From assembly GCF_001280425.1 (NCBI RefSeq), contig NZ_LIUF01000002.1, positions 248,001 to 312,000 on the forward strand: 64,000 nucleotides of DNA. Direction: 5' to 3'. Below are positions 1 to 64,000 of this stretch, in pieces. The notes below the pieces were generated by a model. That model saw only the letters and a list, made by a program, of their open reading frames with translations, did no database searches and was not told the origin of the DNA. Source of the stretch: Haloarcula rubripromontorii. GTDB lineage: Archaea; Halobacteriota; Halobacteria; Halobacteriales; Haloarculaceae. The number at the start of each line of letters is the position of its first letter. Positions within the stretch are counted from its first letter, which is position 1. The translations under genes and the position numbers were made by a program.

Positions 1-1649
1 TCCCCCTCGACGAGTCCGTCGAGTCGGTCGACGTGACCCTGAACAACCATCAGCCCGTTGAGCAGGTCGTGTCGCAGAGCACTGTTGAAAAACCGGAGTT
101 GCTCGGAGCGCATCTCCAGTAGTTCGCGGCTCTCCCGGAGCGCGTGCTCCTTTGCGACCCGGTCAAGCGCGTTTTCCGTCGTCGTCGCAAGCGTATCGGC
201 GAAACGACAGTCGTCGTCGGTGAACCCATCGTGGTCCGGGCCTGCACTGATCCCCAACACGCCATGGTCTCCGAGCGGGTACAGTAGCGACCCGCCGATG
301 TCGACGGGCAGTTGGGTGTCCGACGTTTCTATCGGCGCGCCGCGTCTCGCTTCACCCGATTCGAACACCTGCCAGACATCGCTGTCTCCCGGCTCAACGG
401 CAGGGTTTTCGGGCACGTCTCCGCGTCTGTATGCGTCGGCGAGCGCGTCGGTGAATACCGCTGACCGAAGGACGTTTGCGTCCTCGTCGTACACCATCGT
501 TCCCGCGTAGGGGTACTCGAGTAATTCGTCGACGGCAGTCACCGCGATTTCCAGCACTTCCTCGGGTGTCTCGGCGCTGAGGAACCGCTGGGAGACTGAC
601 TGAAGACTCGTGAGCGTTCGCTCACGCTGCTTCTGGAGCGTGATATCCCGTAACACCAGGACATACCCCTGTTCGCGGTCGTACTGGTCACGGATCGGTG
701 TCTTGTTGAGGTCGTACATCTTGGCTTCGCCGCCGTCCGTGCTGACTGTCCCGTCCGCCAACACGTGCTCCTCCCCGTTCCGCGCGGCATCAAACAGTCC
801 GGGGAGAACACGGTTTATCGGCGTCCCGACCGGTGACTCTCCGTCGAGGAGCTGGGTCCCGGCCGGGTTCGCGTCGATGAGCCGTGCCGACTCATCGAGT
901 ATCATGACAGGGTCGTCCATCTCTTCGAGGACGATGTCTGGCGCGAGCGGTTCGACGCTAAGGAAGTCATACCGGAAGAGCGCGAGTGCGATGAGGACGG
1001 CCTCGACAGAGAAAAACATCGAGGTCAGATTCAGTCCCGGATGCGGACTGAATCCGGCCTGGAAGGCGATGTTCCCGACGAGGGTAACCAACACCGCCAG
1101 CAGTATCACCGCGGTCTGGCGCCGGAAGATGTTCTGCGAGGAGATGAGAAACCGAGCCAGCAGGCCCAGCGAGACGAGGATAGGTGGGTACGCGAAGAGG
1201 AGCGGCCAGATAGAGGACGGCCCCTGTGACGCGACGACCGGTAATGTGAGACCGTTGACCGTCCGAACTGGGATACCACTGAGAGTCACCGTCTCCAGCA
1301 CCACTACTCCGCCGACGACTGCGTAAACGGCTACGAGTGCCCGTCGCCGTCCGCGGGTGAGCACCGCATCGTGGCCGGTATAGACAAGCGTGAAAAGCAG
1401 GAAGTACGCCGGTGCGAGTAAGAGCAGTCCGGTGGACGCAGCCAACAGGACGCCTGAAATCGGTGACCGTGGAGCGACGACGGTCCCGGCCGCACAGAGG
1501 CCGGCCAGCCCCGGTGGAATCGCCATCATCGATAACGGATGCGAGGCGGGGTGGTCACGATGCCGGCGAGCGACGTAGCCGACACCGAGTCCAGCGAGGC
1601 CACCTCCGGACAGCACAGCGGCGACGAGCAAGACGGGCGTAAGCCGCAT
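1..1649 (-). CDS. Sensor histidine kinase, 7TM-PAS-GAF-HisKA (3' end cut off by window)
   Basis: The reading frame is open from ATG at 1649 to the window edge, giving 549 residues. The first ~215 residues are a row of hydrophobic segments like the 7TM input region of archaeal/bacterial histidine kinases. A PAS domain follows at about 230-340, a GAF-like domain at about 346-500, and a dimerisation helix with the phospho-acceptor motif RHDLLNG (His527). The ATP-binding domain must lie outside the window. It is a membrane sensor kinase with unknown ligand; no response regulator is adjacent here. It is divergent from the M20 hydrolase gene, with 121 bases between the two starts. Domain order is read directly; the signal is unknown. 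Confidence 0.88.
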   Translation of the reverse strand, partial: MRLTPVLLVAAVLSGGGLAGLGVGYVARRHRDHPASHPLSMMAIPPGLAGLCAAGTVVAPRSPISGVLLAASTGLLLLAPAYFLLFTLVYTGHDAVLTRGRRRALVAVYAVVGGVVVLETVTLSGIPVRTVNGLTLPVVASQGPSSIWPLLFAYPPILVSLGLLARFLISSQNIFRRQTAVILLAVLVTLVGNIAFQAGFSPHPGLNLTSMFFSVEAVLIALALFRYDFLSVEPLAPDIVLEEMDDPVMILDESARLIDANPAGTQLLDGESPVGTPINRVLPGLFDAARNGEEHVLADGTVSTDGGEAKMYDLNKTPIRDQYDREQGYVLVLRDITLQKQRERTLTSLQSVSQRFLSAETPEEVLEIAVTAVDELLEYPYAGTMVYDEDANVLRSAVFTDALADAYRRGDVPENPAVEPGDSDVWQVFESGEARRGAPIETSDTQLPVDIGGSLLYPLGDHGVLGISAGPDHDGFTDDDCRFADTLATTTENALDRVAKEHALRESRELLEMRSEQLRFFNSALRHDLLNGLMVVQGHVDRLDGLVEG

Positions 1650-1770
1650 TACAACTCAATCATCGACCGAATCCCGTGTATCTTCCTCCCCCGTTATCAA
1701 ATTAGAAACTTACCGGTCCGATACCTGCCGGGTCCGGGGGACTCTTGCCCCACCGCACACTCCCGCTGGT

Positions 1771-2850
1771 ATGAGCGTCATTGACCTCACCGAGGACCTT
1801 GTCGCGATTCCCAGCCATGCGGACGAGTCCACGGCAGGGGCGTTCATCGCTGAGTGGCTCCGTGAGCACACGACTGGCGCGGTAAACCGCGACAGCCACG
1901 GCAACGTCATCGCCCGCAAGGGACAGGGCGACGACTCGCTCGCCCTCGTCGGCCACCACGACGTGGTCCCGCCGGACGGCTCGCAGGTCGATGCTGACGG
2001 CGAGTACGTCGTCGAACAGCGCGACGGTCGCCTCTACGGTCGGGGCGCGGCGGACATGAAAGGGTGTGTCGCCGCGGCGATGCTGGCCTTCCGGGACGCC
2101 GACCCCGCCGGCGAACTGGTCTTCGTCTCCTTCGTCGGCGAGGAACAGGGCGGGGTCGGTTGTCAGGCGGCCATCGAGGACGGCTTCGCGCCCGACTACG
2201 CCGTCGTCGGCGAGGGGGCGACCGGCTACTCCGCTCCCGGCACCACGGATGTCGCCGTCGCGCACAAGGGCCGGCGCGGGTCGACACTGGTCGCTGAGGG
2301 AGCGGCGGCCCACGCGAGCGAACCCGACGCCGGCGCGAACGCCATCTACCGCGCGACCGATGCCGTCGACGTGGTCCGGGGTCTCGACTTCCCGTCGACG
2401 TCCGTGCTCGGCCACGAGATGAGCGGGAGCGTCGCAGTCACCGAAATCGACGGCGGATCGGCCTGGAACGTCATCCCCGAGCGCTGTACGGTCACCGTCG
2501 ACGAGCGGACAGTCCCCGGCGAACGCGCGCCGCTCGACCGCGCTGAAGCCGTCGACGGCGTGACCTGGCGCGTCGACCAGGACCTCCCACCGATGGCCTG
2601 TGGCGACGCCGACTTCGCCGACGCGGTGCTCGACGCCGCCGCTGATGCGCAGGACAGCGCGCCCGAACACGTCGTCAAACCGCACGCGACCGACGCCGGC
2701 TGGCTCGCTCAGGCCGGAACGGACTGTGTAATTGTCGGTGCGGCCGAACCCGGTGAGGCACACACCGCCGACGAGAGCGTGTCGCTGGCGGTCATAGAGC
2801 GGTGTCGGGACATCTACGAGCGCGTCGCCGAGTCGTGGCCGTCCGAGTGA
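1771..2850 (+). CDS. M20 family metallohydrolase (ArgE/DapE type)
   Basis: The 359-residue product has the M20 di-zinc layout: HHDVVPP (metal His and nearby Asp), GRGAADMKG (bridging Asp), GEEQGG (general-base Glu plus metal Glu) and a C-terminal His in GEAHTADE. The central dimerisation (lid) domain is present but short. Family members remove acyl or amino-acid groups from amines (acetylornithine deacetylase, succinyl-diaminopimelate desuccinylase, [LysW]-lysine hydrolase). No arginine or lysine biosynthesis genes lie nearby, so the substrate cannot be assigned from context. The start ATG follows an intergenic region shared with the divergent kinase gene. Confidence 0.88.
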   Translation: MSVIDLTEDLVAIPSHADESTAGAFIAEWLREHTTGAVNRDSHGNVIARKGQGDDSLALVGHHDVVPPDGSQVDADGEYVVEQRDGRLYGRGAADMKGCVAAAMLAFRDADPAGELVFVSFVGEEQGGVGCQAAIEDGFAPDYAVVGEGATGYSAPGTTDVAVAHKGRRGSTLVAEGAAAHASEPDAGANAIYRATDAVDVVRGLDFPSTSVLGHEMSGSVAVTEIDGGSAWNVIPERCTVTVDERTVPGERAPLDRAEAVDGVTWRVDQDLPPMACGDADFADAVLDAAADAQDSAPEHVVKPHATDAGWLAQAGTDCVIVGAAEPGEAHTADESVSLAVIERCRDIYERVAESWPSE

Positions 2851-2948
2851 CTGTCGACTGTGCCGTGTCGCCATGATAGGGCCTGTTCGTTAGTGCACCC
2901 CTTACCGGCGGCATCGGGTCTTTACCGTCGCCGGCCTAACCCCGCCGT

Positions 2949-4451
2949 ATGGCAACAGCGAGCGAGGACAGCGAGTCCACGTACGAGCAGTTCCTCGACC
3001 ACGTCCGCCGCCTCCACTACGTCCAGGACGCCGGCGGCGTCCTGAACTGGGACCAGCAGGTGATGATGCCCGACGCCGGGACGCCGGCCCGGGCGAAACA
3101 GACTTCGGCTATCTCCACGCTCCATCACGACCTGTTGACCGACGACGCTCTGGCCGAGTGGCTGGACGAACTCGACGAGGCCGACCTCGACGCCGAACAG
3201 GCGGCCGTCGTCCGGGAGGTCCGCCGGGACCACGAGCGGGCGACGAAGGTCCCCGCCGACCTCGTCGAACGCATTTCGGAGGCGTCCTCGAACGCCCTGC
3301 CGGTCTGGAAAGAGGCCAAGGCCGAGGACGACTTCGACGCCTTCGCCGACACGCTCGAAGAACTGGTGGAACTCCGCCGGGAGTACGCCGAGGCCATTGA
3401 CCCCGACCGCGACCCCTACGAGGTTCTGTTCGAGGAGTACGAGCCGTACCTCGGCATCGACACCGCTGAAGAGGTGTTGACTGACCTGCGAGACGCGCTC
3501 GTGCCGCTCATCGACGACATCGCCGACAGCGACGTGACCCTCGCGGACCCGTTCGAGGGGACTTACGACGACGACACCCAGCATGGCCTCGTTGAGACTG
3601 CGCTCGACGACCTGGGCTACGACTGGGACCGCGGCCGCCTGGACACCGCCCCGCACCCGTTCTCGATGGGGACGCAGTTCGACGCCCGCGTCACCACCCG
3701 TTTCACCCCCGAGGACCCGCTGGACGCGCTGGGGTCGACCATCCACGAGTTCGGCCACGCCACGTACACGCTGGGCCTCCCGCAGGAGGCCTACGGCACG
3801 CCGCTGGGCGACAACCGCGACCTCTCGGTCCACGAGTCGCAGTCCCGTTTCTGGGAGAATCACGTCGGCCGCTCGCGCCCGTTCTGGGACTTCTTCGCCG
3901 ACACCGCCAACGACCGCCTCGGGACCGACGCCACCGCCCGGGAGTTCTACGAAGCGGCCAACGAGGTGTACGACGACAACCTCATCCGGGTCGAAGCAGA
4001 CGAGCTAACGTATCACATGCATATCATCGTCCGCTTCGAAATCGAGCGGGACCTCATCCGCGGGGACCTCGACGTGGCGGACGTCCCGGCGGTCTGGAAC
4101 GACAAGATGGAGGAGTACCTCGGCGTTCGTCCCGACACCGACGCCGAGGGCTGCCTGCAGGATATCCACTGGACGAACGGGGCCTTCGGCTACTTCCCGA
4201 CCTACACGCTCGGCTCGGTGCTGGCCGCACAACTCGACCACCACGCTCGACAGGACATCGACGGCTTCGACGACCACGTCTGTGCTGGCGAGTTCGACCC
4301 CATCCACGACTGGCTCACCGAGAACATCCACCAGCACGGTGCTCGCTACCGGACCGACGACCTCGTCGAAGAAGCGACCGGTGAATCGTTCACCGCTTCC
4401 CACTTCCTCGACTACGCCGAGGAGAAGTACCGGTCGCTGTACGACTGCTGA
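2949..4451 (+). CDS. Carboxypeptidase Taq family metallopeptidase (M32)
   Basis: The 500-residue length matches M32 carboxypeptidases, which release C-terminal amino acids in the cytoplasm using one divalent metal. The HEXXH motif is HEFGH at residues 266-270. The family signature [10 protein letters not shown] follows at about 295-304 and supplies the third metal ligand region. The protein is acidic and has no signal peptide. It stands alone downstream of the M20 hydrolase (98-base gap), so both peptide-degrading genes could serve amino-acid recycling, which is an inference. Confidence 0.95.
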
Positions 4452-4508
4452 CACGACGGTCGACGAACGCCGTCCCAGATATCGACTCTGATACTATTGG
4501 GCTACTCG

Positions 4509-4517
4509 TTTTATATT
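4509..4517 (+). promoter_or_regulatory. TATA box of the soluble transducer gene
   Basis: The AT-rich element ttttatatt is centred about 28 bases before ATG 4541, the usual distance from an archaeal TATA box to a leaderless start. It supports ATG 4541 over the upstream GTG at 4529. Confidence 0.6.
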
Positions 4518-4540
4518 CCCCGCCCATCGTGTCGACTACT

Positions 4541-5515
4541 ATGGCTGAGAGACCGACGGAAAACGTACAGGGGCAAACGGGTGCGGGGCTTGACACTGAC
4601 ATCGAGGACGAGGTCGCGGAGAACATCGATACGGAGGCTGGCTACAACCACACCGCTGCAAGCGAAATCCAGACGATGCTGGCCGAGGTAGAGGGGTCGT
4701 CGGTCGGAATCGCGGAGGAAACTGCCGACATCCGCGAACAGGCCGCCGAGCAGTACGAGAGCCTGACAGACATCGCAAACGAGGTGTCGAACCTCTCGGC
4801 GTCGGTTGAGCAGATCGCCTCGTCGTCCGAAGAGGTGTCCGCGGCCTCCCGCGAAGCGAAGGAACTCGCCGAGCGCGGGCAGGGGAACGCCGACGAAGTC
4901 CACGAGGCGATGGAGAATATCCAGCAGGCGGCCGACAGCGTTGCGGAGGATGTCAAGACGATACAGCAGAGCGTTCAGGAGATCGACGAGATCGTCGACG
5001 TCATCAACGACATCGCCGACCAGACCAATATGCTGGCGCTGAACGCGTCCATCGAGGCCGCGCGAGCGGGCGAGGCGGGCGAGGGGTTCGCCGTCGTCGC
5101 TGACGAGGTCAAGAGCCTCGCCGAGGAGTCACAGGAGCAGGCGACGACCATCGAGCAGATGATCGACGGCATCCAGGACGACACCGAGAACGCCGTCGAG
5201 AGCCTCGAAGAGAGCAACGACGAGATCGACGAGGGGATCGACACGGTCGAGGAATCGACCGAAATCCTCGAAGAGATAGACGACACCGTCCGCGAGGTCA
5301 ACAACGGTATCGAGGAGGTCGCTACAGCCACGGACCAGCAGGCCGCCTCGACTGAGGAAGTGGCCAGTATGATCGATCAGTCCACGGGCGCAGCCAAGGA
5401 CATCGCCGACAGCACGGCCGATATCGCCGAGGAATCCGACGAGCAAACAGACCTTCTCACAGACATCAATCAGGCGATGGACGACCTCGTCGCGGACCTC
5501 CAGCGCAACAACTGA
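4541..5515 (+). CDS. Soluble methyl-accepting chemotaxis-type transducer
   Basis: The 324-residue protein is almost wholly alpha-helical coiled coil with no membrane segment or HAMP domain. The tip of the signalling hairpin is intact ([20 protein letters not shown], residues about 162-181), the region that binds CheA and CheW. Glu/Gln-rich flanks provide candidate methylation sites. The N-terminal ~45 residues form a short variable region too small for a normal sensor domain, so it is a cytosolic Htr-like transducer with unknown input. ATG 4541 fits the TATA box spacing; GTG 4529 would add four residues. No che or flagellar genes are in the window. Confidence 0.88.
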
Positions 5516-5597
5516 ACAGCCTGCACACGTCGGCCATACAGTTCGAAACACCCGAGACGAACCAGTCGTTTATTCCTCCGGGTGGCATACTGCCACT

Positions 5598-6413
5598 ATG
5601 CGACCGGATCTGGACCCAGAACAGCTTGACCGCTATTCCCGGCACATCATCATGAACGACGTCGGGCCGGAGGGCCAGGCCGCGCTGCTCGACACCGACG
5701 TGCTGGTCGTCGGGGCCGGCGGCCTCGGCGCGCCGGTGCTCCAGTACCTCGCGGCCGCGGGCATCGGCCGGCTCGGCATCGTCGACGACGACACCGTCGA
5801 GCGGTCGAACCTCCAGCGGCAGGTCATCCACGGCGACGACGACGTGGGGCGGCCGAAAGTCGACAGCGCCGCCGAGTTCGTCACCGGCCTCAACCCCGAC
5901 GTGACCGTCGACCGCCACGAACTGCGGCTGGCGCGGGAGAACGCGACCGACCTGGTGGCCGACTACGACATCGTCGTCGACGCCTCTGACAACTTCGCCA
6001 CGCGGTTCCTCGTCAACGACGCCTGCACGCTCTCAGGCACGCCCTTTTCCCACGGCGCTATCTTCCAGTTCGAGGGACAGGTGACGACCTTTTCCGGCGA
6101 CAGCCCCTGCTACCGCTGTCTGTTCCCGGAAGCGCCGCCGGAGGGGACCGTGCCGGACTGCGCGACCGCGGGCGTGCTGGGCGTGTTGCCGGGCACTATC
6201 GGGTGTATGCAGGCGACTGAAGTCGTCAAGCTCGCCATGGACTACGGCGAGACGCTGGATGGCCGGCTCATCGCCTACGACGCCGCCGAGATGTCCTTCG
6301 AGGAGGTCCCCGTTGCGGCCAACCCCGACTGTCCGGTGTGTGGCGACGACCCAGCCATCGCCAGTGTCGCCGATGCCAGCTACGAGGGGCGCTGTTCGCT
6401 CGCCGAGGACTGA
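5598..6413 (+). CDS. ubaA: SAMP-activating enzyme E1 (UbaA; ThiF/MoeB family)
   Basis: The 271-residue protein has the E1 nucleotide-binding glycine motif GAGGLG (39-44), zinc-binding CYRC (171-174) and CPVC (245-248), and the catalytic cysteine at 188 in PDCATAG. Cys188 is also the catalytic position in Haloferax UbaA. This enzyme adenylates the Gly-Gly end of ubiquitin-like SAMP proteins, serving protein conjugation, molybdopterin/tungstopterin sulfur transfer and tRNA thiolation. A SAMP3-like substrate is encoded in the same window at 31760-32032. The gene is monocistronic, with a tttatt promoter element shortly upstream. Confidence 0.93.
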   Translation: MRPDLDPEQLDRYSRHIIMNDVGPEGQAALLDTDVLVVGAGGLGAPVLQYLAAAGIGRLGIVDDDTVERSNLQRQVIHGDDDVGRPKVDSAAEFVTGLNPDVTVDRHELRLARENATDLVADYDIVVDASDNFATRFLVNDACTLSGTPFSHGAIFQFEGQVTTFSGDSPCYRCLFPEAPPEGTVPDCATAGVLGVLPGTIGCMQATEVVKLAMDYGETLDGRLIAYDAAEMSFEEVPVAANPDCPVCGDDPAIASVADASYEGRCSLAED

Positions 6414-6502
6414 CCGGCACACGCTCCACCGCTGTTCTCACAGCTGATACTGTGGAACCGAGCTTTATGCGCCGATAGCCGCGAGTATCGGTAGCGACTC
6501 CC

Positions 6503-6874
6503 ATGTCCCGCCCTGATCACGCGTCTCACCCTCTCTCGGTTCGCCTCCAGAAACCCGGCTACGTCGAACTTGTCTTTTCGCTGGTACTCGTCTGGGGCTT
6601 TGGCGACGCGATGTCGACGCTGTTCGCCGCACGCTTCGCGGGGCCAGGGCTGGAGGCGAATCCCTGGATTCGGGCGCTGCTGTTTCACGAACCGCTGCTC
6701 GTCGTCGCGCTGAAGATGGCGGTCGTCCTGTATGTCGGCGTCGTCCTGCTGGAGTGTCGTGACGTGGTCGAGCGGGTCCCGCTGTGGCGGGCCTGGCTCC
6801 TCGGTGTCGTCGCTGTCGGCGCGGCTGTCGTCCTCGGCAACACCTACGTCGGCCTGGCCGCGGCCGCCGCTTAG
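6503..6874 (+). CDS. Small haloarchaeal membrane protein (DUF5658-like)
   Basis: This 123-residue protein has three hydrophobic segments at about 20-45, 60-79 and 94-122. The opening around GDAMST, with an Asp inside the first helix, and the later NPW resemble DUF5658 proteins; the family name is from memory and tentative. Its function is unknown. A tttatg TATA-like element lies ~38 bases upstream, and the inverted repeat CCGATA-N8-TATCGG (6472-6491) lies between it and the ATG. Its stop codon overlaps the stop of the convergent BtuF-like gene within four bases. Confidence 0.75.
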   Translation: MSRPDHASHPLSVRLQKPGYVELVFSLVLVWGFGDAMSTLFAARFAGPGLEANPWIRALLFHEPLLVVALKMAVVLYVGVVLLECRDVVERVPLWRAWLLGVVAVGAAVVLGNTYVGLAAAAA

Positions 6875-7782
6875 GCCCGAACGGTCCCGAGTTCGACGGC
6901 GGCGTCCCGCGGCGGCGTCTCGAACAGGTCCGGGTGGACGAGCGCCGCCAGGAACTCAAGCGTATCGACCAGTCGCGGCCCCGACCGATTCACGTAGTGG
7001 TGCCCGTCCATCACGTACGCCCGGCCCTCTCGAACCGCGGACAGGTCGTCGAAGCCGGGGCGGTTGGTCAGGTCGGCGAGGTTCTCACGGGTCTGTGCCA
7101 CGTCGAAGCCACAGGGCGCGGTCACCAGCACCTCGGGGTCGTACTCGCGGAGTTCGCCCCACTCGCGCGGCCGGGAGTGTGCGCCCGACGCTTCCATCCC
7201 GTAGGTTCCGCCGGCCGTCTCGACCATTTCGGGGACCCAGTGGCCGGCGACCATCACCGGGTCCAGCCAGTCCAGCACCGCCACGCGGGGCCGCGTCTCG
7301 GCTCGCGCCGCTGTCGTTTCCACCGCCGCGACGCGGTCCCGGAGGTCCGCGACGAGGTCGGCGGCGCGGTCGTCGCGCCCCACCGCCGTGCCGACCCGGT
7401 GGATGGACTCGAACAGGTCATCGAGGCTGTGGACATCGAGCGTCAGCACGTCGGCGTCCAGTCCCAACTCCTCGACGGCCTCGGCGACGATGACGTGGTC
7501 GACAGCACACACGTCACAGACGCCCTGCGTGACGATGAGGTCCGGGTCCAGTTCGGCCAGCGTGTCGCGGTCGATGGCGTAGACGCCGTCGCTCTCCTCG
7601 GCAGCCGCGACCTGCTCGTTGATCTCGCCACTCGATGCCGTCGGGTCGACGCGCGACCGATTGACCGACGGCTTCTCGCGGGCTGCCGGCGGATGGTCAC
7701 ATTCGTGTGAGACACCGACCGGCTCGACACCGAGCGCGTAGACGATTTCCGTCGCCGAGGGCAGGAGCGTGACGACTCGCAT
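6871..7782 (-). CDS. Cobalamin-binding (BtuF-like) periplasmic-binding-fold protein
   Basis: The 303-residue product is a PF01497-type binding protein. It starts MRVVTLLPSATEI and carries GVSHECDHPP, both typical of BtuF relatives. The start at 7782 was chosen because the family begins at this motif; the frame is open further upstream. No signal peptide or lipobox is visible, so it seems to be the cytosolic form common in haloarchaea rather than an ABC importer subunit. No BtuC/BtuD genes are adjacent. Corrinoid binding is a family-level inference. Confidence 0.82.
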   Translation of the reverse strand: MRVVTLLPSATEIVYALGVEPVGVSHECDHPPAAREKPSVNRSRVDPTASSGEINEQVAAAEESDGVYAIDRDTLAELDPDLIVTQGVCDVCAVDHVIVAEAVEELGLDADVLTLDVHSLDDLFESIHRVGTAVGRDDRAADLVADLRDRVAAVETTAARAETRPRVAVLDWLDPVMVAGHWVPEMVETAGGTYGMEASGAHSRPREWGELREYDPEVLVTAPCGFDVAQTRENLADLTNRPGFDDLSAVREGRAYVMDGHHYVNRSGPRLVDTLEFLAALVHPDLFETPPRDAAVELGTVRA

Positions 7783-7873
7783 ACTCCGACCTTGGTCCGC
7801 GCGGACAAAAACCTGCGTCCGCCACCTCGCACGCTTCGTTACGCTTACCCTCTGTCGCCGACGAGACGCGGGC

Positions 7874-8353
7874 ATGGAAGTCAAGTCGCGACACCACCTC
7901 CGTTCGGACGAGGTCGACACCATCACGACGGCGCTGTCGGAGAACCTCGGTGTCGAACTCGACGCGGATAGCTTCGAGAAGGTCGAGTTCGACGACAGCG
8001 ACTGGGATGTCGTCCTCGTCGACGGCGACCCACTCGTGCTCTACCTCGATGGTGAGCCGTTCCTCACAGTACAGGGAGCCAACCAGCACCCGCCCGAGAA
8101 ACACGTCGTCACCGTCGACGCCGGGGCCGTCTCCTTTGTCTCAGACGGCGCGGACATCATGCGGCCGGGAATCACCGTGGCCGACGACGACATCAGCGAG
8201 GGCGATCTGGTCGTCATCAACGAGGAGTCTCACGGGAAGTTCCTCGCCGTGGGCCGCGCACAGACCGACGGCGACGACATGGTCGGCGACAGCGGCAAAG
8301 TCGTCAAGTCGCTCCACCACGTCGGCGACGACCTGTTCGAGTTTTCGGTGTAG
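7874..8353 (+). CDS. PUA domain RNA-binding protein
   Basis: The 159-residue protein has an N-terminal alpha/beta region (about 1-75) followed by a PUA domain (about 77-150). The PUA signature is visible in VDAGAVSFVSDGADIMRPGI and the later GDLVVINEE and KFLAVGRA strands. Archaeal relatives of this layout are uncharacterised RNA-binding proteins, perhaps acting on tRNA, rRNA or translation (MCT-1-like). ATG 7874 gives the family start; the frame extends upstream only through divergent promoter sequence shared with the BtuF-like gene. Confidence 0.85.
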   Translation: MEVKSRHHLRSDEVDTITTALSENLGVELDADSFEKVEFDDSDWDVVLVDGDPLVLYLDGEPFLTVQGANQHPPEKHVVTVDAGAVSFVSDGADIMRPGITVADDDISEGDLVVINEESHGKFLAVGRAQTDGDDMVGDSGKVVKSLHHVGDDLFEFSV

Positions 8354-8375
8354 GGTAGTTCTGCACTCGCTTCAG

Positions 8376-8819
8376 TCACACCAGCGGTCGGAGCCCAAAC
8401 CGGTCGAAGCCACGGTCTACCGTGACTCTGAGGAGCGCTTCGACTACGCCAGCGCCCACGGCAACGCCGAGCAACAGGGGCCAGACGGTGAGATACGACG
8501 ACAGCGGGTGGAGATGTGTCCCGTAGAGCCACTTGGATACCGTGTTGCCGAGTAGCCAGACTGTCACAAGCACCGGCGTGACGAGCGAAAGGCGACTACA
8601 GAGATACAGCGGGACGGCACCGGTGAGAAACATCCCGACGGCGGCATAGCTGGCACCGAACACGAGGGCCGCTGTGTCGTGTGACGAGAAGTGGACGCCG
8701 TTTGCAAACAGCCACGACAGCACGCCGATGGCATAGAGGATGCCACCGACGGCTGCGACGGTACTGGGCGTCGACCTGATGGAGGGCAGGCGCATTGGTG
8801 TCGGCGTTCGTTCCGTCAT
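8376..8819 (-). CDS. Hypothetical four-helix membrane protein
   Basis: The 147-residue protein has four hydrophobic segments at about 20-41, 50-71, 78-97 and 108-129, after a ~20-residue Pro/Thr-rich cytoplasmic start. I do not recognise the family. It converges with the PUA gene (22-base gap) and is divergent from sepF. The hydrophobic pattern and codon-like composition support a real gene, but no function can be inferred. Confidence 0.65.
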   Translation of the reverse strand: MTERTPTPMRLPSIRSTPSTVAAVGGILYAIGVLSWLFANGVHFSSHDTAALVFGASYAAVGMFLTGAVPLYLCSRLSLVTPVLVTVWLLGNTVSKWLYGTHLHPLSSYLTVWPLLLGVAVGAGVVEALLRVTVDRGFDRFGLRPLV

Positions 8820-8940
8820 CTAAATAACGTTTTGTGCAGCCCACGCCGATCTCGGTCGTCACCACGGCCGATCAGGGTGTGCTGTGGCGATACGTTCGAT
8901 GGACGAAAAGTTGAAACGGGTAGCGCACGCCGTGAGTGAC

Positions 8941-9300
8941 ATGGGACTGATGAGCAAGATCCTCGGAGAGTCTGGATCCTCTCGGAACACCGAGGATTAC
9001 GTCGAACTGAACGCGAACGAATTCGAGATGACCGGGACGGAACTCGAACGCCAGGTCCGGATCGCCCGTATCAGCGACAAGCAGGACGTCATCGACATCA
9101 AAGACGCCGTCTACGACGGCGACGTGGTCGTCGCAGACATTACGCGCCACTCCACGCAGGACCGCACGATGGAACACATCAGCGACGAACTCAAGCAGGT
9201 CGCAAACGAGGTCGGCGGCGACATCGTCCAGAAAGACGACGACCAGCTCATCATCACGCCGGCTGGCGTCGGCATCTCTCGGGAACGACTCGGCCGATAG
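8941..9300 (+). CDS. sepF: Cell division protein SepF
   Basis: The 119-residue protein begins MGLMSKILG, an amphipathic membrane-targeting helix as in archaeal SepF, followed by a polar linker and a SepF core (about 40-115) with the strand/helix pattern of the family. SepF anchors FtsZ1/FtsZ2 rings to the membrane in haloarchaea. I chose ATG 8941 because the membrane helix must be N-terminal; the frame also allows GTG 8884 and ATG 8899, which would bury the helix. An aaaagttg element ~30 bases upstream may be the promoter. The gene stands alone. Confidence 0.85.
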   Translation: MGLMSKILGESGSSRNTEDYVELNANEFEMTGTELERQVRIARISDKQDVIDIKDAVYDGDVVVADITRHSTQDRTMEHISDELKQVANEVGGDIVQKDDDQLIITPAGVGISRERLGR

Positions 9301-9423
9301 GAGTGTGCTAGCCCGGTCGGCGAGACCTCGTTGTTCGGTTGCTCTTGTCAGCGTATCTCAGTCTAACTGCCGATTTTCGGGGGCTTCAATGCGTTTTTCG
9401 GTGTCGCCACGCTAAGGGCGGCA

Positions 9424-10368
9424 ATGACTGAACCGGCGATACGCGCCAGTGGGTTACAGAAGCGGTACGGCGATGTCCAGGCGCTCGACGACCTGGAACT
9501 GACAGTCGAGCAAGGCGAGTTCTTCGGGTTGCTTGGCCCGAACGGCGCCGGCAAGACGACGTTCATCAACACGCTGGTCGGCCTCGTCCACAAGGACCGC
9601 GGAACAGCCGAAGTGTTCGGCTTCGATGTCGAAGACGACTACCGCGAGGCCCGCGACCGCATCGGCGTCGCACCACAGGAGTTCAACGTCGACCGTTTCT
9701 TCCCCATTATCGAGGTACTGGAACACAAGGCGGGCTACCACGGCATCGGCCGGGCCGAGGCCCGCCAGCGCGCTGAAGACGCGCTGAAGACCGTCGGCAT
9801 CTGGGACAAGCGGGACACGCGCTTCGACTGGCTCTCCGGCGGGATGAAACGCCGCTTCGTTCTCGCGCGTGCGCTCGTTTCGAACCCGGACCTGCTCATC
9901 CTCGACGAGCCGACGGCGGGGGTCGACGTCCAGCTCCGGCACGACCTCTGGGAGATTATCAACCGGATGAACGACGCCGGGACCACAATTCTGCTGACGA
10001 CCCACTACATCGAGGAGGCCGAACGCCTCTGTGACCGGGTCGCAATCATGGACGAGGGGCGGAAAGTCGAGGTAGCGACTCCCAACGACCTGATGGCCCG
10101 TGGCACGGACACTATCGTCCTCGACCTCGCCGAGACCCCGCGGACGGCCCCGCGGCTCGACGTGGAGGGCATCACCGACGTCGAACTGACCGACGAGGGG
10201 CTGGCCGTCACCGCGATGGGCGGGAGCCAGACCGCGCCGGCCATCATGCGCGAACTCGAAGCCCGGGGTCACACCGTCACCTCGCTTGACATCCGCCGCG
10301 CGTCGCTCGAAGAGGTGTTCGTCGACATGACCCGCGACGACCGCGAGTACGCGGAGGTGTCCGCATGA
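9424..10368 (+). CDS. ABC-2 type exporter ATP-binding protein
   Basis: The 314-residue ATPase has Walker A GPNGAGKTT, Q-loop APQEF, signature LSGGM, Walker B LLILDEP and the switch His in TTHYIEEA. The last ~90 residues form the C-terminal extension seen in DrrA/NatA-type exporters. It drives export of an unknown substrate with the permease encoded just downstream, whose ATG overlaps this stop by four bases (ATGA). The first codon lies shortly after a Gly-rich intergenic stretch with no clear operator. Confidence 0.94.
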   Translation: MTEPAIRASGLQKRYGDVQALDDLELTVEQGEFFGLLGPNGAGKTTFINTLVGLVHKDRGTAEVFGFDVEDDYREARDRIGVAPQEFNVDRFFPIIEVLEHKAGYHGIGRAEARQRAEDALKTVGIWDKRDTRFDWLSGGMKRRFVLARALVSNPDLLILDEPTAGVDVQLRHDLWEIINRMNDAGTTILLTTHYIEEAERLCDRVAIMDEGRKVEVATPNDLMARGTDTIVLDLAETPRTAPRLDVEGITDVELTDEGLAVTAMGGSQTAPAIMRELEARGHTVTSLDIRRASLEEVFVDMTRDDREYAEVSA

Positions 10369-11132
10369 ACGAGAACGCGACGCAGTTCCTGACGCTGGCC
10401 CGGCGAGAAGTGCTCCGGTTCGTCCGCCGCCCGTACAACACCTTCCTCCCGCCGATTATCACGAACGCGCTGTATTTCTCCGTGTTCGGCGTCATCCTCG
10501 GGAGCCGAATCGGCGAAATCGCGGGCGTGAGCTACCTCCAGTTCGTCCTGCCCGGGCTGGTCGTACTGGGGGCCATCTCCGATAGCTTCGAGAACGCCTC
10601 CTTCACTATCTTCCACGGGCGCTGGAACGACTACATCCAGGCCGTCCTCACGTCCCCGATGTCCAACCGCAGCATGGTGGCGGCCTACGTCTCGGCCAGT
10701 GCGCTCCGGGGCATCGTCACGTCGCTGCTCATCGTCGGCGTCGGGCTGATATTCACGTCTGTCCCCGTCGCCAACCCCGTGTATCTCGTTTCGTTCCTGC
10801 TGGTGATTACCACGCTGTTCGGCGGGCTCGGCATCATCGGCGGCCTCTGGGCGAGCGACTTCGACTACCTCACGGTGATGAACCAGTTCATCCTCCGGCC
10901 GCTGGTGTTCTTCGGTGCGGTGTTCTACTCGCTCGAAGTCCTGCCGGCGTTCTGGCGGAACGTCTCGCTACTCAATCCCATGGTATACATGGTTAACGGC
11001 GTGCGGTACGGCATGATCGGCGTCACCGAAATCGACCCGAACACGTCGCTGGCCGTCCTGACCGGGACGACCGTGGTCGTGCTGTCAATCGACTACGTGC
11101 TGTTCAGGCGCGGCTACGGACTCGCCGAATAG
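10365..11132 (+). CDS. ABC-2 type exporter permease
   Basis: The 255-residue protein has a short cytosolic start followed by about six membrane helices from residue ~25 to ~250, and the ABC-2 membrane signature region near FFGAVFYSLEVLPAFW. It is translationally coupled to the preceding ATPase (four-base overlap), forming a two-gene exporter. The substrate is unknown; related systems export drugs, lipids or polysaccharides. Confidence 0.92.
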   Translation: MNENATQFLTLARREVLRFVRRPYNTFLPPIITNALYFSVFGVILGSRIGEIAGVSYLQFVLPGLVVLGAISDSFENASFTIFHGRWNDYIQAVLTSPMSNRSMVAAYVSASALRGIVTSLLIVGVGLIFTSVPVANPVYLVSFLLVITTLFGGLGIIGGLWASDFDYLTVMNQFILRPLVFFGAVFYSLEVLPAFWRNVSLLNPMVYMVNGVRYGMIGVTEIDPNTSLAVLTGTTVVVLSIDYVLFRRGYGLAE

Positions 11133-11520
11133 CGCCGCTCTGGTCCGGGCTGGATTCTGCCGTCAATATTGCGCCAATAAAACGGGAGTGCCGTCTCGAT
11201 AACTGACCTGGCCGCGAATGCCGGATTGGGTCCGCTCCGGCGGGCGGACAAACTATGACAGGCTGCCCCGGAATCCGCGTCCGTGGCAACACGAGGGGTG
11301 TCTCGTGCCCCGGATACTTGTGAGCGCCTCCGGGTAAGGCGTATGTGAATGTATGCCACAAGCGTATTTAGATGTGACGCCCGTCTGACGCCGAGTGATA
11401 CTGGCGGCGCTCGACGACGGGTTCGAAGAATTTCCGAACGGCTACGCGGACCGTGCTGAACACGATAGCGCAGTGCCGGCCTGCCGATGTTCACGGACTG
11501 CGCGCACCCGGTTGCCGTCG
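11133..11520. other. Intergenic region, 388 bases
   Basis: This region lies between the convergent ends of the ABC permease and the DUF5611-type gene. I found no convincing gene. One weak hairpin is visible (cacgag/ctcgtg at 11290-11307 with a six-base loop). A ggttcgaa string near 11419 resembles a tRNA T-arm, but no cloverleaf can be drawn around it. Confidence 0.5.
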
Positions 11521-11913
11521 TTAGACGTTGTCCGGGGCGTCGGCGTCGTCTTCGACCGACCGCTTCAGCGAGTCACGTCGCGCCTTTGCGTCCCGGTCGG
11601 TCGCCTCCTCTAGGAAATCGTTCTTGATGGCGACGGCGTCCTCGGCCGCGTCGACATTGCCCTCGGCGATGACCTCTTCCGCCGGCCGCTCGTCGATGTG
11701 GAGCGCGAGTTTGTCCTTCTTCGAGCCGTACTCAACGCGGCCCGCGACGACCCGTTCGAACACGGGGTTGTCCGGGTCGTCGACGACCAGCAGGTCGTTG
11801 CCTTCGTACTCTTCTGTATCGGTTACTTCGCCGAAGTACTCCTCGACGAACGCTTCCATGTCAGGGACGCGGTCTTCGAGATGCTCGCCCCGTCGCATCT
11901 TGTACTCTCGCAT
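11521..11913 (-). CDS. Conserved haloarchaeal protein (DUF5611-like)
   Basis: The 130-residue acidic protein starts MREYKMRRGEHLEDR and continues with a compact alpha/beta region rich in Glu and Asp. I recognise it tentatively as the DUF5611 family, which has no assigned function. The start at 11913 is preferred; the frame extends 14 codons further to 11955, where it would overlap the stop of the upstream DUF7093-like gene. It is cytosolic and probably co-transcribed with that gene (38-base gap). Confidence 0.72.
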   Translation of the reverse strand: MREYKMRRGEHLEDRVPDMEAFVEEYFGEVTDTEEYEGNDLLVVDDPDNPVFERVVAGRVEYGSKKDKLALHIDERPAEEVIAEGNVDAAEDAVAIKNDFLEEATDRDAKARRDSLKRSVEDDADAPDNV

Positions 11914-11951
11914 GGGCGAGTTTTTGCGAGGGGCTGTCTTACCCTTTGCGT

Positions 11952-12803
11952 TCACTCCTCGTCACGGGTGATAAGTGACCCCTTGTGACACTCCGGACAG
12001 AAGTCCCCGGCACGCAACGATGTCGACTCCACTTCGGTAGTGAATCCACACTCCGGACAGGCGAACTCGCCTTCCGGAACGGTCACGGCGCTGTCGCTGG
12101 TCGGCTCGACGCTCGAATTGTCGTCCGCTCCGGTGTCGACCGGCATCGTCTCCGGCGACCAGCCGTCCCCGTCATCTCCCGGCTCATCGGGCCACTCACC
12201 GGGCTGTCGGTCGTCGCCAGCCGGCTCTGATTCCTCTTCCTCGCCGAGAATGAGTCCGTCGTCTTTCTCCGGGTCGGTCTCGTCTTCGGTTACCGGTTCC
12301 TCGCTCTCGGCGTCCGGGACGTCGACCGTCGTCGACGGTTCGTCCAGTTCCACGTCGCCACTTTCCTCGTCGCCCTCGTCGCTGTCGTCGATGATCTCGG
12401 CGTCGTCGGCCGATGGATCGACCGGCTCCCCGCCGTCCGTGTCGTCGAGTCCCGTGTCCCCCGGCGCTTCGACCGGGTCGTCGACGCTGTCCCAGCCGTC
12501 AGACCCCTCTGCTCCCTCGTCAGTGGGTTCGGATGTGCCAGCAGCCGGTTCGTCTGCCGGCGATGACTCGGAGCTCGTCGTTTCGGATTCGGACTCGTCT
12601 TCGACGAGATCGCTGGCGATATCCGACGGAGTCTCGATGGCCGTTACCTCCTTGTTTTCCGAGACAATCCGTGTATTTCCACACCGCTCACAGGTCTCCC
12701 GTTCCTGGATGGTGATGACGACTTCGCTACCCTGCTCTTCGCGCTCGCGCTCGACGGTGGTCTCACCGTACTTGTGCCCGAGGACGGAACATTTGAGACC
12801 CAT
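11952..12803 (-). CDS. Double zinc-ribbon protein with acidic linker (DUF7093-like)
   Basis: The 283-residue protein has an N-terminal small domain with CERCGNT (about residues 37-43), a ~170-residue linker made almost only of Asp, Glu, Ser, Pro and Gly, and a C-terminal zinc ribbon CPEC...CPEC. The layout matches the haloarchaeal DUF7093 family (recalled, not checked), which is uncharacterised. It is likely a soluble nucleic-acid or protein adaptor with two metal-binding ends. A TATA-like gtttaagt sits ~28 bases before the start, which fits a leaderless transcript. Confidence 0.8.
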   Translation of the reverse strand: MGLKCSVLGHKYGETTVEREREEQGSEVVITIQERETCERCGNTRIVSENKEVTAIETPSDIASDLVEDESESETTSSESSPADEPAAGTSEPTDEGAEGSDGWDSVDDPVEAPGDTGLDDTDGGEPVDPSADDAEIIDDSDEGDEESGDVELDEPSTTVDVPDAESEEPVTEDETDPEKDDGLILGEEEESEPAGDDRQPGEWPDEPGDDGDGWSPETMPVDTGADDNSSVEPTSDSAVTVPEGEFACPECGFTTEVESTSLRAGDFCPECHKGSLITRDEE

Positions 12804-12919
12804 TGCCAGAACTTCCCACCGTGGCGTACTTAAACTCTGCCCGTTGGCTCGACCGCTCGTGACAGAACGCTACCCTGTTTTGCGACGCTGCTATGTTAAT
12901 TTCAATCTAGTTTGTGAAA

Positions 12920-12927
12920 TTTTATAA
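12920..12927 (+). promoter_or_regulatory. TATA box of the secreted PKD protein gene
   Basis: A tttataac element is centred about 29 bases before ATG 12953 inside an AT-rich stretch (12890-12932). It supports ATG 12953 rather than the internal ATG three codons later. The same octamer starts at 14339 in front of the next gene. Confidence 0.6.
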
Positions 12928-12952
12928 CTAATACCGGTGCTACGCTACGCCA

Positions 12953-14308
12953 ATGCAGCGGATGACGACGCTCGTGGTGTCGGTCCTCGCCCTCTCGGCG
13001 CTTCTCGGTGGAACAGCGATGGCGACCGAGAACCAGCCACCGCTTGCTGACGCCGGACTGGACCAGTCTGTCGAGCGAGCGACGACGGTCCAGTTGGACG
13101 CCAACGGCTCGCGCGACCCCGATGGCACAGTTGAAGGATTCGAGTGGACCATCGAAGCGCCGGACGGCACAACACGAACGCCCGACTGCCCGACCTGTGC
13201 CAAAACGACGTTTACGCCGTCCGAAACCGGCCAATACAACGTCACTGTCACTGTCACTGATGACGACGGGGCGTCGCGTTCGGACACACTCCACGTCGAC
13301 GTGGTGGCCGCCGGTGGACCGTCAGTCTCAGTTTCGGCCCCATCCGCAGTTCCCGTTGGCCTCCAGCGAAATCTGACCGCCAACGTGACTGCCGGCGATG
13401 CCGACCTCCGAACGCTCGCATGGGTCGTCAACGGCACCGCTCGGAACCAGACACGACTCGCCGGCGAGAACGGGACCTCAACCATCACGCACACGTTCAA
13501 CGAATCCGGCTCTGTCTCCGTCCGTGCGGTCGCCTACGATGCTGCTGGACGGCGCGGCGTCGCTAACCAGACGATTCGGGTCGCTGGCTCGTCCGGTACT
13601 GGTGGCAGTCCTGGTGGTAACGACTGCCCCGGTGGTAGCGGTGCCTACTACGTCGACGGTGAAAACAAGGGCTGTACGAGTGCCGCTATGGCAATCGGCG
13701 ATACGTGGGTCGACACGGATGGCAAACCAGGGCTGTGGGTTCACGTCGACAACGAGCTCACGCAGGTTATCAAACCGGAAGACATGAACGACCTGTCCGC
13801 AGACGGGAAAGGGGGCACGTTCACCCAAGCAACTATCGATGAGGTAACTGAGGAGGTGGACGATAGCCGGGATAACTATGCCGATAGCGGCGGCGGCGAC
13901 GACGACAGTTACGAGGACACGACTAGCACTGACAGCAACTCTAATAGTGACGGGAATACCCGCCCCGGCTCCAGCGTTCCGAACAACATGATGGACCCGG
14001 ACGATGATACCAGCGAGGATGAAGATGGTGGTGGCTATGACTGGGACTCCAATGACGACGATGATGACAGTAGTTCCAGTGATAGTAGTAGCGACGACAG
14101 CAGTAGTGATGATGACGATGACGACGACGATGGCGGCTTGCTCGGCGGTCTGCTCGGTGGTAACGACGATGACAGTGGTAGCGACGACAGCAGTAGCGAT
14201 GACGACGATGACGATGGCGGCGGTTGGTTCGGCGGTGGGGGTGATGACGATGACAGCAGTAGTGATGATGATGGCGGTGGCGGCGGGTGGCTCGGCGGCT
14301 TCTGGTAA
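12953..14308 (+). CDS. Secreted PKD-domain protein with Asp/Ser/Gly-rich tail
   Basis: The 451-residue protein starts with a Sec signal peptide (hydrophobic core about 5-20, cleavage near AMA). A PKD (Ig-like) domain follows (about 27-121), with ANGSRDPDG and YNVTVTVTDDDG motifs, then a second beta-rich region (about 125-205). A Cys-containing segment around CPGGSGAYYVDG (about 224-235) precedes a helical stretch. The last ~130 residues are low complexity: runs of Asp and Ser alternate with hydrophobic glycine patches (GGLLGGLLGG, GGGWFGGGG, GGGGGWLGGFW). No C-terminal anchor is visible. PKD domains serve surface adhesion and enzyme tethering. Two downstream genes for a membrane protein and a lipoprotein suggest an envelope complex, which is an inference. 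Confidence 0.82.
   Translation: MQRMTTLVVSVLALSALLGGTAMATENQPPLADAGLDQSVERATTVQLDANGSRDPDGTVEGFEWTIEAPDGTTRTPDCPTCAKTTFTPSETGQYNVTVTVTDDDGASRSDTLHVDVVAAGGPSVSVSAPSAVPVGLQRNLTANVTAGDADLRTLAWVVNGTARNQTRLAGENGTSTITHTFNESGSVSVRAVAYDAAGRRGVANQTIRVAGSSGTGGSPGGNDCPGGSGAYYVDGENKGCTSAAMAIGDTWVDTDGKPGLWVHVDNELTQVIKPEDMNDLSADGKGGTFTQATIDEVTEEVDDSRDNYADSGGGDDDSYEDTTSTDSNSNSDGNTRPGSSVPNNMMDPDDDTSEDEDGGGYDWDSNDDDDDSSSSDSSSDDSSSDDDDDDDDGGLLGGLLGGNDDDSGSDDSSSDDDDDDGGGWFGGGGDDDDSSSDDDGGGGGWLGGFW
13886..14305 (+). repeat. Low-complexity triplet repeats inside the PKD gene
   Basis: The coding DNA is built of degenerate gat/gac and agt/agc triplets with intervening ggt/ggc blocks. It encodes three similar units, each an Asp/Ser run followed by a Gly-rich aromatic or Leu patch. 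Such DNA is prone to slippage, so tail length may vary between strains. Confidence 0.8.
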
Positions 14309-14338
14309 CTGTATTTAATTCAGGTATTAAACTTGGGA

Positions 14339-14346
14339 TTTATAAC
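14339..14346 (+). promoter_or_regulatory. TATA box before the small membrane protein gene
   Basis: A second tttataac octamer is centred ~30 bases before ATG 14372, in an AT-rich 63-base gap after the PKD gene. It indicates that the membrane protein/lipoprotein pair has its own promoter. Confidence 0.55.
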
Positions 14347-14371
14347 AGATAACGGCTAAGTTTTTAATAGG

Positions 14372-14767
14372 ATGAACCGAAAGCACAAGACCGGAGAGGT
14401 ATTCGCCTACCTGTTTGCGACAGTTGCAGGGACGCTCCTGCTTCCAGTCGTTGCTCCGGTTATCATGTGGACGAACGCCCGTGGGTATGCAGACGACTAC
14501 TCATGGTTGCCCGGTATCCAGTCCGGCGGTGGGGTCACGAGTGCCCTAGCCGCGTTCGTCTACGTGGTTGCCTTCGCTGCCCTTATCGGTGGAGTTGCGT
14601 TTTTCGCCTCCAGCGGTGGAAGTGTGCTTGATTCACCATCGGCAGGAGCGGACGGTAGTGGATTGGGTGTCAGTGCAACGCCGACCCCAACTGAAGCCCC
14701 GACGCTCCCGCCTGTTGAAGAAGAAACCAAGGATGCAGACCCCAACAACGAAACTCAAGAACCATGA
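14372..14767 (+). CDS. Two-helix membrane protein with Thr/Pro-rich tail
   Basis: The 131-residue protein has hydrophobic segments at about 10-30 and 50-75. A polar tail rich in Thr, Pro and Glu follows (STPTPTEAPTLP-like), resembling the linker of the next gene's lipoprotein. The family is not recognised. The stop overlaps the start of the lipoprotein gene by four bases (ATGA), so the two are translated together. The topology puts the tail outside if both helices span the membrane an even number of times. Confidence 0.7.
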   Translation: MNRKHKTGEVFAYLFATVAGTLLLPVVAPVIMWTNARGYADDYSWLPGIQSGGGVTSALAAFVYVVAFAALIGGVAFFASSGGSVLDSPSAGADGSGLGVSATPTPTEAPTLPPVEEETKDADPNNETQEP

Positions 14768-15438
14768 TGAAGACTAAGACTCTCTTTAGCACTGTCGCTA
14801 TCGTCCTCCTGATTATGTCTGCCGGGTGTTCGGGCCTCACGGGAGGCAGTGGACCAGCTGAACAGACATCGACGCCAGAGGCCACGCCTACTGCAACGCC
14901 CGAAGCCACGCCTACCGCAACGGCAACGGCCGAAGCTACGCCCGAGGCTACTGAAACGCCAACGCCCGAGCCGGTAGTCACTGAGTCTGACAGCGACGAG
15001 CCAACCAAGGCAGAGAAGTTTGAGAAGTTCGATGAGAATCTCCGAGATATGTATCGGCTAAGTAACAGAAGCAAATATCTTAAAGGAACAAGAGCGTTCC
15101 CGGAGAACGACACGTATCATCTGACGGTTGAAATGCGGGATACTACGAACCGCACTAAAACCGTTAAGGACCGGAGAGATCCGCTCATCAAGTATTATGT
15201 TATTGTCGAAGGCTACAATGAAAACGGTAACATCTACCCAGAGCGGGACCACACGTACGTCCCCGATACGTTCAATATAACGTTTGTTACCGAGGACGGT
15301 GAAGTGTTCCAGACGTATTACGTGAAATACACTTGGGCGTGGAAGTATTCCACTGGGGACTGGTCGATGCGAGTCCTACTGGGGAAGTATGGCTCGACCG
15401 TTGAGGACGGGCCGGGCTACCATGACAAGTGGAAGTAG
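14764..15438 (+). CDS. Lipoprotein with TPEA-repeat linker
   Basis: The 224-residue protein has a lipoprotein signal (hydrophobic core, lipobox SAGC with Cys at ~20). It is followed by a Thr/Pro/Glu/Ala repeat linker (about 32-70) made of repeated ATPTATPEATP-type units, a typical haloarchaeal spacer lifting a domain off the membrane. A folded domain (about 78-224) contains several aromatic beta strands and the ending GPGYHDKWK. I do not recognise the domain. It is coupled by a four-base overlap to the preceding membrane protein. Codon use here has more A/T than neighbouring genes. Confidence 0.8.
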   Translation: MMKTKTLFSTVAIVLLIMSAGCSGLTGGSGPAEQTSTPEATPTATPEATPTATATAEATPEATETPTPEPVVTESDSDEPTKAEKFEKFDENLRDMYRLSNRSKYLKGTRAFPENDTYHLTVEMRDTTNRTKTVKDRRDPLIKYYVIVEGYNENGNIYPERDHTYVPDTFNITFVTEDGEVFQTYYVKYTWAWKYSTGDWSMRVLLGKYGSTVEDGPGYHDKWK

Positions 15439-15687
15439 AGAACCGGCTACCTCAGGATTATGAGCCACAGAGCGTTTTCTGGTGACGACCGGGCCGCTCA
15501 GGAGTCAGCCAGATCTATTTTCTGTCGGCGATCGTCAGAAAGAGCCGGTTACAGAAGCTAAGGAGGACGGACGAGCGAAACGGCAAGCCCTGTCTTCGAC
15601 ACCGTTGTTGTACAATTCGCTGCACAAGGTGTGCATATCACAATTCCGAGGGACAAAGATTAGACCCAGCCGGTTTTAGAGGGACAT

Positions 15688-15981
15688 ATGAGAGCGAAGC
15701 CGGAGTATCGTGACCGGGACGACACTGAGGTTGCGGTGCTCGATGCGCTCGCTGACCGCCGCGACGAGGGGATGACTGTCTTCGAGCTTCGGTCGCGGAC
15801 GGAAGAGAATATCGACCGCATTGAGGACGCGCTCGCTGCTCTCAAGGCGGACGACCTCATCGAGGTTGAGGATAACGGAGAGCGCACTGTCATTCTCCCG
15901 GGAGAGGGTGTGGTGGGTGAGTCGCTGCCGGACAAAGACGAGTCGATTCTCGACCAGATCCGCAAGCGGCTTCCACTGTAG
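15688..15981 (+). CDS. Small winged-helix protein (DUF6432-like)
   Basis: The 97-residue acidic protein reads as one winged-helix domain: helices at about 10-25 and 30-55 (FELRSRTEENIDRIEDALAALKADDLI) and a wing (VEDNGERTVILPG), with a charged C-terminal tail. It resembles the haloarchaeal DUF6432 family (tentative). It may bind DNA as a small regulator. It follows a 249-base intergenic region without recognisable elements and converges with the rhodanese-MBL gene. Confidence 0.75.
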   Translation: MRAKPEYRDRDDTEVAVLDALADRRDEGMTVFELRSRTEENIDRIEDALAALKADDLIEVEDNGERTVILPGEGVVGESLPDKDESILDQIRKRLPL

Positions 15982-16000
15982 CCGCTGCTGTCACGGTGGG

Positions 16001-17179
16001 TTACACCGCGTCCGACGGCGCGGCCGCGCAGTTGTTTGGGCCGAGTTCGAATCTGAACGCCGCGTCGTCGTCGGCCGTCTCCGTTCCGAGATTGATGGCA
16101 ATAATCCGCTCGAAGTTGGCGGGCCGCGGCGGCATATCGTCGCAGGCGTACTCGACGAACGCTTCACGGTCCATGGTGAAGCCCGGAAGTCGGTCCCGGA
16201 GAGTGCCCAGCGTAGCGGTGAACGTGCCGTCGTCAGCCGGCGTCGTCGATTCGCTGTAGTGACCCGGAGCGACGAGCGTCTCGTCGGGGAGTGCTGTGAG
16301 TCGGTCAGTCAGCGTACGATGGAGTTCGCGGGCGAGGTCACGAGCGCCGTCGGCTCCGGCTTCGAGATCCGGGCGTGCGACGCTGTCGAGGAAGACGCTG
16401 TCGCCGGCCAGAAGCACGTCACCGATAGTGAAGCCGGTCATGCCAGTCGTGTGGCCGGGCAGGGGACGAGGTTCCAGCGTGGCTGACCCGACCTGAAGCG
16501 GTTCGTCATCGGCCAGCGTAGTCATGTCGTCGACACCGCGAGCGACCGCCCGTTCGGAAAGAATGGGTTCGGCATCGGTTTCTTCGGCGAGACGCCGGAC
16601 GCCGCTGACGTGATCGGCGTGGACGTGCGTGTCGATAGCGTGGGTAAGCGAGGCGTCGCGGTCGGTAGCATCGGCGATATACCGGTCGGTGAACGCCCGC
16701 AGCGGGTCGATGACGGCGGCCGAATCGTCGCTGACGACCATGTAGCCGAGACAGCCCGATGACGGACGACGGTACTGGCGGACGGTTGCGTCGTCGCAGG
16801 GAATCTCGCGGGCTTCGTAGAGCCGCGCCCAGCCCTCCATGCCGTCGCTGAGGTTCTGCGCCTCAATGTCGTGTTCAGTGAGCAGGCCGGCGACGAAGGC
16901 GCTGGCCTCGCCACGGCCACAAACGACCGTTATCGGGCCGGTGCCGTCGACATCGGCCACAACGTCGTCCACTTCGCCGGTCACCTTTGCTTGGAGGAAC
17001 TTCGCAAAGGGGAGCTGTGTCGCCGTCACCGACTCGCCGCGAATCCGCCACTGCTCGTACTCGTCGCGGTCACGAATGTCGAGTAACCGGACCGATTCGC
17101 CGGTGTCGAGTTTCGACTGTAACGCTGTTGCGGATAGTGATGGCGGGTTCGTGGGCGGGTCAGGGTAGTCTTCGGCCAT
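16001..17179 (-). CDS. Rhodanese and metallo-beta-lactamase fusion (sulfur metabolism hydrolase)
   Basis: The 392-residue protein has an N-terminal rhodanese domain (about 14-125) with active-site Cys87 in VVCGRGEAS. An MBL-fold domain (about 130-370) follows, with HVHADH (185-190), GHTTGM and GDSVFLD metal motifs, most like ETHE1/persulfide dioxygenases and glyoxalase II relatives. Fused rhodanese-MBL proteins oxidise or transfer persulfide sulfur. The domain order here (rhodanese first) is one of several natural arrangements. Start ATG 17179 lies 70 bases from the divergent next gene. Confidence 0.87.
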   Translation of the reverse strand: MAEDYPDPPTNPPSLSATALQSKLDTGESVRLLDIRDRDEYEQWRIRGESVTATQLPFAKFLQAKVTGEVDDVVADVDGTGPITVVCGRGEASAFVAGLLTEHDIEAQNLSDGMEGWARLYEAREIPCDDATVRQYRRPSSGCLGYMVVSDDSAAVIDPLRAFTDRYIADATDRDASLTHAIDTHVHADHVSGVRRLAEETDAEPILSERAVARGVDDMTTLADDEPLQVGSATLEPRPLPGHTTGMTGFTIGDVLLAGDSVFLDSVARPDLEAGADGARDLARELHRTLTDRLTALPDETLVAPGHYSESTTPADDGTFTATLGTLRDRLPGFTMDREAFVEYACDDMPPRPANFERIIAINLGTETADDDAAFRFELGPNNCAAAPSDAV

Positions 17180-17249
17180 ACCGTCTGTAGCGCTCCCCCG
17201 TGGATAAATCGGGCGGGGATTTCAAGCCCTTGCCGTGCCCAGCGGACGT

Positions 17250-17852
17250 ATGGACGCCGAAGCCACTATCGACGCTGTCCGTGACCAGACCGAGACAGAG
17301 CGAGACAGACTGGGCTCGGACAAGGTGCTTATCGCAGCAACAGATGCGACACTGGAGTCGGAGGCAGTGCTCACGGCGGCGGCGACCCGCGAGTCAGGGA
17401 TTGCAGATATCTTCGGCCGGTGGGCAGCCGAGACAGACAGTGACGTAGCGACGCAGTTCGAGGCGGCTGCCGAGGCCGCGATGGAGCGGGCGAACCGCAT
17501 CGACGCAGACGCCGGTGACCCGGACGGGTTCATCGACCATCAGAAAACGGTGACTGGCACTGCACGGCGCGTCGGGGCCGGCCTCGTCGCCGCGCCGCTG
17601 GTCGCCGACCGGTTCTACCTGCAGGTGGTGAGCTTCTTCATCAACGAGGCGGACGAGCGGCAAGCTGATGCGTTCCGCGAGATTCGAGAAGAGGCGTCAG
17701 CACTTGACCACGGGGTGACCGCCCTCGAACATCTCTCGGAAGCCGAACGCGAGACGGCAGCGGTGGCCGCGACGGATGCTATCGGAGCGGCGTACGACGA
17801 CTACGCGGAAACGCTGGAGGCGATGGGACTGGACCCGAAGCCGATCTGCTAG
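17250..17852 (+). CDS. Uncharacterised all-helical protein (possibly ferritin-like fold)
   Basis: The 200-residue protein is predicted almost wholly alpha-helical and acidic. Repeated helices of ~25 residues recall ferritin/rubrerythrin-like four-helix bundles, but I cannot place all the expected EXXH metal ligands, so this is only a possibility. ATG 17250 was chosen; GTG 17235 is five codons upstream. The stop codon TAG shares the palindrome CTAG (17849-17852) with the stop of the convergent ABC permease gene. Confidence 0.68.
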   Translation: MDAEATIDAVRDQTETERDRLGSDKVLIAATDATLESEAVLTAAATRESGIADIFGRWAAETDSDVATQFEAAAEAAMERANRIDADAGDPDGFIDHQKTVTGTARRVGAGLVAAPLVADRFYLQVVSFFINEADERQADAFREIREEASALDHGVTALEHLSEAERETAAVAATDAIGAAYDDYAETLEAMGLDPKPIC

Positions 17853-19459
17853 TCGAGTCGGTAGGTTGCGACGCGGTTGGCGGCATAGAGGAAACCGGCG
17901 ACAGCGCCGGCGACGGCGATCCCGACGCTCGTTATACCGCCTCCGCCGAGGAGCCACATTTTGTCGAACGGGAGTGCGAACAAGTCACGGACGGCGAGCA
18001 GGTACGTCACGCTTCCCGGTGCGACGGCCACGCCGAGGACGAGGAAGTACAGCCCGAACGCCCAGCCGCTCGGAACCACTACGTCGTGGCCCTGCACCGA
18101 CGACGACTCGAACTTCGGGAACACGACGCCGGCCCCAACGGCGATGGCCGGTGCGGCCAGGGTTGCGACGAGTGCGACTGTGAGTCCGACGGCGAGCGTG
18201 ACTGGCGGCGTTCCGGCGGCGACGCCGAGGCCGGCAACCAGTAGCGTCGTCACTACGACGCCGGGGAGTGCGCCCGCGAGGACAAGTCCGGTGACGAACG
18301 CCCGGCCGGAGACGTTGGCGGTCAGTGTCAGCGGCAGGACTCCTTCCTCGCCGCCAAGCGGATTGAGCGAAAACGCAGCCCCGAACGCCGCTGCGCTGGC
18401 GAGACCGGCACTGAGCGGGAGCGTCGGCGGGACCACTCTCTCCAGAATGACGATCTGGAGGTGATACACCAGGAAGAAAAACGGCATGATCGCGAACTGC
18501 ACGGTGATTGGCGCTCGCTTGGCACGGAGCCACGATTTCTGTGCGACAACGCGGGTTGCCGTCGATATCCGTCCTCTCAGCAGACGGTCAGAGAGTGTCC
18601 GCTTGTCGGCGTCGAACTCGTGATCGGGCTGGACCGGATCGACGTACCAGGTCCGTTCGGCCAGCCACAGACACACGACCGCGCCGAGGGGGAGCGCACC
18701 GAAAATCCCGATTGTGGCGACAGCGGCAGCGACCGGGTTCCCGCCGGTCCCCAGCACGAGCAGAATCACGTCGGCGGGCCACGAGAGCGGGGAGTGGGTC
18801 GCCAACCGGAGCACGCGAAACTGTATCGTCGGAACGGCTGTCATCGCGACCCAGCCAAGCGGCAGGAGCAGCGAGACGGCGGCTCCGATACTCGCGCGAT
18901 GACTCGCGACGAATGTTGAGCGGTTCGCGACCAGTTTCGTTACCAGCCCCAGACCGAAGCCGAGGACTGTACCCAGCAGCACGACCGCACCCGACCCGAC
19001 GAGGGCCACGACAGCGACAAGTACCCCGGCCTCACCGGCTGCAAGTCCGAGTACCAGCGCCAGAACCGGGATTGCGAGCGCGAGCGACACCCGACCGATC
19101 TCAGCGACGAGCAGCCCGGCCGCCGCGTCCTCGTAGGGGACTGTTGTCAGCAGTCCGTCGGCGGCGTCGGGCTCGCCGGCTGATTTCACCGTGTGCTGAA
19201 GCGTGAAGAAACCGACGAATCCGAGCAGCCCAACGATACTCGCCGTCGTCGCAAGCCTAACTGAGTGGGGATCACTCTCAGACAGGAAGCCGCCGAGAAA
19301 GAACGCCCCAGCGCCGATAACGAGACTGTATACCACGATGCCCAGCCCGCCTCCGAGGAATATGAGCGCGCCGCGTGTTGTCCCCTTGAGCTTTCGCAAT
19401 GTCCGTCGCAGTTCCGTCCGCGCTATTAGGGCGACGCGCCGGCCGTCCGGCCGTCTCAT
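17849..19459 (-). CDS. ABC exporter permease, large multi-helix type
   Basis: The 536-residue protein has about 12 hydrophobic helices, starting with a basic cytosolic segment (RTELRRTLRKLKGTTRG). It overlaps the upstream ATPase gene by four bases, so they form one exporter. The architecture resembles two ABC-2 permease halves joined in one chain. The substrate is unknown. It is distinct from the smaller exporter at 9.4-11.1 kb. Confidence 0.86.
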   Translation of the reverse strand: MRRPDGRRVALIARTELRRTLRKLKGTTRGALIFLGGGLGIVVYSLVIGAGAFFLGGFLSESDPHSVRLATTASIVGLLGFVGFFTLQHTVKSAGEPDAADGLLTTVPYEDAAAGLLVAEIGRVSLALAIPVLALVLGLAAGEAGVLVAVVALVGSGAVVLLGTVLGFGLGLVTKLVANRSTFVASHRASIGAAVSLLLPLGWVAMTAVPTIQFRVLRLATHSPLSWPADVILLVLGTGGNPVAAAVATIGIFGALPLGAVVCLWLAERTWYVDPVQPDHEFDADKRTLSDRLLRGRISTATRVVAQKSWLRAKRAPITVQFAIMPFFFLVYHLQIVILERVVPPTLPLSAGLASAAAFGAAFSLNPLGGEEGVLPLTLTANVSGRAFVTGLVLAGALPGVVVTTLLVAGLGVAAGTPPVTLAVGLTVALVATLAAPAIAVGAGVVFPKFESSSVQGHDVVVPSGWAFGLYFLVLGVAVAPGSVTYLLAVRDLFALPFDKMWLLGGGGITSVGIAVAGAVAGFLYAANRVATYRLD

Positions 19460-20196
19460 CGCTCTCCCGGGTGCTCGCTGGTCACGTCGAGGAACACGTC
19501 TTCGAGCGTGCTCCCGGACTCGACCCCGTCGGTCAGTTCCGCCGGCGACCCCTCCGCGACGAGGTCGCCGTCGTACAGGACACCGACGGTGTCGGCCAAC
19601 TCCTCGACGACAGGAAGAATGTGCGTCGAGAGGAAGACGGTGGTCTCCGCGGCCGCGACCTCGCTGATGGTATCACGCACTGTCCGGGCCGCCCGCGGGT
19701 CAAGTCCCGAGGTGGGTTCGTCCAGAAAGAGTACCTCGGGGTCGTGCAACAGCGCCTGGACGAGGCCGAGCTTCTGTTTCATCCCCTTCGAGTACGTCTC
19801 GACGCGCCGGTCGGCGTCCGCGTCGAGGTCGAACCGGTCGAGCAGCGACTCCACGCGGTTCCAGTCCTCGTGCCCGCGCAGGCCGGCGACGTACTCCAGT
19901 TGCTCGCGGCCGGTGAGTTCGTCGTACAGCGGCGGCTCCTCCGGGAGGAAGCCGATGTGTTCGACCACTGCGGCGCGGTCGGCGACCGACTCGCCCGCGA
20001 CCCGTGCGGTGCCGCTCGTCGGGTTCGTCAGCGTCGTCAGGATGCGAATCGTCGAGGTCTTACCCGCGCCGTTGGGGCCGAGAAAGCCGAAGACGCTCCC
20101 GCGTGGGACCGTGAGGTCGAGGTCTTCTATCGCCGAGAGCCCGCTGTAGCGCTTCGTCAACCCCTCGGTAACGATTGCGGGTGCTGGAGGGCACAT
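19456..20196 (-). CDS. ABC exporter ATP-binding protein
   Basis: The 246-residue ATPase carries Walker A GPNGAGKTS, the signature region YSKGMKQKLG, Walker B VLFLDEPTSGLD and the switch His in STHILP. The start at 20196 (MCPPAPAIV) gives the normal family N-terminus; the frame continues upstream to 20256 only into sequence unlike the family. The permease gene is directly downstream with a four-base overlap. Confidence 0.92.
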   Translation of the reverse strand: MCPPAPAIVTEGLTKRYSGLSAIEDLDLTVPRGSVFGFLGPNGAGKTSTIRILTTLTNPTSGTARVAGESVADRAAVVEHIGFLPEEPPLYDELTGREQLEYVAGLRGHEDWNRVESLLDRFDLDADADRRVETYSKGMKQKLGLVQALLHDPEVLFLDEPTSGLDPRAARTVRDTISEVAAAETTVFLSTHILPVVEELADTVGVLYDGDLVAEGSPAELTDGVESGSTLEDVFLDVTSEHPGER

Positions 20197-20271
20197 ACTG
20201 ACACTGCCGTTTCGACTGTGAAAAGGTCTTGTTGTTGTCGAGTGTCGGGTCCACACGCCAGTCTGCCGACG

Positions 20272-21645
20272 TTACTCTTCGACCGCTGCGTCGGCGGTAT
20301 CGGCGTCCGCGTCCTCATCTTCGTCACCGTCGTCAGGATTCTCCACCACTTCGATGCCGCGGTTGTTGACTGCGGACGGATCGAGACCGACCTCCTGCAG
20401 GAAGTTCTTGTACTCGCGCTCGCACTGCTCGGCGTCCTTCTGGCGGTCGCTGGCGCGGTCACACAGCGCCACGAGGTCCTCGGGCACGTCGTTGGTGTAG
20501 ACGATCCAGTGGTTGATGAGGTCCGAGAGCCGCCGGATGGGCGAGGTGAAGTGGCCGTAAATCTCGAAGTTCAGGGCGTGGTGGCCGCCGAAGGGGTCGT
20601 TCATGTACTTCGCGCGGGGCATCACCTTCATCACAGCCCACTGAATCTTATCGAGCTGGCGACCGGGGGCCTGTTCGAGCGTGGCGTTGACGGCCTTGCG
20701 GGGGTCGTCCCAGGCGTCGCCGGGGATGGAGACGCCGTCCAGTTCCTGAATCTCGACCAGCGCCTCGTCCCACTCGTCGGGGCTGGGCTGGGGGTGGACC
20801 CGATACATCGCCTCGACGCCGCGGTTCCACATCAGTTCGTGCGTGACGGCCTTGTTCGCCTTCAGCATGCACTCCTCGATGATGGTGTGGGCGCGGTCCC
20901 GCGCGGGGTTGAGGACGAGCGACCCCTCCTCCTTGCGCTGCTCGTGCATCCGGTCGGCCAGTTCCCAGACGCGCTCGGTCTTCTCCGCGAGGTCGACGCT
21001 CTGGTCTTCGAGGACGTCTTCCGCGGTCTCCGGCTCGTCGAGCAGTCGCTCGGCCTCGGTATAGGTCAGCCGGGCGTCGCTCCGGATGACCGACTTGTAG
21101 ATGTTGATCTCCTCGTAGCCGAGGTTCTCCTTGTCGAGGTGCATCTCGACGGTATGCGCCAGTCGGTCCTCGTTGGGGACCAGCGAACAGACGGTCTCGG
21201 CGAGGACGGGCGGCAGCATGTGGACGGTGTAGGCTGGCAGGTAGACGGTGTTCCCGCGCTCGACGGCCTGCTCCCACATCTTCGTGTCAGGGTTGACGTA
21301 GTGGGTCACGTCGGCGATGTGGACCCAGAGGACGATTTCGTCCTCACGCTCCTCGATGGAGATGGCGTCGTCGAAGTCCTGGGCGTCGATGGGGTCCGTC
21401 GTCCAGGTCGTCATCTCCCGGAGGTCCCGGCGCTCGTCGACCTCGTCCTCGATTTCAGCTTGCACGTCCTGCGTACGCTCCTTGGCTTCCTCAAGTACCT
21501 CTGGCGGAAACTCGTCGGGGATGCCGAACTTCTCGAACAGTTCCTCGCGCTTGTTCTCCAGATGTCGTGCCATCTCCGGGTCGATCTCGACCGGGCCCTG
21601 CCCTTCGGCGGTCCCGGCGGCCGCCTGCGCGTCCTCTGTAGTCAT
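20272..21645 (-). CDS. rnr: RNase R-type 3'-5' exoribonuclease (RNB domain)
   Basis: The 457-residue protein is a compact RNB protein. It has the catalytic metal-binding run DPIDAQDFDDAIS (Asp84-Asp93), and later GGHHALNFEIYGHFTSPIRR, the RNB C-terminal signature. Cold-shock and S1 domains found in bacterial RNase R are absent; instead there is a ~75-residue helical N-terminus and an Asp/Glu-rich tail (about 430-457). Haloarchaeal RNase R proteins are known in this reduced form and are the main exoribonuclease in species lacking an exosome. The gene stands alone. Confidence 0.93.
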   Translation of the reverse strand: MTTEDAQAAAGTAEGQGPVEIDPEMARHLENKREELFEKFGIPDEFPPEVLEEAKERTQDVQAEIEDEVDERRDLREMTTWTTDPIDAQDFDDAISIEEREDEIVLWVHIADVTHYVNPDTKMWEQAVERGNTVYLPAYTVHMLPPVLAETVCSLVPNEDRLAHTVEMHLDKENLGYEEINIYKSVIRSDARLTYTEAERLLDEPETAEDVLEDQSVDLAEKTERVWELADRMHEQRKEEGSLVLNPARDRAHTIIEECMLKANKAVTHELMWNRGVEAMYRVHPQPSPDEWDEALVEIQELDGVSIPGDAWDDPRKAVNATLEQAPGRQLDKIQWAVMKVMPRAKYMNDPFGGHHALNFEIYGHFTSPIRRLSDLINHWIVYTNDVPEDLVALCDRASDRQKDAEQCEREYKNFLQEVGLDPSAVNNRGIEVVENPDDGDEDEDADADTADAAVEE

Positions 21646-21711
21646 GTCACCCGGTACGAACAGGGCGTAGTTATGGCTGTCGGGGTGGGACTGGGCCGTG
21701 GCTCCCGCGTC

Positions 21712-21996
21712 TCATTCCCTGCGAGCGTCGCTCTCTGAGAGTTCCCGGAACCGTTTCAGGAACGTCTCTTGATCGGCCTCGCCCGCTCCGGCGGCATCGA
21801 GCGTCGTTTCGAGGCCATCCCGTGGTTGCTGGCACAGCTCGGCAAAACAGGCTTTACAGAGGTGTTCGAACGTCTTGTCACGCCGGTCCCATCGGTCGCC
21901 GTGTTTGTCGTACTCGCGGGCCTCGGATCGTAAGATGGACTCCCCACACGCGATGCAGGTGACTGACTCTCCCCGGGAATTCCGGGACCCGAACAT
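21712..21996 (-). CDS. Small zinc-finger protein (DUF7562-like)
   Basis: The 94-residue protein opens MFGSRNSRGESVTCIACG and has two Cys pairs (CIAC at about 14-17 and CKAC at about 48-51) that can hold one zinc ion. An acidic helical C-terminus follows. The frame extends 27 codons upstream, but that part is Arg/Lys-rich and unlike the rest, so ATG 21996 is preferred. It is similar to small haloarchaeal zinc proteins of unknown role (DUF7562 is a tentative name). Confidence 0.75.
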   Translation of the reverse strand: MFGSRNSRGESVTCIACGESILRSEAREYDKHGDRWDRRDKTFEHLCKACFAELCQQPRDGLETTLDAAGAGEADQETFLKRFRELSESDARRE

Positions 21997-22125
21997 ACCT
22001 GTCAGTTGTCGGTGACACCGTTTAGAGCTTTTCGCACAGGCAACAGTCCCCCGTTTTCGGGCCACACGTTTATTCACCAGCCGCTATTACACAGGGTATC
22101 GGCTATTCCGAGCCAGGGACACTGA

Positions 22126-23706
22126 ATGAAGCCACCAGAGACACTCGCTCACTCGACGTTGGACACGCTACCCATCAATATCGCTGTCCTCGACGACGAG
22201 GGAACGATCCTGTTCACCAACCGCGCCTGGCGGGAGTTCGCGGGCGACGAGGACGGAGAGATGGAGGGGACGAACTACTTCACGACAACTGATGTCGACG
22301 CGGACGAATACGCCGGACAGGCAGTCGGCGGCATCGAATCGGTCATCGACGGTGAGCAGGACCTGTTCACGATGGAGTATCCGTGTCATTCTCCAGAGGA
22401 GAAACAGTGGTTTCTGATGCGGGTCGCACCGTTACCCGACGACGAGGCCGGGAGCGCAGTCGTCGCACACATCGATATCACCCAGCGGAAGCTCGCCGAG
22501 CTGGCGGCCGAGCGACGGAGCGAGGAGCTCAAAGCCGAACGACAGAACCTCAAACAGCTCGTCGACCGGGTCGACGGGCTGTTGAAAGCAGTGATGGGCG
22601 ACGTACTGACCGTCGACTCGCGCGAGGCCATCCAGCAGACCGTCTGTGACCGGCTGGCCGAAGTCGACTCCTACCAGTTCGCCTGGGTGTCCGAACTCGA
22701 TCTGCGCGATGAGACGCTGTCGTCGACGGCGCTCTCCGCGGACCACCCGACAACGCTGTCTATCCCGCTGGACGCCGACGACCCGGTCGCGGAGGCGGCC
22801 CGGACTGAGGAGATGCAGGTGGTGACCGGCGACATCGACGACCAGCACAGCCGCCTCGCCGACTCGGACGTGGCATCGGTCGCGGCAGTCCCGCTCGTCT
22901 CCGGCGAGTCGCTGTACGGCGTCCTCACTGTCTACGCTGACAGCGACGACGTGTTCGACCCCCGAGAGCAGGCCGTACTGGGGACCATCGGCCGGGCGAC
23001 CGCGGCGGCCATCGACGCCCGTGAGACCAGCCGACTGTTGACCGCCGACAACGTCACCGAACTCGAACTGCGGGTCACCGACCCTGAGGTGTTCTACATC
23101 GACGTGGCGAGCGAACTCGGCTGTTCGATGGAGTACGGCGGGAGCGTCCCCGACGGCGAGGAGACGGTGATGTTCTTCCTCGTCGAGACCGACGACCCCT
23201 CCGCGGTCTGTGCCGTCGCCGCCGACCACCCGCAGGTCTCGGGCGTCTCGCACGTCTCGACGGCCGACGACGCGGCGCTGTTCGAGTTCACCGTCTCGGA
23301 CCCGCCCGTCGTCTCCGTCGTCGCCGACCGGGGCGCACAGACCGGCGACATTCTGGTCGAACCCGGCCAGGCGACGGTGACCGTCGCGCTCCCGGCGTCG
23401 ATGGAGACGCGGAGCGTGGTCGAGCAGGTCCGGGACCGGTACCCGGAGACGGAACTGCTCTCCGTGCGGGAACGGGACGAGCCACCGGTCTCCCGGCAGG
23501 CATTCATCGCAAACGTCGAGGACCGACTGACCAATCGCCAGCTAACGGCGCTCCGGAAAGGGTTTCTCGGCGGCTTCTTCGACTGGCCGCGCGACGTCTC
23601 CGGCGAGCAACTGGCCGAGTCGATGGATATCTGCCCATCGACGTTCCACCAGCACCTCCGTGCTGGTGAGCGAAAGTTATTGGAAGAAGTGTTCGAAAAC
23701 TGGTAA
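22126..23706 (+). CDS. bat: Bat-type transcriptional regulator (PAS-GAF-HTH-10)
   Basis: The 526-residue protein has an N-terminal PAS domain (about 12-122), a GAF domain (about 150-305), the bacterio-opsin activator middle domain (about 310-455) and a C-terminal HTH-10 (about 468-520: LTNRQLTALRKGFLGGFFDWPR and CPSTFHQHLRAGERKLLEEV). This is the layout of Bat, the oxygen/light-responsive activator of bacterio-opsin and carotenoid genes. It lies directly upstream, on the same strand, of crtB, crtY and brp, which makes control of retinal synthesis its most likely job. The gene symbol rests on this context; haloarchaea have many Bat paralogues. Confidence 0.88.
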   Translation: MKPPETLAHSTLDTLPINIAVLDDEGTILFTNRAWREFAGDEDGEMEGTNYFTTTDVDADEYAGQAVGGIESVIDGEQDLFTMEYPCHSPEEKQWFLMRVAPLPDDEAGSAVVAHIDITQRKLAELAAERRSEELKAERQNLKQLVDRVDGLLKAVMGDVLTVDSREAIQQTVCDRLAEVDSYQFAWVSELDLRDETLSSTALSADHPTTLSIPLDADDPVAEAARTEEMQVVTGDIDDQHSRLADSDVASVAAVPLVSGESLYGVLTVYADSDDVFDPREQAVLGTIGRATAAAIDARETSRLLTADNVTELELRVTDPEVFYIDVASELGCSMEYGGSVPDGEETVMFFLVETDDPSAVCAVAADHPQVSGVSHVSTADDAALFEFTVSDPPVVSVVADRGAQTGDILVEPGQATVTVALPASMETRSVVEQVRDRYPETELLSVRERDEPPVSRQAFIANVEDRLTNRQLTALRKGFLGGFFDWPRDVSGEQLAESMDICPSTFHQHLRAGERKLLEEVFENW

Positions 23707-23792
23707 CCCGTGCCTTTGAACCCCTCTCTCGACAGCGGACTCCTGACGCGGTTCCCGAAGCAGTTTGGTAGTCTACTTATGCGGATAACAAC

Positions 23793-23798
23793 CGTATA
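23793..23798 (+). promoter_or_regulatory. Possible TATA box between bat and crtB
   Basis: The string tatata lies in the AT-rich part of the 256-base gap between bat and crtB, followed by an imperfect inverted repeat (gtgtc...ctgtc / gacag-gacac, about 23821-23855). It is too far from ATG 23963 for a leaderless start, so a 5' leader of ~140 bases, or another promoter, would be needed. Confidence 0.35.
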
Positions 23799-23962
23799 TA
23801 CATGTAGTGATATCGAACCAGTGTCCTCTCTGTCGTCAGCGAACGGACAGGACACACTCCCCCGTGATAGCGGTGCAACCACGGGTCGACCGGACCAGTA
23901 CGCACAGCCTCCAGACAAGCCCGCGACGAATCGTCCGCCGAATGACCTCCCGATAGCTTTCA

Positions 23963-24934
23963 ATGCACTCCGATAACATTCAAACGAGCAAATCGATACA
24001 GCAGGAAACCGGACGGACGTTCCACCTTGCGACACGTCTGCTTCCGGAACGTATCCGCCACCCGACGTACGTCATGTACGCGTTCTTCCGGGTCGCGGAC
24101 GAGGTCGTTGACCAGCCGGACGGCCCGCCACCGACCGTCCAGCACGAGCAACTGGAGGTGATTCGCGAGGCCGCGCTCGGGAACATCGACCCGGCTGAAA
24201 CAGACCACGAGGCGGTCATGGCGGCGTTTCAGGATCTCGCCGAGCGTCACGACATCTCCGAGGAAACGATCAATGTCTTCATCGACGCGATGGAGATGGA
24301 TATCGCACAGGCCCGCTACGAGACGTTCGAGGACCTCCGCGAGTACATGCGTGGCTCCGCCGTCGCGGTCGGGCACATGATGACAGAGGTGATGGATCCG
24401 CCACAGAAGGACGAGGCGTTGCCCCACGCAACGGCGCTGGCAGAGGCGTTTCAGCTCTCGAACTTCCTGCGAGATGTCCGCGAGGACATCCACGACTACG
24501 GGCGGGTGTACCTCCCACAGGAGACGCTTGACCGCCACGGTGTCACCGAAGAGCAACTGGCCGACGCCGAAGTCGACGACGCCTTTCGCGCCGTGATGCA
24601 GGAGGAACTGGCCCGGACCGACGAACTGTACCGCGAGGGCGTCGCCGGTATCCGGTACCTGCCAGAGGACTGCCAGTTCGGCGTGTTGCTGGCCGCAGTC
24701 CTGTACGCCGACCACCACCGGCTCATTCGCGACCGCGGCTACGACGTGCTGACGGAGACGCCGGACCTCACCCGCCGCCGCCGGCTTTGGCTTCTCGCCC
24801 GCACGTGGTGGCACTGGCGGCGCAACGGCGACCCCGAAGCGACGTTTTACACCGTGAGCGCGGTCTCCGAGCGCGGCCCCGGCGAGACGCCGACAGACGC
24901 TCACAGCCACGGGCAGCCCACGTGGCGTGGATGA
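23963..24934 (+). CDS. crtB: Phytoene synthase
   Basis: The 323-residue protein is a trans-isoprenyl diphosphate synthase of the squalene/phytoene family. The first Asp-rich motif is DEVVD (46-50) and the second is within RDVREDIHDYGRVYLP (about 172-187); both bind Mg-diphosphate. It joins two geranylgeranyl diphosphates into phytoene, the first C40 carotenoid. It opens the crtB-crtY-brp run that leads to retinal. Start ATG 23963 matches the family N-terminus. Confidence 0.93.
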   Translation: MHSDNIQTSKSIQQETGRTFHLATRLLPERIRHPTYVMYAFFRVADEVVDQPDGPPPTVQHEQLEVIREAALGNIDPAETDHEAVMAAFQDLAERHDISEETINVFIDAMEMDIAQARYETFEDLREYMRGSAVAVGHMMTEVMDPPQKDEALPHATALAEAFQLSNFLRDVREDIHDYGRVYLPQETLDRHGVTEEQLADAEVDDAFRAVMQEELARTDELYREGVAGIRYLPEDCQFGVLLAAVLYADHHRLIRDRGYDVLTETPDLTRRRRLWLLARTWWHWRRNGDPEATFYTVSAVSERGPGETPTDAHSHGQPTWRG

Positions 24935-24982
24935 CAGCCGCGCGTCGGGCGTCGTCGCTGACCCGGTGTCGCACCTGAACTA

Positions 24983-25708
24983 ATGTTGCCCACGCCCACG
25001 TATCTCCAGTTCCACGCCCTGTTGGTGGTCCCGGTGGTGGCCGGACTGGTACTGACGGCCACCTACCGCCTCGGGAGCCGCCGGGACGTACTCACAGCAA
25101 CGGCCATACTCACAGGCTTGGCGCTCGTCTACACGACGCCGTGGGACGGCGCGCTCATCCGGCGCGGCGTCTGGTGGTACGGCGACGGGGCCGTACTCGT
25201 GCGATTCTGGTCGATTCCACTCGGCGAGTACCTCTTTTTCGTCCTGCAGACCGCGATGGTGGGGCTGTGGGTGGCCCGGTTTCGGGTGGACACGGAGCGC
25301 TCGCTGGCGACGCCGCTACGAACGCGGCTCGTCGGGCTTGCCGCCGCACTCGCCGTCATTTTGTTCGGCCTCGTGCTCCTGCGCTCTGACTCAGGGCTGT
25401 ATCTCGGGTCGCTGCTGGTCTGGAGCGGACCGATCCTCGCCATTCAGTGGCTGTTCGGGTGGCACTACCTCGTCGGCGAGTGGCGCACAGTCGGCCTCGC
25501 GACGCTGGTCCCGACGGCCTATCTCTGTGGCATCGACAGCATCGCCATTCGGCTCGGTGTCTGGACCATCTCGAAACAGTACACGACCGGCTACACGATT
25601 CCCCTGCTCGACCTGCCGATTGAGGAGGCAGTCTTCTTCCTGCTGACGACGCTGTTCGTCGTACAGGGGGTCGTACTCTACGTCTGGCTCATCGACAGAT
25701 GGAAGTGA
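24983..25708 (+). CDS. crtY: Lycopene beta-cyclase, fused CrtYc-CrtYd type
   Basis: The 241-residue membrane protein has about seven helices and two tandem lycopene-cyclase domains, each with the family acidic motif: IPLGEYLFF (78-86) and LPIEEAVFF (211-219). It converts lycopene to beta-carotene in the membrane, without the FAD fold of plant-type cyclases. It sits 48 bases after crtB and overlaps brp by ten bases, so the three genes probably form an operon. Confidence 0.93.
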   Translation: MLPTPTYLQFHALLVVPVVAGLVLTATYRLGSRRDVLTATAILTGLALVYTTPWDGALIRRGVWWYGDGAVLVRFWSIPLGEYLFFVLQTAMVGLWVARFRVDTERSLATPLRTRLVGLAAALAVILFGLVLLRSDSGLYLGSLLVWSGPILAIQWLFGWHYLVGEWRTVGLATLVPTAYLCGIDSIAIRLGVWTISKQYTTGYTIPLLDLPIEEAVFFLLTTLFVVQGVVLYVWLIDRWK

Positions 25709-26730
25709 CTTACCGCACCGCCGTCGAGCCGTCGGTTCGCTACCGGGTCGCCCTGATTCCCGGCTGGATTGCCAGTCTTGCCGTCGTCGCGCCGGTCCTC
25801 GCTGGAGTCTCGATACCGCCCGCGCTCCAGTATGCCCCGCTGGTCGTCAGTGCCGTCCTGCTCGGCCTGCCCCACGGTGCGGTCGACCACCTCGCGGTCG
25901 CACGCACCCGCGGGCAGCGCCCGGACTGGCGGGCCATCGCCCGCGTGTTCGCGCTCTACGGCGTCGTCGGCGGAGCCTACGCCGTCGCCTGGTTCCTCGC
26001 GCCCGCGGCGGCCTTTGTCCTGTTCATCGCGGTGACGTGGTTCCACTGGGGGCAAGGTGACCTGTACGCGCTGCGTGCGCTGGCCGACGCTGACCACCTC
26101 CGGTCGGTACCCCAGCGAATCGGCACCGTTCTGATTCGCGGCGGCCTGCCGATGCTGGTCCCGTTGCTCGCCTTCCCTGACTGGTATCGCCGCGTTGCAA
26201 CCGATTTGGTGTCGCTGTTCGCGCCCGGTGCCGTGGCGGCTATCGGCTGGGCGTTCCGGACGGACGTGCGAACCGCGCTCGCCGTCGCCTACGGCGCGCT
26301 CGTCGTGGCGACGCTTGCCGTCGGGTTCGCCCGCGCCGACGCCCGTCGGCCGTGGCTGCTCGACGCCGGTGAGACGCTGGGGCTGGTCGCGTACTTCGCG
26401 CTTGTCCCGCCGGTGCTGGCCATCGGCGTGTACTTCTGTCTCTGGCACTCGCTGCGCCACGTCGTTCGCCTGCTGCTGGTCGACGACGACGCCACTGCCG
26501 CGCTCGAAAACCGCGACCCAGCGGCGGCGCTGGCCCGATTCGCTCGCGACGCCGCACCGCTGACCGCCGCCTCGCTCGCCCTGCTCGGCGGGCTGTACTT
26601 TCTGGTCCCGAATCCGCCGGGGTCCGTTCCGGAGTGGGTCGCCCTGTATCTGGTGTTCATCGCTGTCGTCACGCTGCCCCACGTCGTGGTGGTCAGTATC
26701 ATGGACCGCGAACAGGGCGTCTGGGTGTAG
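25699..26730 (+). CDS. brp: Beta-carotene 15,15'-dioxygenase, Brp/Blh family
   Basis: The 343-residue membrane protein has about eight helices. The four conserved histidine motifs of Brp/Blh are visible: GLPHGAVDH (about 57-65), WFHWGQGD (about 113-120), LWHSLRH (about 248-254) and TLPHVVVV (near 327). The enzyme cleaves beta-carotene into two retinals, the chromophore for rhodopsins. The ten-base overlap with crtY couples cyclisation and cleavage. No opsin gene is in the window, so the retinal must serve rhodopsins encoded elsewhere. Confidence 0.93.
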   Translation: MEVTYRTAVEPSVRYRVALIPGWIASLAVVAPVLAGVSIPPALQYAPLVVSAVLLGLPHGAVDHLAVARTRGQRPDWRAIARVFALYGVVGGAYAVAWFLAPAAAFVLFIAVTWFHWGQGDLYALRALADADHLRSVPQRIGTVLIRGGLPMLVPLLAFPDWYRRVATDLVSLFAPGAVAAIGWAFRTDVRTALAVAYGALVVATLAVGFARADARRPWLLDAGETLGLVAYFALVPPVLAIGVYFCLWHSLRHVVRLLLVDDDATAALENRDPAAALARFARDAAPLTAASLALLGGLYFLVPNPPGSVPEWVALYLVFIAVVTLPHVVVVSIMDREQGVWV

Positions 26731-26793
26731 TCGGCACCCGCTCTAGGTGGCGCTATGATTGGATGTCTGGAAGAACTGAAGTCGAAAATCACG

Positions 26794-26917
26794 GTGGGCA
26801 TCCGCGCAAGCGAAGCAAGGCGCGGTTCACCGAACGCGAGCGGAGCGAGCGTTCGGCCTTTTTCGCCCACGTTTTTGCGCCGAGTGGTGCGCTGCGCGCA
26901 CCCGAGGCGGAAAAAGG
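26794..26917. terminator. Nested hairpins between convergent brp and rpl15e
   Basis: Three inverted repeats are packed in this gap. CGAACGC/GCGTTCG has arms at 26831-26837 and 26849-26855. GGTGCGC-TGC-GCGCACC covers 26886-26902. An outer pair CCTTTTTCGCC (26857-26867) and GGCGGAAAAAGG (26906-26917) encloses the second hairpin. Because the flanking genes converge and T-runs occur on both strands, it may work as a bidirectional terminator. The gagcggagcgag core resembles intergenic palindromes common in haloarchaeal genomes. Confidence 0.5.
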
Positions 26918-26921
26918 TGGG

Positions 26922-27512
26922 TTACTTGCCCTTGCCGCGGTTGCTGCGCAGCGACGGCCGGGTCTTCTCACTGCCCTTGCCCTTGCCGCCGAGGCCGCGG
27001 TTGCGGCGGCCGGCACCGGTCAGGCCGCGGAAGACGCGGTCGGCCTGGTCGTCGGCACAGATCCACGACAGGTCGTCGTCGTTCTGGATGGCCGGGTGGT
27101 TCGGGTCGATGAGGATGACTTCGTGCCACTTCTGGCGGCCGTCCTGACCGACGGAGTAGCTGTTGAGCACGCGCAGGTTCGGGAAGGTACGGGAGGCGCG
27201 TTCCTCGGCGACGCGCTGGATGTCCTTCCGGCGGGTGATGCGCGTGACACCCTGACGCTTGGAGCGGCGACCGGCCTTGTGTCGCTGTTTGCGTGCGCTG
27301 CCCTTCCGGACTGAGACGCGGGCGACGACGACGCCCTGTTTCGCCTTGTAGCCCTGCGAGCGAGCCTTGTCGAGGCGGGTCGGGCGCTCGATGCGCTCGA
27401 CGGCCCCTTCGTCGCGCCACTCCTGCTGGCGCTGCCACTGTAGTTCTGCGAGCTGTCCGTCGCCCGGGTTCTTCCAGGCGTCTCGAATGTACGAATATGC
27501 GCTTCGTGCCAT
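26922..27512 (-). CDS. rpl15e: 50S ribosomal protein L15e
   Basis: The 196-residue protein matches archaeal/eukaryotic L15e: start MARSAYSYIRDAW, the basic core VVVARVSVRKGSARKQRHK, the YSVGQDGRQKWHEVILIDP region and a basic Gly/Arg tail. It is a rare basic protein in an otherwise acidic proteome, as expected for rRNA binding. It stands alone. Its likely promoter (gtttaaga, about 27636-27643 on the opposite strand) would give a leader of ~100 bases containing two hairpins. Confidence 0.97.
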   Translation of the reverse strand: MARSAYSYIRDAWKNPGDGQLAELQWQRQQEWRDEGAVERIERPTRLDKARSQGYKAKQGVVVARVSVRKGSARKQRHKAGRRSKRQGVTRITRRKDIQRVAEERASRTFPNLRVLNSYSVGQDGRQKWHEVILIDPNHPAIQNDDDLSWICADDQADRVFRGLTGAGRRNRGLGGKGKGSEKTRPSLRSNRGKGK

Positions 27513-27542
27513 ATGTATTCACCACGGGCGTTGCGTGGTTCA

Positions 27543-27582
27543 AGTCGCGTCTGCGACTCACATCCCGACCTGCACACGCAGG
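27543..27582. other. Two small hairpins in the rpl15e leader
   Basis: AGTCGC-GTCT-GCGACT (27543-27558) and CCTGC-ACAC-GCAGG (27569-27582) lie 31-70 bases before the L15e start codon. If transcription starts near 27612, both would form in the 5' leader. The role in autoregulation is speculative. Confidence 0.4.
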
Positions 27583-27768
27583 TGCCCGCTGGTGCCCGTC
27601 GTCCAGCGAGTTACCCCGGAGTTTGCCGTTCGGACTCTTAAACGGTTCGGACCTGACCAACGGATGTGAGCCGGTCACGCAGAGACGCGACCGCTGAAAA
27701 CGTCGGATATCTGTAGTTTAGCAACACAAATCGTTAAGTTGTTCCCAGCCAGAGAGTCATGTATTACC

Positions 27769-29715
27769 ATGACAGACCTTGGTGGCTTTCAGGACCATGT
27801 GGCGCGAATCGACCTTGGGGACGGGAACGTAGCCTACGAAGGTATTGACGAAGAAGACGCGAAAAAGTATATCGGTGCGCGAGGGCTCGGCGTGAAATAC
27901 GTCTTCGATCAGGGGCCAGACGTGGACCCGCTGGGGCCGGACAACCTGCTGGCGTTCATGAACGGGCCGCTGACGGGGACACAGGTGACGATGAGCGGGC
28001 GTATCGCCATCTGTACGAAGTCGCCGCTGACGGGGACGGTCACTGATTCTCACCACGGCGGCTGGTCGGGGGCGCGGCTGAAGTGGTCGGGCTTCGACGG
28101 ACTGCTGTTCGAAGGGCAGGCTGACGAGCCGGTGTACGCGCTCGTCGAAGACGGCGAGGTGGAACTGCGCGATGCCTCGCACCTCTGGGGCCAGGGCGTC
28201 CACGACACCATCGACGACCTCGAAGCCGAAATCGAGGGCGGCTCGCTGGGCAAGAATCTCTCCGTGATGGCCATCGGCCAGGGCGGCGAAAACGAGGTCA
28301 AATACGCCTGTATCGTCAACGAGGACGACCGCGCGTCGGGCCGCGGTGGCACCGGCTGTGTGATGGGCAACAAGAACCTCAAAGCCGTCGTCGTCAAGTC
28401 CAGCACCCGGATGCCCAAGCCGAAGGATCAGGAGACGTTCCAGGAGGGCCACAAGCAGGCGATGCAGGTAATCCAGGAATCCGACGTGACCGCGCCCAAC
28501 GAGGGCGGCCTGTCGATGTACGGCACGAACGTCCTGATGAACCTCACGGAGGAGATGGACGGTCTCCCGACGAAGAACGCGAAGTACTCATCGACGCGGT
28601 CGTACTCGGACGCCGAGGGCGACGGCGAGCGCATCATCGACTCGGAGAACGTCTCCGGCGAGAACGTCCGGGAGAACATTCTGGTCGACGAGCCGACCTG
28701 TCACTCCTGTCCGGTCGCCTGCAAGAAGGAGGTCGAGGTGCAGGCGATGCACAAGGGCGAGGAGATGAACGTCCGCACCGAATCCTACGAGTACGAGTCC
28801 GCGTGGGCGCTCGGCCCGAACTCCGGCCACGTCGAACGCGACAAGATAGCCGTGATGCTCGAACGGTGTAACGACGTGGGCGTCGACACCATCGATGTCG
28901 GCAACACGATGGCGATGGCGATGGAGATGACCGAGGAGGGCAAACTCGACGACCTCGGCGACGGCCTGGACTGGGGCGACGCCGACACGATGATCGATAT
29001 GATCGATATGATCGCCCACCGTGAGACTGAACTCGCGGACCACCTCGCCGAGGGGCCGGACCACCTCGCCGAGGAGTTCGACGCCCACACCAACTCCCTC
29101 GCGGTCAAGGGACAGACGATGGCCGCCTACGACCCGCGCTGCATGAAGGGGATGGCAATCGGCTACGCCACCTCGAACCGCGGCGCGTGTCACCTGCGCG
29201 GCTACACGCCGGCGGCCGAGATTCTCGGCATCCCGGAGAAGGTCGACCCGCGAGAGTGGGAGGGGAAAGGCGAGCTGTGTGCCACCTTCCAGGACCTCCA
29301 CGCGATCAGTGACTCCTTCGACATCTGCAAGTTCAACGCCTTCGCCGAAGGCATCGAGGAGTACGTCCTGCAGTACAACGGCATGACCGGGCTGGACGTG
29401 AGTGAGGAAGAGCTGATGGAGGCCGGCGAGCGCATCTACAACCTCGAACGCTACTACAACAACCTCGCGGGCTTCGACGGGTCCGACGACGACCTGCCAA
29501 ACCGGTTCGTCGAAGGCGACGAGCACGCGATGCCGGCGCAGGGCGGTTCCGAGGGCGAACTCGCGGAGCTCTCGAAGATGAAAGACGAGTACTACGAGGT
29601 GCGTGACTGGGAGAACGGTGTCGTTCCCGACGAGAAGCTCGACGAACTGGGTATCGACATCGGCCCCGGAACCGGCGTCAGTTCCGGCGGCGCAGCGGCA
29701 CCGAGCGACGACTGA
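27769..29715 (+). CDS. Aldehyde ferredoxin oxidoreductase (tungsten AOR family)
   Basis: The 648-residue protein has the AOR N-terminal domain with GARGLG (37-42) and the bis-tungstopterin region (GPLTGT, SPLTGTVTDSHHGG, ASGRGGTG). The [4Fe-4S] ligands are CHSCPVAC (Cys311, 314, 318) and the later Cys in FDICKF. It oxidises aldehydes to acids with ferredoxin as acceptor, using a tungsten or molybdenum pterin cofactor. ATG 27769 follows a cgttaagttg promoter element by ~30 bases; the frame extends ten codons upstream. A MoaD-like gene and a SAMP3-like gene lie 1.6-2.3 kb downstream and may supply pterin sulfur. Confidence 0.93.
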   Translation: MTDLGGFQDHVARIDLGDGNVAYEGIDEEDAKKYIGARGLGVKYVFDQGPDVDPLGPDNLLAFMNGPLTGTQVTMSGRIAICTKSPLTGTVTDSHHGGWSGARLKWSGFDGLLFEGQADEPVYALVEDGEVELRDASHLWGQGVHDTIDDLEAEIEGGSLGKNLSVMAIGQGGENEVKYACIVNEDDRASGRGGTGCVMGNKNLKAVVVKSSTRMPKPKDQETFQEGHKQAMQVIQESDVTAPNEGGLSMYGTNVLMNLTEEMDGLPTKNAKYSSTRSYSDAEGDGERIIDSENVSGENVRENILVDEPTCHSCPVACKKEVEVQAMHKGEEMNVRTESYEYESAWALGPNSGHVERDKIAVMLERCNDVGVDTIDVGNTMAMAMEMTEEGKLDDLGDGLDWGDADTMIDMIDMIAHRETELADHLAEGPDHLAEEFDAHTNSLAVKGQTMAAYDPRCMKGMAIGYATSNRGACHLRGYTPAAEILGIPEKVDPREWEGKGELCATFQDLHAISDSFDICKFNAFAEGIEEYVLQYNGMTGLDVSEEELMEAGERIYNLERYYNNLAGFDGSDDDLPNRFVEGDEHAMPAQGGSEGELAELSKMKDEYYEVRDWENGVVPDEKLDELGIDIGPGTGVSSGGAAAPSDD

Positions 29716-29751
29716 GACGGCACCGGCCGCCGAACACATTTCAGTTCTCTA

Positions 29752-30117
29752 ATGCGCAAGGAAGATATCGACGACTTCGAATTTCAGGTAGAGTCTCGAC
29801 TGACCAGCCACGGCGTTTACGTCACCGATTTCGCCGACGAGGGCGACACGTACCGGCTCACCTACGAGTCGATTTCGGCCGACGAGGCGGCCGTCATCCC
29901 CCATCGGGAGATCGGCCGCGTCATCAACGTCTTCCGGGACCTCCACGCTGACGACTGGTCCGGGGTCGACATCGAGGCGACCGTGACGGATCTTGAGGAC
30001 ACTGAACTCGGCGAGTGGTCGGTCGACAGCGAGTGGATCGACGACCTCGAAAACGGCGACCTCTCGGAGACGGATTTCTCCCAGCGCGTGCTGGAGACGA
30101 TTACGGTGCGGAGCTGA
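29752..30117 (+). CDS. Hypothetical acidic protein
   Basis: The 121-residue acidic protein starts 36 bases after the AOR stop on the same strand, so it may be co-transcribed. It has an alpha/beta pattern (FEFQVESRL, YRLTYESI, HREIGRVINVFRDL) and an acidic C-terminus. I do not recognise a family, and no catalytic motif is visible. Conservation beside AOR genes in other haloarchaea would be the main clue to its job. Confidence 0.68.
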   Translation: MRKEDIDDFEFQVESRLTSHGVYVTDFADEGDTYRLTYESISADEAAVIPHREIGRVINVFRDLHADDWSGVDIEATVTDLEDTELGEWSVDSEWIDDLENGDLSETDFSQRVLETITVRS

Positions 30118-30131
30118 CCGCCAGCACGTCG

Positions 30132-30500
30132 TTACGGGGCGGAGTTGATTGCCAGCACGTCCCTGATTTCAAGCGTCGTCTCGAACTCCTCGCTTCTGTC
30201 AAGCCGCCGTCCGTCGCGCTCGAACTGGGCGGCGTGGGCTCGCCGAACCGCGTCCTGTTCGCGGTCGCTCAGGTCGAGTTCTGTGCCGATACTGTCCCAG
30301 TGGCCCGATTCGGCACAGACGTAATCGGCCTCTCTGGGGCCGCTGATGCGTTCGTACTCCCTGTGGTAGGTCGCGCGGTTCTCCCGGAGATACGTCTGGA
30401 CCCGTTCCAGCAGGTCGGGGAGCTGGTCGAGTGGAATGCTCGCACGCGTGCCGGCCAGCAGGATGATCTGCCCCTCGATTGGGTACGACGAGTCAGCCAT
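30132..30500 (-). CDS. Hypothetical acidic protein
   Basis: The 122-residue protein begins with a hydrophobic strand (GQIILLAGTRASIPLDQLPDLLERVQTYL) and continues with helices ending at ETTLEIRDVLAINSAP. It has two possible halves but no recognised domain. It follows the 84-residue MoaD-related gene by ten bases on the same strand, so the two are likely co-transcribed. Confidence 0.66.
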   Translation of the reverse strand: MADSSYPIEGQIILLAGTRASIPLDQLPDLLERVQTYLRENRATYHREYERISGPREADYVCAESGHWDSIGTELDLSDREQDAVRRAHAAQFERDGRRLDRSEEFETTLEIRDVLAINSAP

Positions 30501-30510
30501 CGCTGCCCGG

Positions 30511-30765
30511 TCAGCCGCCCGCTCGCATCGCTTTCTGTGCGAACTTCTCGATGAGCGGCTCCAGTGTCTCCGGCTCGCCGTCGAACTCGATCGTCACCTC
30601 GTTGAGCTGCAGGCTCGGGCCGATGGCGACTTTCTCCTCCGAGAGTGTCGCCGCCCAGCCGTCGCCTTCGACGGTCGCGTCGCCGCGTTGCTCGCCGCCG
30701 AGGTTCTCCAGATACCCGATAGCGGCTCGAACCGAGATGCCGCGAAAACTCCGTTCACGCTCCAT
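30511..30765 (-). CDS. Small protein, possibly MoaD-related C-terminal-domain type
   Basis: The 84-residue protein (MERERSFRGISVRAAIGYLENLGG) has a beta-beta-alpha pattern with VTIEFDGEPETLEPLIEKFAQKAMRAGG at the end. It resembles the small archaeal domain described as MoaD-related (recalled weakly). The nearby true MoaD/SAMP genes make this plausible. It ends in Gly-Gly, which is noted but not proof of a ubiquitin-like role. ATG 30765 was preferred to 30828. Confidence 0.6.
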   Translation of the reverse strand: MERERSFRGISVRAAIGYLENLGGEQRGDATVEGDGWAATLSEEKVAIGPSLQLNEVTIEFDGEPETLEPLIEKFAQKAMRAGG

Positions 30766-30873
30766 CGTGTGGTCGTTACGGGTGCGGTCGTCTAAACCTA
30801 TCGGCGGCCCTGTGCTGTTGTGACACACCCGCGCTATCTCGGCTGCGGGCCACCGCTCCCGGATGGATACGGC

Positions 30874-31242
30874 CTACCCCGGACGGATACCGTCGTCGAC
30901 GATGCGGGCGTTGCGCTCGCGGTTGATGCGCTCGTCCAGGTCCTCGTGGTCGTAAATCTGGGCGATGACGGCGGCGTGGAGGTCGCGCCAGGCCATCGCG
31001 TAGATGGGCGACTGGCCCCAGGCCCGGAGTTCGACGACGTACTCGTCGTAGGCCTCCCACCGACTCTCGAACTGTTCGATGTGGTCGACGACGGCACTGG
31101 CCGGCTCTTCGGAGTTGAGCGCGGCGTTGAGTTCCCGCTCCCACCCGCCGACGGCCTGTTCCATATCGCGTTTCGTGTCCTCGCTGTCCGGCGGCAGCGA
31201 GTCGACAATCCCGGACGGAATTCCCAGTTCGATATCGTCCAT
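30874..31242 (-). CDS. Hypothetical helical protein
   Basis: The 122-residue acidic protein is predicted mainly alpha-helical (KRDMEQAVGGWERELNAAL, HIEQFESRWEAYDEYVVEL, AWRDLHAAVIAQIYDHEDLDERINRER). No family is recognised. The frame is open upstream to 31545 but enters sequence antisense to the MoaD-like gene, so ATG 31242 is preferred. It is divergent from that gene, and a perfect 12-base palindrome lies between their starts. Confidence 0.66.
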   Translation of the reverse strand: MDDIELGIPSGIVDSLPPDSEDTKRDMEQAVGGWERELNAALNSEEPASAVVDHIEQFESRWEAYDEYVVELRAWGQSPIYAMAWRDLHAAVIAQIYDHEDLDERINRERNARIVDDGIRPG

Positions 31243-31284
31243 ATCGCCACACAGAGTTCGCCGCAAATAAACCCCAGCGATGGG

Positions 31285-31296
31285 CGAACATGTTCG
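31285..31296. promoter_or_regulatory. Perfect 12-base palindrome in a divergent promoter
   Basis: CGAACATGTTCG lies in the 91-base gap between the helical hypothetical gene (start 31242, minus) and the MoaD-like gene (start 31334, plus). It is 43 and 38 bases from the two starts, a good position for a shared operator. Confidence 0.4.
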
Positions 31297-31333
31297 TCTC
31301 CACTGATTTGTAGGGGCAGGGTGTAGCGCACGT

Positions 31334-31735
31334 ATGAGCAGTGAGACACTGGAACGGCAGACCTCGGATCCGGCCCTGACCACCGTCGAGGTCAGGTGTA
31401 CCGGCCACGTTCGTCGAGTCGTCGGCGAACCGTCGCTCTCGTTCACCTTCGAAGGGAACACGCTACGTGACTTCCTCGATGCGTTCTTCCGGGAGTACGA
31501 TGTGAGCGAGATGCTCATCGCAGAAACCGAGGCCGACGCCACCACTGAGGGCTGGGCTCCGGAGATGGCGGACCTGCCGGGCGACTGGGCGAAAAACCCC
31601 GAAGGCGAACAGACCAGATGTTACGCGCGAGTGGCGGTCAACGGTGAGTTCAACGAACATCTCGACGGACTGGACACAGAATTAGAAGCCGACGACCGCG
31701 TCGGATTGATGTTCCCGTTCATCTTCTGCTGTTGA
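31334..31735 (+). CDS. MoaD/ThiS-like protein ending in Cys-Cys
   Basis: The 133-residue protein shows the ubiquitin-like order VEVRCTG (strand 1), LSFTFEGNTLRDFLDAFF (strand 2 and helix), an inserted acidic segment (about 60-95), ARVAVNGEF (strand 3) and LEADDRVGLMFPF (final strands). The end is FPFIFCC where MoaD, ThiS and SAMP proteins have PPVAGG or similar. A Gly-Gly end is needed for adenylation by E1 enzymes, so this protein may not use UbaA, or may use its cysteines directly as sulfur or metal ligands. It faces the SAMP3-like gene, whose end lies 24 bases away (convergent). Confidence 0.75.
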   Translation: MSSETLERQTSDPALTTVEVRCTGHVRRVVGEPSLSFTFEGNTLRDFLDAFFREYDVSEMLIAETEADATTEGWAPEMADLPGDWAKNPEGEQTRCYARVAVNGEFNEHLDGLDTELEADDRVGLMFPFIFCC

Positions 31736-31759
31736 TTCGGGAACCGACTGTAGAAGGAC

Positions 31760-32032
31760 TTACCCCCCGGCAACTGGCGGAAACACGCTGAGTTCGTCCC
31801 CGTCTTCCAGTGCGGTCTCTAGTCCGTCGAGATGTGTGATGTCCGTTCCGTTCAGGAGAATTGTCAGGTACTCCCGGAGTTCGCCGTCCTCGAACAGGTC
31901 CATCTCTGTGAACTCTTCGGAGAGCTGTCGGAGCACGTCGCCGGCCTGCAGGTCGCTTTCGTACTCGCGGTGAACCGTTTTCTGTCCGACGGCTTCCCGG
32001 AAGTTGGCGAAAAACCGCAGCTCGATTTGCAT
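31760..32032 (-). CDS. Ubiquitin-like small archaeal modifier protein, SAMP3-like
   Basis: The 90-residue protein has a MoaD beta-grasp fold (MQIELRFFANFREAVGQK, ILLNGTDITHLDG, DGDELSVFPPVAGG) and the required C-terminal Gly-Gly. It resembles Haloferax SAMP3 more than SAMP1 or SAMP2, especially at the start and in HLDGLETALEDGD. Such proteins are adenylated by UbaA and then joined to lysines or used as sulfur carriers for molybdopterin-type cofactors. A gatttaag TATA box ~29 bases upstream indicates a leaderless transcript. Confidence 0.9.
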   Translation of the reverse strand: MQIELRFFANFREAVGQKTVHREYESDLQAGDVLRQLSEEFTEMDLFEDGELREYLTILLNGTDITHLDGLETALEDGDELSVFPPVAGG

Positions 32033-32184
32033 ATCGCTGGGTTGGCGGTCGAGTGGCTTAAATCACAGCGCTCGGACCGCGTGCTTCGAACGAGAAACGG
32101 ATTTACTCGTTGTATGCAATCGATCATCGACCTCGAATTCCTATTCGATGAGAACGACTTCGACCCGTTTTAGCGTCCCAGTCC

Positions 32185-33159
32185 ATGACTCCGCATATGG
32201 AACGTGTGGTCGCAAGCGATGACCCGATGATAGCTGTCGACCGACTGCGAGCGGAACTTGACGCTGATGTCGTCGTCGCGGAGACTGGCGACGAGGACTC
32301 GCTCCGGGACGCCGCCGCCGGGGCAGCGGGACTCGTCGTGGACGTGAATACGCCGGTCACTGCCACGGTACTCGACGCACTGGACGACCTCAAGGTCGTC
32401 GCGAGAGCGGGCGTCGGTATCGACAACATCGACGTGGCCGCGGCGGCGGACAACGGCGTGACCGTCACGAACGTCCCCGAGTACTGTACCGATGAGGTCG
32501 CCACCCATACGGTGACGCTGCTGCTGGATTGCGTGCGGACGCTCACGGCCTACGACCGCGACGTTCGCGACGGTGGGTGGGGCTGGGAGCGAACCCGGCC
32601 GGTACATCGCGTCCGGGGTCAGACGCTGGGCCTCGTCTCCTTCGGTCCCATCGCACGGCGGGTACGCGACCAACTGCGGGGCTTTGATCTCGACGTGATC
32701 GCATACGACCCCTACGTCGACGCCGAGGAGATGGCCGATGCCGATGTTGAGAAAGTCACGCTTGAGACGCTGTACGACCGGGCCGACTACGTCTCTCTCC
32801 ACGCGCCGCTGACTGATGAGACGGCGGAGATGATAGACGCCGACGCCCTCGCGACGATGCGTGACCAGGCAATCCTCGTCAACACCGGTCGCGGCGGCCT
32901 CGTCGACGAAGCGGCGCTCCGGACGGCACTCGACGACGGTGAAATCGCGGCCGCTGGCCTCGACGTGCTGGCCGAGGAACCGCCGGCGGCGGACCACCCG
33001 CTGGTCGGGCTGGACAACTGTATCGTCACGCCACACGCGGCGTGGTACTCCGAGGAGGCCCGCGACGACCTGAACGCCGCTGTAGCGGCGAACCTCGAGG
33101 CTGCGCTGGCCGGCGAGACGCCACCGAACCGAATCGACCCGGAGACGGACTGGCTATAA
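32185..33159 (+). CDS. D-2-hydroxyacid dehydrogenase, CtBP-like
   Basis: The 324-residue protein has the NAD-binding region LGLVSFGPIARRV (about 148-160), the catalytic Arg in NTGRGGLVDE (about 234-243), Glu in DVLAEEPP and His in VTPHAAWYSEEA. The HAAWYS form is typical of C-terminal binding protein relatives, annotated widely in haloarchaea with unknown substrates. It reduces 2-keto acids or oxidises D-2-hydroxy acids using NAD(H). ATG 32197 is an alternative start. It is divergent from the SAMP3-like gene. Confidence 0.9.
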   Translation: MTPHMERVVASDDPMIAVDRLRAELDADVVVAETGDEDSLRDAAAGAAGLVVDVNTPVTATVLDALDDLKVVARAGVGIDNIDVAAAADNGVTVTNVPEYCTDEVATHTVTLLLDCVRTLTAYDRDVRDGGWGWERTRPVHRVRGQTLGLVSFGPIARRVRDQLRGFDLDVIAYDPYVDAEEMADADVEKVTLETLYDRADYVSLHAPLTDETAEMIDADALATMRDQAILVNTGRGGLVDEAALRTALDDGEIAAAGLDVLAEEPPAADHPLVGLDNCIVTPHAAWYSEEARDDLNAAVAANLEAALAGETPPNRIDPETDWL

Positions 33160-33222
33160 CGCGACGGGTACAGTCGGTCGCTGACACCGGTGCAACGGTC
33201 TCCGGCAAGTGGGTGACCGCGC

Positions 33223-33624
33223 TCAGCAGCGGAGGAATTCCCGACGCTCGTCGCCGAGAGCGCTTTGACCGGTCCCTGCCGTTTTGATATCCCGACCGAG
33301 ATTAGAGAGGTACGCGCGCAGCCCGGGGTCACAGGTCCCGACTGCTCGGGCCTGACGGTAATCACACCAGAGCGCGACCGGTAACAGCGGGGCCGCGAAC
33401 AGTCCGGAAAGCGTGACGCCCAACTGGAACGGGTGACCGGCCGGGACAGCGAGCCACGCAGCGGCCACGACCGCCCAGAACACCACCCCGTAGATGAGGG
33501 TGTGTCGCCAGTTGTGCGTCGGCAGTTCATATCCACGAACACGCGATGAAGATTTGTCCGACGTGCCGCCGGGAATCGGCTCACCCGGCGACTCGCCAGT
33601 AGATGGAGAGAGCGGACACGACAT
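33223..33624 (-). CDS. Small two-helix membrane protein
   Basis: The 133-residue protein has a polar start (MSCPLSPSTG), hydrophobic segments at about 45-63 and 70-88, and a cytosolic tail with CDYRQARAVGTCDPG. No family is recognised. ATG 33624 was chosen because the upstream 27 codons lack membrane-protein character and run into the divergent promoter of the HTH-10 gene. Confidence 0.68.
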   Translation of the reverse strand: MSCPLSPSTGESPGEPIPGGTSDKSSSRVRGYELPTHNWRHTLIYGVVFWAVVAAAWLAVPAGHPFQLGVTLSGLFAAPLLPVALWCDYRQARAVGTCDPGLRAYLSNLGRDIKTAGTGQSALGDERREFLRC

Positions 33625-33688
33625 ACTCTTTTCAAAACGTGCTTCGGTAATGACGGCTGGTTTGGCATACGCCGAACGAGCCAGTGTG

Positions 33689-33694
33689 TATAAA
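33689..33694 (+). promoter_or_regulatory. TATA box of the HTH-10 regulator gene
   Basis: The hexamer tataaa is centred ~28 bases before ATG 33720, which fits a leaderless transcript and supports that start over the upstream ATG at 33684. Confidence 0.65.
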
Positions 33695-33719
33695 CGGCTC
33701 GGCACGCAACGGGACGTAT

Positions 33720-34505
33720 ATGCGAGAGTTCATTTTCACGATCGACTACGAGCGGAACGTCGACCCTGTGATGGACGTGTTCATCGACCACCCGGAGATG
33801 CATTCCCGGACAATCGCGTGCAACGTCACGCGGGACGGAATGTGGCGGCTCGAACGCGTCGCCGGCCCGGAGGCTGCGCTCGAACAACTGGACGACGTGT
33901 ACGACGATCCCGTCCAGTGTACCGAGTGCATCGGGACCCGAAACTGTGAGACCGACTGGACGTACGAGGTCATCGGCTCTGACCCCGGCGTCCGGACGGT
34001 GTACAGCTACCGGTCAGAAGCCGGTGACTGTCACTCGATTCCGCGGCTAGCTATCGACCACGTCGGTCGCGGCGTCCTCGTGGAGACTGAACGCCGTGGG
34101 AGTCGGTGTGAGTGGCGGCTGCTCCTGTGCAGCGACGCCGGTGTCGACGGCCTGTTTGAGGAGATGAAAGCCGAACTCCGGGAGGGACTGACCGTCGAGT
34201 TCCGCCAGCTCAGCTCGCCCTCGTACTGGGTTGACGAGGCCGTGACGCTGGCTGAGCTGCCCCCCGAGCAACAGGCCGCCGTCGAGGCCGCTGTCGAACA
34301 CGGCTACTACCGGACGCCCCGGGACACTTCGCTCACCGACCTCGCCGAGACGCTTGACGTGTCGCGGTCGACGCTCCAGTACCGCCTCCAGCGGGCCGAG
34401 GCGTGGATCGTCCGGTCGTTCGTCACGCGGTCGATGGGGCCGGTTCAGGCCGACGAAGATGTCGCCGAGGGCGGACGCCTCCGCATCGGCCGCTCAGGCG
34501 TGTAA
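33720..34505 (+). CDS. HTH-10 family transcriptional regulator (Bat-like)
   Basis: The 261-residue protein starts MREFIFTIDYERNVDPVMDVF and has an N-terminal ACT-like or small-molecule domain (about 1-150). An HTH-10 follows at about 190-235 (LPPEQQAAVEAAVEHGYYRTPRD, then LAETLDVSRSTLQYRLQRAEAWIV). Cysteines in QCTECIGTRNCE (about 65-76) could bind metal or sense redox state. It has no PAS or GAF domain. Its target is unknown. It is divergent from a small membrane protein gene and precedes the TFB gene. Confidence 0.88.
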   Translation: MREFIFTIDYERNVDPVMDVFIDHPEMHSRTIACNVTRDGMWRLERVAGPEAALEQLDDVYDDPVQCTECIGTRNCETDWTYEVIGSDPGVRTVYSYRSEAGDCHSIPRLAIDHVGRGVLVETERRGSRCEWRLLLCSDAGVDGLFEEMKAELREGLTVEFRQLSSPSYWVDEAVTLAELPPEQQAAVEAAVEHGYYRTPRDTSLTDLAETLDVSRSTLQYRLQRAEAWIVRSFVTRSMGPVQADEDVAEGGRLRIGRSGV

Positions 34506-34736
34506 ACGTCGATATCCCATCCAGAACCGGGCCGAACTGCACTACCCGAATACTGCCGCGTCGCAGATCAGGACGAGATGACAGCGGACGGGGTGTCGTG
34601 CGCTGTGGCGCGTCGAACGTCACAGTTAGCTACCACTTATCCGGGGTTCGGCATGTGCCAAACGAGTCGTCATGGGGGATGCACCCCTATAATTGGGTAC
34701 GACCGCGGGCGTCCCACGCGCTCGCAGAAACACATC

Positions 34737-35756
34737 ATGACGACACGCAGCATCTATTCCCCCGACGAACGCGGTGAGAGTGTGGACGAACAGGCCGAGT
34801 CCGAGGCGAGTACCGGCCACGCCTGCCCGGACTGTGGCGGGAGCCTCGTCACCGACGACAGTCGTGGCGAGACCGTCTGCGAGTCGTGTGGTCTCGTCGT
34901 CGACGAGGACGAGATCGACCACGGGCCGGAGTGGCGCGCCTTCGACAGCCAGGAGCGCGACAACAAGCGCCGCGTCGGCGCGCCGACGACGGAGATGAAA
35001 CACGACAAGGGTCTCTCGACCAACATCGGCTGGCAGGACAAGGACGCCTACGGCAACTCCCTGTCGACGCGCCAGCGCGAGAAGATGCAGCGCCTCCGGA
35101 CCTGGGACGAGCGGTTCCGCACCCGTGACCACGCCGAGCGCAACCTCAAGCAGGCCCTTGGCGAAATCGACCGGATGGGGAGCGCGCTGGGCGTCCCCGA
35201 GAGCGCCCGCGAGACGGCAAGCGTCATCTACCGCCGTGCCCTCGACGAAGGAATGCTGCCCGGCCGCTCTATCGAAGGGATGGCGACCGCCGCGCTGTAC
35301 GCCGCTGTCAGGCAGGCGAACCTCCCGCAGACGCTCGACGACATGGCCGTCGTCAGCCGCGTCGACGAGATGGAGTTCACCCGCGCGTACCGCTATCTCA
35401 ACCGTGAACTCTCGCTGCAGGTCGGCCCGCCGGACCCCGCGACCTACCTCAGCAAGTTCGTCTCCGAACTCGACGCCGACGACGCCTTCGAACGCCAGGC
35501 CCGCGCTCTCATCGAGGCGGGGAAGGAAGCGAACGTCCACAGCGGCAAAAGCCCCGTCGGCCTCGCCGCCGCGGCCATCTACGCTGCCGGCCTGCTGCTC
35601 GGCGAGGAGATGACCCAGGAGACCGTCAGCGAAGCGACCGACATCAGCACCGTGACAATCCGCGAGCGCTACCGCGAACTGCTCGAAGCCGAAGCGGAAC
35701 TCGACGACAGCGCCGTCGACGCGACGACCGGCGCTGAATCCGGCGCGAGCGCCTAA
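34737..35756 (+). CDS. tfb: Transcription initiation factor TFB
   Basis: The 339-residue protein has the N-terminal zinc ribbon (Cys30, 33, 48, 51), the B-finger/linker region (GPEWRAFDSQERDNKRRVG) and two cyclin-like repeats (about 130-220 and 225-315), with the C-terminal recognition helix that reads BRE DNA. It recruits RNA polymerase to TBP-TATA complexes. Haloarchaea have several TFBs, so the paralogue number cannot be set here. A tataatt promoter element at 34688-34694 gives a short leader. Confidence 0.96.
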   Translation: MTTRSIYSPDERGESVDEQAESEASTGHACPDCGGSLVTDDSRGETVCESCGLVVDEDEIDHGPEWRAFDSQERDNKRRVGAPTTEMKHDKGLSTNIGWQDKDAYGNSLSTRQREKMQRLRTWDERFRTRDHAERNLKQALGEIDRMGSALGVPESARETASVIYRRALDEGMLPGRSIEGMATAALYAAVRQANLPQTLDDMAVVSRVDEMEFTRAYRYLNRELSLQVGPPDPATYLSKFVSELDADDAFERQARALIEAGKEANVHSGKSPVGLAAAAIYAAGLLLGEEMTQETVSEATDISTVTIRERYRELLEAEAELDDSAVDATTGAESGASA

Positions 35757-35825
35757 GCACGTCGCGCTGTTTCTTACCCCCGTCCCCTCCCGAACTCTTT
35801 CTGCCGCTTCCCCTGCCCAGTCAGT

Positions 35826-36152
35826 CTATTGACCCGGCAGCGGACAGAGGCTCGCCGTCAGGACGGCGACTTCGTCAGTGTGGTTGTGCGCCCCGTGGGC
35901 CTGCCCGCGCTCGTTGAGGACGACCCCCGGCGCGGCGATGACGTCCTCGGTGTCGTCCTGCTGGACCGTCACCTCGCCACGGACCACGTGGAACACGTTC
36001 GTCGCCCCGTCGTGTTCGTGTGGCTCGATGGTCGCGCCCGGCCCCAGCGCGAACGCCTTCACCAGCACGTCGTCGGTCACTGCCAGTTCCCCGTCGATAA
36101 CTTCGCCTGCTGCCGGTTCGGCATCGAACGCTGCCAATCTGTCGAGTGACAT
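35826..36152 (-). CDS. Cupin domain protein
   Basis: The 108-residue protein is a single small beta-barrel. Cupin motif 1 reads GPGATIEPHEHDGATNVFHVVRGE (about 54-77) with the His/His/Glu metal ligands. Motif 2 is around GVVLNERGQAHGAHN (about 91-105). Family members bind a metal and small molecules; the substrate is unknown. The conserved metal ligands suggest an active enzyme or sensor rather than a degraded copy. Confidence 0.85.
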   Translation of the reverse strand: MSLDRLAAFDAEPAAGEVIDGELAVTDDVLVKAFALGPGATIEPHEHDGATNVFHVVRGEVTVQQDDTEDVIAAPGVVLNERGQAHGAHNHTDEVAVLTASLCPLPGQ

Positions 36153-36646
36153 ACCGGCACGTGGGCCGGCGTCTCCTTAGCCGTTCGGCTGCTGGGAGAA
36201 TCTGTGTCTGTGTAGTTGCGTGAGTGAACAACCAGAACGCCTCGTCGCGTATGGCCAGCCGATACGGATGGGACTGAAAGGGGTCGATACGCTCCGGGAA
36301 CCTCGAGGATATAACCACCGCAGGAGGTGACACGACCGAGGAGCGTGGTTCGAGAGACCACAGGTCTCTCGTCATCACGAAAGACACTCTGCGTCTTTCG
36401 AACGACCGCGAGCCGTTGGACCGGAACGTATCGGGGGCTTTCTGGCTGTTCAAACTCCCTTCACGGGTCAATCAAGCATCGTAACCTTTCCTGTCCGGTG
36501 TCGCCCAGTACTCTGGTCTCCCCCGGTGCCACGGCCCGGAGACCAGTAACCGCTGGTCGCTGGCGCCCAGTCAGTCTGGATGCCGGACTGCGCCGCGATT
36601 CCCCGGGCGGGGTTTATTACTCTTTCAGTCCGAACGGGATGTATAG
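36153..36646. other. Intergenic region, 494 bases, with tandem hairpins
   Basis: This is one of the longest gaps, between the divergent cupin and sppA genes. It holds two tandem perfect hairpins at 36352-36400 (separate entry) and an sppA promoter element (ggtttatta, about 36611-36619). No ORF in it looks like a protein gene. The cgtggttcgagag...cgaaagac-type sequence looks like the ends of IS200/IS1341-like or MITE-like elements, which is a recollection and not proven here. Confidence 0.5.
36352..36400. repeat. Tandem perfect hairpins
   Basis: The first hairpin is GAGAGACC-ACA-GGTCTCTC (36352-36370). The second is CGAAAGAC-N7-GTCTTTCG (36378-36400). Both have eight-base perfect arms, separated by seven bases. 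The pair could be a repeat-element fragment or a structured RNA. Confidence 0.6.
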
Positions 36647-37606
36647 ATGTTTGGGAGAGAACAACTGTTCTCGGCGATGACGGCGTCGTACGTGATCGCG
36701 GTCACGCTCGCCCTCGTCATCGCCGCGATATTCGCGCCGGTCATCTGGAACGGCGTGCCAAGCGGTGGCGACGACGACCCGAGCGTCGCCGTCATCACCC
36801 TTCGCGGCGGCACAACTGACGCGAATGTCAACGCCGTCAAGCAAGACCTCCGCGAGGCACGGACCAACGAATCAATCGAGGCGGTTGTCCTCCGGGTCGA
36901 CAGCCCCGGCGGCCCGGTCGATTCCAGCGAGGAGTTCTACCTCGCGGTGAACCGGACTGCCAGCGAGATGCCCGTCGTCGCCTATGTCGAAGGCACGGCC
37001 GCTTCGGGCGGGTACTACGGTATCGTCCCGGCCGACGAGATCGTCGTCAAACCGAGTTCGAACGTCGGGAGCATCGGCGTCATCGTTCAGGCCCCGCTGA
37101 GTCTCATCGAGCAGGTCGAACAGCAGGGCGAGACGTTCGTCCGCTCGGGGCCGGACAAGGCTCAGATAAGCAAGGACGGGCTCCGTGAGGACATCGAAGT
37201 CCTCCAGCGGTCCTTCGTCGGGACGGTCATGCGCCACCGGGGCGAGCAACTGACGCTCTCCCGTGCGGAAGTCGCCAACGGGAACACGTACCTCGGAGCC
37301 CAGGCGACGCAGAACGGCTTTGCCGACCGCATCGGTGACACTGAGCTGGCCATCGAGCGGGCCGCCGCGCTCTCGGATGACATCGAGGGCGACGGGTACG
37401 ACGTGGTGTATCAGGGCAGTGGCGGTGCCGAATTCAACGTCATCATCGTCCCTGCCGGCGCTGAAACCGTGCAGGGCGCGAACAACGTGACCTATCTCGT
37501 CCACCCCGACGACAGCGAGACGACGTTCCGAGAACCGGTGAAGTACTACGCCGTCTGGGGAATCCCTGCCGAAGACAACAACGCAACGGTGATCCGCAAT
37601 GACTGA
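36647..37606 (+). CDS. sppA: Signal peptide peptidase SppA (S49)
   Basis: The 319-residue protein has one N-terminal membrane anchor (about 12-33) and an extracytoplasmic S49 protease domain. DSPGGPV (85-91) and the catalytic Ser120 in GTAASGGYYG are clear; Lys171 in SGPDKAQ is the likely partner of the Ser-Lys dyad. The enzyme degrades cleaved signal peptides and membrane fragments. It overlaps the DUF4350 gene by eight bases, so the two are co-transcribed. Confidence 0.92.
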   Translation: MFGREQLFSAMTASYVIAVTLALVIAAIFAPVIWNGVPSGGDDDPSVAVITLRGGTTDANVNAVKQDLREARTNESIEAVVLRVDSPGGPVDSSEEFYLAVNRTASEMPVVAYVEGTAASGGYYGIVPADEIVVKPSSNVGSIGVIVQAPLSLIEQVEQQGETFVRSGPDKAQISKDGLREDIEVLQRSFVGTVMRHRGEQLTLSRAEVANGNTYLGAQATQNGFADRIGDTELAIERAAALSDDIEGDGYDVVYQGSGGAEFNVIIVPAGAETVQGANNVTYLVHPDDSETTFREPVKYYAVWGIPAEDNNATVIRND

Positions 37607-38642
37607 GGGCCGTATCGTCAAGCCGCTTGCTGTGTTTATCGTCGTTCTCGTCGCGATACTGGGTGGGACGTTCCTTCTCGCAGTCGTCAACCCGGGGTCA
37701 TCGGGGCCGCCCGATGGCCAGTCAATCGACGGTCAGTCCCCGTCACAGTACCAGCCCGACGCTGTCAATGCGCCTGTCGACCCAGAAGAGGGGGAGATAT
37801 CGGTCGACGCTGAGGCGCGCGGGAAGCGAATACTCGTCGACACGAGCCACGGCAATCAGGTGACCGAATCACAGCTCGAACCGATTACCGAGGCGGTGTT
37901 CGAGGCGGGCCACACCGTCGAGTACGGCACGTCCGGCACCGCTTCGTTCGCCGATTCGCTGGGCCGGTACGACGGCGTCCTCATCGTCCAGCCGCTTGGA
38001 AGCTACTCCGAAGAGGAGCGCGATGCGCTCCAGGAGTACACGGACGACGGCGGGCGTGTCGTTGTCCTGGCCGAGCCGACGCAGACGCGGCTCTCGACCG
38101 GCTTCACCCAGTCGACGACGACAGTGTCGTTCGGGGCCAACAACGCCACCGAGCAGTACGGCGTCCGGATGGGTGCCGAACAGCTCTACAACGTCGACGA
38201 CGCGGCCAACGACAACAACTTCAAGGCCATCTACGCGTCACCGAGCGATGACGGCGAACTGACCGACGGTGTCGAGACGATTACCTTCGACACCGCCGGC
38301 TACGCGGTAGTGAACGGCGACGCCGAACCGAAGTTCACCGCGGCCGAGGGCACCCGGACGCTGGAAACGCGGCGCACCGGAACCTACGCAACAGTCGTCC
38401 GTAACGACAACATGGTGTTTGTCACCGACTCGACGTTCATCAGTAGTTCCGAGATATACGACGCCGACAACGAGGTGTTCATCGGGAACCTGCTTTCGTT
38501 CCTGCTCGACGGCGAGGCACCCGATCCGGACGGTGGCGCGAGCACGGATCCCGGATTCGGGGCTGGCGGTGATACCTCCAGCTCGGCTGAAACACCAGCG
38601 GAGCCGACCCCGACGCCTGCCCCCACTCCGAGTGGGTCCTGA
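37599..38642 (+). CDS. DUF4350-type membrane-anchored protein
   Basis: The 347-residue protein has an N-terminal membrane helix (about 8-30) and an outer alpha/beta domain with GKRILVDTSHGNQ (about 70-82) and YDGVLIVQPLGSYSEEERDAL, the signature of DUF4350/GATase-like domains. The C-terminal ~40 residues are a Thr/Pro/Ala-rich tail ending PTPAPTPSGS. It is coupled to sppA by an eight-base overlap, which suggests a shared role at the outer membrane face; the function is unknown. Confidence 0.8.
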   Translation: MTEGRIVKPLAVFIVVLVAILGGTFLLAVVNPGSSGPPDGQSIDGQSPSQYQPDAVNAPVDPEEGEISVDAEARGKRILVDTSHGNQVTESQLEPITEAVFEAGHTVEYGTSGTASFADSLGRYDGVLIVQPLGSYSEEERDALQEYTDDGGRVVVLAEPTQTRLSTGFTQSTTTVSFGANNATEQYGVRMGAEQLYNVDDAANDNNFKAIYASPSDDGELTDGVETITFDTAGYAVVNGDAEPKFTAAEGTRTLETRRTGTYATVVRNDNMVFVTDSTFISSSEIYDADNEVFIGNLLSFLLDGEAPDPDGGASTDPGFGAGGDTSSSAETPAEPTPTPAPTPSGS

Positions 38643-38671
38643 CCCCGCTCAATCGGAACGTTCCAGCGAGG

Positions 38672-39202
38672 CTACTGCTCGCTGATACGGACCGTCGTCT
38701 CGCTGTACAGGCCACGCTCGCCGGCGTTGGCAATGCTCAGTTTGGCGCTGAGAGTGTACTCTCCGGCCGGCGCGGGTTCCCACTCGTCGTCGCTGACCCG
38801 GAACATCCGGTCCCACTGTCGTCTGAACTGCTTTCGCTCGCCGCGGTCGAACCGGAGGCTGCCGGCCTCGCCAGGCACGCTATCGACGTGGGACGCCTCG
38901 GGCACCCCATCGACGTACCACGTCCAGGGCCGCGGCGAGTCCGTCGGGAGCGTTATCGGCACCGGAAGCTCGTTCCGAATCGTCACGACGAACGGCACCT
39001 TCGTTCCCGCCGGATACGACATCTGCGGGACCTCGATATCGACCGACACTGCACGGTAGCGGAGCCACGTCGGGAGCAGCAGGTCGCTCCAGGCCCGGCC
39101 GTTGATACTGCGTGCGGCCTGCGGCCGCCCCCCGCGCTCGGTGGGCGCCTGTGGCTCTTCGTCGTCGCGGTGGAGCGCACCCGAGTCGTAGATGCGACGC
39201 AT
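38672..39202 (-). CDS. Hypothetical protein with Ig/BsuPI-like beta domain
   Basis: The 176-residue protein has a ~45-residue polar start (MRRIYDSGALHRDDEE) and a beta-sandwich-like domain with YPAGTKVPFVVTIRNELPVPITLP and EYTLSAKLSIANAGERGLYSETTVRI. The pattern recalls BsuPI or Ig-type domains found in surface or inhibitor proteins. No signal peptide is present, so it may be cytosolic. ATG 39202 is preferred to 39286. It converges with the DUF4350 gene (29-base gap). Confidence 0.7.
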   Translation of the reverse strand: MRRIYDSGALHRDDEEPQAPTERGGRPQAARSINGRAWSDLLLPTWLRYRAVSVDIEVPQMSYPAGTKVPFVVTIRNELPVPITLPTDSPRPWTWYVDGVPEASHVDSVPGEAGSLRFDRGERKQFRRQWDRMFRVSDDEWEPAPAGEYTLSAKLSIANAGERGLYSETTVRISEQ

Positions 39203-39397
39203 TGTCCGTATATGGGCCGGTGTGCGCAAAAGTGTTCGTCGAGTCAGTGCGGCTGTTCGGGCGTGTCTGACCACGTTCACCCGCAAAGCAGGAGATGAGC
39301 GGACCGTTCACAGCCGGTCACCACGCCACGTATATGACAAATAGCCAAACACACTAAGTAGCCTGCCCTCTCAGGTGTCAGCAAGCCTCTTGTTCTG

Positions 39398-41740
39398 ATG
39401 CTAGCACCAAGCGACACGGTTCGGCTGCTGTACGTCGACGACGAGCCGGATTTCGCGGCGACGGCTGCTGCGTTTCTTGAGCGTGAGAACGACCGATTCT
39501 GCGTCGAGACGGCGCTGCACGCGGAAGACGCGCTGGAGCGGCTTGCGGAGTCATCATTTGATTGTATCGTGTCGGACTACGACATGCCCGGACGCGACGG
39601 TATCGAGTTCCTCGAAGCCGTTCGCGAAGAGTACCCCGACCTCCCGCTCATCCTGTTTACTGGAAAAGGGAGCGAGGAAGTCGCGAGCGACGCTATCTCG
39701 GCCGGTGTCACCGATTACCTGCAGAAGGAAGGGGGAACAGACCAGTACACATTGCTGGCTAACCGGGTCCAGAACGCGGTGGCAGCGAGACAGTCCGCGA
39801 CCGAGGCCAAGCGCCGCCGACATCGACTCGAACAGATCCTCAAGACCGTCCCGTCGTGTGTCGTGCAACTCGACCGCGACGGCCAGTTCGTGTTCGCCAA
39901 TCAGCGCGCCGTCGACGTTCTTGGACTGTCACAGTCGGCGGTGAAAGACCGGGCATACAACGACCCGAAGTGGGACATTCGTGACCTCGACGGAAACCCG
40001 ATACCGGACGCGGAGCTCCCGTTTCGGCAGGTGCTTGAGACCGGCCAGCCCCTAGCCGACGCTCGGCACACGATTCACTGGCCGGACGGCACGGAGAAAG
40101 TGCTCTCCGTGAACGGTGCGCCGCTGTTCGACGAGGACGGGGCTGTCGAAAGCATGGTCTGTACGCTGACCGATATCACCGACAAACGCGACCGGAGACA
40201 GGACTTACAGGAAACCGAACGCCGACTCCAGCTGGCGCTGGAGGCCAGCGAAACGGGTGTCTGGGAGTGGAATTACGAGACAGACGAGGTCGTGTTGAGC
40301 GACACACTCGAACGCCTCCTGGGCTTTGAGCCCGGTGAATTCGACGGGACGCTGTCGGCCGTGTTCGACCTGATTCATCCCGAAGACTGCCCTGAAGTCC
40401 GCGAGCAGATAGAGCGGGCAGTTGAGACAGACAGCGTCTACGACAGTGAGTTCCGGGTCCTCGACGCGGACGGCAACGTGCGATGGGGGTCCGTTCGGGG
40501 ACAGCCCCTAGCAGACGACAGGACACTGATGGTCGGCGTCCACCACGATATCACCGAGCAGAAGGAACGCGAGCGTGACCTGCGGATAGCAGAGCGACGC
40601 CTCGAAGCGATTCTGGAAAACACCACGACCCCGATGTTCATGAAAGACGACGACGGGCAGTACATCTTCGTCAACCACGGCTATCGGGAGATGACTGGGC
40701 TCACTGACGCGGAAATCGTCGGCCGGACGGACTTCGAGTTGTTCCCTGAAGAAACAGCCGAAACGACGTGGGCAAACGACCGTGCCGTCCTACATACCGG
40801 GGAACCGCTGGAGGTCGAGGAGCGTGTCGTTATCGACGGCGAGGCACAGCAGTACCTCTCGACGAAGGTCCCGATATACGACACGGGTGAGCGGTCTGAC
40901 CCCGATACCCCGGTCGCCGTGTTCGGCATCGCAAGCGATATCACCGACATCCGCGAGCAAGAGCGGGAGCTACAGCGTGAGCGCGACCGGCTCGCCGAGT
41001 TTGCCAGCGTCGTCAGTCACGACCTTCGCAGTCCTCTGAGCGCCGCACAGGGACGGCTGAAGCTCACCCGTACGACCGGTGATGAGAGCCATCTGGAGGG
41101 GATCGAGACCGCGCTCGACCGGATGGAGCGAATCATCGATGACGTGTTGCTCTTGGCTCGCCAGGGACGAGACATCCAGGAGCCCGAGCCGGTTTCGCTC
41201 CGTGACGCGGTCGCAAATGCCTGGGAGATGGTCTCTCAGGACGCCGGGGACGGGACCCTCGGCTTCGCCGACACCGTCGAGCGGGACGTGACGATTACCG
41301 CCGACCGGCCGCGCCTGCTGCAACTGCTCGAAAACCTGCTCCGGAACAGTGTGGAACACGGTTCTACGAGCCGCTCGACGGGGATCGACGACAGTGCGGA
41401 ACACGGGTCGGACGAGCCACGTTCACAGGAACAGACGGCTGTGGACCACGGCGCTACCAGCAGCCAGACGAAGCCGGAGGACACAGCCAACGGCAAGTCC
41501 GTGACAATAACTATCGGAGTCACCGAAGACGGCTTCTACGTCGCGGACGATGGCCCCGGCGTCTCAGGAGCCAATCGCGGGACACTGTTCGAGGCGGGAT
41601 ACTCGACCGACGCCGATGGCACCGGGTTCGGACTGGCGATTGTCGACCGCATCGCTGAGGCCCATGGCTGGTCGGTCGACGTGACGGAAAGCGCCGACGG
41701 CGGCGCGCGCTTCGAGATTACCGGCGTCGAGTTCGAATAG
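39398..41740 (+). CDS. Hybrid receiver-PAS-PAS-PAS histidine kinase
   Basis: The 780-residue soluble protein starts with a receiver domain (about 1-120; phospho-acceptor Asp60 in SDYDMPG; Lys in FTGKG). Three PAS domains follow (about 135-255, 265-385, 395-525), then HisKA (His541 in SHDLRSPL) and an ATPase domain with N-box LLENLLRNSVEHG, G1 DGPGVSG and G2 GTGFGLAI. A ~45-residue polar insertion separates the N-box from the next strand. Receiver-first kinases are common in haloarchaea and may take phosphate from another kinase. The signal is unknown and no partner is adjacent. Confidence 0.92.
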   Translation: MLAPSDTVRLLYVDDEPDFAATAAAFLERENDRFCVETALHAEDALERLAESSFDCIVSDYDMPGRDGIEFLEAVREEYPDLPLILFTGKGSEEVASDAISAGVTDYLQKEGGTDQYTLLANRVQNAVAARQSATEAKRRRHRLEQILKTVPSCVVQLDRDGQFVFANQRAVDVLGLSQSAVKDRAYNDPKWDIRDLDGNPIPDAELPFRQVLETGQPLADARHTIHWPDGTEKVLSVNGAPLFDEDGAVESMVCTLTDITDKRDRRQDLQETERRLQLALEASETGVWEWNYETDEVVLSDTLERLLGFEPGEFDGTLSAVFDLIHPEDCPEVREQIERAVETDSVYDSEFRVLDADGNVRWGSVRGQPLADDRTLMVGVHHDITEQKERERDLRIAERRLEAILENTTTPMFMKDDDGQYIFVNHGYREMTGLTDAEIVGRTDFELFPEETAETTWANDRAVLHTGEPLEVEERVVIDGEAQQYLSTKVPIYDTGERSDPDTPVAVFGIASDITDIREQERELQRERDRLAEFASVVSHDLRSPLSAAQGRLKLTRTTGDESHLEGIETALDRMERIIDDVLLLARQGRDIQEPEPVSLRDAVANAWEMVSQDAGDGTLGFADTVERDVTITADRPRLLQLLENLLRNSVEHGSTSRSTGIDDSAEHGSDEPRSQEQTAVDHGATSSQTKPEDTANGKSVTITIGVTEDGFYVADDGPGVSGANRGTLFEAGYSTDADGTGFGLAIVDRIAEAHGWSVDVTESADGGARFEITGVEFE

Positions 41741-41772
41741 CGGCCGCGTCACCACATTGGTGCCTGTCCGGG

Positions 41773-43081
<1,309 letters not shown>

Positions 43082-43089
<8 letters not shown>

Positions 43090-44257
43090 CCTGGCGGCCT
43101 CCCGCATCGTCGTTGTCGTCCCGGTCCAGTAGGTCCGCGTCTGTCTGGAGGGGGTCCGAGTCAGCGCGGAGTGGTTCCGAATCTGTGCGCACGCCGCGCG
43201 GGTCGGGCTGGCTGTCGTCAGGCGGCGCGTCACGGCCTTTCACCTCGACCTCGTAGTCCAGTTCGTTGTCGAGGTCGCCGGTGTAGGCCAGACAGGCCGC
43301 CGCCCGGTCGGACAGCCCAACGCTGTCGCCGGTGTCAGGGTCGACCAGCGGCGGCCGCTTGCGCGTACACACCTCCTCGGCGAAGGGACACCGCGGGTGG
43401 AAGCTACAGCCCGACGGGACCTCCACGAGGTCCGGCATGGTCCCCGGAATCGTCTGGAGCCGGTTCTGTCGGTCTCCGATTCGGGGGATAGCGCTCATCA
43501 GCCCGACGGTGTAGGGGTGTTTCGGGTCGTAGTACAGCTCCTCGACGGTCGCTGTCTCGACGGCGCGGCCGGCGTACATCACCATCACCCGGTCGCACAG
43601 CTCCGCGATGACGCCGAGGTCGTGGGTGATGAGCTGAATCGCCGTATCGTACTCGTCGGCGAGCCGTTCCAGGCGGTCCAGAATCTTCGCTTCGATGGTC
43701 ACGTCGAGCGCCGTCGTCGGCTCGTCGGCGATGAGCAGGTCTGGGTCACAGGACAGCGCCATCGCGATGACGACCCGCTGTTGCATCCCGCCGGAGAACT
43801 CGTGGGGGTAGTCGTCGTAGCGGGCCGCCGGTTCGGGGATGCCAACGTCATCGAGCAGCCGAATCGCCCGGTCGCGGGCGGCCCTGTCGTCGTAGTCGAG
43901 ATGGTGGCGGATCGCCTCAGCGATCTGCTCGCCCACTGTGTAGACGGGGTTGAGCGCAGTTTGTGCGTCCTGGAATATCATCGCAATGTCGTTGCCCCGT
44001 ACGTCCCGCACCGCGGATTCGGACATCGACAACAGGTCCTCGCCGTCGAAGCGGACGCTCCCGCTCTCGATACGGCCGGGGTCTTCGATGAGTCGCATTA
44101 CCGATAGCGCAGTGACGCTCTTGCCCGCGCCGCTCTCGCCGACGACGCCGAACTTCTCGCCGCGCTCGATGCGGAAAGAGAGGTCGTCGACGGCGGTGAC
44201 GACGCCCTCCTCGGTGTAGAAGTTCACCGTGAGGTCCTCGACTTCGAGCAGAGCCAT
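43082..44257 (-). CDS. dppD: Dipeptide/oligopeptide ABC importer ATPase (DppD-like)
   Basis: The 391-residue ATPase has Walker [10 protein letters not shown], signature [15 protein letters not shown] and Walker [13 protein letters not shown]. The family Cys-rich region [14 protein letters not shown] is also present. The C-terminal ~55 residues are an acidic tail with a loosely repeated [18 protein letters not shown] pattern, not part of the core fold. The start ATG overlaps the stop of the upstream permease gene (TGATG), indicating coupled translation. Confidence 0.93.
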
Positions 44258-45294
44258 CAGACCTCGCCCCCGCGGGCCACGTCCTCGCCCTCCTGAGCGT
44301 CCAGCGCGTCGTTGATGCCGTCGCCGATGAGGTTCATCGACATCACGAACAGGAAGATGGCCCCGCCCGGGAAGACGGTGACCCACCAGGGAATCGACCC
44401 GCCCGGCCCCTGGACGATGGTCTCGCGGGTCTGGTCCAGCATCGTGCCCCACTCGGCGGAGCCGGGCGGGAGACCCAGCCCGAGGAACCCAAGCGCCGCC
44501 ACGCCGATGACGACGGTGCCGATGGACAGCGACGCCTGGACGACAAGCGGCGCGACGGCGTTGGGGACGACGTGTCTGAAGATGACCCGCCGGTCCCGCG
44601 CCCCCAGCGCCTTCGCCGCCAGCACGTACTCGTTTTCCTTGACTTTCAGAATCTCGCCGCGTATCAGCCGGGCGTAGCCGGCCCAGCCGATGGCCGTGAA
44701 CGCGAGTACCAGCTCCCAGTACCCCTTGCCGAGGACGGCGACGATAATCAGCGCCAGCAGGAGGCCGGGGAACGCGAAGATCAGATCGAGTATCCGCATC
44801 ATCACCTCGTCGACCCGGCCGCCGTAGTAGCCGGCAACCGCGCCGTACACCAGCCCGATGGCGGCGGTGACGAGAACGACGATGAAGCCGATAGAGAGGC
44901 TGAACCGGCCGCCGTACAGCACGCGGGAGAACACGTCCCGCGCGGAGCCGTCGGTCCCGAACGGATGGGCCAGCGACGGGGCCTCGTAGGCGCTCACGTC
45001 GAGGCCCTGTGCGTACAGGATGGCGCTCGGGTCGTACGGCGCGAGCGAGAACGGCTGGACGGTGACGCCCGCGACCGTAATCGGACGGGCGAACACCGCG
45101 AGCAGCGCCATCGCTGTAACGATGTACAGCCCGAGCATCGCGCTACGGTTCCGGCGGAACTCGCGCCAGGCGCGCTCCCAGCGACTCTCCGTCTCGGTGT
45201 CTCTCGTCTCTGTCCAGTCGGATAGCGGTTCGCGGGACTCGACGCGGTCGGCGTCGAACCCCGTTATCCGGATGCGTCCTCGGTCCGTACTCAT
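44257..45294 (-). CDS. dppC: Dipeptide/oligopeptide ABC importer permease (DppC-like)
   Basis: The 345-residue protein has a long polar N-terminus (~40 residues), a first membrane helix at about 53-75 and a BPD permease domain (about 135-325). The EAA-loop-like region carries AAKALGARDRRVIFRHVVPN. It pairs with the permease encoded three bases upstream to form the membrane channel. Confidence 0.93.
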   Translation of the reverse strand: MSTDRGRIRITGFDADRVESREPLSDWTETRDTETESRWERAWREFRRNRSAMLGLYIVTAMALLAVFARPITVAGVTVQPFSLAPYDPSAILYAQGLDVSAYEAPSLAHPFGTDGSARDVFSRVLYGGRFSLSIGFIVVLVTAAIGLVYGAVAGYYGGRVDEVMMRILDLIFAFPGLLLALIIVAVLGKGYWELVLAFTAIGWAGYARLIRGEILKVKENEYVLAAKALGARDRRVIFRHVVPNAVAPLVVQASLSIGTVVIGVAALGFLGLGLPPGSAEWGTMLDQTRETIVQGPGGSIPWWVTVFPGGAIFLFVMSMNLIGDGINDALDAQEGEDVARGGEV

Positions 45295-45297
45295 AGG

Positions 45298-46251
45298 TCA
45301 ATCATAGCGGATTCGTGGGTCAAGTACAGCGTACATGATGTCTGCAAGCAGGTTTGCGAGGATGATTGTCACGCCGGTAAACAGCGTGATTGCCATGATG
45401 AGGTCGACCTCGCGGCCGACGATGGCGCCGACGAAGGCCCGACCGAGGCCGGGCCAGGCGAACACCTGCTCGACGACGACGGCGCCGCCGAAGATGCTCG
45501 CGGTCAGGAACGCGGCGATGGTGGTCACCGAGATGAGCGAGTTCCGCAGGACGTGTTTCAACACCACCGTCCGCTCTGGAAGCCCCTTCGCCCGCGCCGC
45601 CGTGACGTACTCCTTGTTCAGTTCCTCGGCCATCGACGACCGCATCACGCGCATCAGCGTCGCCGACGACGCCGTCCCGATGGTGACCCCCGGGAGGACG
45701 AGATACCACAGCATCTCGGCCGAAAGCAGCGGTTTATCCGGAGCCAAGACGGGCCAGAGGTCCAGCCAGAGCGCGAATACGAGGATGAGCATCAGGCCGA
45801 GCCAGAAGTTCGGCAGGGAGATGCCCGACAGCGCGAACACCCGCGAGATGTCATCGCCCAGCGTATCCTTGTTCACCGCCGCGTAGATGCCGGTCGGAAT
45901 GGCGATGAGCAGGGCGATGGCCCAGCCGAACAGCCCCAGCGCGATGGTCTCGGGGAGCCGGGCCATGATGTAGGGCAAGACCGGCTGGTCGACGCTGATG
46001 ACCGTCCCGAGGTCGCCCTGCAGGACGTTGCCCATCCACGTGAGATACTGCTGCCAGACCGGTCCGTCGAGGCCGTACCTGGCGCGTATCGCCGCCTCTT
46101 CGGCCGCCGAAATCTGCGGGTTCAGGGCGACCATCTGGTCGATTGGGTCTCCCGGCGTCAGGTGGACCAGCGCGAAGGTAAGCACCGAGACGCCGAACAG
46201 TATCGGCACCGTCGCCGCCACGCGAACCGCGATGAATCGTCTGAGGCTCAT
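45298..46251 (-). CDS. dppB: Dipeptide/oligopeptide ABC importer permease (DppB-like)
   Basis: The 317-residue protein opens MSLRRFIAVRVAATVPILFGVSVLTFALVHLTPGDP, the classic DppB/OppB start. Six membrane helices follow, with an EAA loop (TAARAKGLPERTVVLKHVLRNSL) for ATPase contact. It follows the binding-protein gene by nine bases. Confidence 0.94.
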   Translation of the reverse strand: MSLRRFIAVRVAATVPILFGVSVLTFALVHLTPGDPIDQMVALNPQISAAEEAAIRARYGLDGPVWQQYLTWMGNVLQGDLGTVISVDQPVLPYIMARLPETIALGLFGWAIALLIAIPTGIYAAVNKDTLGDDISRVFALSGISLPNFWLGLMLILVFALWLDLWPVLAPDKPLLSAEMLWYLVLPGVTIGTASSATLMRVMRSSMAEELNKEYVTAARAKGLPERTVVLKHVLRNSLISVTTIAAFLTASIFGGAVVVEQVFAWPGLGRAFVGAIVGREVDLIMAITLFTGVTIILANLLADIMYAVLDPRIRYD

Positions 46252-46260
46252 CGTACTGAG

Positions 46261-48216
46261 TCACTCCCGGTCCAGATACGCAACCTGCTGGTCCGTCGGG
46301 TCGTGCAGGCCGTAGGGCAGAATTCCGCCGGAGAACGTGTACGTGTTGTGCCCGACGTAGTCGGTCGACAGCGACGAGACGTTCGTCCCAAAGACGGTGT
46401 AGCTGTTCGGGGCCTGCTCGATGAGTCCCCGCCAGACCCGGTCGTACTGCTCGCCGCGGAACCCCGGGTCCTCGACGGCCTCGACCGAGAACCGCGCCTC
46501 CGTCGCTATCTCGTCCAGTTCCGGCGTGTCGACCCGCTGGAAGTTACAGCACTGCCCGAAGTTGTCGATAGAGTTGACGGCGTCGTAGAAGCTCCCGGGG
46601 TTGAAGGTTCCGGAGAGACCGATGAGGACGATGTTGCCCTGCTGGTAGTACTCCGGGCCGAGGATGCGCTGGACGAACGTCGTGAACTCGAAGGTCTCGA
46701 CGCTGATGTCGAAAAACTCCGTGTTGCTCATCACCTGGGCGATGAGTTCGGCCTCGCGCACGCGGTCGTCAGAGGTGTTGGTCTCGATGGTCGCCTCGAT
46801 GGGCGTCTCGACGCCGAGGTCGTCGACGGCCTCCTGCAGCAGTTCGGTCGCGCCCTCAGTGTTCTGCTCGGTCTGCGGGCGCAGTTCCTCGACCAGCGCG
46901 TCGTAGTCGGCCGACCCCTCGTCGGCAGCCAGCTCGGGCAGCGGCGTGTACGCCGGGTTCCGGTACCCGTTGTAGATGTTGTCCGCGATCTGGGCGCGTG
47001 GAATCAGCTGATTGACGCCCCGGCGGATTCGCTCGTCGTCCCAGGGTGACTGGGTGACAGGGTACTGGAGGAAATTGTACGCCCCGGCGTTGGTCACGCT
47101 GAGCCGGTAGTCATCTGCGCTCCGGTACTCGCTGTACGTGTCGCTCGTGAGCCCGTAGGTGAGGTCTATCTCGTTGTTGTTGAGTGCGGCCGCACGTGTC
47201 GCGTCGTCGGTGACAATAGAGACCGTGATGTCGTCGACAACCGGGCTTGTCGGGAACCCGTCCGGGCCGTCCCACCACTCCAGCGCGTCGAGGCCGAGGT
47301 CGTCCAGCCAGTAGTCCTCGAACGTGCTGAACTGGGCGCGCTGTTCGGCTTCGTAGGACTCGAACTCGAAGGGCCCGGTCCCGATGGGCGTCAGGTCGTT
47401 GCGCGGGTCCGCCCCCCTGTCGGGGTACTCTTCGATGTGTTCCATCGGGTAGACCGTCGGCGGGAGCTGGCTGTCGGCCTCGGCGTCTGGCTCCTGGCCG
47501 TAGATGTCGACGGTGTAGTCGTCGACCGCCTCCGCGTAGAGAAAGGAGTCGAATGTCTGTGCGGAAATCGAGGAGTTCTCCAGCACTTCGTACGAGCGGG
47601 CGACGTGTTCTGCGGTCATCTCCTCGCCGTTGTGGAAGGTGACCCCCTCGTGGAGTTCGGCCCGGTACTGTATTCCGTAGGTCCCGTCTGCGACAGCGTC
47701 GGGCGCTTCGTTGACCGTCAGCACCTCGCCGTCCTCGGGGTTCCTGATGATGATCTGGTCGTCGGCGACGAGGTTGCCGTCGTCGTCCGTCTCCGCCGAC
47801 ACCATGTACGGCTCGTAGGCCCCGTCCTCGACTTCCTGGACGTCCATCCGTTCCCACGTCTTTGCGAGCCACGGGTACACAGTCCCCGCGGCGTCCTGCG
47901 TGATGAGGCTCTCGTAGACGAGTCCGTGGACGTTGCCGGCCGGCGCGCTGGTGCTGTATGACGGGTCGAAGGAATCGATACCCGCACCGAGGCCGAACCT
48001 GAGTGTCCCACCGTCCTGAATCTCGTCGACGGACACCGCTGCCCGTTCCCGGACCGGGTCGAGGCTCTGACCACCCTCGCTTTCGCCGTCCCCGCCTCCG
48101 TCGCTGCCGGCGCTACAACCGGCGAGCATCACTGCTGTTGCTGCGCCTGCCGACTTGAGGACACGCCGTCGCGTCACTGTATTCGTGTCTGCAGCTGCGT
48201 CATAAGGCATTCCCAT
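46261..48216 (-). CDS. dppA: Solute-binding lipoprotein of the dipeptide-type ABC importer
   Basis: The 651-residue protein has a Tat signal (TRRRVLKSAGAATAVMLAGC; lipid-carrying Cys34) and a Gly/Glu-rich linker. An SBP family 5 domain follows with AVSVDEIQDGGTLRFG, LAKTWERMD and VTFHNGEEMTAEHV. It binds peptides or a similar solute outside the cell and delivers it to the DppBC channel. ATG 48216 was preferred; ATG 48252 and 48210 are possible. The operon order is A-B-C-D-F. No metabolic gene is linked, so the solute (peptide, sugar or nickel complex) cannot be fixed. Confidence 0.92.
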   Translation of the reverse strand: MGMPYDAAADTNTVTRRRVLKSAGAATAVMLAGCSAGSDGGGDGESEGGQSLDPVRERAAVSVDEIQDGGTLRFGLGAGIDSFDPSYSTSAPAGNVHGLVYESLITQDAAGTVYPWLAKTWERMDVQEVEDGAYEPYMVSAETDDDGNLVADDQIIIRNPEDGEVLTVNEAPDAVADGTYGIQYRAELHEGVTFHNGEEMTAEHVARSYEVLENSSISAQTFDSFLYAEAVDDYTVDIYGQEPDAEADSQLPPTVYPMEHIEEYPDRGADPRNDLTPIGTGPFEFESYEAEQRAQFSTFEDYWLDDLGLDALEWWDGPDGFPTSPVVDDITVSIVTDDATRAAALNNNEIDLTYGLTSDTYSEYRSADDYRLSVTNAGAYNFLQYPVTQSPWDDERIRRGVNQLIPRAQIADNIYNGYRNPAYTPLPELAADEGSADYDALVEELRPQTEQNTEGATELLQEAVDDLGVETPIEATIETNTSDDRVREAELIAQVMSNTEFFDISVETFEFTTFVQRILGPEYYQQGNIVLIGLSGTFNPGSFYDAVNSIDNFGQCCNFQRVDTPELDEIATEARFSVEAVEDPGFRGEQYDRVWRGLIEQAPNSYTVFGTNVSSLSTDYVGHNTYTFSGGILPYGLHDPTDQQVAYLDRE

Positions 48217-48548
48217 TGACCTCGAAAGCTGTGTGTTATGTTGCCCTCCCACACACTTATAGCATAACGGCGCTCGGAGTCAGGCAACAATCGGTATGCG
48301 CGAGTCCGGGAGCAAACTACATCGGCGCCGATACAGACTCCGCGAGCGAGCTTTCCCCCGACTGCACTGCGCTGGTGTCTGGTCTCCGACCCCTGCGCGC
48401 TGTTCGAGACCACGTCTAAAGATGACGGCACGTGGGATTGGTCGTTCAACTTCGTCCTGATGCCGGGCGCTCCCGGTATGAATAACACTGAGCCCCGGTC
48501 GAAGCTGGGGCCGACATCTACAGTTGCGATTCGAGTTCGAGCGGCTGT
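48217..48548. other. Intergenic region, 332 bases
   Basis: This gap holds the dpp operon promoter, with a ctataagt element about 48257-48264 on the minus strand and an inverted repeat gttatg/cataac flanking it. No gene is seen. Several short ORFs here are shadow frames. Confidence 0.45.
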
Positions 48549-48875
48549 TCAGAACGGCGGGCTGTAATCCTCGTACTCGTCCATCTCCTCCATGTCGTCG
48601 GTCTTCGAGGGCATGACCGCAGCGCGCGGCCCGCCGGAGCGGACGACTTCGACGGCTTCGAGTCCGTCGACGCTCTCGGGGAGTCGGCGTTCGATTGCCT
48701 TCATCGTCATCGGAGCGATGCCACACCCCGAACACGCACCGCCGATGGCGACGGTGGCCGTGCCTTCGCTCTCGTCGATGTCGCGGACCTCGAAGTTGCC
48801 GCCGTGTTGCTGGATCTGCGGGACGTTGTTGCTCAAGTAGTTACGCGTCTGTCGTTCGAGTCCTTCAGCGCTCAT
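48549..48875 (-). CDS. NifU C-terminal-domain iron-sulfur protein
   Basis: The 108-residue protein is a single NifU_C domain with the cluster-binding CSGC (Cys48, Cys51) in GGACSGCGIAP, and an acidic C-terminal tail. Such proteins carry or assemble Fe-S clusters. The gene is monocistronic with a leaderless promoter (tttatgatat, centre 29 bases before ATG). A 12/14 match to the DtxR-type operator found at the neighbouring regulator gene sits just upstream of that TATA box, so it is probably iron- or metal-regulated. Confidence 0.9.
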   Translation of the reverse strand: MSAEGLERQTRNYLSNNVPQIQQHGGNFEVRDIDESEGTATVAIGGACSGCGIAPMTMKAIERRLPESVDGLEAVEVVRSGGPRAAVMPSKTDDMEEMDEYEDYSPPF

Positions 48876-48917
48876 AACAATTCTACATTTGCACCATCAT
48901 ATCATAAATCTGGTGCT

Positions 48918-48931
48918 TTTGGCATACCTAA
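48918..48931. promoter_or_regulatory. DtxR-type operator candidate upstream of the NifU-like gene
   Basis: On the minus strand the site reads TTAGGTATGCCAAA, matching 12 of 14 positions of the perfect palindrome TTAGGCTTGCCTAA at 49861. It lies directly upstream of the TATA box. A shorter inverted repeat TTAG-TATC-CTAA (48982-48993) lies ~60 bases further away. Confidence 0.55.
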
Positions 48932-49047
48932 AATATCGGTATATAGGGCATTGAACGGCAATATTTTGGCCCACAAAATAATTAGTATCCTAATTCTATC
49001 AATTTTTCGCACGGCCTAAAACAAGCTTGGTATGGAGTAGCCGCCGC

Positions 49048-49470
49048 TCAGGCGGCATCCTCATCCGACGCCACCGAGCCACCCTCTGAACCCTCCTGTC
49101 GCTGCCTCGTTTCGGCGTCGCAGGGCAGCGTCGCGGCCAATCGCTCCGCGACCATCGGGCTGACCAGACCGGCCAGTTCCATCGCTTCCGTCTCGTGATC
49201 GTCGAGATCGAGAACCCCCCGAAAGAACCACGAGACGGTCACGTACGCCTCGTGTAACTCCGCCGCTTCCTCACGCCCTGTCTCTGTTAGCGTCACCCCC
49301 TCATATGGCTCGTATGTGACGAGATCCTCCTCCGCGAGTCGCTGGCACATCTCCGTCACCGCCGCCGGCGACCGGTCAAGCAGCTCTCCCAACTTTCCCG
49401 GGGCGACTGGCGGTTCGTCCCGGTGCTGTGCGATGTAAATCGCCAGCAGATACTCCGGTGCCGTGCTCAT
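49048..49470 (-). CDS. DtxR/MntR-family metal-responsive regulator
   Basis: The 140-residue protein has an N-terminal winged helix (about 1-62, LGELLDRSPAAVTEMCQRLAEEDLV, VTLTETGREEA) and a dimerisation region (about 63-120). In DtxR the primary metal site uses Cys102, Glu105 and His106; the aligned positions here read MELAGLVS, so this site seems degenerate, while the His of HETEA is kept. This alignment was made by eye. The gene overlaps a 60-codon ORF by four bases (ATGA). Two TTAGG/CCTAA palindromes upstream suggest autoregulation. Confidence 0.87.
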   Translation of the reverse strand: MSTAPEYLLAIYIAQHRDEPPVAPGKLGELLDRSPAAVTEMCQRLAEEDLVTYEPYEGVTLTETGREEAAELHEAYVTVSWFFRGVLDLDDHETEAMELAGLVSPMVAERLAATLPCDAETRQRQEGSEGGSVASDEDAA

Positions 49471-49649
49471 CGCTCCGACGGATTCGTCCGCTTCCCGCCG
49501 CTGCCTGTGGCCGTACCTGTCGTCGACTCCCCTGTCGGCTGCTCACCGGTCCCGAAGGCCACCGCGCAGGCCCATGCCCACAGCCGGGCATGCGACTGTT
49601 GCGGGCAGTTACCCATTCCCACCATCTCGCTATTTCCGTCCGCACTCAT
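49467..49649 (-). CDS. Small ORF upstream of the DtxR-family gene
   Basis: The 60-residue ORF (MSADGNSEMVGMGNCPQQSH) ends four bases inside the regulator gene, so the two would be translationally coupled. It has two Cys residues and a Gly/Thr/Ser-rich C-terminus. I do not recognise it. The coupling supports a real gene, but the low complexity and short length leave doubt. The region just upstream (49630-49854) has another coding-like frame without a normal start codon. Confidence 0.45.
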   Translation of the reverse strand: MSADGNSEMVGMGNCPQQSHARLWAWACAVAFGTGEQPTGESTTGTATGSGGKRTNPSER

Positions 49650-49860
49650 CAGGCAGACGCCCCCGGTACTGTCGGTAGAACACGAGTGGCCGAGCGACCG
49701 TTCGTCGGTGGACGCTCAGCATGACGCCCACAACATACGTCGGTACCACGCGAACGGTGTCGATAGCGACCCCGACGATACGAAACGGTCTGCCATCGAT
49801 CTCTGCGTGGATCTCCCCCCGTTTGTGCTCCGCACTCAGTACCGTCGCCTGCCATATATT

Positions 49861-49874
49861 TTAGGCTTGCCTAA
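49861..49874. promoter_or_regulatory. Perfect DtxR-type palindrome at the regulator promoter
   Basis: TTAGGCTTGCCTAA is a perfect inverted repeat (TTAGGC-TT-GCCTAA) that matches the ends of the known DtxR/IdeR box (TTAGG...CCTAA). It lies just downstream of a ttttatatta TATA-like element on the minus strand (about 49876-49885), where binding would block transcription. Confidence 0.7.
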
Positions 49875-49895
49875 TAATATAAAACGTCTGCGTTT

Positions 49896-49909
49896 TTAGG
49901 ACGGCCTAA
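49896..49909. promoter_or_regulatory. Second DtxR-type palindrome upstream of the TATA box
   Basis: TTAGG-ACGG-CCTAA matches the first site at 12 of 14 positions and is centred 35 bases further upstream, on the other side of the TATA box. Two sites around one promoter indicate cooperative or looping repression by the DtxR-family protein encoded just downstream. Confidence 0.6.
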
Positions 49910-50115
49910 TCCAACCGACAAGGTCGGTAAGCGGGCGCAGTTGAGCCTGTCGTCCAGAGAATCGAATCTATCGCACTGCACTCCGCTTCACTATCGGGAA
50001 GTGGTCGCCGCCGTATCGCTGTCTGCATCGACTCGACCAGTCACGATTTCGGAGGATGGATTTGATGCGTGTCCTATTTACTACATTGAGCGTCGAACTC
50101 ACTACGCTCGCAACT

Positions 50116-51084
50116 CTACTCGGACGATTTGTTCGTCGAGTGTGTCTCGCTGTCACAGGCCATGAGTGTCGAAACGGTGTTCGCGGTGAGTTCTCCCTCG
50201 CCGTCAATTTCTGCTCGCGTCGAGGACTCGTTACAGTCGAAGTTTTTGGGTGTTACTTGCTCAGTCACCGTCGTCTCTGTTCCGAGCACAGCCATCGATA
50301 GGGTGTACGTCCCTTTCTCACTGAAGGTGAGCAGTACCGTCCCCCTGGGTTCAACCGTGTAGACCCCATCGAATTGCGTTGTCGAGTCGTTTTCGACGAG
50401 GATTCGGGTCGTCCACGTTTTGTCCGACGGGTTCCGAAGCATGAGCGTGTGGCTAAACTCCCCCGTATCTGCGGGTATCGGATCGTGGCCGAGTGTGTAC
50501 GACGCTAGCTCATCGGTAAGTGCTGTTTCGGTGACAACACCGGGACACGCCATACGCGTGGAAACACTCATCGAATCAAGCGTGTTGTCCTCCTGAATGC
50601 TGACTGTCGTTCTGGCCACATTACAGGTGAACTGACCGGGTTCGACCGTAACCTCTTCAGTCGCATCCAGCTCAGGAATCGTCACACAGGTAGTGTACGT
50701 ATCGAGATCGGTGAGTGACACGACGATGCTTGCGTTCGCTTCGAGTTCCACCGATTCCTCAAACACGGTCTCGTTGGCCTTCGAAACCGTAATCGTCCCT
50801 TGGTGGGCCGCCTCGGTCGGGTTTCCGAACGCGACGTGGTGAGGTTTTCTGAGACCGCGCTCTTCGAGTGATTCGGACCCGAGAGTCCGTTCAGCGGTGT
50901 CACCAGCTTCAATTAGTGTTTCCTCCGGCATTTGTTCAGTCACAGTCTGTGCTCCCTCAGCAGTGGCAGCTGTCGTTTCTGAGTCCGTATCAGGTGAACC
51001 GCTCGAAGTTGCTTGAGAGGTACAGCCCGCTGTTGCGGTTGTGAGTACAATCCCAGCGCTTGCCAGAAACGTTCTGCGTTCCAT
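50116..51084 (-). CDS. Tat lipoprotein with two tandem cysteine-pair repeats
   Basis: The 322-residue protein has a Tat-type lipoprotein signal (MERRTFLASAG, lipobox TAGC, Cys21), a Ser/Thr-rich linker and two similar beta-rich repeats. Repeat 1 has FTCN (Cys154) and STRMAC (Cys180); repeat 2 has FDCN (Cys284) and STLMAC (Cys310). Each Cys pair is 26 residues apart and the repeat period is 130 residues, so this is an internal duplication, probably with one disulfide or metal site per repeat. The family is not recognised. The gene follows the membrane-tethered regulator gene, and its promoter has the same operator. Confidence 0.8.
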   Translation of the reverse strand: MERRTFLASAGIVLTTATAGCTSQATSSGSPDTDSETTAATAEGAQTVTEQMPEETLIEAGDTAERTLGSESLEERGLRKPHHVAFGNPTEAAHQGTITVSKANETVFEESVELEANASIVVSLTDLDTYTTCVTIPELDATEEVTVEPGQFTCNVARTTVSIQEDNTLDSMSVSTRMACPGVVTETALTDELASYTLGHDPIPADTGEFSHTLMLRNPSDKTWTTRILVENDSTTQFDGVYTVEPRGTVLLTFSEKGTYTLSMAVLGTETTVTEQVTPKNFDCNESSTRAEIDGEGELTANTVSTLMACDSETHSTNKSSE

Positions 51085-51122
51085 ACACTACCATGAGAGG
51101 GGTCAAGTATCGTCCTATCCCA

Positions 51123-51144
51123 GATTCAAAGGCGTCTTTGAGTC
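51123..51144. promoter_or_regulatory. 22-bp inverted repeat before the lipoprotein gene
   Basis: GATTCAAAG-GCGT-CTTTGAGTC is a palindrome with nine-base arms and one mismatch. Its centre is 49.5 bases before the lipoprotein start codon. The same element occurs at 51832-51853. Confidence 0.7.
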
Positions 51145-51160
51145 CTGGAACCCGCTCACA

Positions 51161-51793
51161 TCATGAGGTCTGCATCTTTACCGGACGGTATGTTTGCCAG
51201 TACCACGCCACGAAGAGGAACAGAATCGTGAGGACGCCGATTCCGAGGACAACCCCACCGGGGCCAGTACCAAAGGTGACGAGTGGCTCCCAGATAGTTG
51301 GCTCAGGTTGCTGAACCGGAGGCTCACCCATTCTAGGTGAAGGGGAGGGGGCCGGTACTGACCGACGCGCATGGACGAGCGCACTGACGATGCCGACGAT
51401 ACCAATGCCGCCGAAAACTCGACGCAATGCAGTCTTGAGTGATGGCGTTGTTCGCTCTGCTCCGGTGAAAAGGACGAGTGCGCTATTCGTTGGTGCATAT
51501 ACATCCATCTCTCGTCCCTGTTCAGAATACCACGTCTCGATTACTTCAACCAAGCCGGCGTCGCTGAGTCGATCTAGATGGTAACTGACGTTCTGTACCG
51601 ACGTGTCGAGTTCGGTGGCAATTTCCGACGCTGTCGTTGGTTCGTCGTAGATGATGCCGAGAATACGGCGCGCCGTCGTTGAGGTAATCGTTGACAGGAC
51701 CTGTTCTGCCTCGTCATCCTCGAAATCGATGAGTTTCGGAGCCAAGTCACGGTCCGTAGTTGGTGTGGGCTTGAGCGGTAGAAGCGAGGACAT
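51161..51793 (-). CDS. Membrane-tethered winged-helix regulator
   Basis: The 210-residue protein has an ArsR-like winged helix at about 27-100 (TARRILGIIYDEPTTASEIATEL, TSVQNVSYHLDRLSDAGLV). Two hydrophobic helices at about 126-142 and 178-198 enclose a Pro/Ser-rich loop (about 147-170). DNA-binding proteins with C-terminal membrane helices act as one-component sensors that link an envelope signal to transcription. Its own promoter and that of the neighbouring lipoprotein gene share a 22-bp inverted repeat at the same distance, so it likely controls both. The topology puts the loop outside, where it might contact the lipoprotein. Confidence 0.82.
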   Translation of the reverse strand: MSSLLPLKPTPTTDRDLAPKLIDFEDDEAEQVLSTITSTTARRILGIIYDEPTTASEIATELDTSVQNVSYHLDRLSDAGLVEVIETWYSEQGREMDVYAPTNSALVLFTGAERTTPSLKTALRRVFGGIGIVGIVSALVHARRSVPAPSPSPRMGEPPVQQPEPTIWEPLVTFGTGPGGVVLGIGVLTILFLFVAWYWQTYRPVKMQTS

Positions 51794-52209
51794 AGTATGG
51801 CTCTCTTTTGTGGTGGTATATGACTACGGAAGATTCAAACAGTCGTTTGAGTCCGATACAGTTGGCGTAGCAGCGTTCAGTACGATCAATCTGGGGACCA
51901 CGAGGTGCCCACCAACGACGAACGGCGACCAGTGGTCCAGCCTTGCGGATAATCACCTTCTCCGGAAACGGGTTACAATGCTGAGCGAGAGTCTATCGAA
52001 ACGATGGTCGGGAATGGAGCGGCCGCCGTTGAATCGGACGCTGTCCATATCGAGTAGGTCTCGCACGCAATGGAGTATACTCCGAAACTCTGCGATCAGT
52101 TGGGTTACCCGATTTGATATCGCAGTATGCGATTTATCGGTGCAATCGCCATTCATCTTCTGCTCGTCGATGAACAGCTAAATCAGGGTGAGCAGCGGCT
52201 AAAACACCG
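51794..52209. other. Intergenic region, 416 bases
   Basis: Apart from the operator at 51832-51853 and the regulator's promoter (catatacc TATA-like element near 51816), this AT-richer stretch contains no convincing gene. ORFs at 51747-51956 and 51953-52156 on the minus strand are Arg-rich, unlike local proteins. They could be remnants of an insertion sequence, but no transposase motif is visible. Confidence 0.45.
51832..51853. promoter_or_regulatory. 22-bp inverted repeat before the regulator gene
   Basis: GATTCAAAC-AGTC-GTTTGAGTC has the same outer 16 positions as the element at 51123-51144; only the innermost arm bases and spacer differ. The centre is 49.5 bases before the regulator's start codon, the same distance as for the lipoprotein gene. 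Confidence 0.7.
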
Positions 52210-53118
52210 CTATTCAGTAAACTCGGTAATAGAATCGAACGCGTCGGCCGCCAGCCGTTCAGCGACTGCGTCCCTGTCCACGTCACTGATTTCCTGTGGA
52301 TATTTTCGTTCGAAGTAGCTCACAATGTTCTCGACATCGCGAGTTAGCAGTTCCCGGGCGTTTTCGTGGTCGGTCGGGACGGCCTGGGGCCAATCGAAGA
52401 CGACAACGCCCTCATTCGTGACGAAGACGTTGTACTCGCTCATGTCCGCGTGGACGTACCCCTCGCGGTAGGCCGTCTGCATCTCTTCGAGGACGAGATC
52501 CAGAATCGGTAGTACCTGTTCTGTTTCGAGTTTCGTTCGGGAGAGTTCGACACCGTCTATCTTTTCCATGACAATCGCATGGCGGTTCGTGTCGATTGGC
52601 TGTGGGACCGCCACGTCCGGATACAGCGTTTCGAGGGCATCGTACTCTCGCTCGGCGGCCTTCCGAGCGGTGTAGAGCCAGGAGACGTGGTCGCGGTCGG
52701 CGGTGTACTCCCGCTCTTTCATCACTTCGCGGAAATTGGTGTACCCTTCGCGGTGGTACTTCAGGGCCACCGGCTTGTACGACTGGGCCTCGTACACGTC
52801 GCTTTCCTTGCCCACGCCCAGCGGTGAGCCGACACCCTCGATGGTGTCGCGCTCGGCGAAGGTGTGGAGCGCGAGCGTGTCATACCCCTCGAAAGTGAGC
52901 TTGAACCCCTCGTACTGGATGGTCTTCCGTTCGACCAGGCCGCGGTCCGCACACCGGTCGAGCCGGTAGTCGACGTCTTCCGCCGTCAGCCGGGAGAACT
53001 CGGTCAACTTCTCGCGGGCGACGTACTCCGAGAACCGCATCCCCTGCTCGACGCCGGAGAGCAGATGGAAGTCCTCGGGTTCCAGCTCCGCCATCACTGA
53101 AGCCACGTTCTGGACCAT
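52210..53118 (-). CDS. rio2: Rio2-type serine/threonine protein kinase
   Basis: The 302-residue protein has the Rio2 N-terminal winged helix (about 1-90) and a RIO kinase domain with the P-loop-like GVGKESDVYEA, catalytic HADMSEYNVFV and metal-binding VFDWPQAV motifs. Rio2 is required for late steps of small ribosomal subunit maturation in archaea and eukaryotes. It is transcribed alone. The start ATG 53118 gives MVQNVASVMAELEPEDF, which matches the family. Confidence 0.94.
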   Translation of the reverse strand: MVQNVASVMAELEPEDFHLLSGVEQGMRFSEYVAREKLTEFSRLTAEDVDYRLDRCADRGLVERKTIQYEGFKLTFEGYDTLALHTFAERDTIEGVGSPLGVGKESDVYEAQSYKPVALKYHREGYTNFREVMKEREYTADRDHVSWLYTARKAAEREYDALETLYPDVAVPQPIDTNRHAIVMEKIDGVELSRTKLETEQVLPILDLVLEEMQTAYREGYVHADMSEYNVFVTNEGVVVFDWPQAVPTDHENARELLTRDVENIVSYFERKYPQEISDVDRDAVAERLAADAFDSITEFTE

Positions 53119-53705
53119 TAGCGTTCTCTACTCGATGGACTGGTAAAAGGTCGACGCGTTCGCCGGATAGATCTGATAAACCTTTGAACGCTATACAAAA
53201 TCTCTCATCTCGTCTCAGACGTTGCTGTATCGGCGGACGCCAAGCGCTCTGCCCGGCGTCGGCTGGCGCAGATGGGCGTGAGGTGCTGCGGTGTTCGAAC
53301 GCTGCCTGAGACGGCTGCGCTACTATTTCGTATCTGTCTGACTTGACCCGCTACTTCGGTGTTTCGTGACCGAAACCGCACTTCGGTCGATTGATCGTCG
53401 AATAAGACCTCATTAACCTACAGAATCACACGTTTTTATTTTGGCATCATACGTCTGTTATCGCTACTGTACTGCCGTTTCCGCATCTCAAAATGTGACT
53501 GATAAGGCTCGAAAATGGCGGTAGCTGGTCGCACGCTCCCTTCACACACGATGCAGCTGAAAGAAGCGGTAAGCCGAGTATCGACTCGAAAATATGTTCC
53601 TAATCACCGTGACAGTATATGTAAGGCGAACGGCGACTATGTTCGCCGACTGTGTGCCCGTTAAGCTACTCTCTACTTTTCATTATCTAAACGCAAGTGT
53701 GTCGT
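53119..53705. other. Long intergenic region, 587 bases, with hairpins
   Basis: This gap separates divergent rio2 and the GT-C-like gene. It is AT-richer than its surroundings. Visible structures are GACCGAA-N7-TTCGGTC (53368-53388) and GGCGAAC-N9-GTTCGCC (53625-53647). One 37-codon ORF (53551-53664, plus) ends shortly before the next gene's promoter. No tRNA or known RNA is recognised; a non-coding RNA is possible. Confidence 0.45.
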
Positions 53706-55091
53706 GTGAGCAGACAACATAAAGACGAGCTCAGGGATCTGCTTCGCTCACTTGCGTTCAATTCTCACGACCGTCGGCTCGCGTTTCCGGTGCTGTTTGC
53801 CGTCGGTGCGGAACTGTATTTCGTACTGACAATCACACTCGGTTCTGCCCGTCCCCCGATGGCTCCCGACGCTGGCATCTTCCAGCATCTCGGCTGGTAT
53901 CTGACGCGGGGCGGTCGATTGTACGTCGACGCCTGGGAGCCGAAGCTCCCGCTGTCCTACGAGACGACCGGTGCTCTGGCGATGCTGGCCGGCGGCGACA
54001 TGTACCGGCTCCACCTCCTCAGCGTGGCGCTGATGAGCGTGGCGGTGTGTGGAATCGTCGGGCTCGTCGTGATACTCGTCCACGACATCACCGGCGACGA
54101 TGTCGCTGCATCGCTGGCCGGCCTCTCGATGTTCCTGCTGCCGGGGTTCGCCGTCCGGCCCGCCTATGGGTTCAAAGCAAAGTACCTCTTTGTCCTCTGT
54201 GGACTCCTGGCGATATACCTGTACACGCGCGAATACCCGGCGTTGAGCGGTGTGGCCGCGGCGGCCAGCGTCGGGTACTGGCAGGCCGCGGCCATCTTCC
54301 CGCTCATCGTGGTTGGACTGGCCATCCAGCAGCGAGACGTGCGGGCGCTCGAACGTGTCGTCGCCGGCGGCCTCGGTTTCACTGTGGTCATGCTTGCGCC
54401 GGTGTTTCTCGTCTGGCACTCGGTCTCGGAGATGGTCGTCCAGGTGCTGCTCGTGCCGCTACAGACCGAGGAGCAGGCGTCGATACTCGCCCGACTCGTC
54501 GCCGGCGTCGTCCATTTCAAGTGGGCGTCGCCGTTCGTGGTACTGGGCGGCCTCGGACTCGCGCACACCGCCCGGTGCTGGCTCAGGGGCGACGACAGCG
54601 TGGTCGGGTGCACCGACTGGTGGATTCCGGTCGGCGCGGCGTGGTTCGCATTCCTGATATTCTTCGTCGACTTCGAAACCGGCGGCTACACCGACCTCAT
54701 TCCGGGGCTCGCGTTCGTCGCAATCGGCGTTGGGATAGCCGCTGCGACACTGCGTGACCGACGACGGAGGCAGGCGCTCACCGCGGTTCTCGCGCTGGTT
54801 CTCGTCGTCAACGTCGCCGTCCTCGGTAGCGTCGGTCTCGTCTTCACACCCGTTGAAACGCCGGGACCGGTGCCGATGTCAGACCTCGAAACCACCGGTC
54901 TCCCGGAGGCCTACGGGGAGAGCGAGTCGGTGCCCGATGTCCGGTACATCTATTGGCAGCGGCTCGAACCGTCGGCGTGTCACTACCGGCTCTCGGTGAT
55001 GGAGTTGCGGTGGCTCGACAGAGTCGACTCGTCGGTAGACAGTCGCTGTCTCGACTTGGGGACCGCCAGAGCGAGGCTTGCAAGCGGCTAA
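53706..55091 (+). CDS. GT-C-like multi-helix membrane protein (possible lipid-linked sugar transferase)
   Basis: The 461-residue protein has about ten membrane helices. After the first helix it has an outer loop with PDAGIFQHLGWYLTRGGRLYVDAWEPKLPL, like the acidic catalytic loop of GT-C/PMT-type glycosyltransferases that use dolichyl-phosphate sugars. Related haloarchaeal genes are annotated as DolP-mannose mannosyltransferases. No agl genes are adjacent, so a role in protein or lipid glycosylation is a family-level inference. The start is GTG at 53706 or 53697; a cattatct TATA-like element ~28 bases upstream favours 53706. Confidence 0.75.
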   Translation: MSRQHKDELRDLLRSLAFNSHDRRLAFPVLFAVGAELYFVLTITLGSARPPMAPDAGIFQHLGWYLTRGGRLYVDAWEPKLPLSYETTGALAMLAGGDMYRLHLLSVALMSVAVCGIVGLVVILVHDITGDDVAASLAGLSMFLLPGFAVRPAYGFKAKYLFVLCGLLAIYLYTREYPALSGVAAAASVGYWQAAAIFPLIVVGLAIQQRDVRALERVVAGGLGFTVVMLAPVFLVWHSVSEMVVQVLLVPLQTEEQASILARLVAGVVHFKWASPFVVLGGLGLAHTARCWLRGDDSVVGCTDWWIPVGAAWFAFLIFFVDFETGGYTDLIPGLAFVAIGVGIAAATLRDRRRRQALTAVLALVLVVNVAVLGSVGLVFTPVETPGPVPMSDLETTGLPEAYGESESVPDVRYIYWQRLEPSACHYRLSVMELRWLDRVDSSVDSRCLDLGTARARLASG

Positions 55092-56272
55092 GACTCCGTA
55101 GAGTCGTAGTCGGAGAGCGAGGTCTGTGTCGTTTCGACAGAACCTGTGATGATGTAGGGGACGATAATCCGGAAGAACTGAGCGGCAAGCACCAGCAGGA
55201 TCGGCCCCAAGAAGATGCCGTAGAAGCCAAACGCGATGGGGCCGAGGATGTACGCGAACATCAACAGACCGACGTGAGTCAGATCACCGCTGACGTACGG
55301 CCGAATCAGGAAATCCGGGATGGTGTCGACGACGACTAGCGTGACCACAAGGAAGAGGACAACCCAGGCCAGGGCTGCCGTCTGTCCTGTGACGACCGCG
55401 GAGACCGCAAGCAGTGCGGCCACGGGCAGATAGACGATTTTCATCCCGACCACTGGAATGAGGCTGCCGATGCCGGTGAGCGCGCCGACGAGTGGTGCAA
55501 ACGGAACCTGCACTGAGCCTGGCGCGACCAGATTGTACAGCGAGAACACGAAGATCCCGATAACGCCCGTCACCAGTGCGTTCAAGATGTTCCCGAAGAG
55601 AATCGAGGACAGTTCCTCGTCGACCGCCGCCGCGTAGTTGCGAAGGACACCTGACCCGTCGAAGGTGTCAAGGAACCAGCCGACAAGTCGCGGTCCGTCG
55701 GTGAGCAGGTAGTACGTTCCGGCAAACATGATGAACACGCGCAGCAGTAGCGCCGTAAGCATACTCACAGAGCCGATGAGCGTATCGGAGACACGCCCCA
55801 GCCACGACTGGACTGTCGCGTTTCGCAACAGGTCGATCACCTCATCCGGCCCCATCGCCAGCACATCTGAGAAGCCGAGGTCGGCGAGCGGCCCCGGTAG
55901 CGACCCACCCTGCAGATCTTGAAACTGCGAGAGGTACGCCGCACCTAGACCACCTTCGCCGAAGAACGACTGTAACTCGGGGACAATGAGGACGATCGTG
56001 TAGCCGACCAGAAGCACGAACGGTAACAGGAAGAAGAAAATCGTGGCCGCCGCGTGGAGCTGTTTCTGGTAGGGGACGGCCCGACCCAGGAACGATTCGG
56101 GTAGCGGGAGCCACCCGAGCCGTCGATAAATCGGTCGGCTGGCGTAGTACAGAAAAACGGTGAACACGAGCGTCGGGAGGAACTGGGACAGGACGAGTCC
56201 GACCACGAGGAAGAGTGCTACGCCCGCGATAGCAAGGAGGACGCGCCGTCCGAGGTCGGTACTATATTCCAT
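55088..56272 (-). CDS. AI-2E family transporter
   Basis: The 394-residue membrane protein has about eight helices and the PerM/TqsA layout: paired N-terminal helices, a soluble loop with DLLRNATVQSWLGRVSDTL and the C-terminal region VVPFAPLVGALTGIGSLIPVVG. The family includes AI-2 exporters and Na+/H+ antiporters; the substrate here is unknown. Its stop overlaps the stop of the convergent GT-C-like gene within the four bases CTAA. Confidence 0.9.
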   Translation of the reverse strand: MEYSTDLGRRVLLAIAGVALFLVVGLVLSQFLPTLVFTVFLYYASRPIYRRLGWLPLPESFLGRAVPYQKQLHAAATIFFFLLPFVLLVGYTIVLIVPELQSFFGEGGLGAAYLSQFQDLQGGSLPGPLADLGFSDVLAMGPDEVIDLLRNATVQSWLGRVSDTLIGSVSMLTALLLRVFIMFAGTYYLLTDGPRLVGWFLDTFDGSGVLRNYAAAVDEELSSILFGNILNALVTGVIGIFVFSLYNLVAPGSVQVPFAPLVGALTGIGSLIPVVGMKIVYLPVAALLAVSAVVTGQTAALAWVVLFLVVTLVVVDTIPDFLIRPYVSGDLTHVGLLMFAYILGPIAFGFYGIFLGPILLVLAAQFFRIIVPYIITGSVETTQTSLSDYDSTES

Positions 56273-56354
56273 ATGTTTTCAGTACAACATCTCGATAAAA
56301 AATAAAACCACCGGTCGGCCCAATGGCTGTTAGTGATCGGGGCAAAACGGGTGG

Positions 56355-56774
56355 CTACAGCCCCTCGAACTGGGTGATCGCCTCTCGCCAGTCTTCGGGG
56401 ATCGAGCGCGAGGATTCTGTGTCGCGGTCGTATGTGACGACGGTTGTTTCTCCGGTCGCAGCCACACCATCTTCGGTCCGGACCTCGTACTCGAAGGGGA
56501 AGCTCTTCTCGCCAAGACGTGGAACCCGGACGGCAACGGCGACTGCGTCACTGATCTGGACGGGCTGGATGTAATCGACTTCGAGGTTCGCGATGACCAT
56601 GCCAGTGCCCGACTCGCTGCCCGAGAGCAGCGCCTCGCCACAGTCGACCACGTCGTGCAGGTAGTCGATGCGAGCCTCCTCGAAGTAGGTCGCATACGTC
56701 GCGTTGTTGACGTGGCCGTACGTGTCGATGTCCGTGTACCGGACCTCGACGTCCGTCGTGTACTCGAAGCTCAT
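56355..56774 (-). CDS. Acyl-CoA thioesterase, YbgC/4-hydroxybenzoyl-CoA thioesterase family
   Basis: The 139-residue hot-dog-fold protein carries the family motif YTDIDTYGHVNNATYATYFEEAR (about 13-35), with the active-site Asp in TDID. It hydrolyses acyl-CoA thioesters; the chain preference is unknown. It overlaps the upstream msrA gene by four bases (ATGA), so the two are co-expressed. Confidence 0.9.
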   Translation of the reverse strand: MSFEYTTDVEVRYTDIDTYGHVNNATYATYFEEARIDYLHDVVDCGEALLSGSESGTGMVIANLEVDYIQPVQISDAVAVAVRVPRLGEKSFPFEYEVRTEDGVAATGETTVVTYDRDTESSRSIPEDWREAITQFEGL

Positions 56775-57295
56775 GTCAGCAATTCCGCGTGTTTCTGTTT
56801 GAGCTTCTCGATTTTCGGCGGGATAGTCAACTGGCAGTAACTCTGGTCCGGGTTCTTCTCGAAGTAATCCTGGTGATACTCCTCGGCGGGATAGAACGTC
56901 TCCAGCGGTTCGACCTCGGTGACGATGTCGCTATCGTAGCCCGGCTGGACTTCCTCGATGAAAGCTTCCACGGTCTCGCGCTGGGTCTCGTCGTGGTAGA
57001 ACACGGCCGAACGATACTGCGTGCCCACGTCGTTACCTTCCCGGTCTTTCGTCGTCGGGGTATGCGTCGTGAAGTGGACCGCGAGCAGGTCCTCGTAGCT
57101 CACCTCCTCGGGGTCGTAGGTGAGCTGTATGCACTCTGCATGGCCCGTTTCCCCGCGACAGACCGCCTCGTAGCTGGGGTCGGCGACGTGTCCGCCAGCG
57201 TAGCCCGAGACCACGTCGACCACCCCGTCGATCTGTTTGAACACCGATTCCGTACACCAGAAGCAACCGCCCGCGAATGTCGCTTGGTCAGTCAT
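56771..57295 (-). CDS. msrA: Peptide methionine sulfoxide reductase MsrA
   Basis: The 174-residue enzyme has the catalytic GGCFWCTE motif (Cys12 in FAGGCFWC), the family regions GYAGGHVADPSYEAVCRGETGHAE and YRSAVFYHDE, and the C-terminal resolving region with PDQSYC. It repairs oxidised methionine in proteins. The start ATG 57295 gives MTDQATFAGGCFWC; the frame extends nine codons upstream. The gene is upstream of the thioesterase gene and downstream of the lone NuoCD gene on the same strand. Confidence 0.96.
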   Translation of the reverse strand: MTDQATFAGGCFWCTESVFKQIDGVVDVVSGYAGGHVADPSYEAVCRGETGHAECIQLTYDPEEVSYEDLLAVHFTTHTPTTKDREGNDVGTQYRSAVFYHDETQRETVEAFIEEVQPGYDSDIVTEVEPLETFYPAEEYHQDYFEKNPDQSYCQLTIPPKIEKLKQKHAELLT

Positions 57296-57356
57296 CACCC
57301 GGTGTACGTGCCCGGCATACAAAACTCACTGGCTGTCGTCGCAGATGGATGCCTAC

Positions 57357-58994
57357 CTACCGGTCGACCTCGCCCATGATGGTGTCGAGACTGCCAATCG
57401 TCGCCACGAGGTCTGGGACGTATTCACCGCGAGCCATCTCGGACAGCGCCTGCACGTGGGAGAAAGAGGGACCGCGGATCTTGAACCGCGCTGGTGTCTC
57501 AGTCCCGTCAGAACGGATGTAGATGCCGAGTTCGCCCTTCGCGGCCTCGACGGCGCGGTAGATTTCGGTGTCAGCGTCGGGCCGAAGCGTGCGGGGCACG
57601 TTCGCCTGTATCTCGCGGTCGTCCTCGGGCCAGTCCTCCAGCAGGTCGACGCACTGGCCGATGATCTTCGCGGACTCCTCCACTTCGCGCAGGCGCACGA
57701 GCAGGCGCGAGAAGTTGTCGCCGCCCTGCTCGGTGACGACCGACCAGTCGAGTTCGTCGTAGTAGCCGTATGGGTCGTCCCGACGGAGGTCGTAGTCGAC
57801 GCCGGACGCTCGGGCGACCGGCCCGGTACAGCCGTAGGCTTTCGCGGTCTCAGCCGAGAGGTGACCCGTGTCGACCGTCCGAAGCTGGAGAATCTCGTTG
57901 CTGGTGAGCATATCGTGGTACTCCGTGAGCTTGTGCGGCAGGTCGTCGAGGAACGCACGGATCTTCTCGAAAAACGCCTCCCGAGGTTCGGGCAGATCCC
58001 AGGCGACGCCGCCCAGCCGCAGGTAGTTGAACATCAGCCGCTGGCCGGTCAGGTCTTCGAGAATGTCCTGAACGAGTTCGCGGTCCCGGACGCCCCACTG
58101 GAAGGTAGCGGTGAATTCCCCGACCACGTCAAGCGCGTAGGTCGCGACCGCAAGCATGTGCGAGAGGATACGTGAGAGTTCGCCGCCCATTGTCCGGATG
58201 ACCTGGGCGTACGCCGGCACCTCGATGTCGGCGAGGTCCTCGGCCGCACGGGCGTACGCCCACTCGTTCAACAGGCCAGCTCCGCCCCAGTCCCACCGGT
58301 CCGGATAGGGCATAATCTGGTGGCGGTAGGTGCCCTGCTGACACATCTGTTCCTCACAGCGGTGGATGTAGCCGATGTCGGGGTCGACGGCAGCGACCTG
58401 CTCGCCGTCGAGTTGGGCGTTCAGGTGGAGGACGCCGTGCGTCGAGGGGTGGTGTGGCCCCATATTGATATGCATCGTCTCCGGCCCTTCGCGGCGGTCT
58501 TCGAGCAGGCGCTCGTGTTCGCGGAAGGAAACGATCTGTGGCTGGTCCTGATTGTAGTCCCGGCTCAGCGGGTGGCCCTGCCAGGTTTCGGGCAGGAGAA
58601 TGCGCCGGAGGTCGGGGTGGTCTTCGTACTCGATGCCGACGAGGTCGTAGGCTTCCCGCTCGTGCCACGCCGCCGTCGGGTACACGGACGCGGCGGACTC
58701 GCTACTCGGCGACTCCCTGGGTGTTGGCACAACGACCGAAAGTTCCTGTGTCGGGTCGTCGTAGCGCCGCAGATGATAGATCGTCTCGAACCGGTCGGCG
58801 TACTCCTGGGCCGTCACACAGGCACAGTGGTCCAGACCGGCCTCGGTTCGCAGCGTCGAGAGGACGGCCTGCACCTCGTCCGCGCGGATGACAACGGCTG
58901 GGGCGTTCTCGTGGCGTTCGGTGGAGAGGACGTGGTCGGCAATCGGCTCGATAAGCGGATGAACGTCGTCGGCTCGGTGGACTGTCTGGGCCAT
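57357..58994 (-). CDS. NADH dehydrogenase-like NuoCD fusion subunit, stand-alone
   Basis: The 545-residue protein fuses the NuoC (30 kDa) region (about 30-160; ERLLPET-like RRILLPETWQGHPL) to NuoD (49 kDa; about 175-545). The quinone-site residues are kept: His in GPHHPSTHG and Tyr in PYPDRWDW. Typical NuoD motifs follow (EWAYARAA, RTMGGELSRILSHML, TGHLSAETAKAYGCTGPVARASG). In complex I this module passes electrons to quinone. No other nuo gene is nearby, so it is either a relocated or a paralogous copy. The gap to msrA is 61 bases. Confidence 0.9.
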   Translation of the reverse strand: MAQTVHRADDVHPLIEPIADHVLSTERHENAPAVVIRADEVQAVLSTLRTEAGLDHCACVTAQEYADRFETIYHLRRYDDPTQELSVVVPTPRESPSSESAASVYPTAAWHEREAYDLVGIEYEDHPDLRRILLPETWQGHPLSRDYNQDQPQIVSFREHERLLEDRREGPETMHINMGPHHPSTHGVLHLNAQLDGEQVAAVDPDIGYIHRCEEQMCQQGTYRHQIMPYPDRWDWGGAGLLNEWAYARAAEDLADIEVPAYAQVIRTMGGELSRILSHMLAVATYALDVVGEFTATFQWGVRDRELVQDILEDLTGQRLMFNYLRLGGVAWDLPEPREAFFEKIRAFLDDLPHKLTEYHDMLTSNEILQLRTVDTGHLSAETAKAYGCTGPVARASGVDYDLRRDDPYGYYDELDWSVVTEQGGDNFSRLLVRLREVEESAKIIGQCVDLLEDWPEDDREIQANVPRTLRPDADTEIYRAVEAAKGELGIYIRSDGTETPARFKIRGPSFSHVQALSEMARGEYVPDLVATIGSLDTIMGEVDR

Positions 58995-59047
58995 CTCCGT
59001 GGTCGCCCGTTCGCCGGCTGCCGCCCTCGGCCTGTCCCCTCATGCCC

Positions 59048-59067
59048 GAGGTTATTTTAAATACCTC
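59048..59067. promoter_or_regulatory. TATA element inside an imperfect palindrome
   Basis: GAGGT and ACCTC arms flank an AT-rich core (ttattttaaat) centred ~26 bases before ATG 59083. The core is the probable TATA box and the arms could be an operator for autoregulation of the HTH-10 gene. Confidence 0.45.
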
Positions 59068-59082
59068 CTGGAACGGTCAGGT

Positions 59083-59760
59083 ATGAAGTACGTCACGCTC
59101 TCGCTGTGGATGGCCCAAGAGGTCCGACACCCGATGCACCAGTTCGTCGTCGACCACGACGGCTACGAGGCGAGCTATCTCCTTCGGGGCAACGACATCG
59201 GAGCCGATCCCCAGACTCTGCTGTTTCACGTCGACGGGTTTCCGCCGGAGCCCTATCGGGCGGCGCTGGAACAGGCCGACACCGTCCGGGAGTACGCCAT
59301 CTCGACGTGCCCCGACGAGACGTTCTACCTCTACGTACAGGACTCGCCGTCGGCGACCGATCACGACCTCGTCGACGCGCTCACGCGGGCCGGTCTGGTC
59401 ATCGTTTCGCCGGTCGCTTACCGTGCCGACGGCACAGTCGGACTCACACTGGTCGGTCCGGGCGGAACGGTCCAGCAGGCAGTCGAGACGGTGCCAGACG
59501 GCGTCTCCGTCGACGTGCGGGAGGTCGGAGAGTACGACAGCCGGCGACTCGACACCGGCGCGGCACTCACCGACCGGCAGTTCGAGGCCGTCGCCGCCGC
59601 CGTCGACTGTGGGTACTACGGCAGCCCTCGGGCGGGGAGCGTCGACGATGTCGCCGACGAACTCGGCTGTGCTCCCGGAACTGCCGCCGAACACCTCAGG
59701 AAGGCTGAGGCTCATGTGATGGCTGACATACTCGAACAGCGCCCTGAATCGACGGCGTAG
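59083..59760 (+). CDS. HTH-10 family transcriptional regulator
   Basis: The 225-residue protein starts MKYVTLSLWMAQ and has an N-terminal ACT-like region (about 1-155). An HTH-10 follows at about 165-215 (LTDRQFEAVAAAVDCGYYGSPRAGSVDDVADELGCAPGTAAEHLRKAE). ATG 59083 was chosen over 58999 because the TATA element lies between them. It is divergent from the NuoCD gene, whose start is 89 bases away, and might regulate it. Confidence 0.87.
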   Translation: MKYVTLSLWMAQEVRHPMHQFVVDHDGYEASYLLRGNDIGADPQTLLFHVDGFPPEPYRAALEQADTVREYAISTCPDETFYLYVQDSPSATDHDLVDALTRAGLVIVSPVAYRADGTVGLTLVGPGGTVQQAVETVPDGVSVDVREVGEYDSRRLDTGAALTDRQFEAVAAAVDCGYYGSPRAGSVDDVADELGCAPGTAAEHLRKAEAHVMADILEQRPESTA

Positions 59761-59895
59761 TCCCCTCTGTTCGGGAACCGCTGGAGCGGCCGACGACCGT
59801 CCCGAAAAACTATAAACTCAAGAAGAGTGTAATCTAGTGTTGGGTTGCGAACACACCACAGGGCCAGCGGCGGCCCAACTCAGGACCACACTACC

Positions 59896-60372
59896 ATGGA
59901 CACAGTAACCATCGACGACGTACCAGTCGAACGGAACCCGATGCAGGTGCATGACATCCGCAAGCCCGTCTCCAGAAAACTCGGGACCGAGCATTTCGCG
60001 GCGAACTACTTCGAACTCGACCCGGGCGATTCTTTCTCGGGGAGCCTCCACCGCCACCACGATCAGGAGGAGGTGTTCTACATCGAACAGGGACAAACCA
60101 CCTTCGAGGTCGGCCTCGACCGCGAGGAAGTTGACGTGTCGGGCGGTGAACTGATACGCTTCGAACCCGGCGAGTTCCAGCAGGGGTACAACTCCGGCGA
60201 CGAGCGCGTTATCGGCTGGGCCTTCGGCGCGCCCGGCGCAACTCACGACTGGGACGAGCTAGAATCGAGAGCGCACTGTCCGGAGTGCGACGAAGAAACG
60301 ACCCAGAGCGTCGCCCTCGCCGACGGCCGGTTCGAACTCACCTGTACCGGGTGCGGGAACGTTCAGGGCTAG
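59896..60372 (+). CDS. Cupin with C-terminal zinc ribbon
   Basis: The 158-residue protein has a cupin domain (about 25-115; GSLHRHHDQEEVFYIEQGQ holds the metal ligands) and a C-terminal zinc ribbon (CPEC and CTGC at about 128-153). Cupin-zinc ribbon fusions are rare among small cupins. It may be a metal-dependent enzyme or a sensor with a partner-binding ribbon. ATG 59896 is the natural domain start. Confidence 0.82.
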   Translation: MDTVTIDDVPVERNPMQVHDIRKPVSRKLGTEHFAANYFELDPGDSFSGSLHRHHDQEEVFYIEQGQTTFEVGLDREEVDVSGGELIRFEPGEFQQGYNSGDERVIGWAFGAPGATHDWDELESRAHCPECDEETTQSVALADGRFELTCTGCGNVQG

Positions 60373-60499
60373 GGCCTGCGTCTGTTGTTTTCGTGGGTGG
60401 AAACAGGCTTTCCGGCGCTTTGCACAACCATACCTCCGTCGGGCAGCCCAGCGACTGCTAGCCCACAATACATATCGCATCGCGTCACGAAGCCCGGGT

Positions 60500-61294
60500 A
60501 TGTCACTGGCCGACCTAGAGTGGCGCGTCATCGGCGAGGAAACACGACCCGGGCCGATGACGATGGCGCTGGAAGCGGCCGCTGCCGAAACCGTCGCCGA
60601 GGGCGGTCCGGCAACGGTACGAGTGTACACTTGGCCCGATACGCTGTCGCTTGGCTACGGACAGGACCCCGACACCATCGACTGGGCGTTCTGTGACCGC
60701 GAGGACATCGGGGTGACGCGCCGACCCACCGGCGGTGGGGCGATATATCACGACAGCGTGGCTGACATCTCCTACGGCATTATCGCGCCGGCCGACGCCG
60801 TTCCGGGCGATCTGATGGCGTGTTACGAGCAGTTCTGCGAGCCGGTTTTAGATGCATTCGAGCGCATGGGCGTCGACGCCACTTTCGCTGACGACGAGCG
60901 GTCGGCGGTCCATCAGCCGGCCTGTTACCTGCGGCAACTCCATCCGGCCCACGATATCGTCGGCCCTGACGGCCGCAAACTCAGCGGGAACGCTCAGTAT
61001 CGCCAGAAGGACGCTGTCATCCAGCACGGCTCCCTGTCCGTCTCGTTGCGTCCCGACCGCCACTGTGGCTGTTTCAGCGCCGACCCCAATTCCGAACGGT
61101 TCGGCGAGCGTGTCGGGGCGATAGACGAGTACGCCGATATCGACCGCGCCGAAGCCGTCGAGACGCTCCGCTCGACGCTGGCTGAGTGGGTCGATGCGAC
61201 CGAGGGCTCGTGGACGGACGACGAACTCGCCCGCGCACGCGAGCACGCAGAGGAGAAGTACGCTGCAGCCGAGTGGATACGGCGGTCGCCCTGA
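60500..61294 (+). CDS. Lipoate/octanoyl-transfer enzyme, LipM/LplA family
   Basis: The 264-residue protein has the family motif RRPTGGGAIYHD (74-85) and the lipoyl-AMP-binding Lys160 in GRKLSGNAQYRQKDAVIQHGSL. A cysteine at 142 (ACYLRQ) aligns with the active-site Cys of LipM-type octanoyltransferases, which pass octanoyl groups to protein lysines. This suggests octanoyl transfer rather than scavenging of free lipoate, by eye alignment only. The targets (2-oxoacid dehydrogenase E2 or GcvH) are not in the window. Confidence 0.85.
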   Translation: MSLADLEWRVIGEETRPGPMTMALEAAAAETVAEGGPATVRVYTWPDTLSLGYGQDPDTIDWAFCDREDIGVTRRPTGGGAIYHDSVADISYGIIAPADAVPGDLMACYEQFCEPVLDAFERMGVDATFADDERSAVHQPACYLRQLHPAHDIVGPDGRKLSGNAQYRQKDAVIQHGSLSVSLRPDRHCGCFSADPNSERFGERVGAIDEYADIDRAEAVETLRSTLAEWVDATEGSWTDDELARAREHAEEKYAAAEWIRRSP

Positions 61295-61328
61295 CACCAC
61301 TACGAAACAGTCGAAGCGCCTGAAAAAA

Positions 61329-61344
61329 GCTAGCAAATGCTAGC
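61329..61344. promoter_or_regulatory. 16-bp perfect inverted repeat upstream of katG
   Basis: GCTAGCA-AA-TGCTAGC lies 35 bases after the lipoate-enzyme stop and ~200 bases before katG, preceded by an A-run. It could act as a terminator or as a distant operator. Confidence 0.45.
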
Positions 61345-61421
61345 GGATTGTTCGGGGTAAAAGGACCATCTGGGTTCAGTAGTGTGCGATGGCTCTCAGC
61401 GTCTCCGGCGTTACGCTGTAA

Positions 61422-63689
<2,268 letters not shown>

Positions 63690-63727
63690 ATTCCTGCGAG
63701 GCGTCGTTTCACTCACTCGCTCCGCGG

Positions 63728-64000
63728 TCAGAGCGTTTCCTCGATAAACTGAGAGACGATGCGGTCCTCGGCAGTCCGGAGCTGATACTGCACGGTCGAC
63801 CGAGGCTCGTCTAATATCGATGCGAGGTCTTTGACCGAGACCTCCCGCGGTCGCTCGTAGTAGCCGTGGGTCACGGCGGCTTTGAGTACCCGCCACTGCT
63901 GGGGCGAGAAGTTCGTCGCGACGCGTTCGGTGGCCTTCCAGTTTCCGGCACTGGTGATATGGGACACTGAGAGTGTGACGCCATCGCGGAGGTTCGATTC
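63728..64000 (-). CDS. HTH-10 family regulator, C-terminal part (N-terminus beyond window)
   Basis: The frame is open to the window edge and ends at 63728. The visible 90 residues hold a full HTH-10 domain (FSPQQWRVLKAAVTHGYYERPREVSVKDLASILDEPRSTVQYQLRTAEDRIV). It is convergent with katG (38-base gap). The N-terminal sensing domain is not visible, so the inducer cannot be guessed. Confidence 0.85.
   Translation of the reverse strand, partial: ESNLRDGVTLSVSHITSAGNWKATERVATNFSPQQWRVLKAAVTHGYYERPREVSVKDLASILDEPRSTVQYQLRTAEDRIVSQFIEETL

Follow-up and report, generated by a model that had tools for sequence, protein, structure and literature searches.

Within the window, which is the whole 64,000-nucleotide stretch of Haloarcula rubripromontorii DNA that was analysed, a lipoprotein gene (50116..51084, minus strand) and a regulator gene (51161..51793, minus strand) are neighbours on the same strand. 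A first-pass annotation of this DNA had reported identical palindromes centred 49.5 bases before both start codons, and both its positions and its spacing were exact. The palindromes are GATTCAAAGGCGTCTTTGAGTC at 51123-51144, the putative operator of the lipoprotein gene, and GATTCAAACAGTCGTTTGAGTC at 51832-51853, the putative operator of the regulator gene. Measured from the centres (51133.5 and 51842.5), the distance to the downstream start codons at 51084 and 51793 is exactly 49.5 nt in both cases. With at most three mismatches allowed, the palindrome matched the window at these two places only, and dinucleotide shuffles of the window (n=100) gave a mean of 0.4 matches and never reached 4. 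In the whole genome (3.97 Mb) the exact palindrome was also found only at these two places, with two further places carrying two mismatches. This suggests that the regulon defined by the exact site is this locus alone.

The pair and its flanks (48000-54000) have a G+C content of 0.54-0.60 compared to 0.63-0.66 in the adjoining DNA, which agrees with acquired DNA. A gene-poor stretch of the same region carries two perfect DtxR/IdeR-type palindromes, TTAGGCTTGCCTAA and TTAGGACGGCCTAA, at 49861-49874 and 49896-49909 and 21 nt apart, and a 140-aa protein that matches the N-terminal Fe_dep_repress domain only is encoded at 49048-49470.

The regulator (210 aa) was described in the first-pass annotation as a winged helix followed by two membrane helices around a Pro/Ser loop, and the HTH_20 match and the hydropathy profile agree with that description. 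The winged-helix DNA-binding domain occupies residues 39-86 (51536..51679) and is matched by the Pfam models HTH_20 (E 1.1e-15), MarR_2 and HTH_5. It is followed by membrane helix 1 (residues 122-140, 51374..51430, hydropathy 1.73), a Pro/Ser/Gln-rich loop of 38 residues (141-178, 51260..51373) that is predicted to be extracytoplasmic from its position between the helices, and membrane helix 2 (residues 179-197, 51203..51259, hydropathy 2.38), all on the minus strand. The AF2 model of the regulator has a pLDDT of 41, so the predicted membrane topology rests on hydropathy. The protein belongs to the HVO_1552 family: PF24267 (HVO_1552_C), whose cut-off is 27, gave 29.0 bits (in the genome search, 27.5 bits), and the protein has the winged helix and two hydrophobic segments, the latter being present in all members listed. 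Close orthologues conserve P-[DE]-P-T-x-W-E in the loop, and across the clade the loop is short and poorly conserved. Several other assignments were rejected. Metal sensing was suggested by generic ArsR models, which the regulator matched with scores far under their cut-offs. For a defence role, the matches of the regulator (Csa3, CARF-HTH) were confined to its HTH region, and the lipoprotein gave none. As for a viral origin, no relatives of the pair were found on viral contigs.

The lipoprotein (322 aa) has a Tat-like (twin-arginine-like) N terminus, MERRTFLASAGIVLTTATAGC, with the lipobox AGC21 (Cys21). The two repeats and the cysteine pairs 26 residues apart noted in the first reading of the sequence were recovered by repeat alignment: repeat 1 spans residues 60-185 (50530..50907, minus strand; C154-N...STRMAC180) and repeat 2 spans residues 190-314 (50143..50517, minus strand; C284-N...STLMAC310). 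The repeats are homologous, about 125 residues each, and share the pattern F-x-C-N ... S-T-x-M-A-C, in which neither cysteine varies among 40 repeats taken from 20 diverse lipoproteins. The CN...STxMAC part of each repeat is what the Pfam META model (PF03724) matches; the window lipoprotein scored 28.1 bits against a cut-off of 24, matching only profile positions 37-82 of 109. META was matched at E<0.1 in all nine lipoprotein orthologues (9/9), and the two orthologues scanned singly were under the cut-off. An AF2 model built from nine sequences had a mean pLDDT of 57, with 111 residues at 70-90, and at this low confidence it is compatible with two beta-sandwich domains. In this model strands 155-163 and 169-177 form a beta hairpin with C154 and C180 at its open end, and a disulphide between them would therefore be geometrically plausible. 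Foldseek matches (PepT1/PepT2 extracellular domain, query TM 0.23-0.28) indicate no more than an Ig-like tandem, and no function was assigned from them.

Distribution of the gene pair and its site

Each of the two proteins was searched against 293 sampled genomes of the order and the resulting loci were then joined. Regulator and lipoprotein were adjacent in 28 of the 293 genomes, which belong to five families (f1, f4, f7, f10 and f12) and include Halorubrum, Halorhabdus, Halobellus and a Halobaculum plasmid. The pair is sometimes plasmid-borne, and most genomes of the five families are without it. No third conserved gene was found in the neighbourhoods of about 14 kb around the pairs, which yielded mainly shadow reading frames and neighbours common to few genomes. 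This patchy spread, together with the lack of anything else conserved around the pair, suggests that it may be a two-gene unit exchanged between lineages.

In all pairs, even those whose lipoprotein identity falls to about 30%, both genes were preceded at about 50 nt by a site of the type GACTCAAA-N6-TTTGAGTC. Absence of the palindrome from orthologous pairs, which the first-pass annotation had proposed as the observation that would count against it, was thus not seen. For the lipoprotein gene, 39 of the 41 upstream regions scored have the operator centre at a distance of 49.5 or 50.5 nt from the start. For the regulator gene, where the operator is kept in all orthologous pairs, the distance was 49.5-51.5 nt in most pairs and 54.5-57.5 nt in the more divergent ones, in which the regulator-side sites were often weaker too (12-14 of 16). 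Operators of the TCAAA class before the regulator and lipoprotein of one locus were not significantly more alike than operators from different loci (p = 0.22).

The site is also retained where the genes are apart. Lipoprotein genes without an adjoining regulator (L022, L024, L027 and L033-L035) keep it, and in one genome the regulator (L056) is on the chromosome, a 3.1-Mb replicon, and the lipoprotein (L024) on a 224-kb plasmid, with sites before both. Four genomes with the lipoprotein (G064, G087, G134 and G169) have only distant paralogues as relatives of the regulator. A strict scan of the 293 genomes found the site in 33, made up of 20 of the 28 pair genomes and 13 of the 265 others; two of these 13 have the lipoprotein but no pair, and 11 were other genomes.

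Two sets of sites lie before different genes. At L090 and L091 (sites at 1501-1522), which belong to two of the 11 other genomes, a strict palindrome stands exactly 50 nt before the start codon of different, mutually homologous Cys-rich lipoproteins; these loci come from two other genera of the family, and each genome has a same-clade sister regulator bearing the site (L155 and L117). In other families of the order, a longer-armed variant (CTCAAAA-N4-TTTTGAG or similar) was seen at L106, L107 and L080, where the genes 50-53 nt downstream encode membrane or lipid-anchored proteins.

The claim that one regulator controls both genes has thus gained strong comparative support from the pairs, the unlinked lipoproteins and the same-half paralogues described below, and its binding to the site stands as a prediction. 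The same site at nearly the same distance in every relative examined very probably makes the pair a small self-regulating surface-response switch.

Promoter architecture

The regulator promoter has a TATA box (CATATA, 51817..51822, minus strand), identified by sequence and conservation and spanning -29 to -24 relative to the start codon. This position fits a leaderless transcript, and in Haloferax volcanii leaderless transcripts are the rule (72%) (PMC4983044). The lipoprotein promoter has the TATA-region element CGATAC (51107..51112, minus strand), which is non-canonical yet conserved, GATA being at the same place across the lipoproteins. When promoters were aligned on the operator (non-redundant sets of 30 and 29), conservation was high in the operator arms and the TATA region only and was near zero upstream of the operator. 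The TATA region was centred about 24 nt downstream of the operator centre in both sets, the conserved TATA of the regulator promoters occupying 22.5-25.5 nt. Across the set the regulator promoters followed the TATA consensus, whereas the lipoprotein promoters carried a non-canonical but conserved GGGATAGG-N-CGATA, the GATA being preceded by a conserved GGGATAG.

The site therefore lies directly upstream of BRE/TATA at a fixed spacing, which is the position of an archaeal UAS. The UAS of haloarchaeal GvpE, which is 20 nt long, is also upstream of BRE and TATA (PMC8241225), and the mostly leaderless transcripts of Haloferax place the operator just upstream of BRE in the same way. From this position activation would be preferred.

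Related regulators of the HVO_1552 family

The family is named in Pfam, and no paper in the literature searched mentions HVO_1552 by name. In a tree of 92 family members (FastTree, midpoint-rooted), all pair regulators formed one clade inside one half of this large haloarchaeal family; the genome of the window itself has four members. A TMAAA-N6-TTTKA site, counted at >=8/10 core positions (that is, at least eight) and 40-80 nt before the start, was found before 14 of the 19 members of this half that are not in a pair, compared to 5 of 41 in the other half, against a background of 1.6% of random stretches. The halves were delimited after the sites were seen and kin sequences are not independent, so the Fisher test for this difference (p 4e-6) is indicative only.

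Five of the 19 same-half non-pair members adjoin other lipoprotein genes and the remaining 14/19 have no lipoprotein neighbour. The lipoproteins concerned are single-domain, two of them with weak Ig-like Pfam matches. A lipoprotein link for the entire HVO_1552 family was ruled out, as none of the 41 members in the other half adjoins such a gene. At L131 the sites are of a TAAAA/TTTTA version, GGGTAAAA-N6-TTTTACTC before the regulator and GGGTAAAA-N6-TTTTAGCC before the lipoprotein. At L137 the regulator and lipoprotein are divergent and have one perfect AACTAAAA-N6-TTTTAGTT in common; this palindrome, AACTAAAATCGCTGTTTTAGTT at 2654-2675, lies 53.5 nt from one start and 58.5 nt from the other. 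The repeated linkage of related regulators to other lipoproteins makes a functional coupling with the lipoprotein plausible.

Members of the other half (L115, L119, L121, L124, L126, L132, L133, L139, L140 and L144) showed a separate feature: a conserved element resembling CAACAAGTTTGTAT often precedes their start codon by about 30 nt. This is perhaps a different operator or a core promoter.

A broader proposal is that one entire half of the HVO_1552 family is made up of switches linking the membrane to promoters, with a diverged TMAAA-N6-TTTKA operator at about -50, many paired with an Ig-like lipoprotein as an outside sensing or feedback partner. We regard this extension as speculative and rather unlikely to hold in full. 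If true, archaea would have an equivalent of the one-component systems with which bacteria respond to envelope stress, and one that uses neither kinases nor sigma factors.

Proposed mechanism and known systems

The reading favoured here, and considered reasonably probable, is that a membrane-held regulator binds the palindrome and activates its own promoter and that of the lipoprotein, forming a compact, horizontally exchanged two-gene signalling module. The regulator would be a one-component transcription factor anchored in the cytoplasmic membrane, with its cytoplasmic winged helix binding the palindrome directly upstream of BRE/TATA, both in the regulator's promoter and in that of the neighbouring lipoprotein. 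It would probably bind as a dimer, as the site is palindromic; dimerization, like binding, is what knowledge of such families leads one to expect. The trigger would be some membrane or cell-surface condition acting on the membrane helices and the outer loop, and the triggered regulator would most likely activate both promoters. The output would then be a surface-anchored tandem Ig/META-like lipoprotein and more regulator, which amounts to positive autoregulation. Comparison of related loci supports a common operator that has a fixed position and is linked to the regulator clade; direct binding, activation as opposed to repression, the outward signal and the role of the lipoprotein are the parts of the model that we infer.

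Other explanations must be weighed against this model. The lipoprotein could be a sensing or feedback partner that occupies or protects the outer loop of the regulator and thereby sets its activity, much as TcpH acts on TcpP, with the loop closed through the lipoprotein's own operator and with either sign of regulation possible. This agrees with the strict conservation of the two genes, with the recurrence of other lipoproteins (two having weak Ig-like matches) next to related regulators and with the two invariant cysteines per repeat at the surface. In addition, TcpH controls both how active and how abundant TcpP is (PMC11323476). However, copies of the lipoprotein occur in genomes without a close regulator, the outer loop is short, with little conservation among clade members, and the pairing fits a plain output gene equally. 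A sensing role is thus possible but doubtful. It is somewhat less likely again that the same module works with the opposite sign, in which case the regulator would repress both genes from the -50 site until a membrane signal releases it (negative autoregulation). The regulator's winged helix is of the ArsR/MarR type; such winged helices are often repressors, and repressors typically regulate their own genes through an identical operator. However, the site is wholly upstream of BRE/TATA at a fixed spacing, where haloarchaeal activators such as GvpE bind (PMC8241225), and the non-canonical TATA region (GATA) of the lipoprotein promoter fits dependence on an activator. Finally, it is improbable that another, unlinked factor binds the palindrome and controls regulator and lipoprotein alike: strict sites do stand 50 nt before other lipoprotein genes (L090 and L091), but those genomes each have a same-clade regulator with the site (L155 and L117), the site is limited to this locus in its own genome, and throughout the clade it goes with the regulator's own gene.

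How archaea report cell-surface conditions to promoters is little understood. As a module of two genes and one operator, with nothing else conserved, that recurs in five families of haloarchaea, the system lends itself to study. A candidate for heterologous expression is Haloferax volcanii, which is a standard organism for genetics and has an HVO_1552 member itself. For many regulators of the HVO_1552 family that are still unstudied, targets can be predicted from the operator rule and then tested.

Transmembrane transcription regulators are widespread in archaea (PMC10269533), and the window regulator, with a DNA-binding domain and a membrane region in one protein, fits this broad class. In bacterial pairs of the TcpP/TcpH type (PMC10269533, PMC11323476), the DNA-binding domain is fixed to the membrane, as is predicted here, and the partner is a membrane or envelope protein. 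However, TcpP and TcpH differ in DNA-binding family and membrane topology, and the partner in the window is an archaeal lipoprotein with its own operator; the likeness is one of arrangement and does not imply homology. Of the META domain proteins (HslJ and Leishmania META1; PF03724), only the CN...STxMAC half of each window repeat is reminiscent, whereas the rest of the repeat looks Ig-like and the protein is a tandem and archaeal. GvpE resembles the present system in the position of its UAS upstream of BRE/TATA, but its operator sequence differs. GvpE, the gas vesicle activator, is also soluble and is not a winged helix of the HVO_1552 family.

The nearest characterised analogue is ArnR/ArnR1 of Sulfolobus, although by the features tested the window regulator is not of that family. 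In Sulfolobus acidocaldarius ArnR/ArnR1 is a membrane-bound one-component factor that binds TCGAC-N5-GTCGA upstream of the promoter and activates a cell-surface gene (PMC6396743). Like the window regulator, ArnR is archaeal and has an N-terminal HTH and two C-terminal membrane helices, and both are associated with inverted repeats upstream of the promoter, bound in the case of ArnR and predicted to be bound here. However, ArnR has a putative HAMP and a sensing domain between the HTH and the membrane, whereas the linker of the window regulator is much shorter, with no Pfam match to HAMP and only about 35 residues between the HTH and helix 1. The window operators, GATTCAAA-N6-TTTGAGTC, also do not correspond to the ArnR box. 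ArnR regulates the archaellum and pili and is conserved in Sulfolobales/Desulfurococcales, whereas the window regulator has a predicted lipoprotein target and a predicted extracytoplasmic loop. Its own place is in the HVO_1552 family (PF24267 and HTH_20), where the pair regulators form an inner clade with a conserved operator at -50 and lipoprotein partners.
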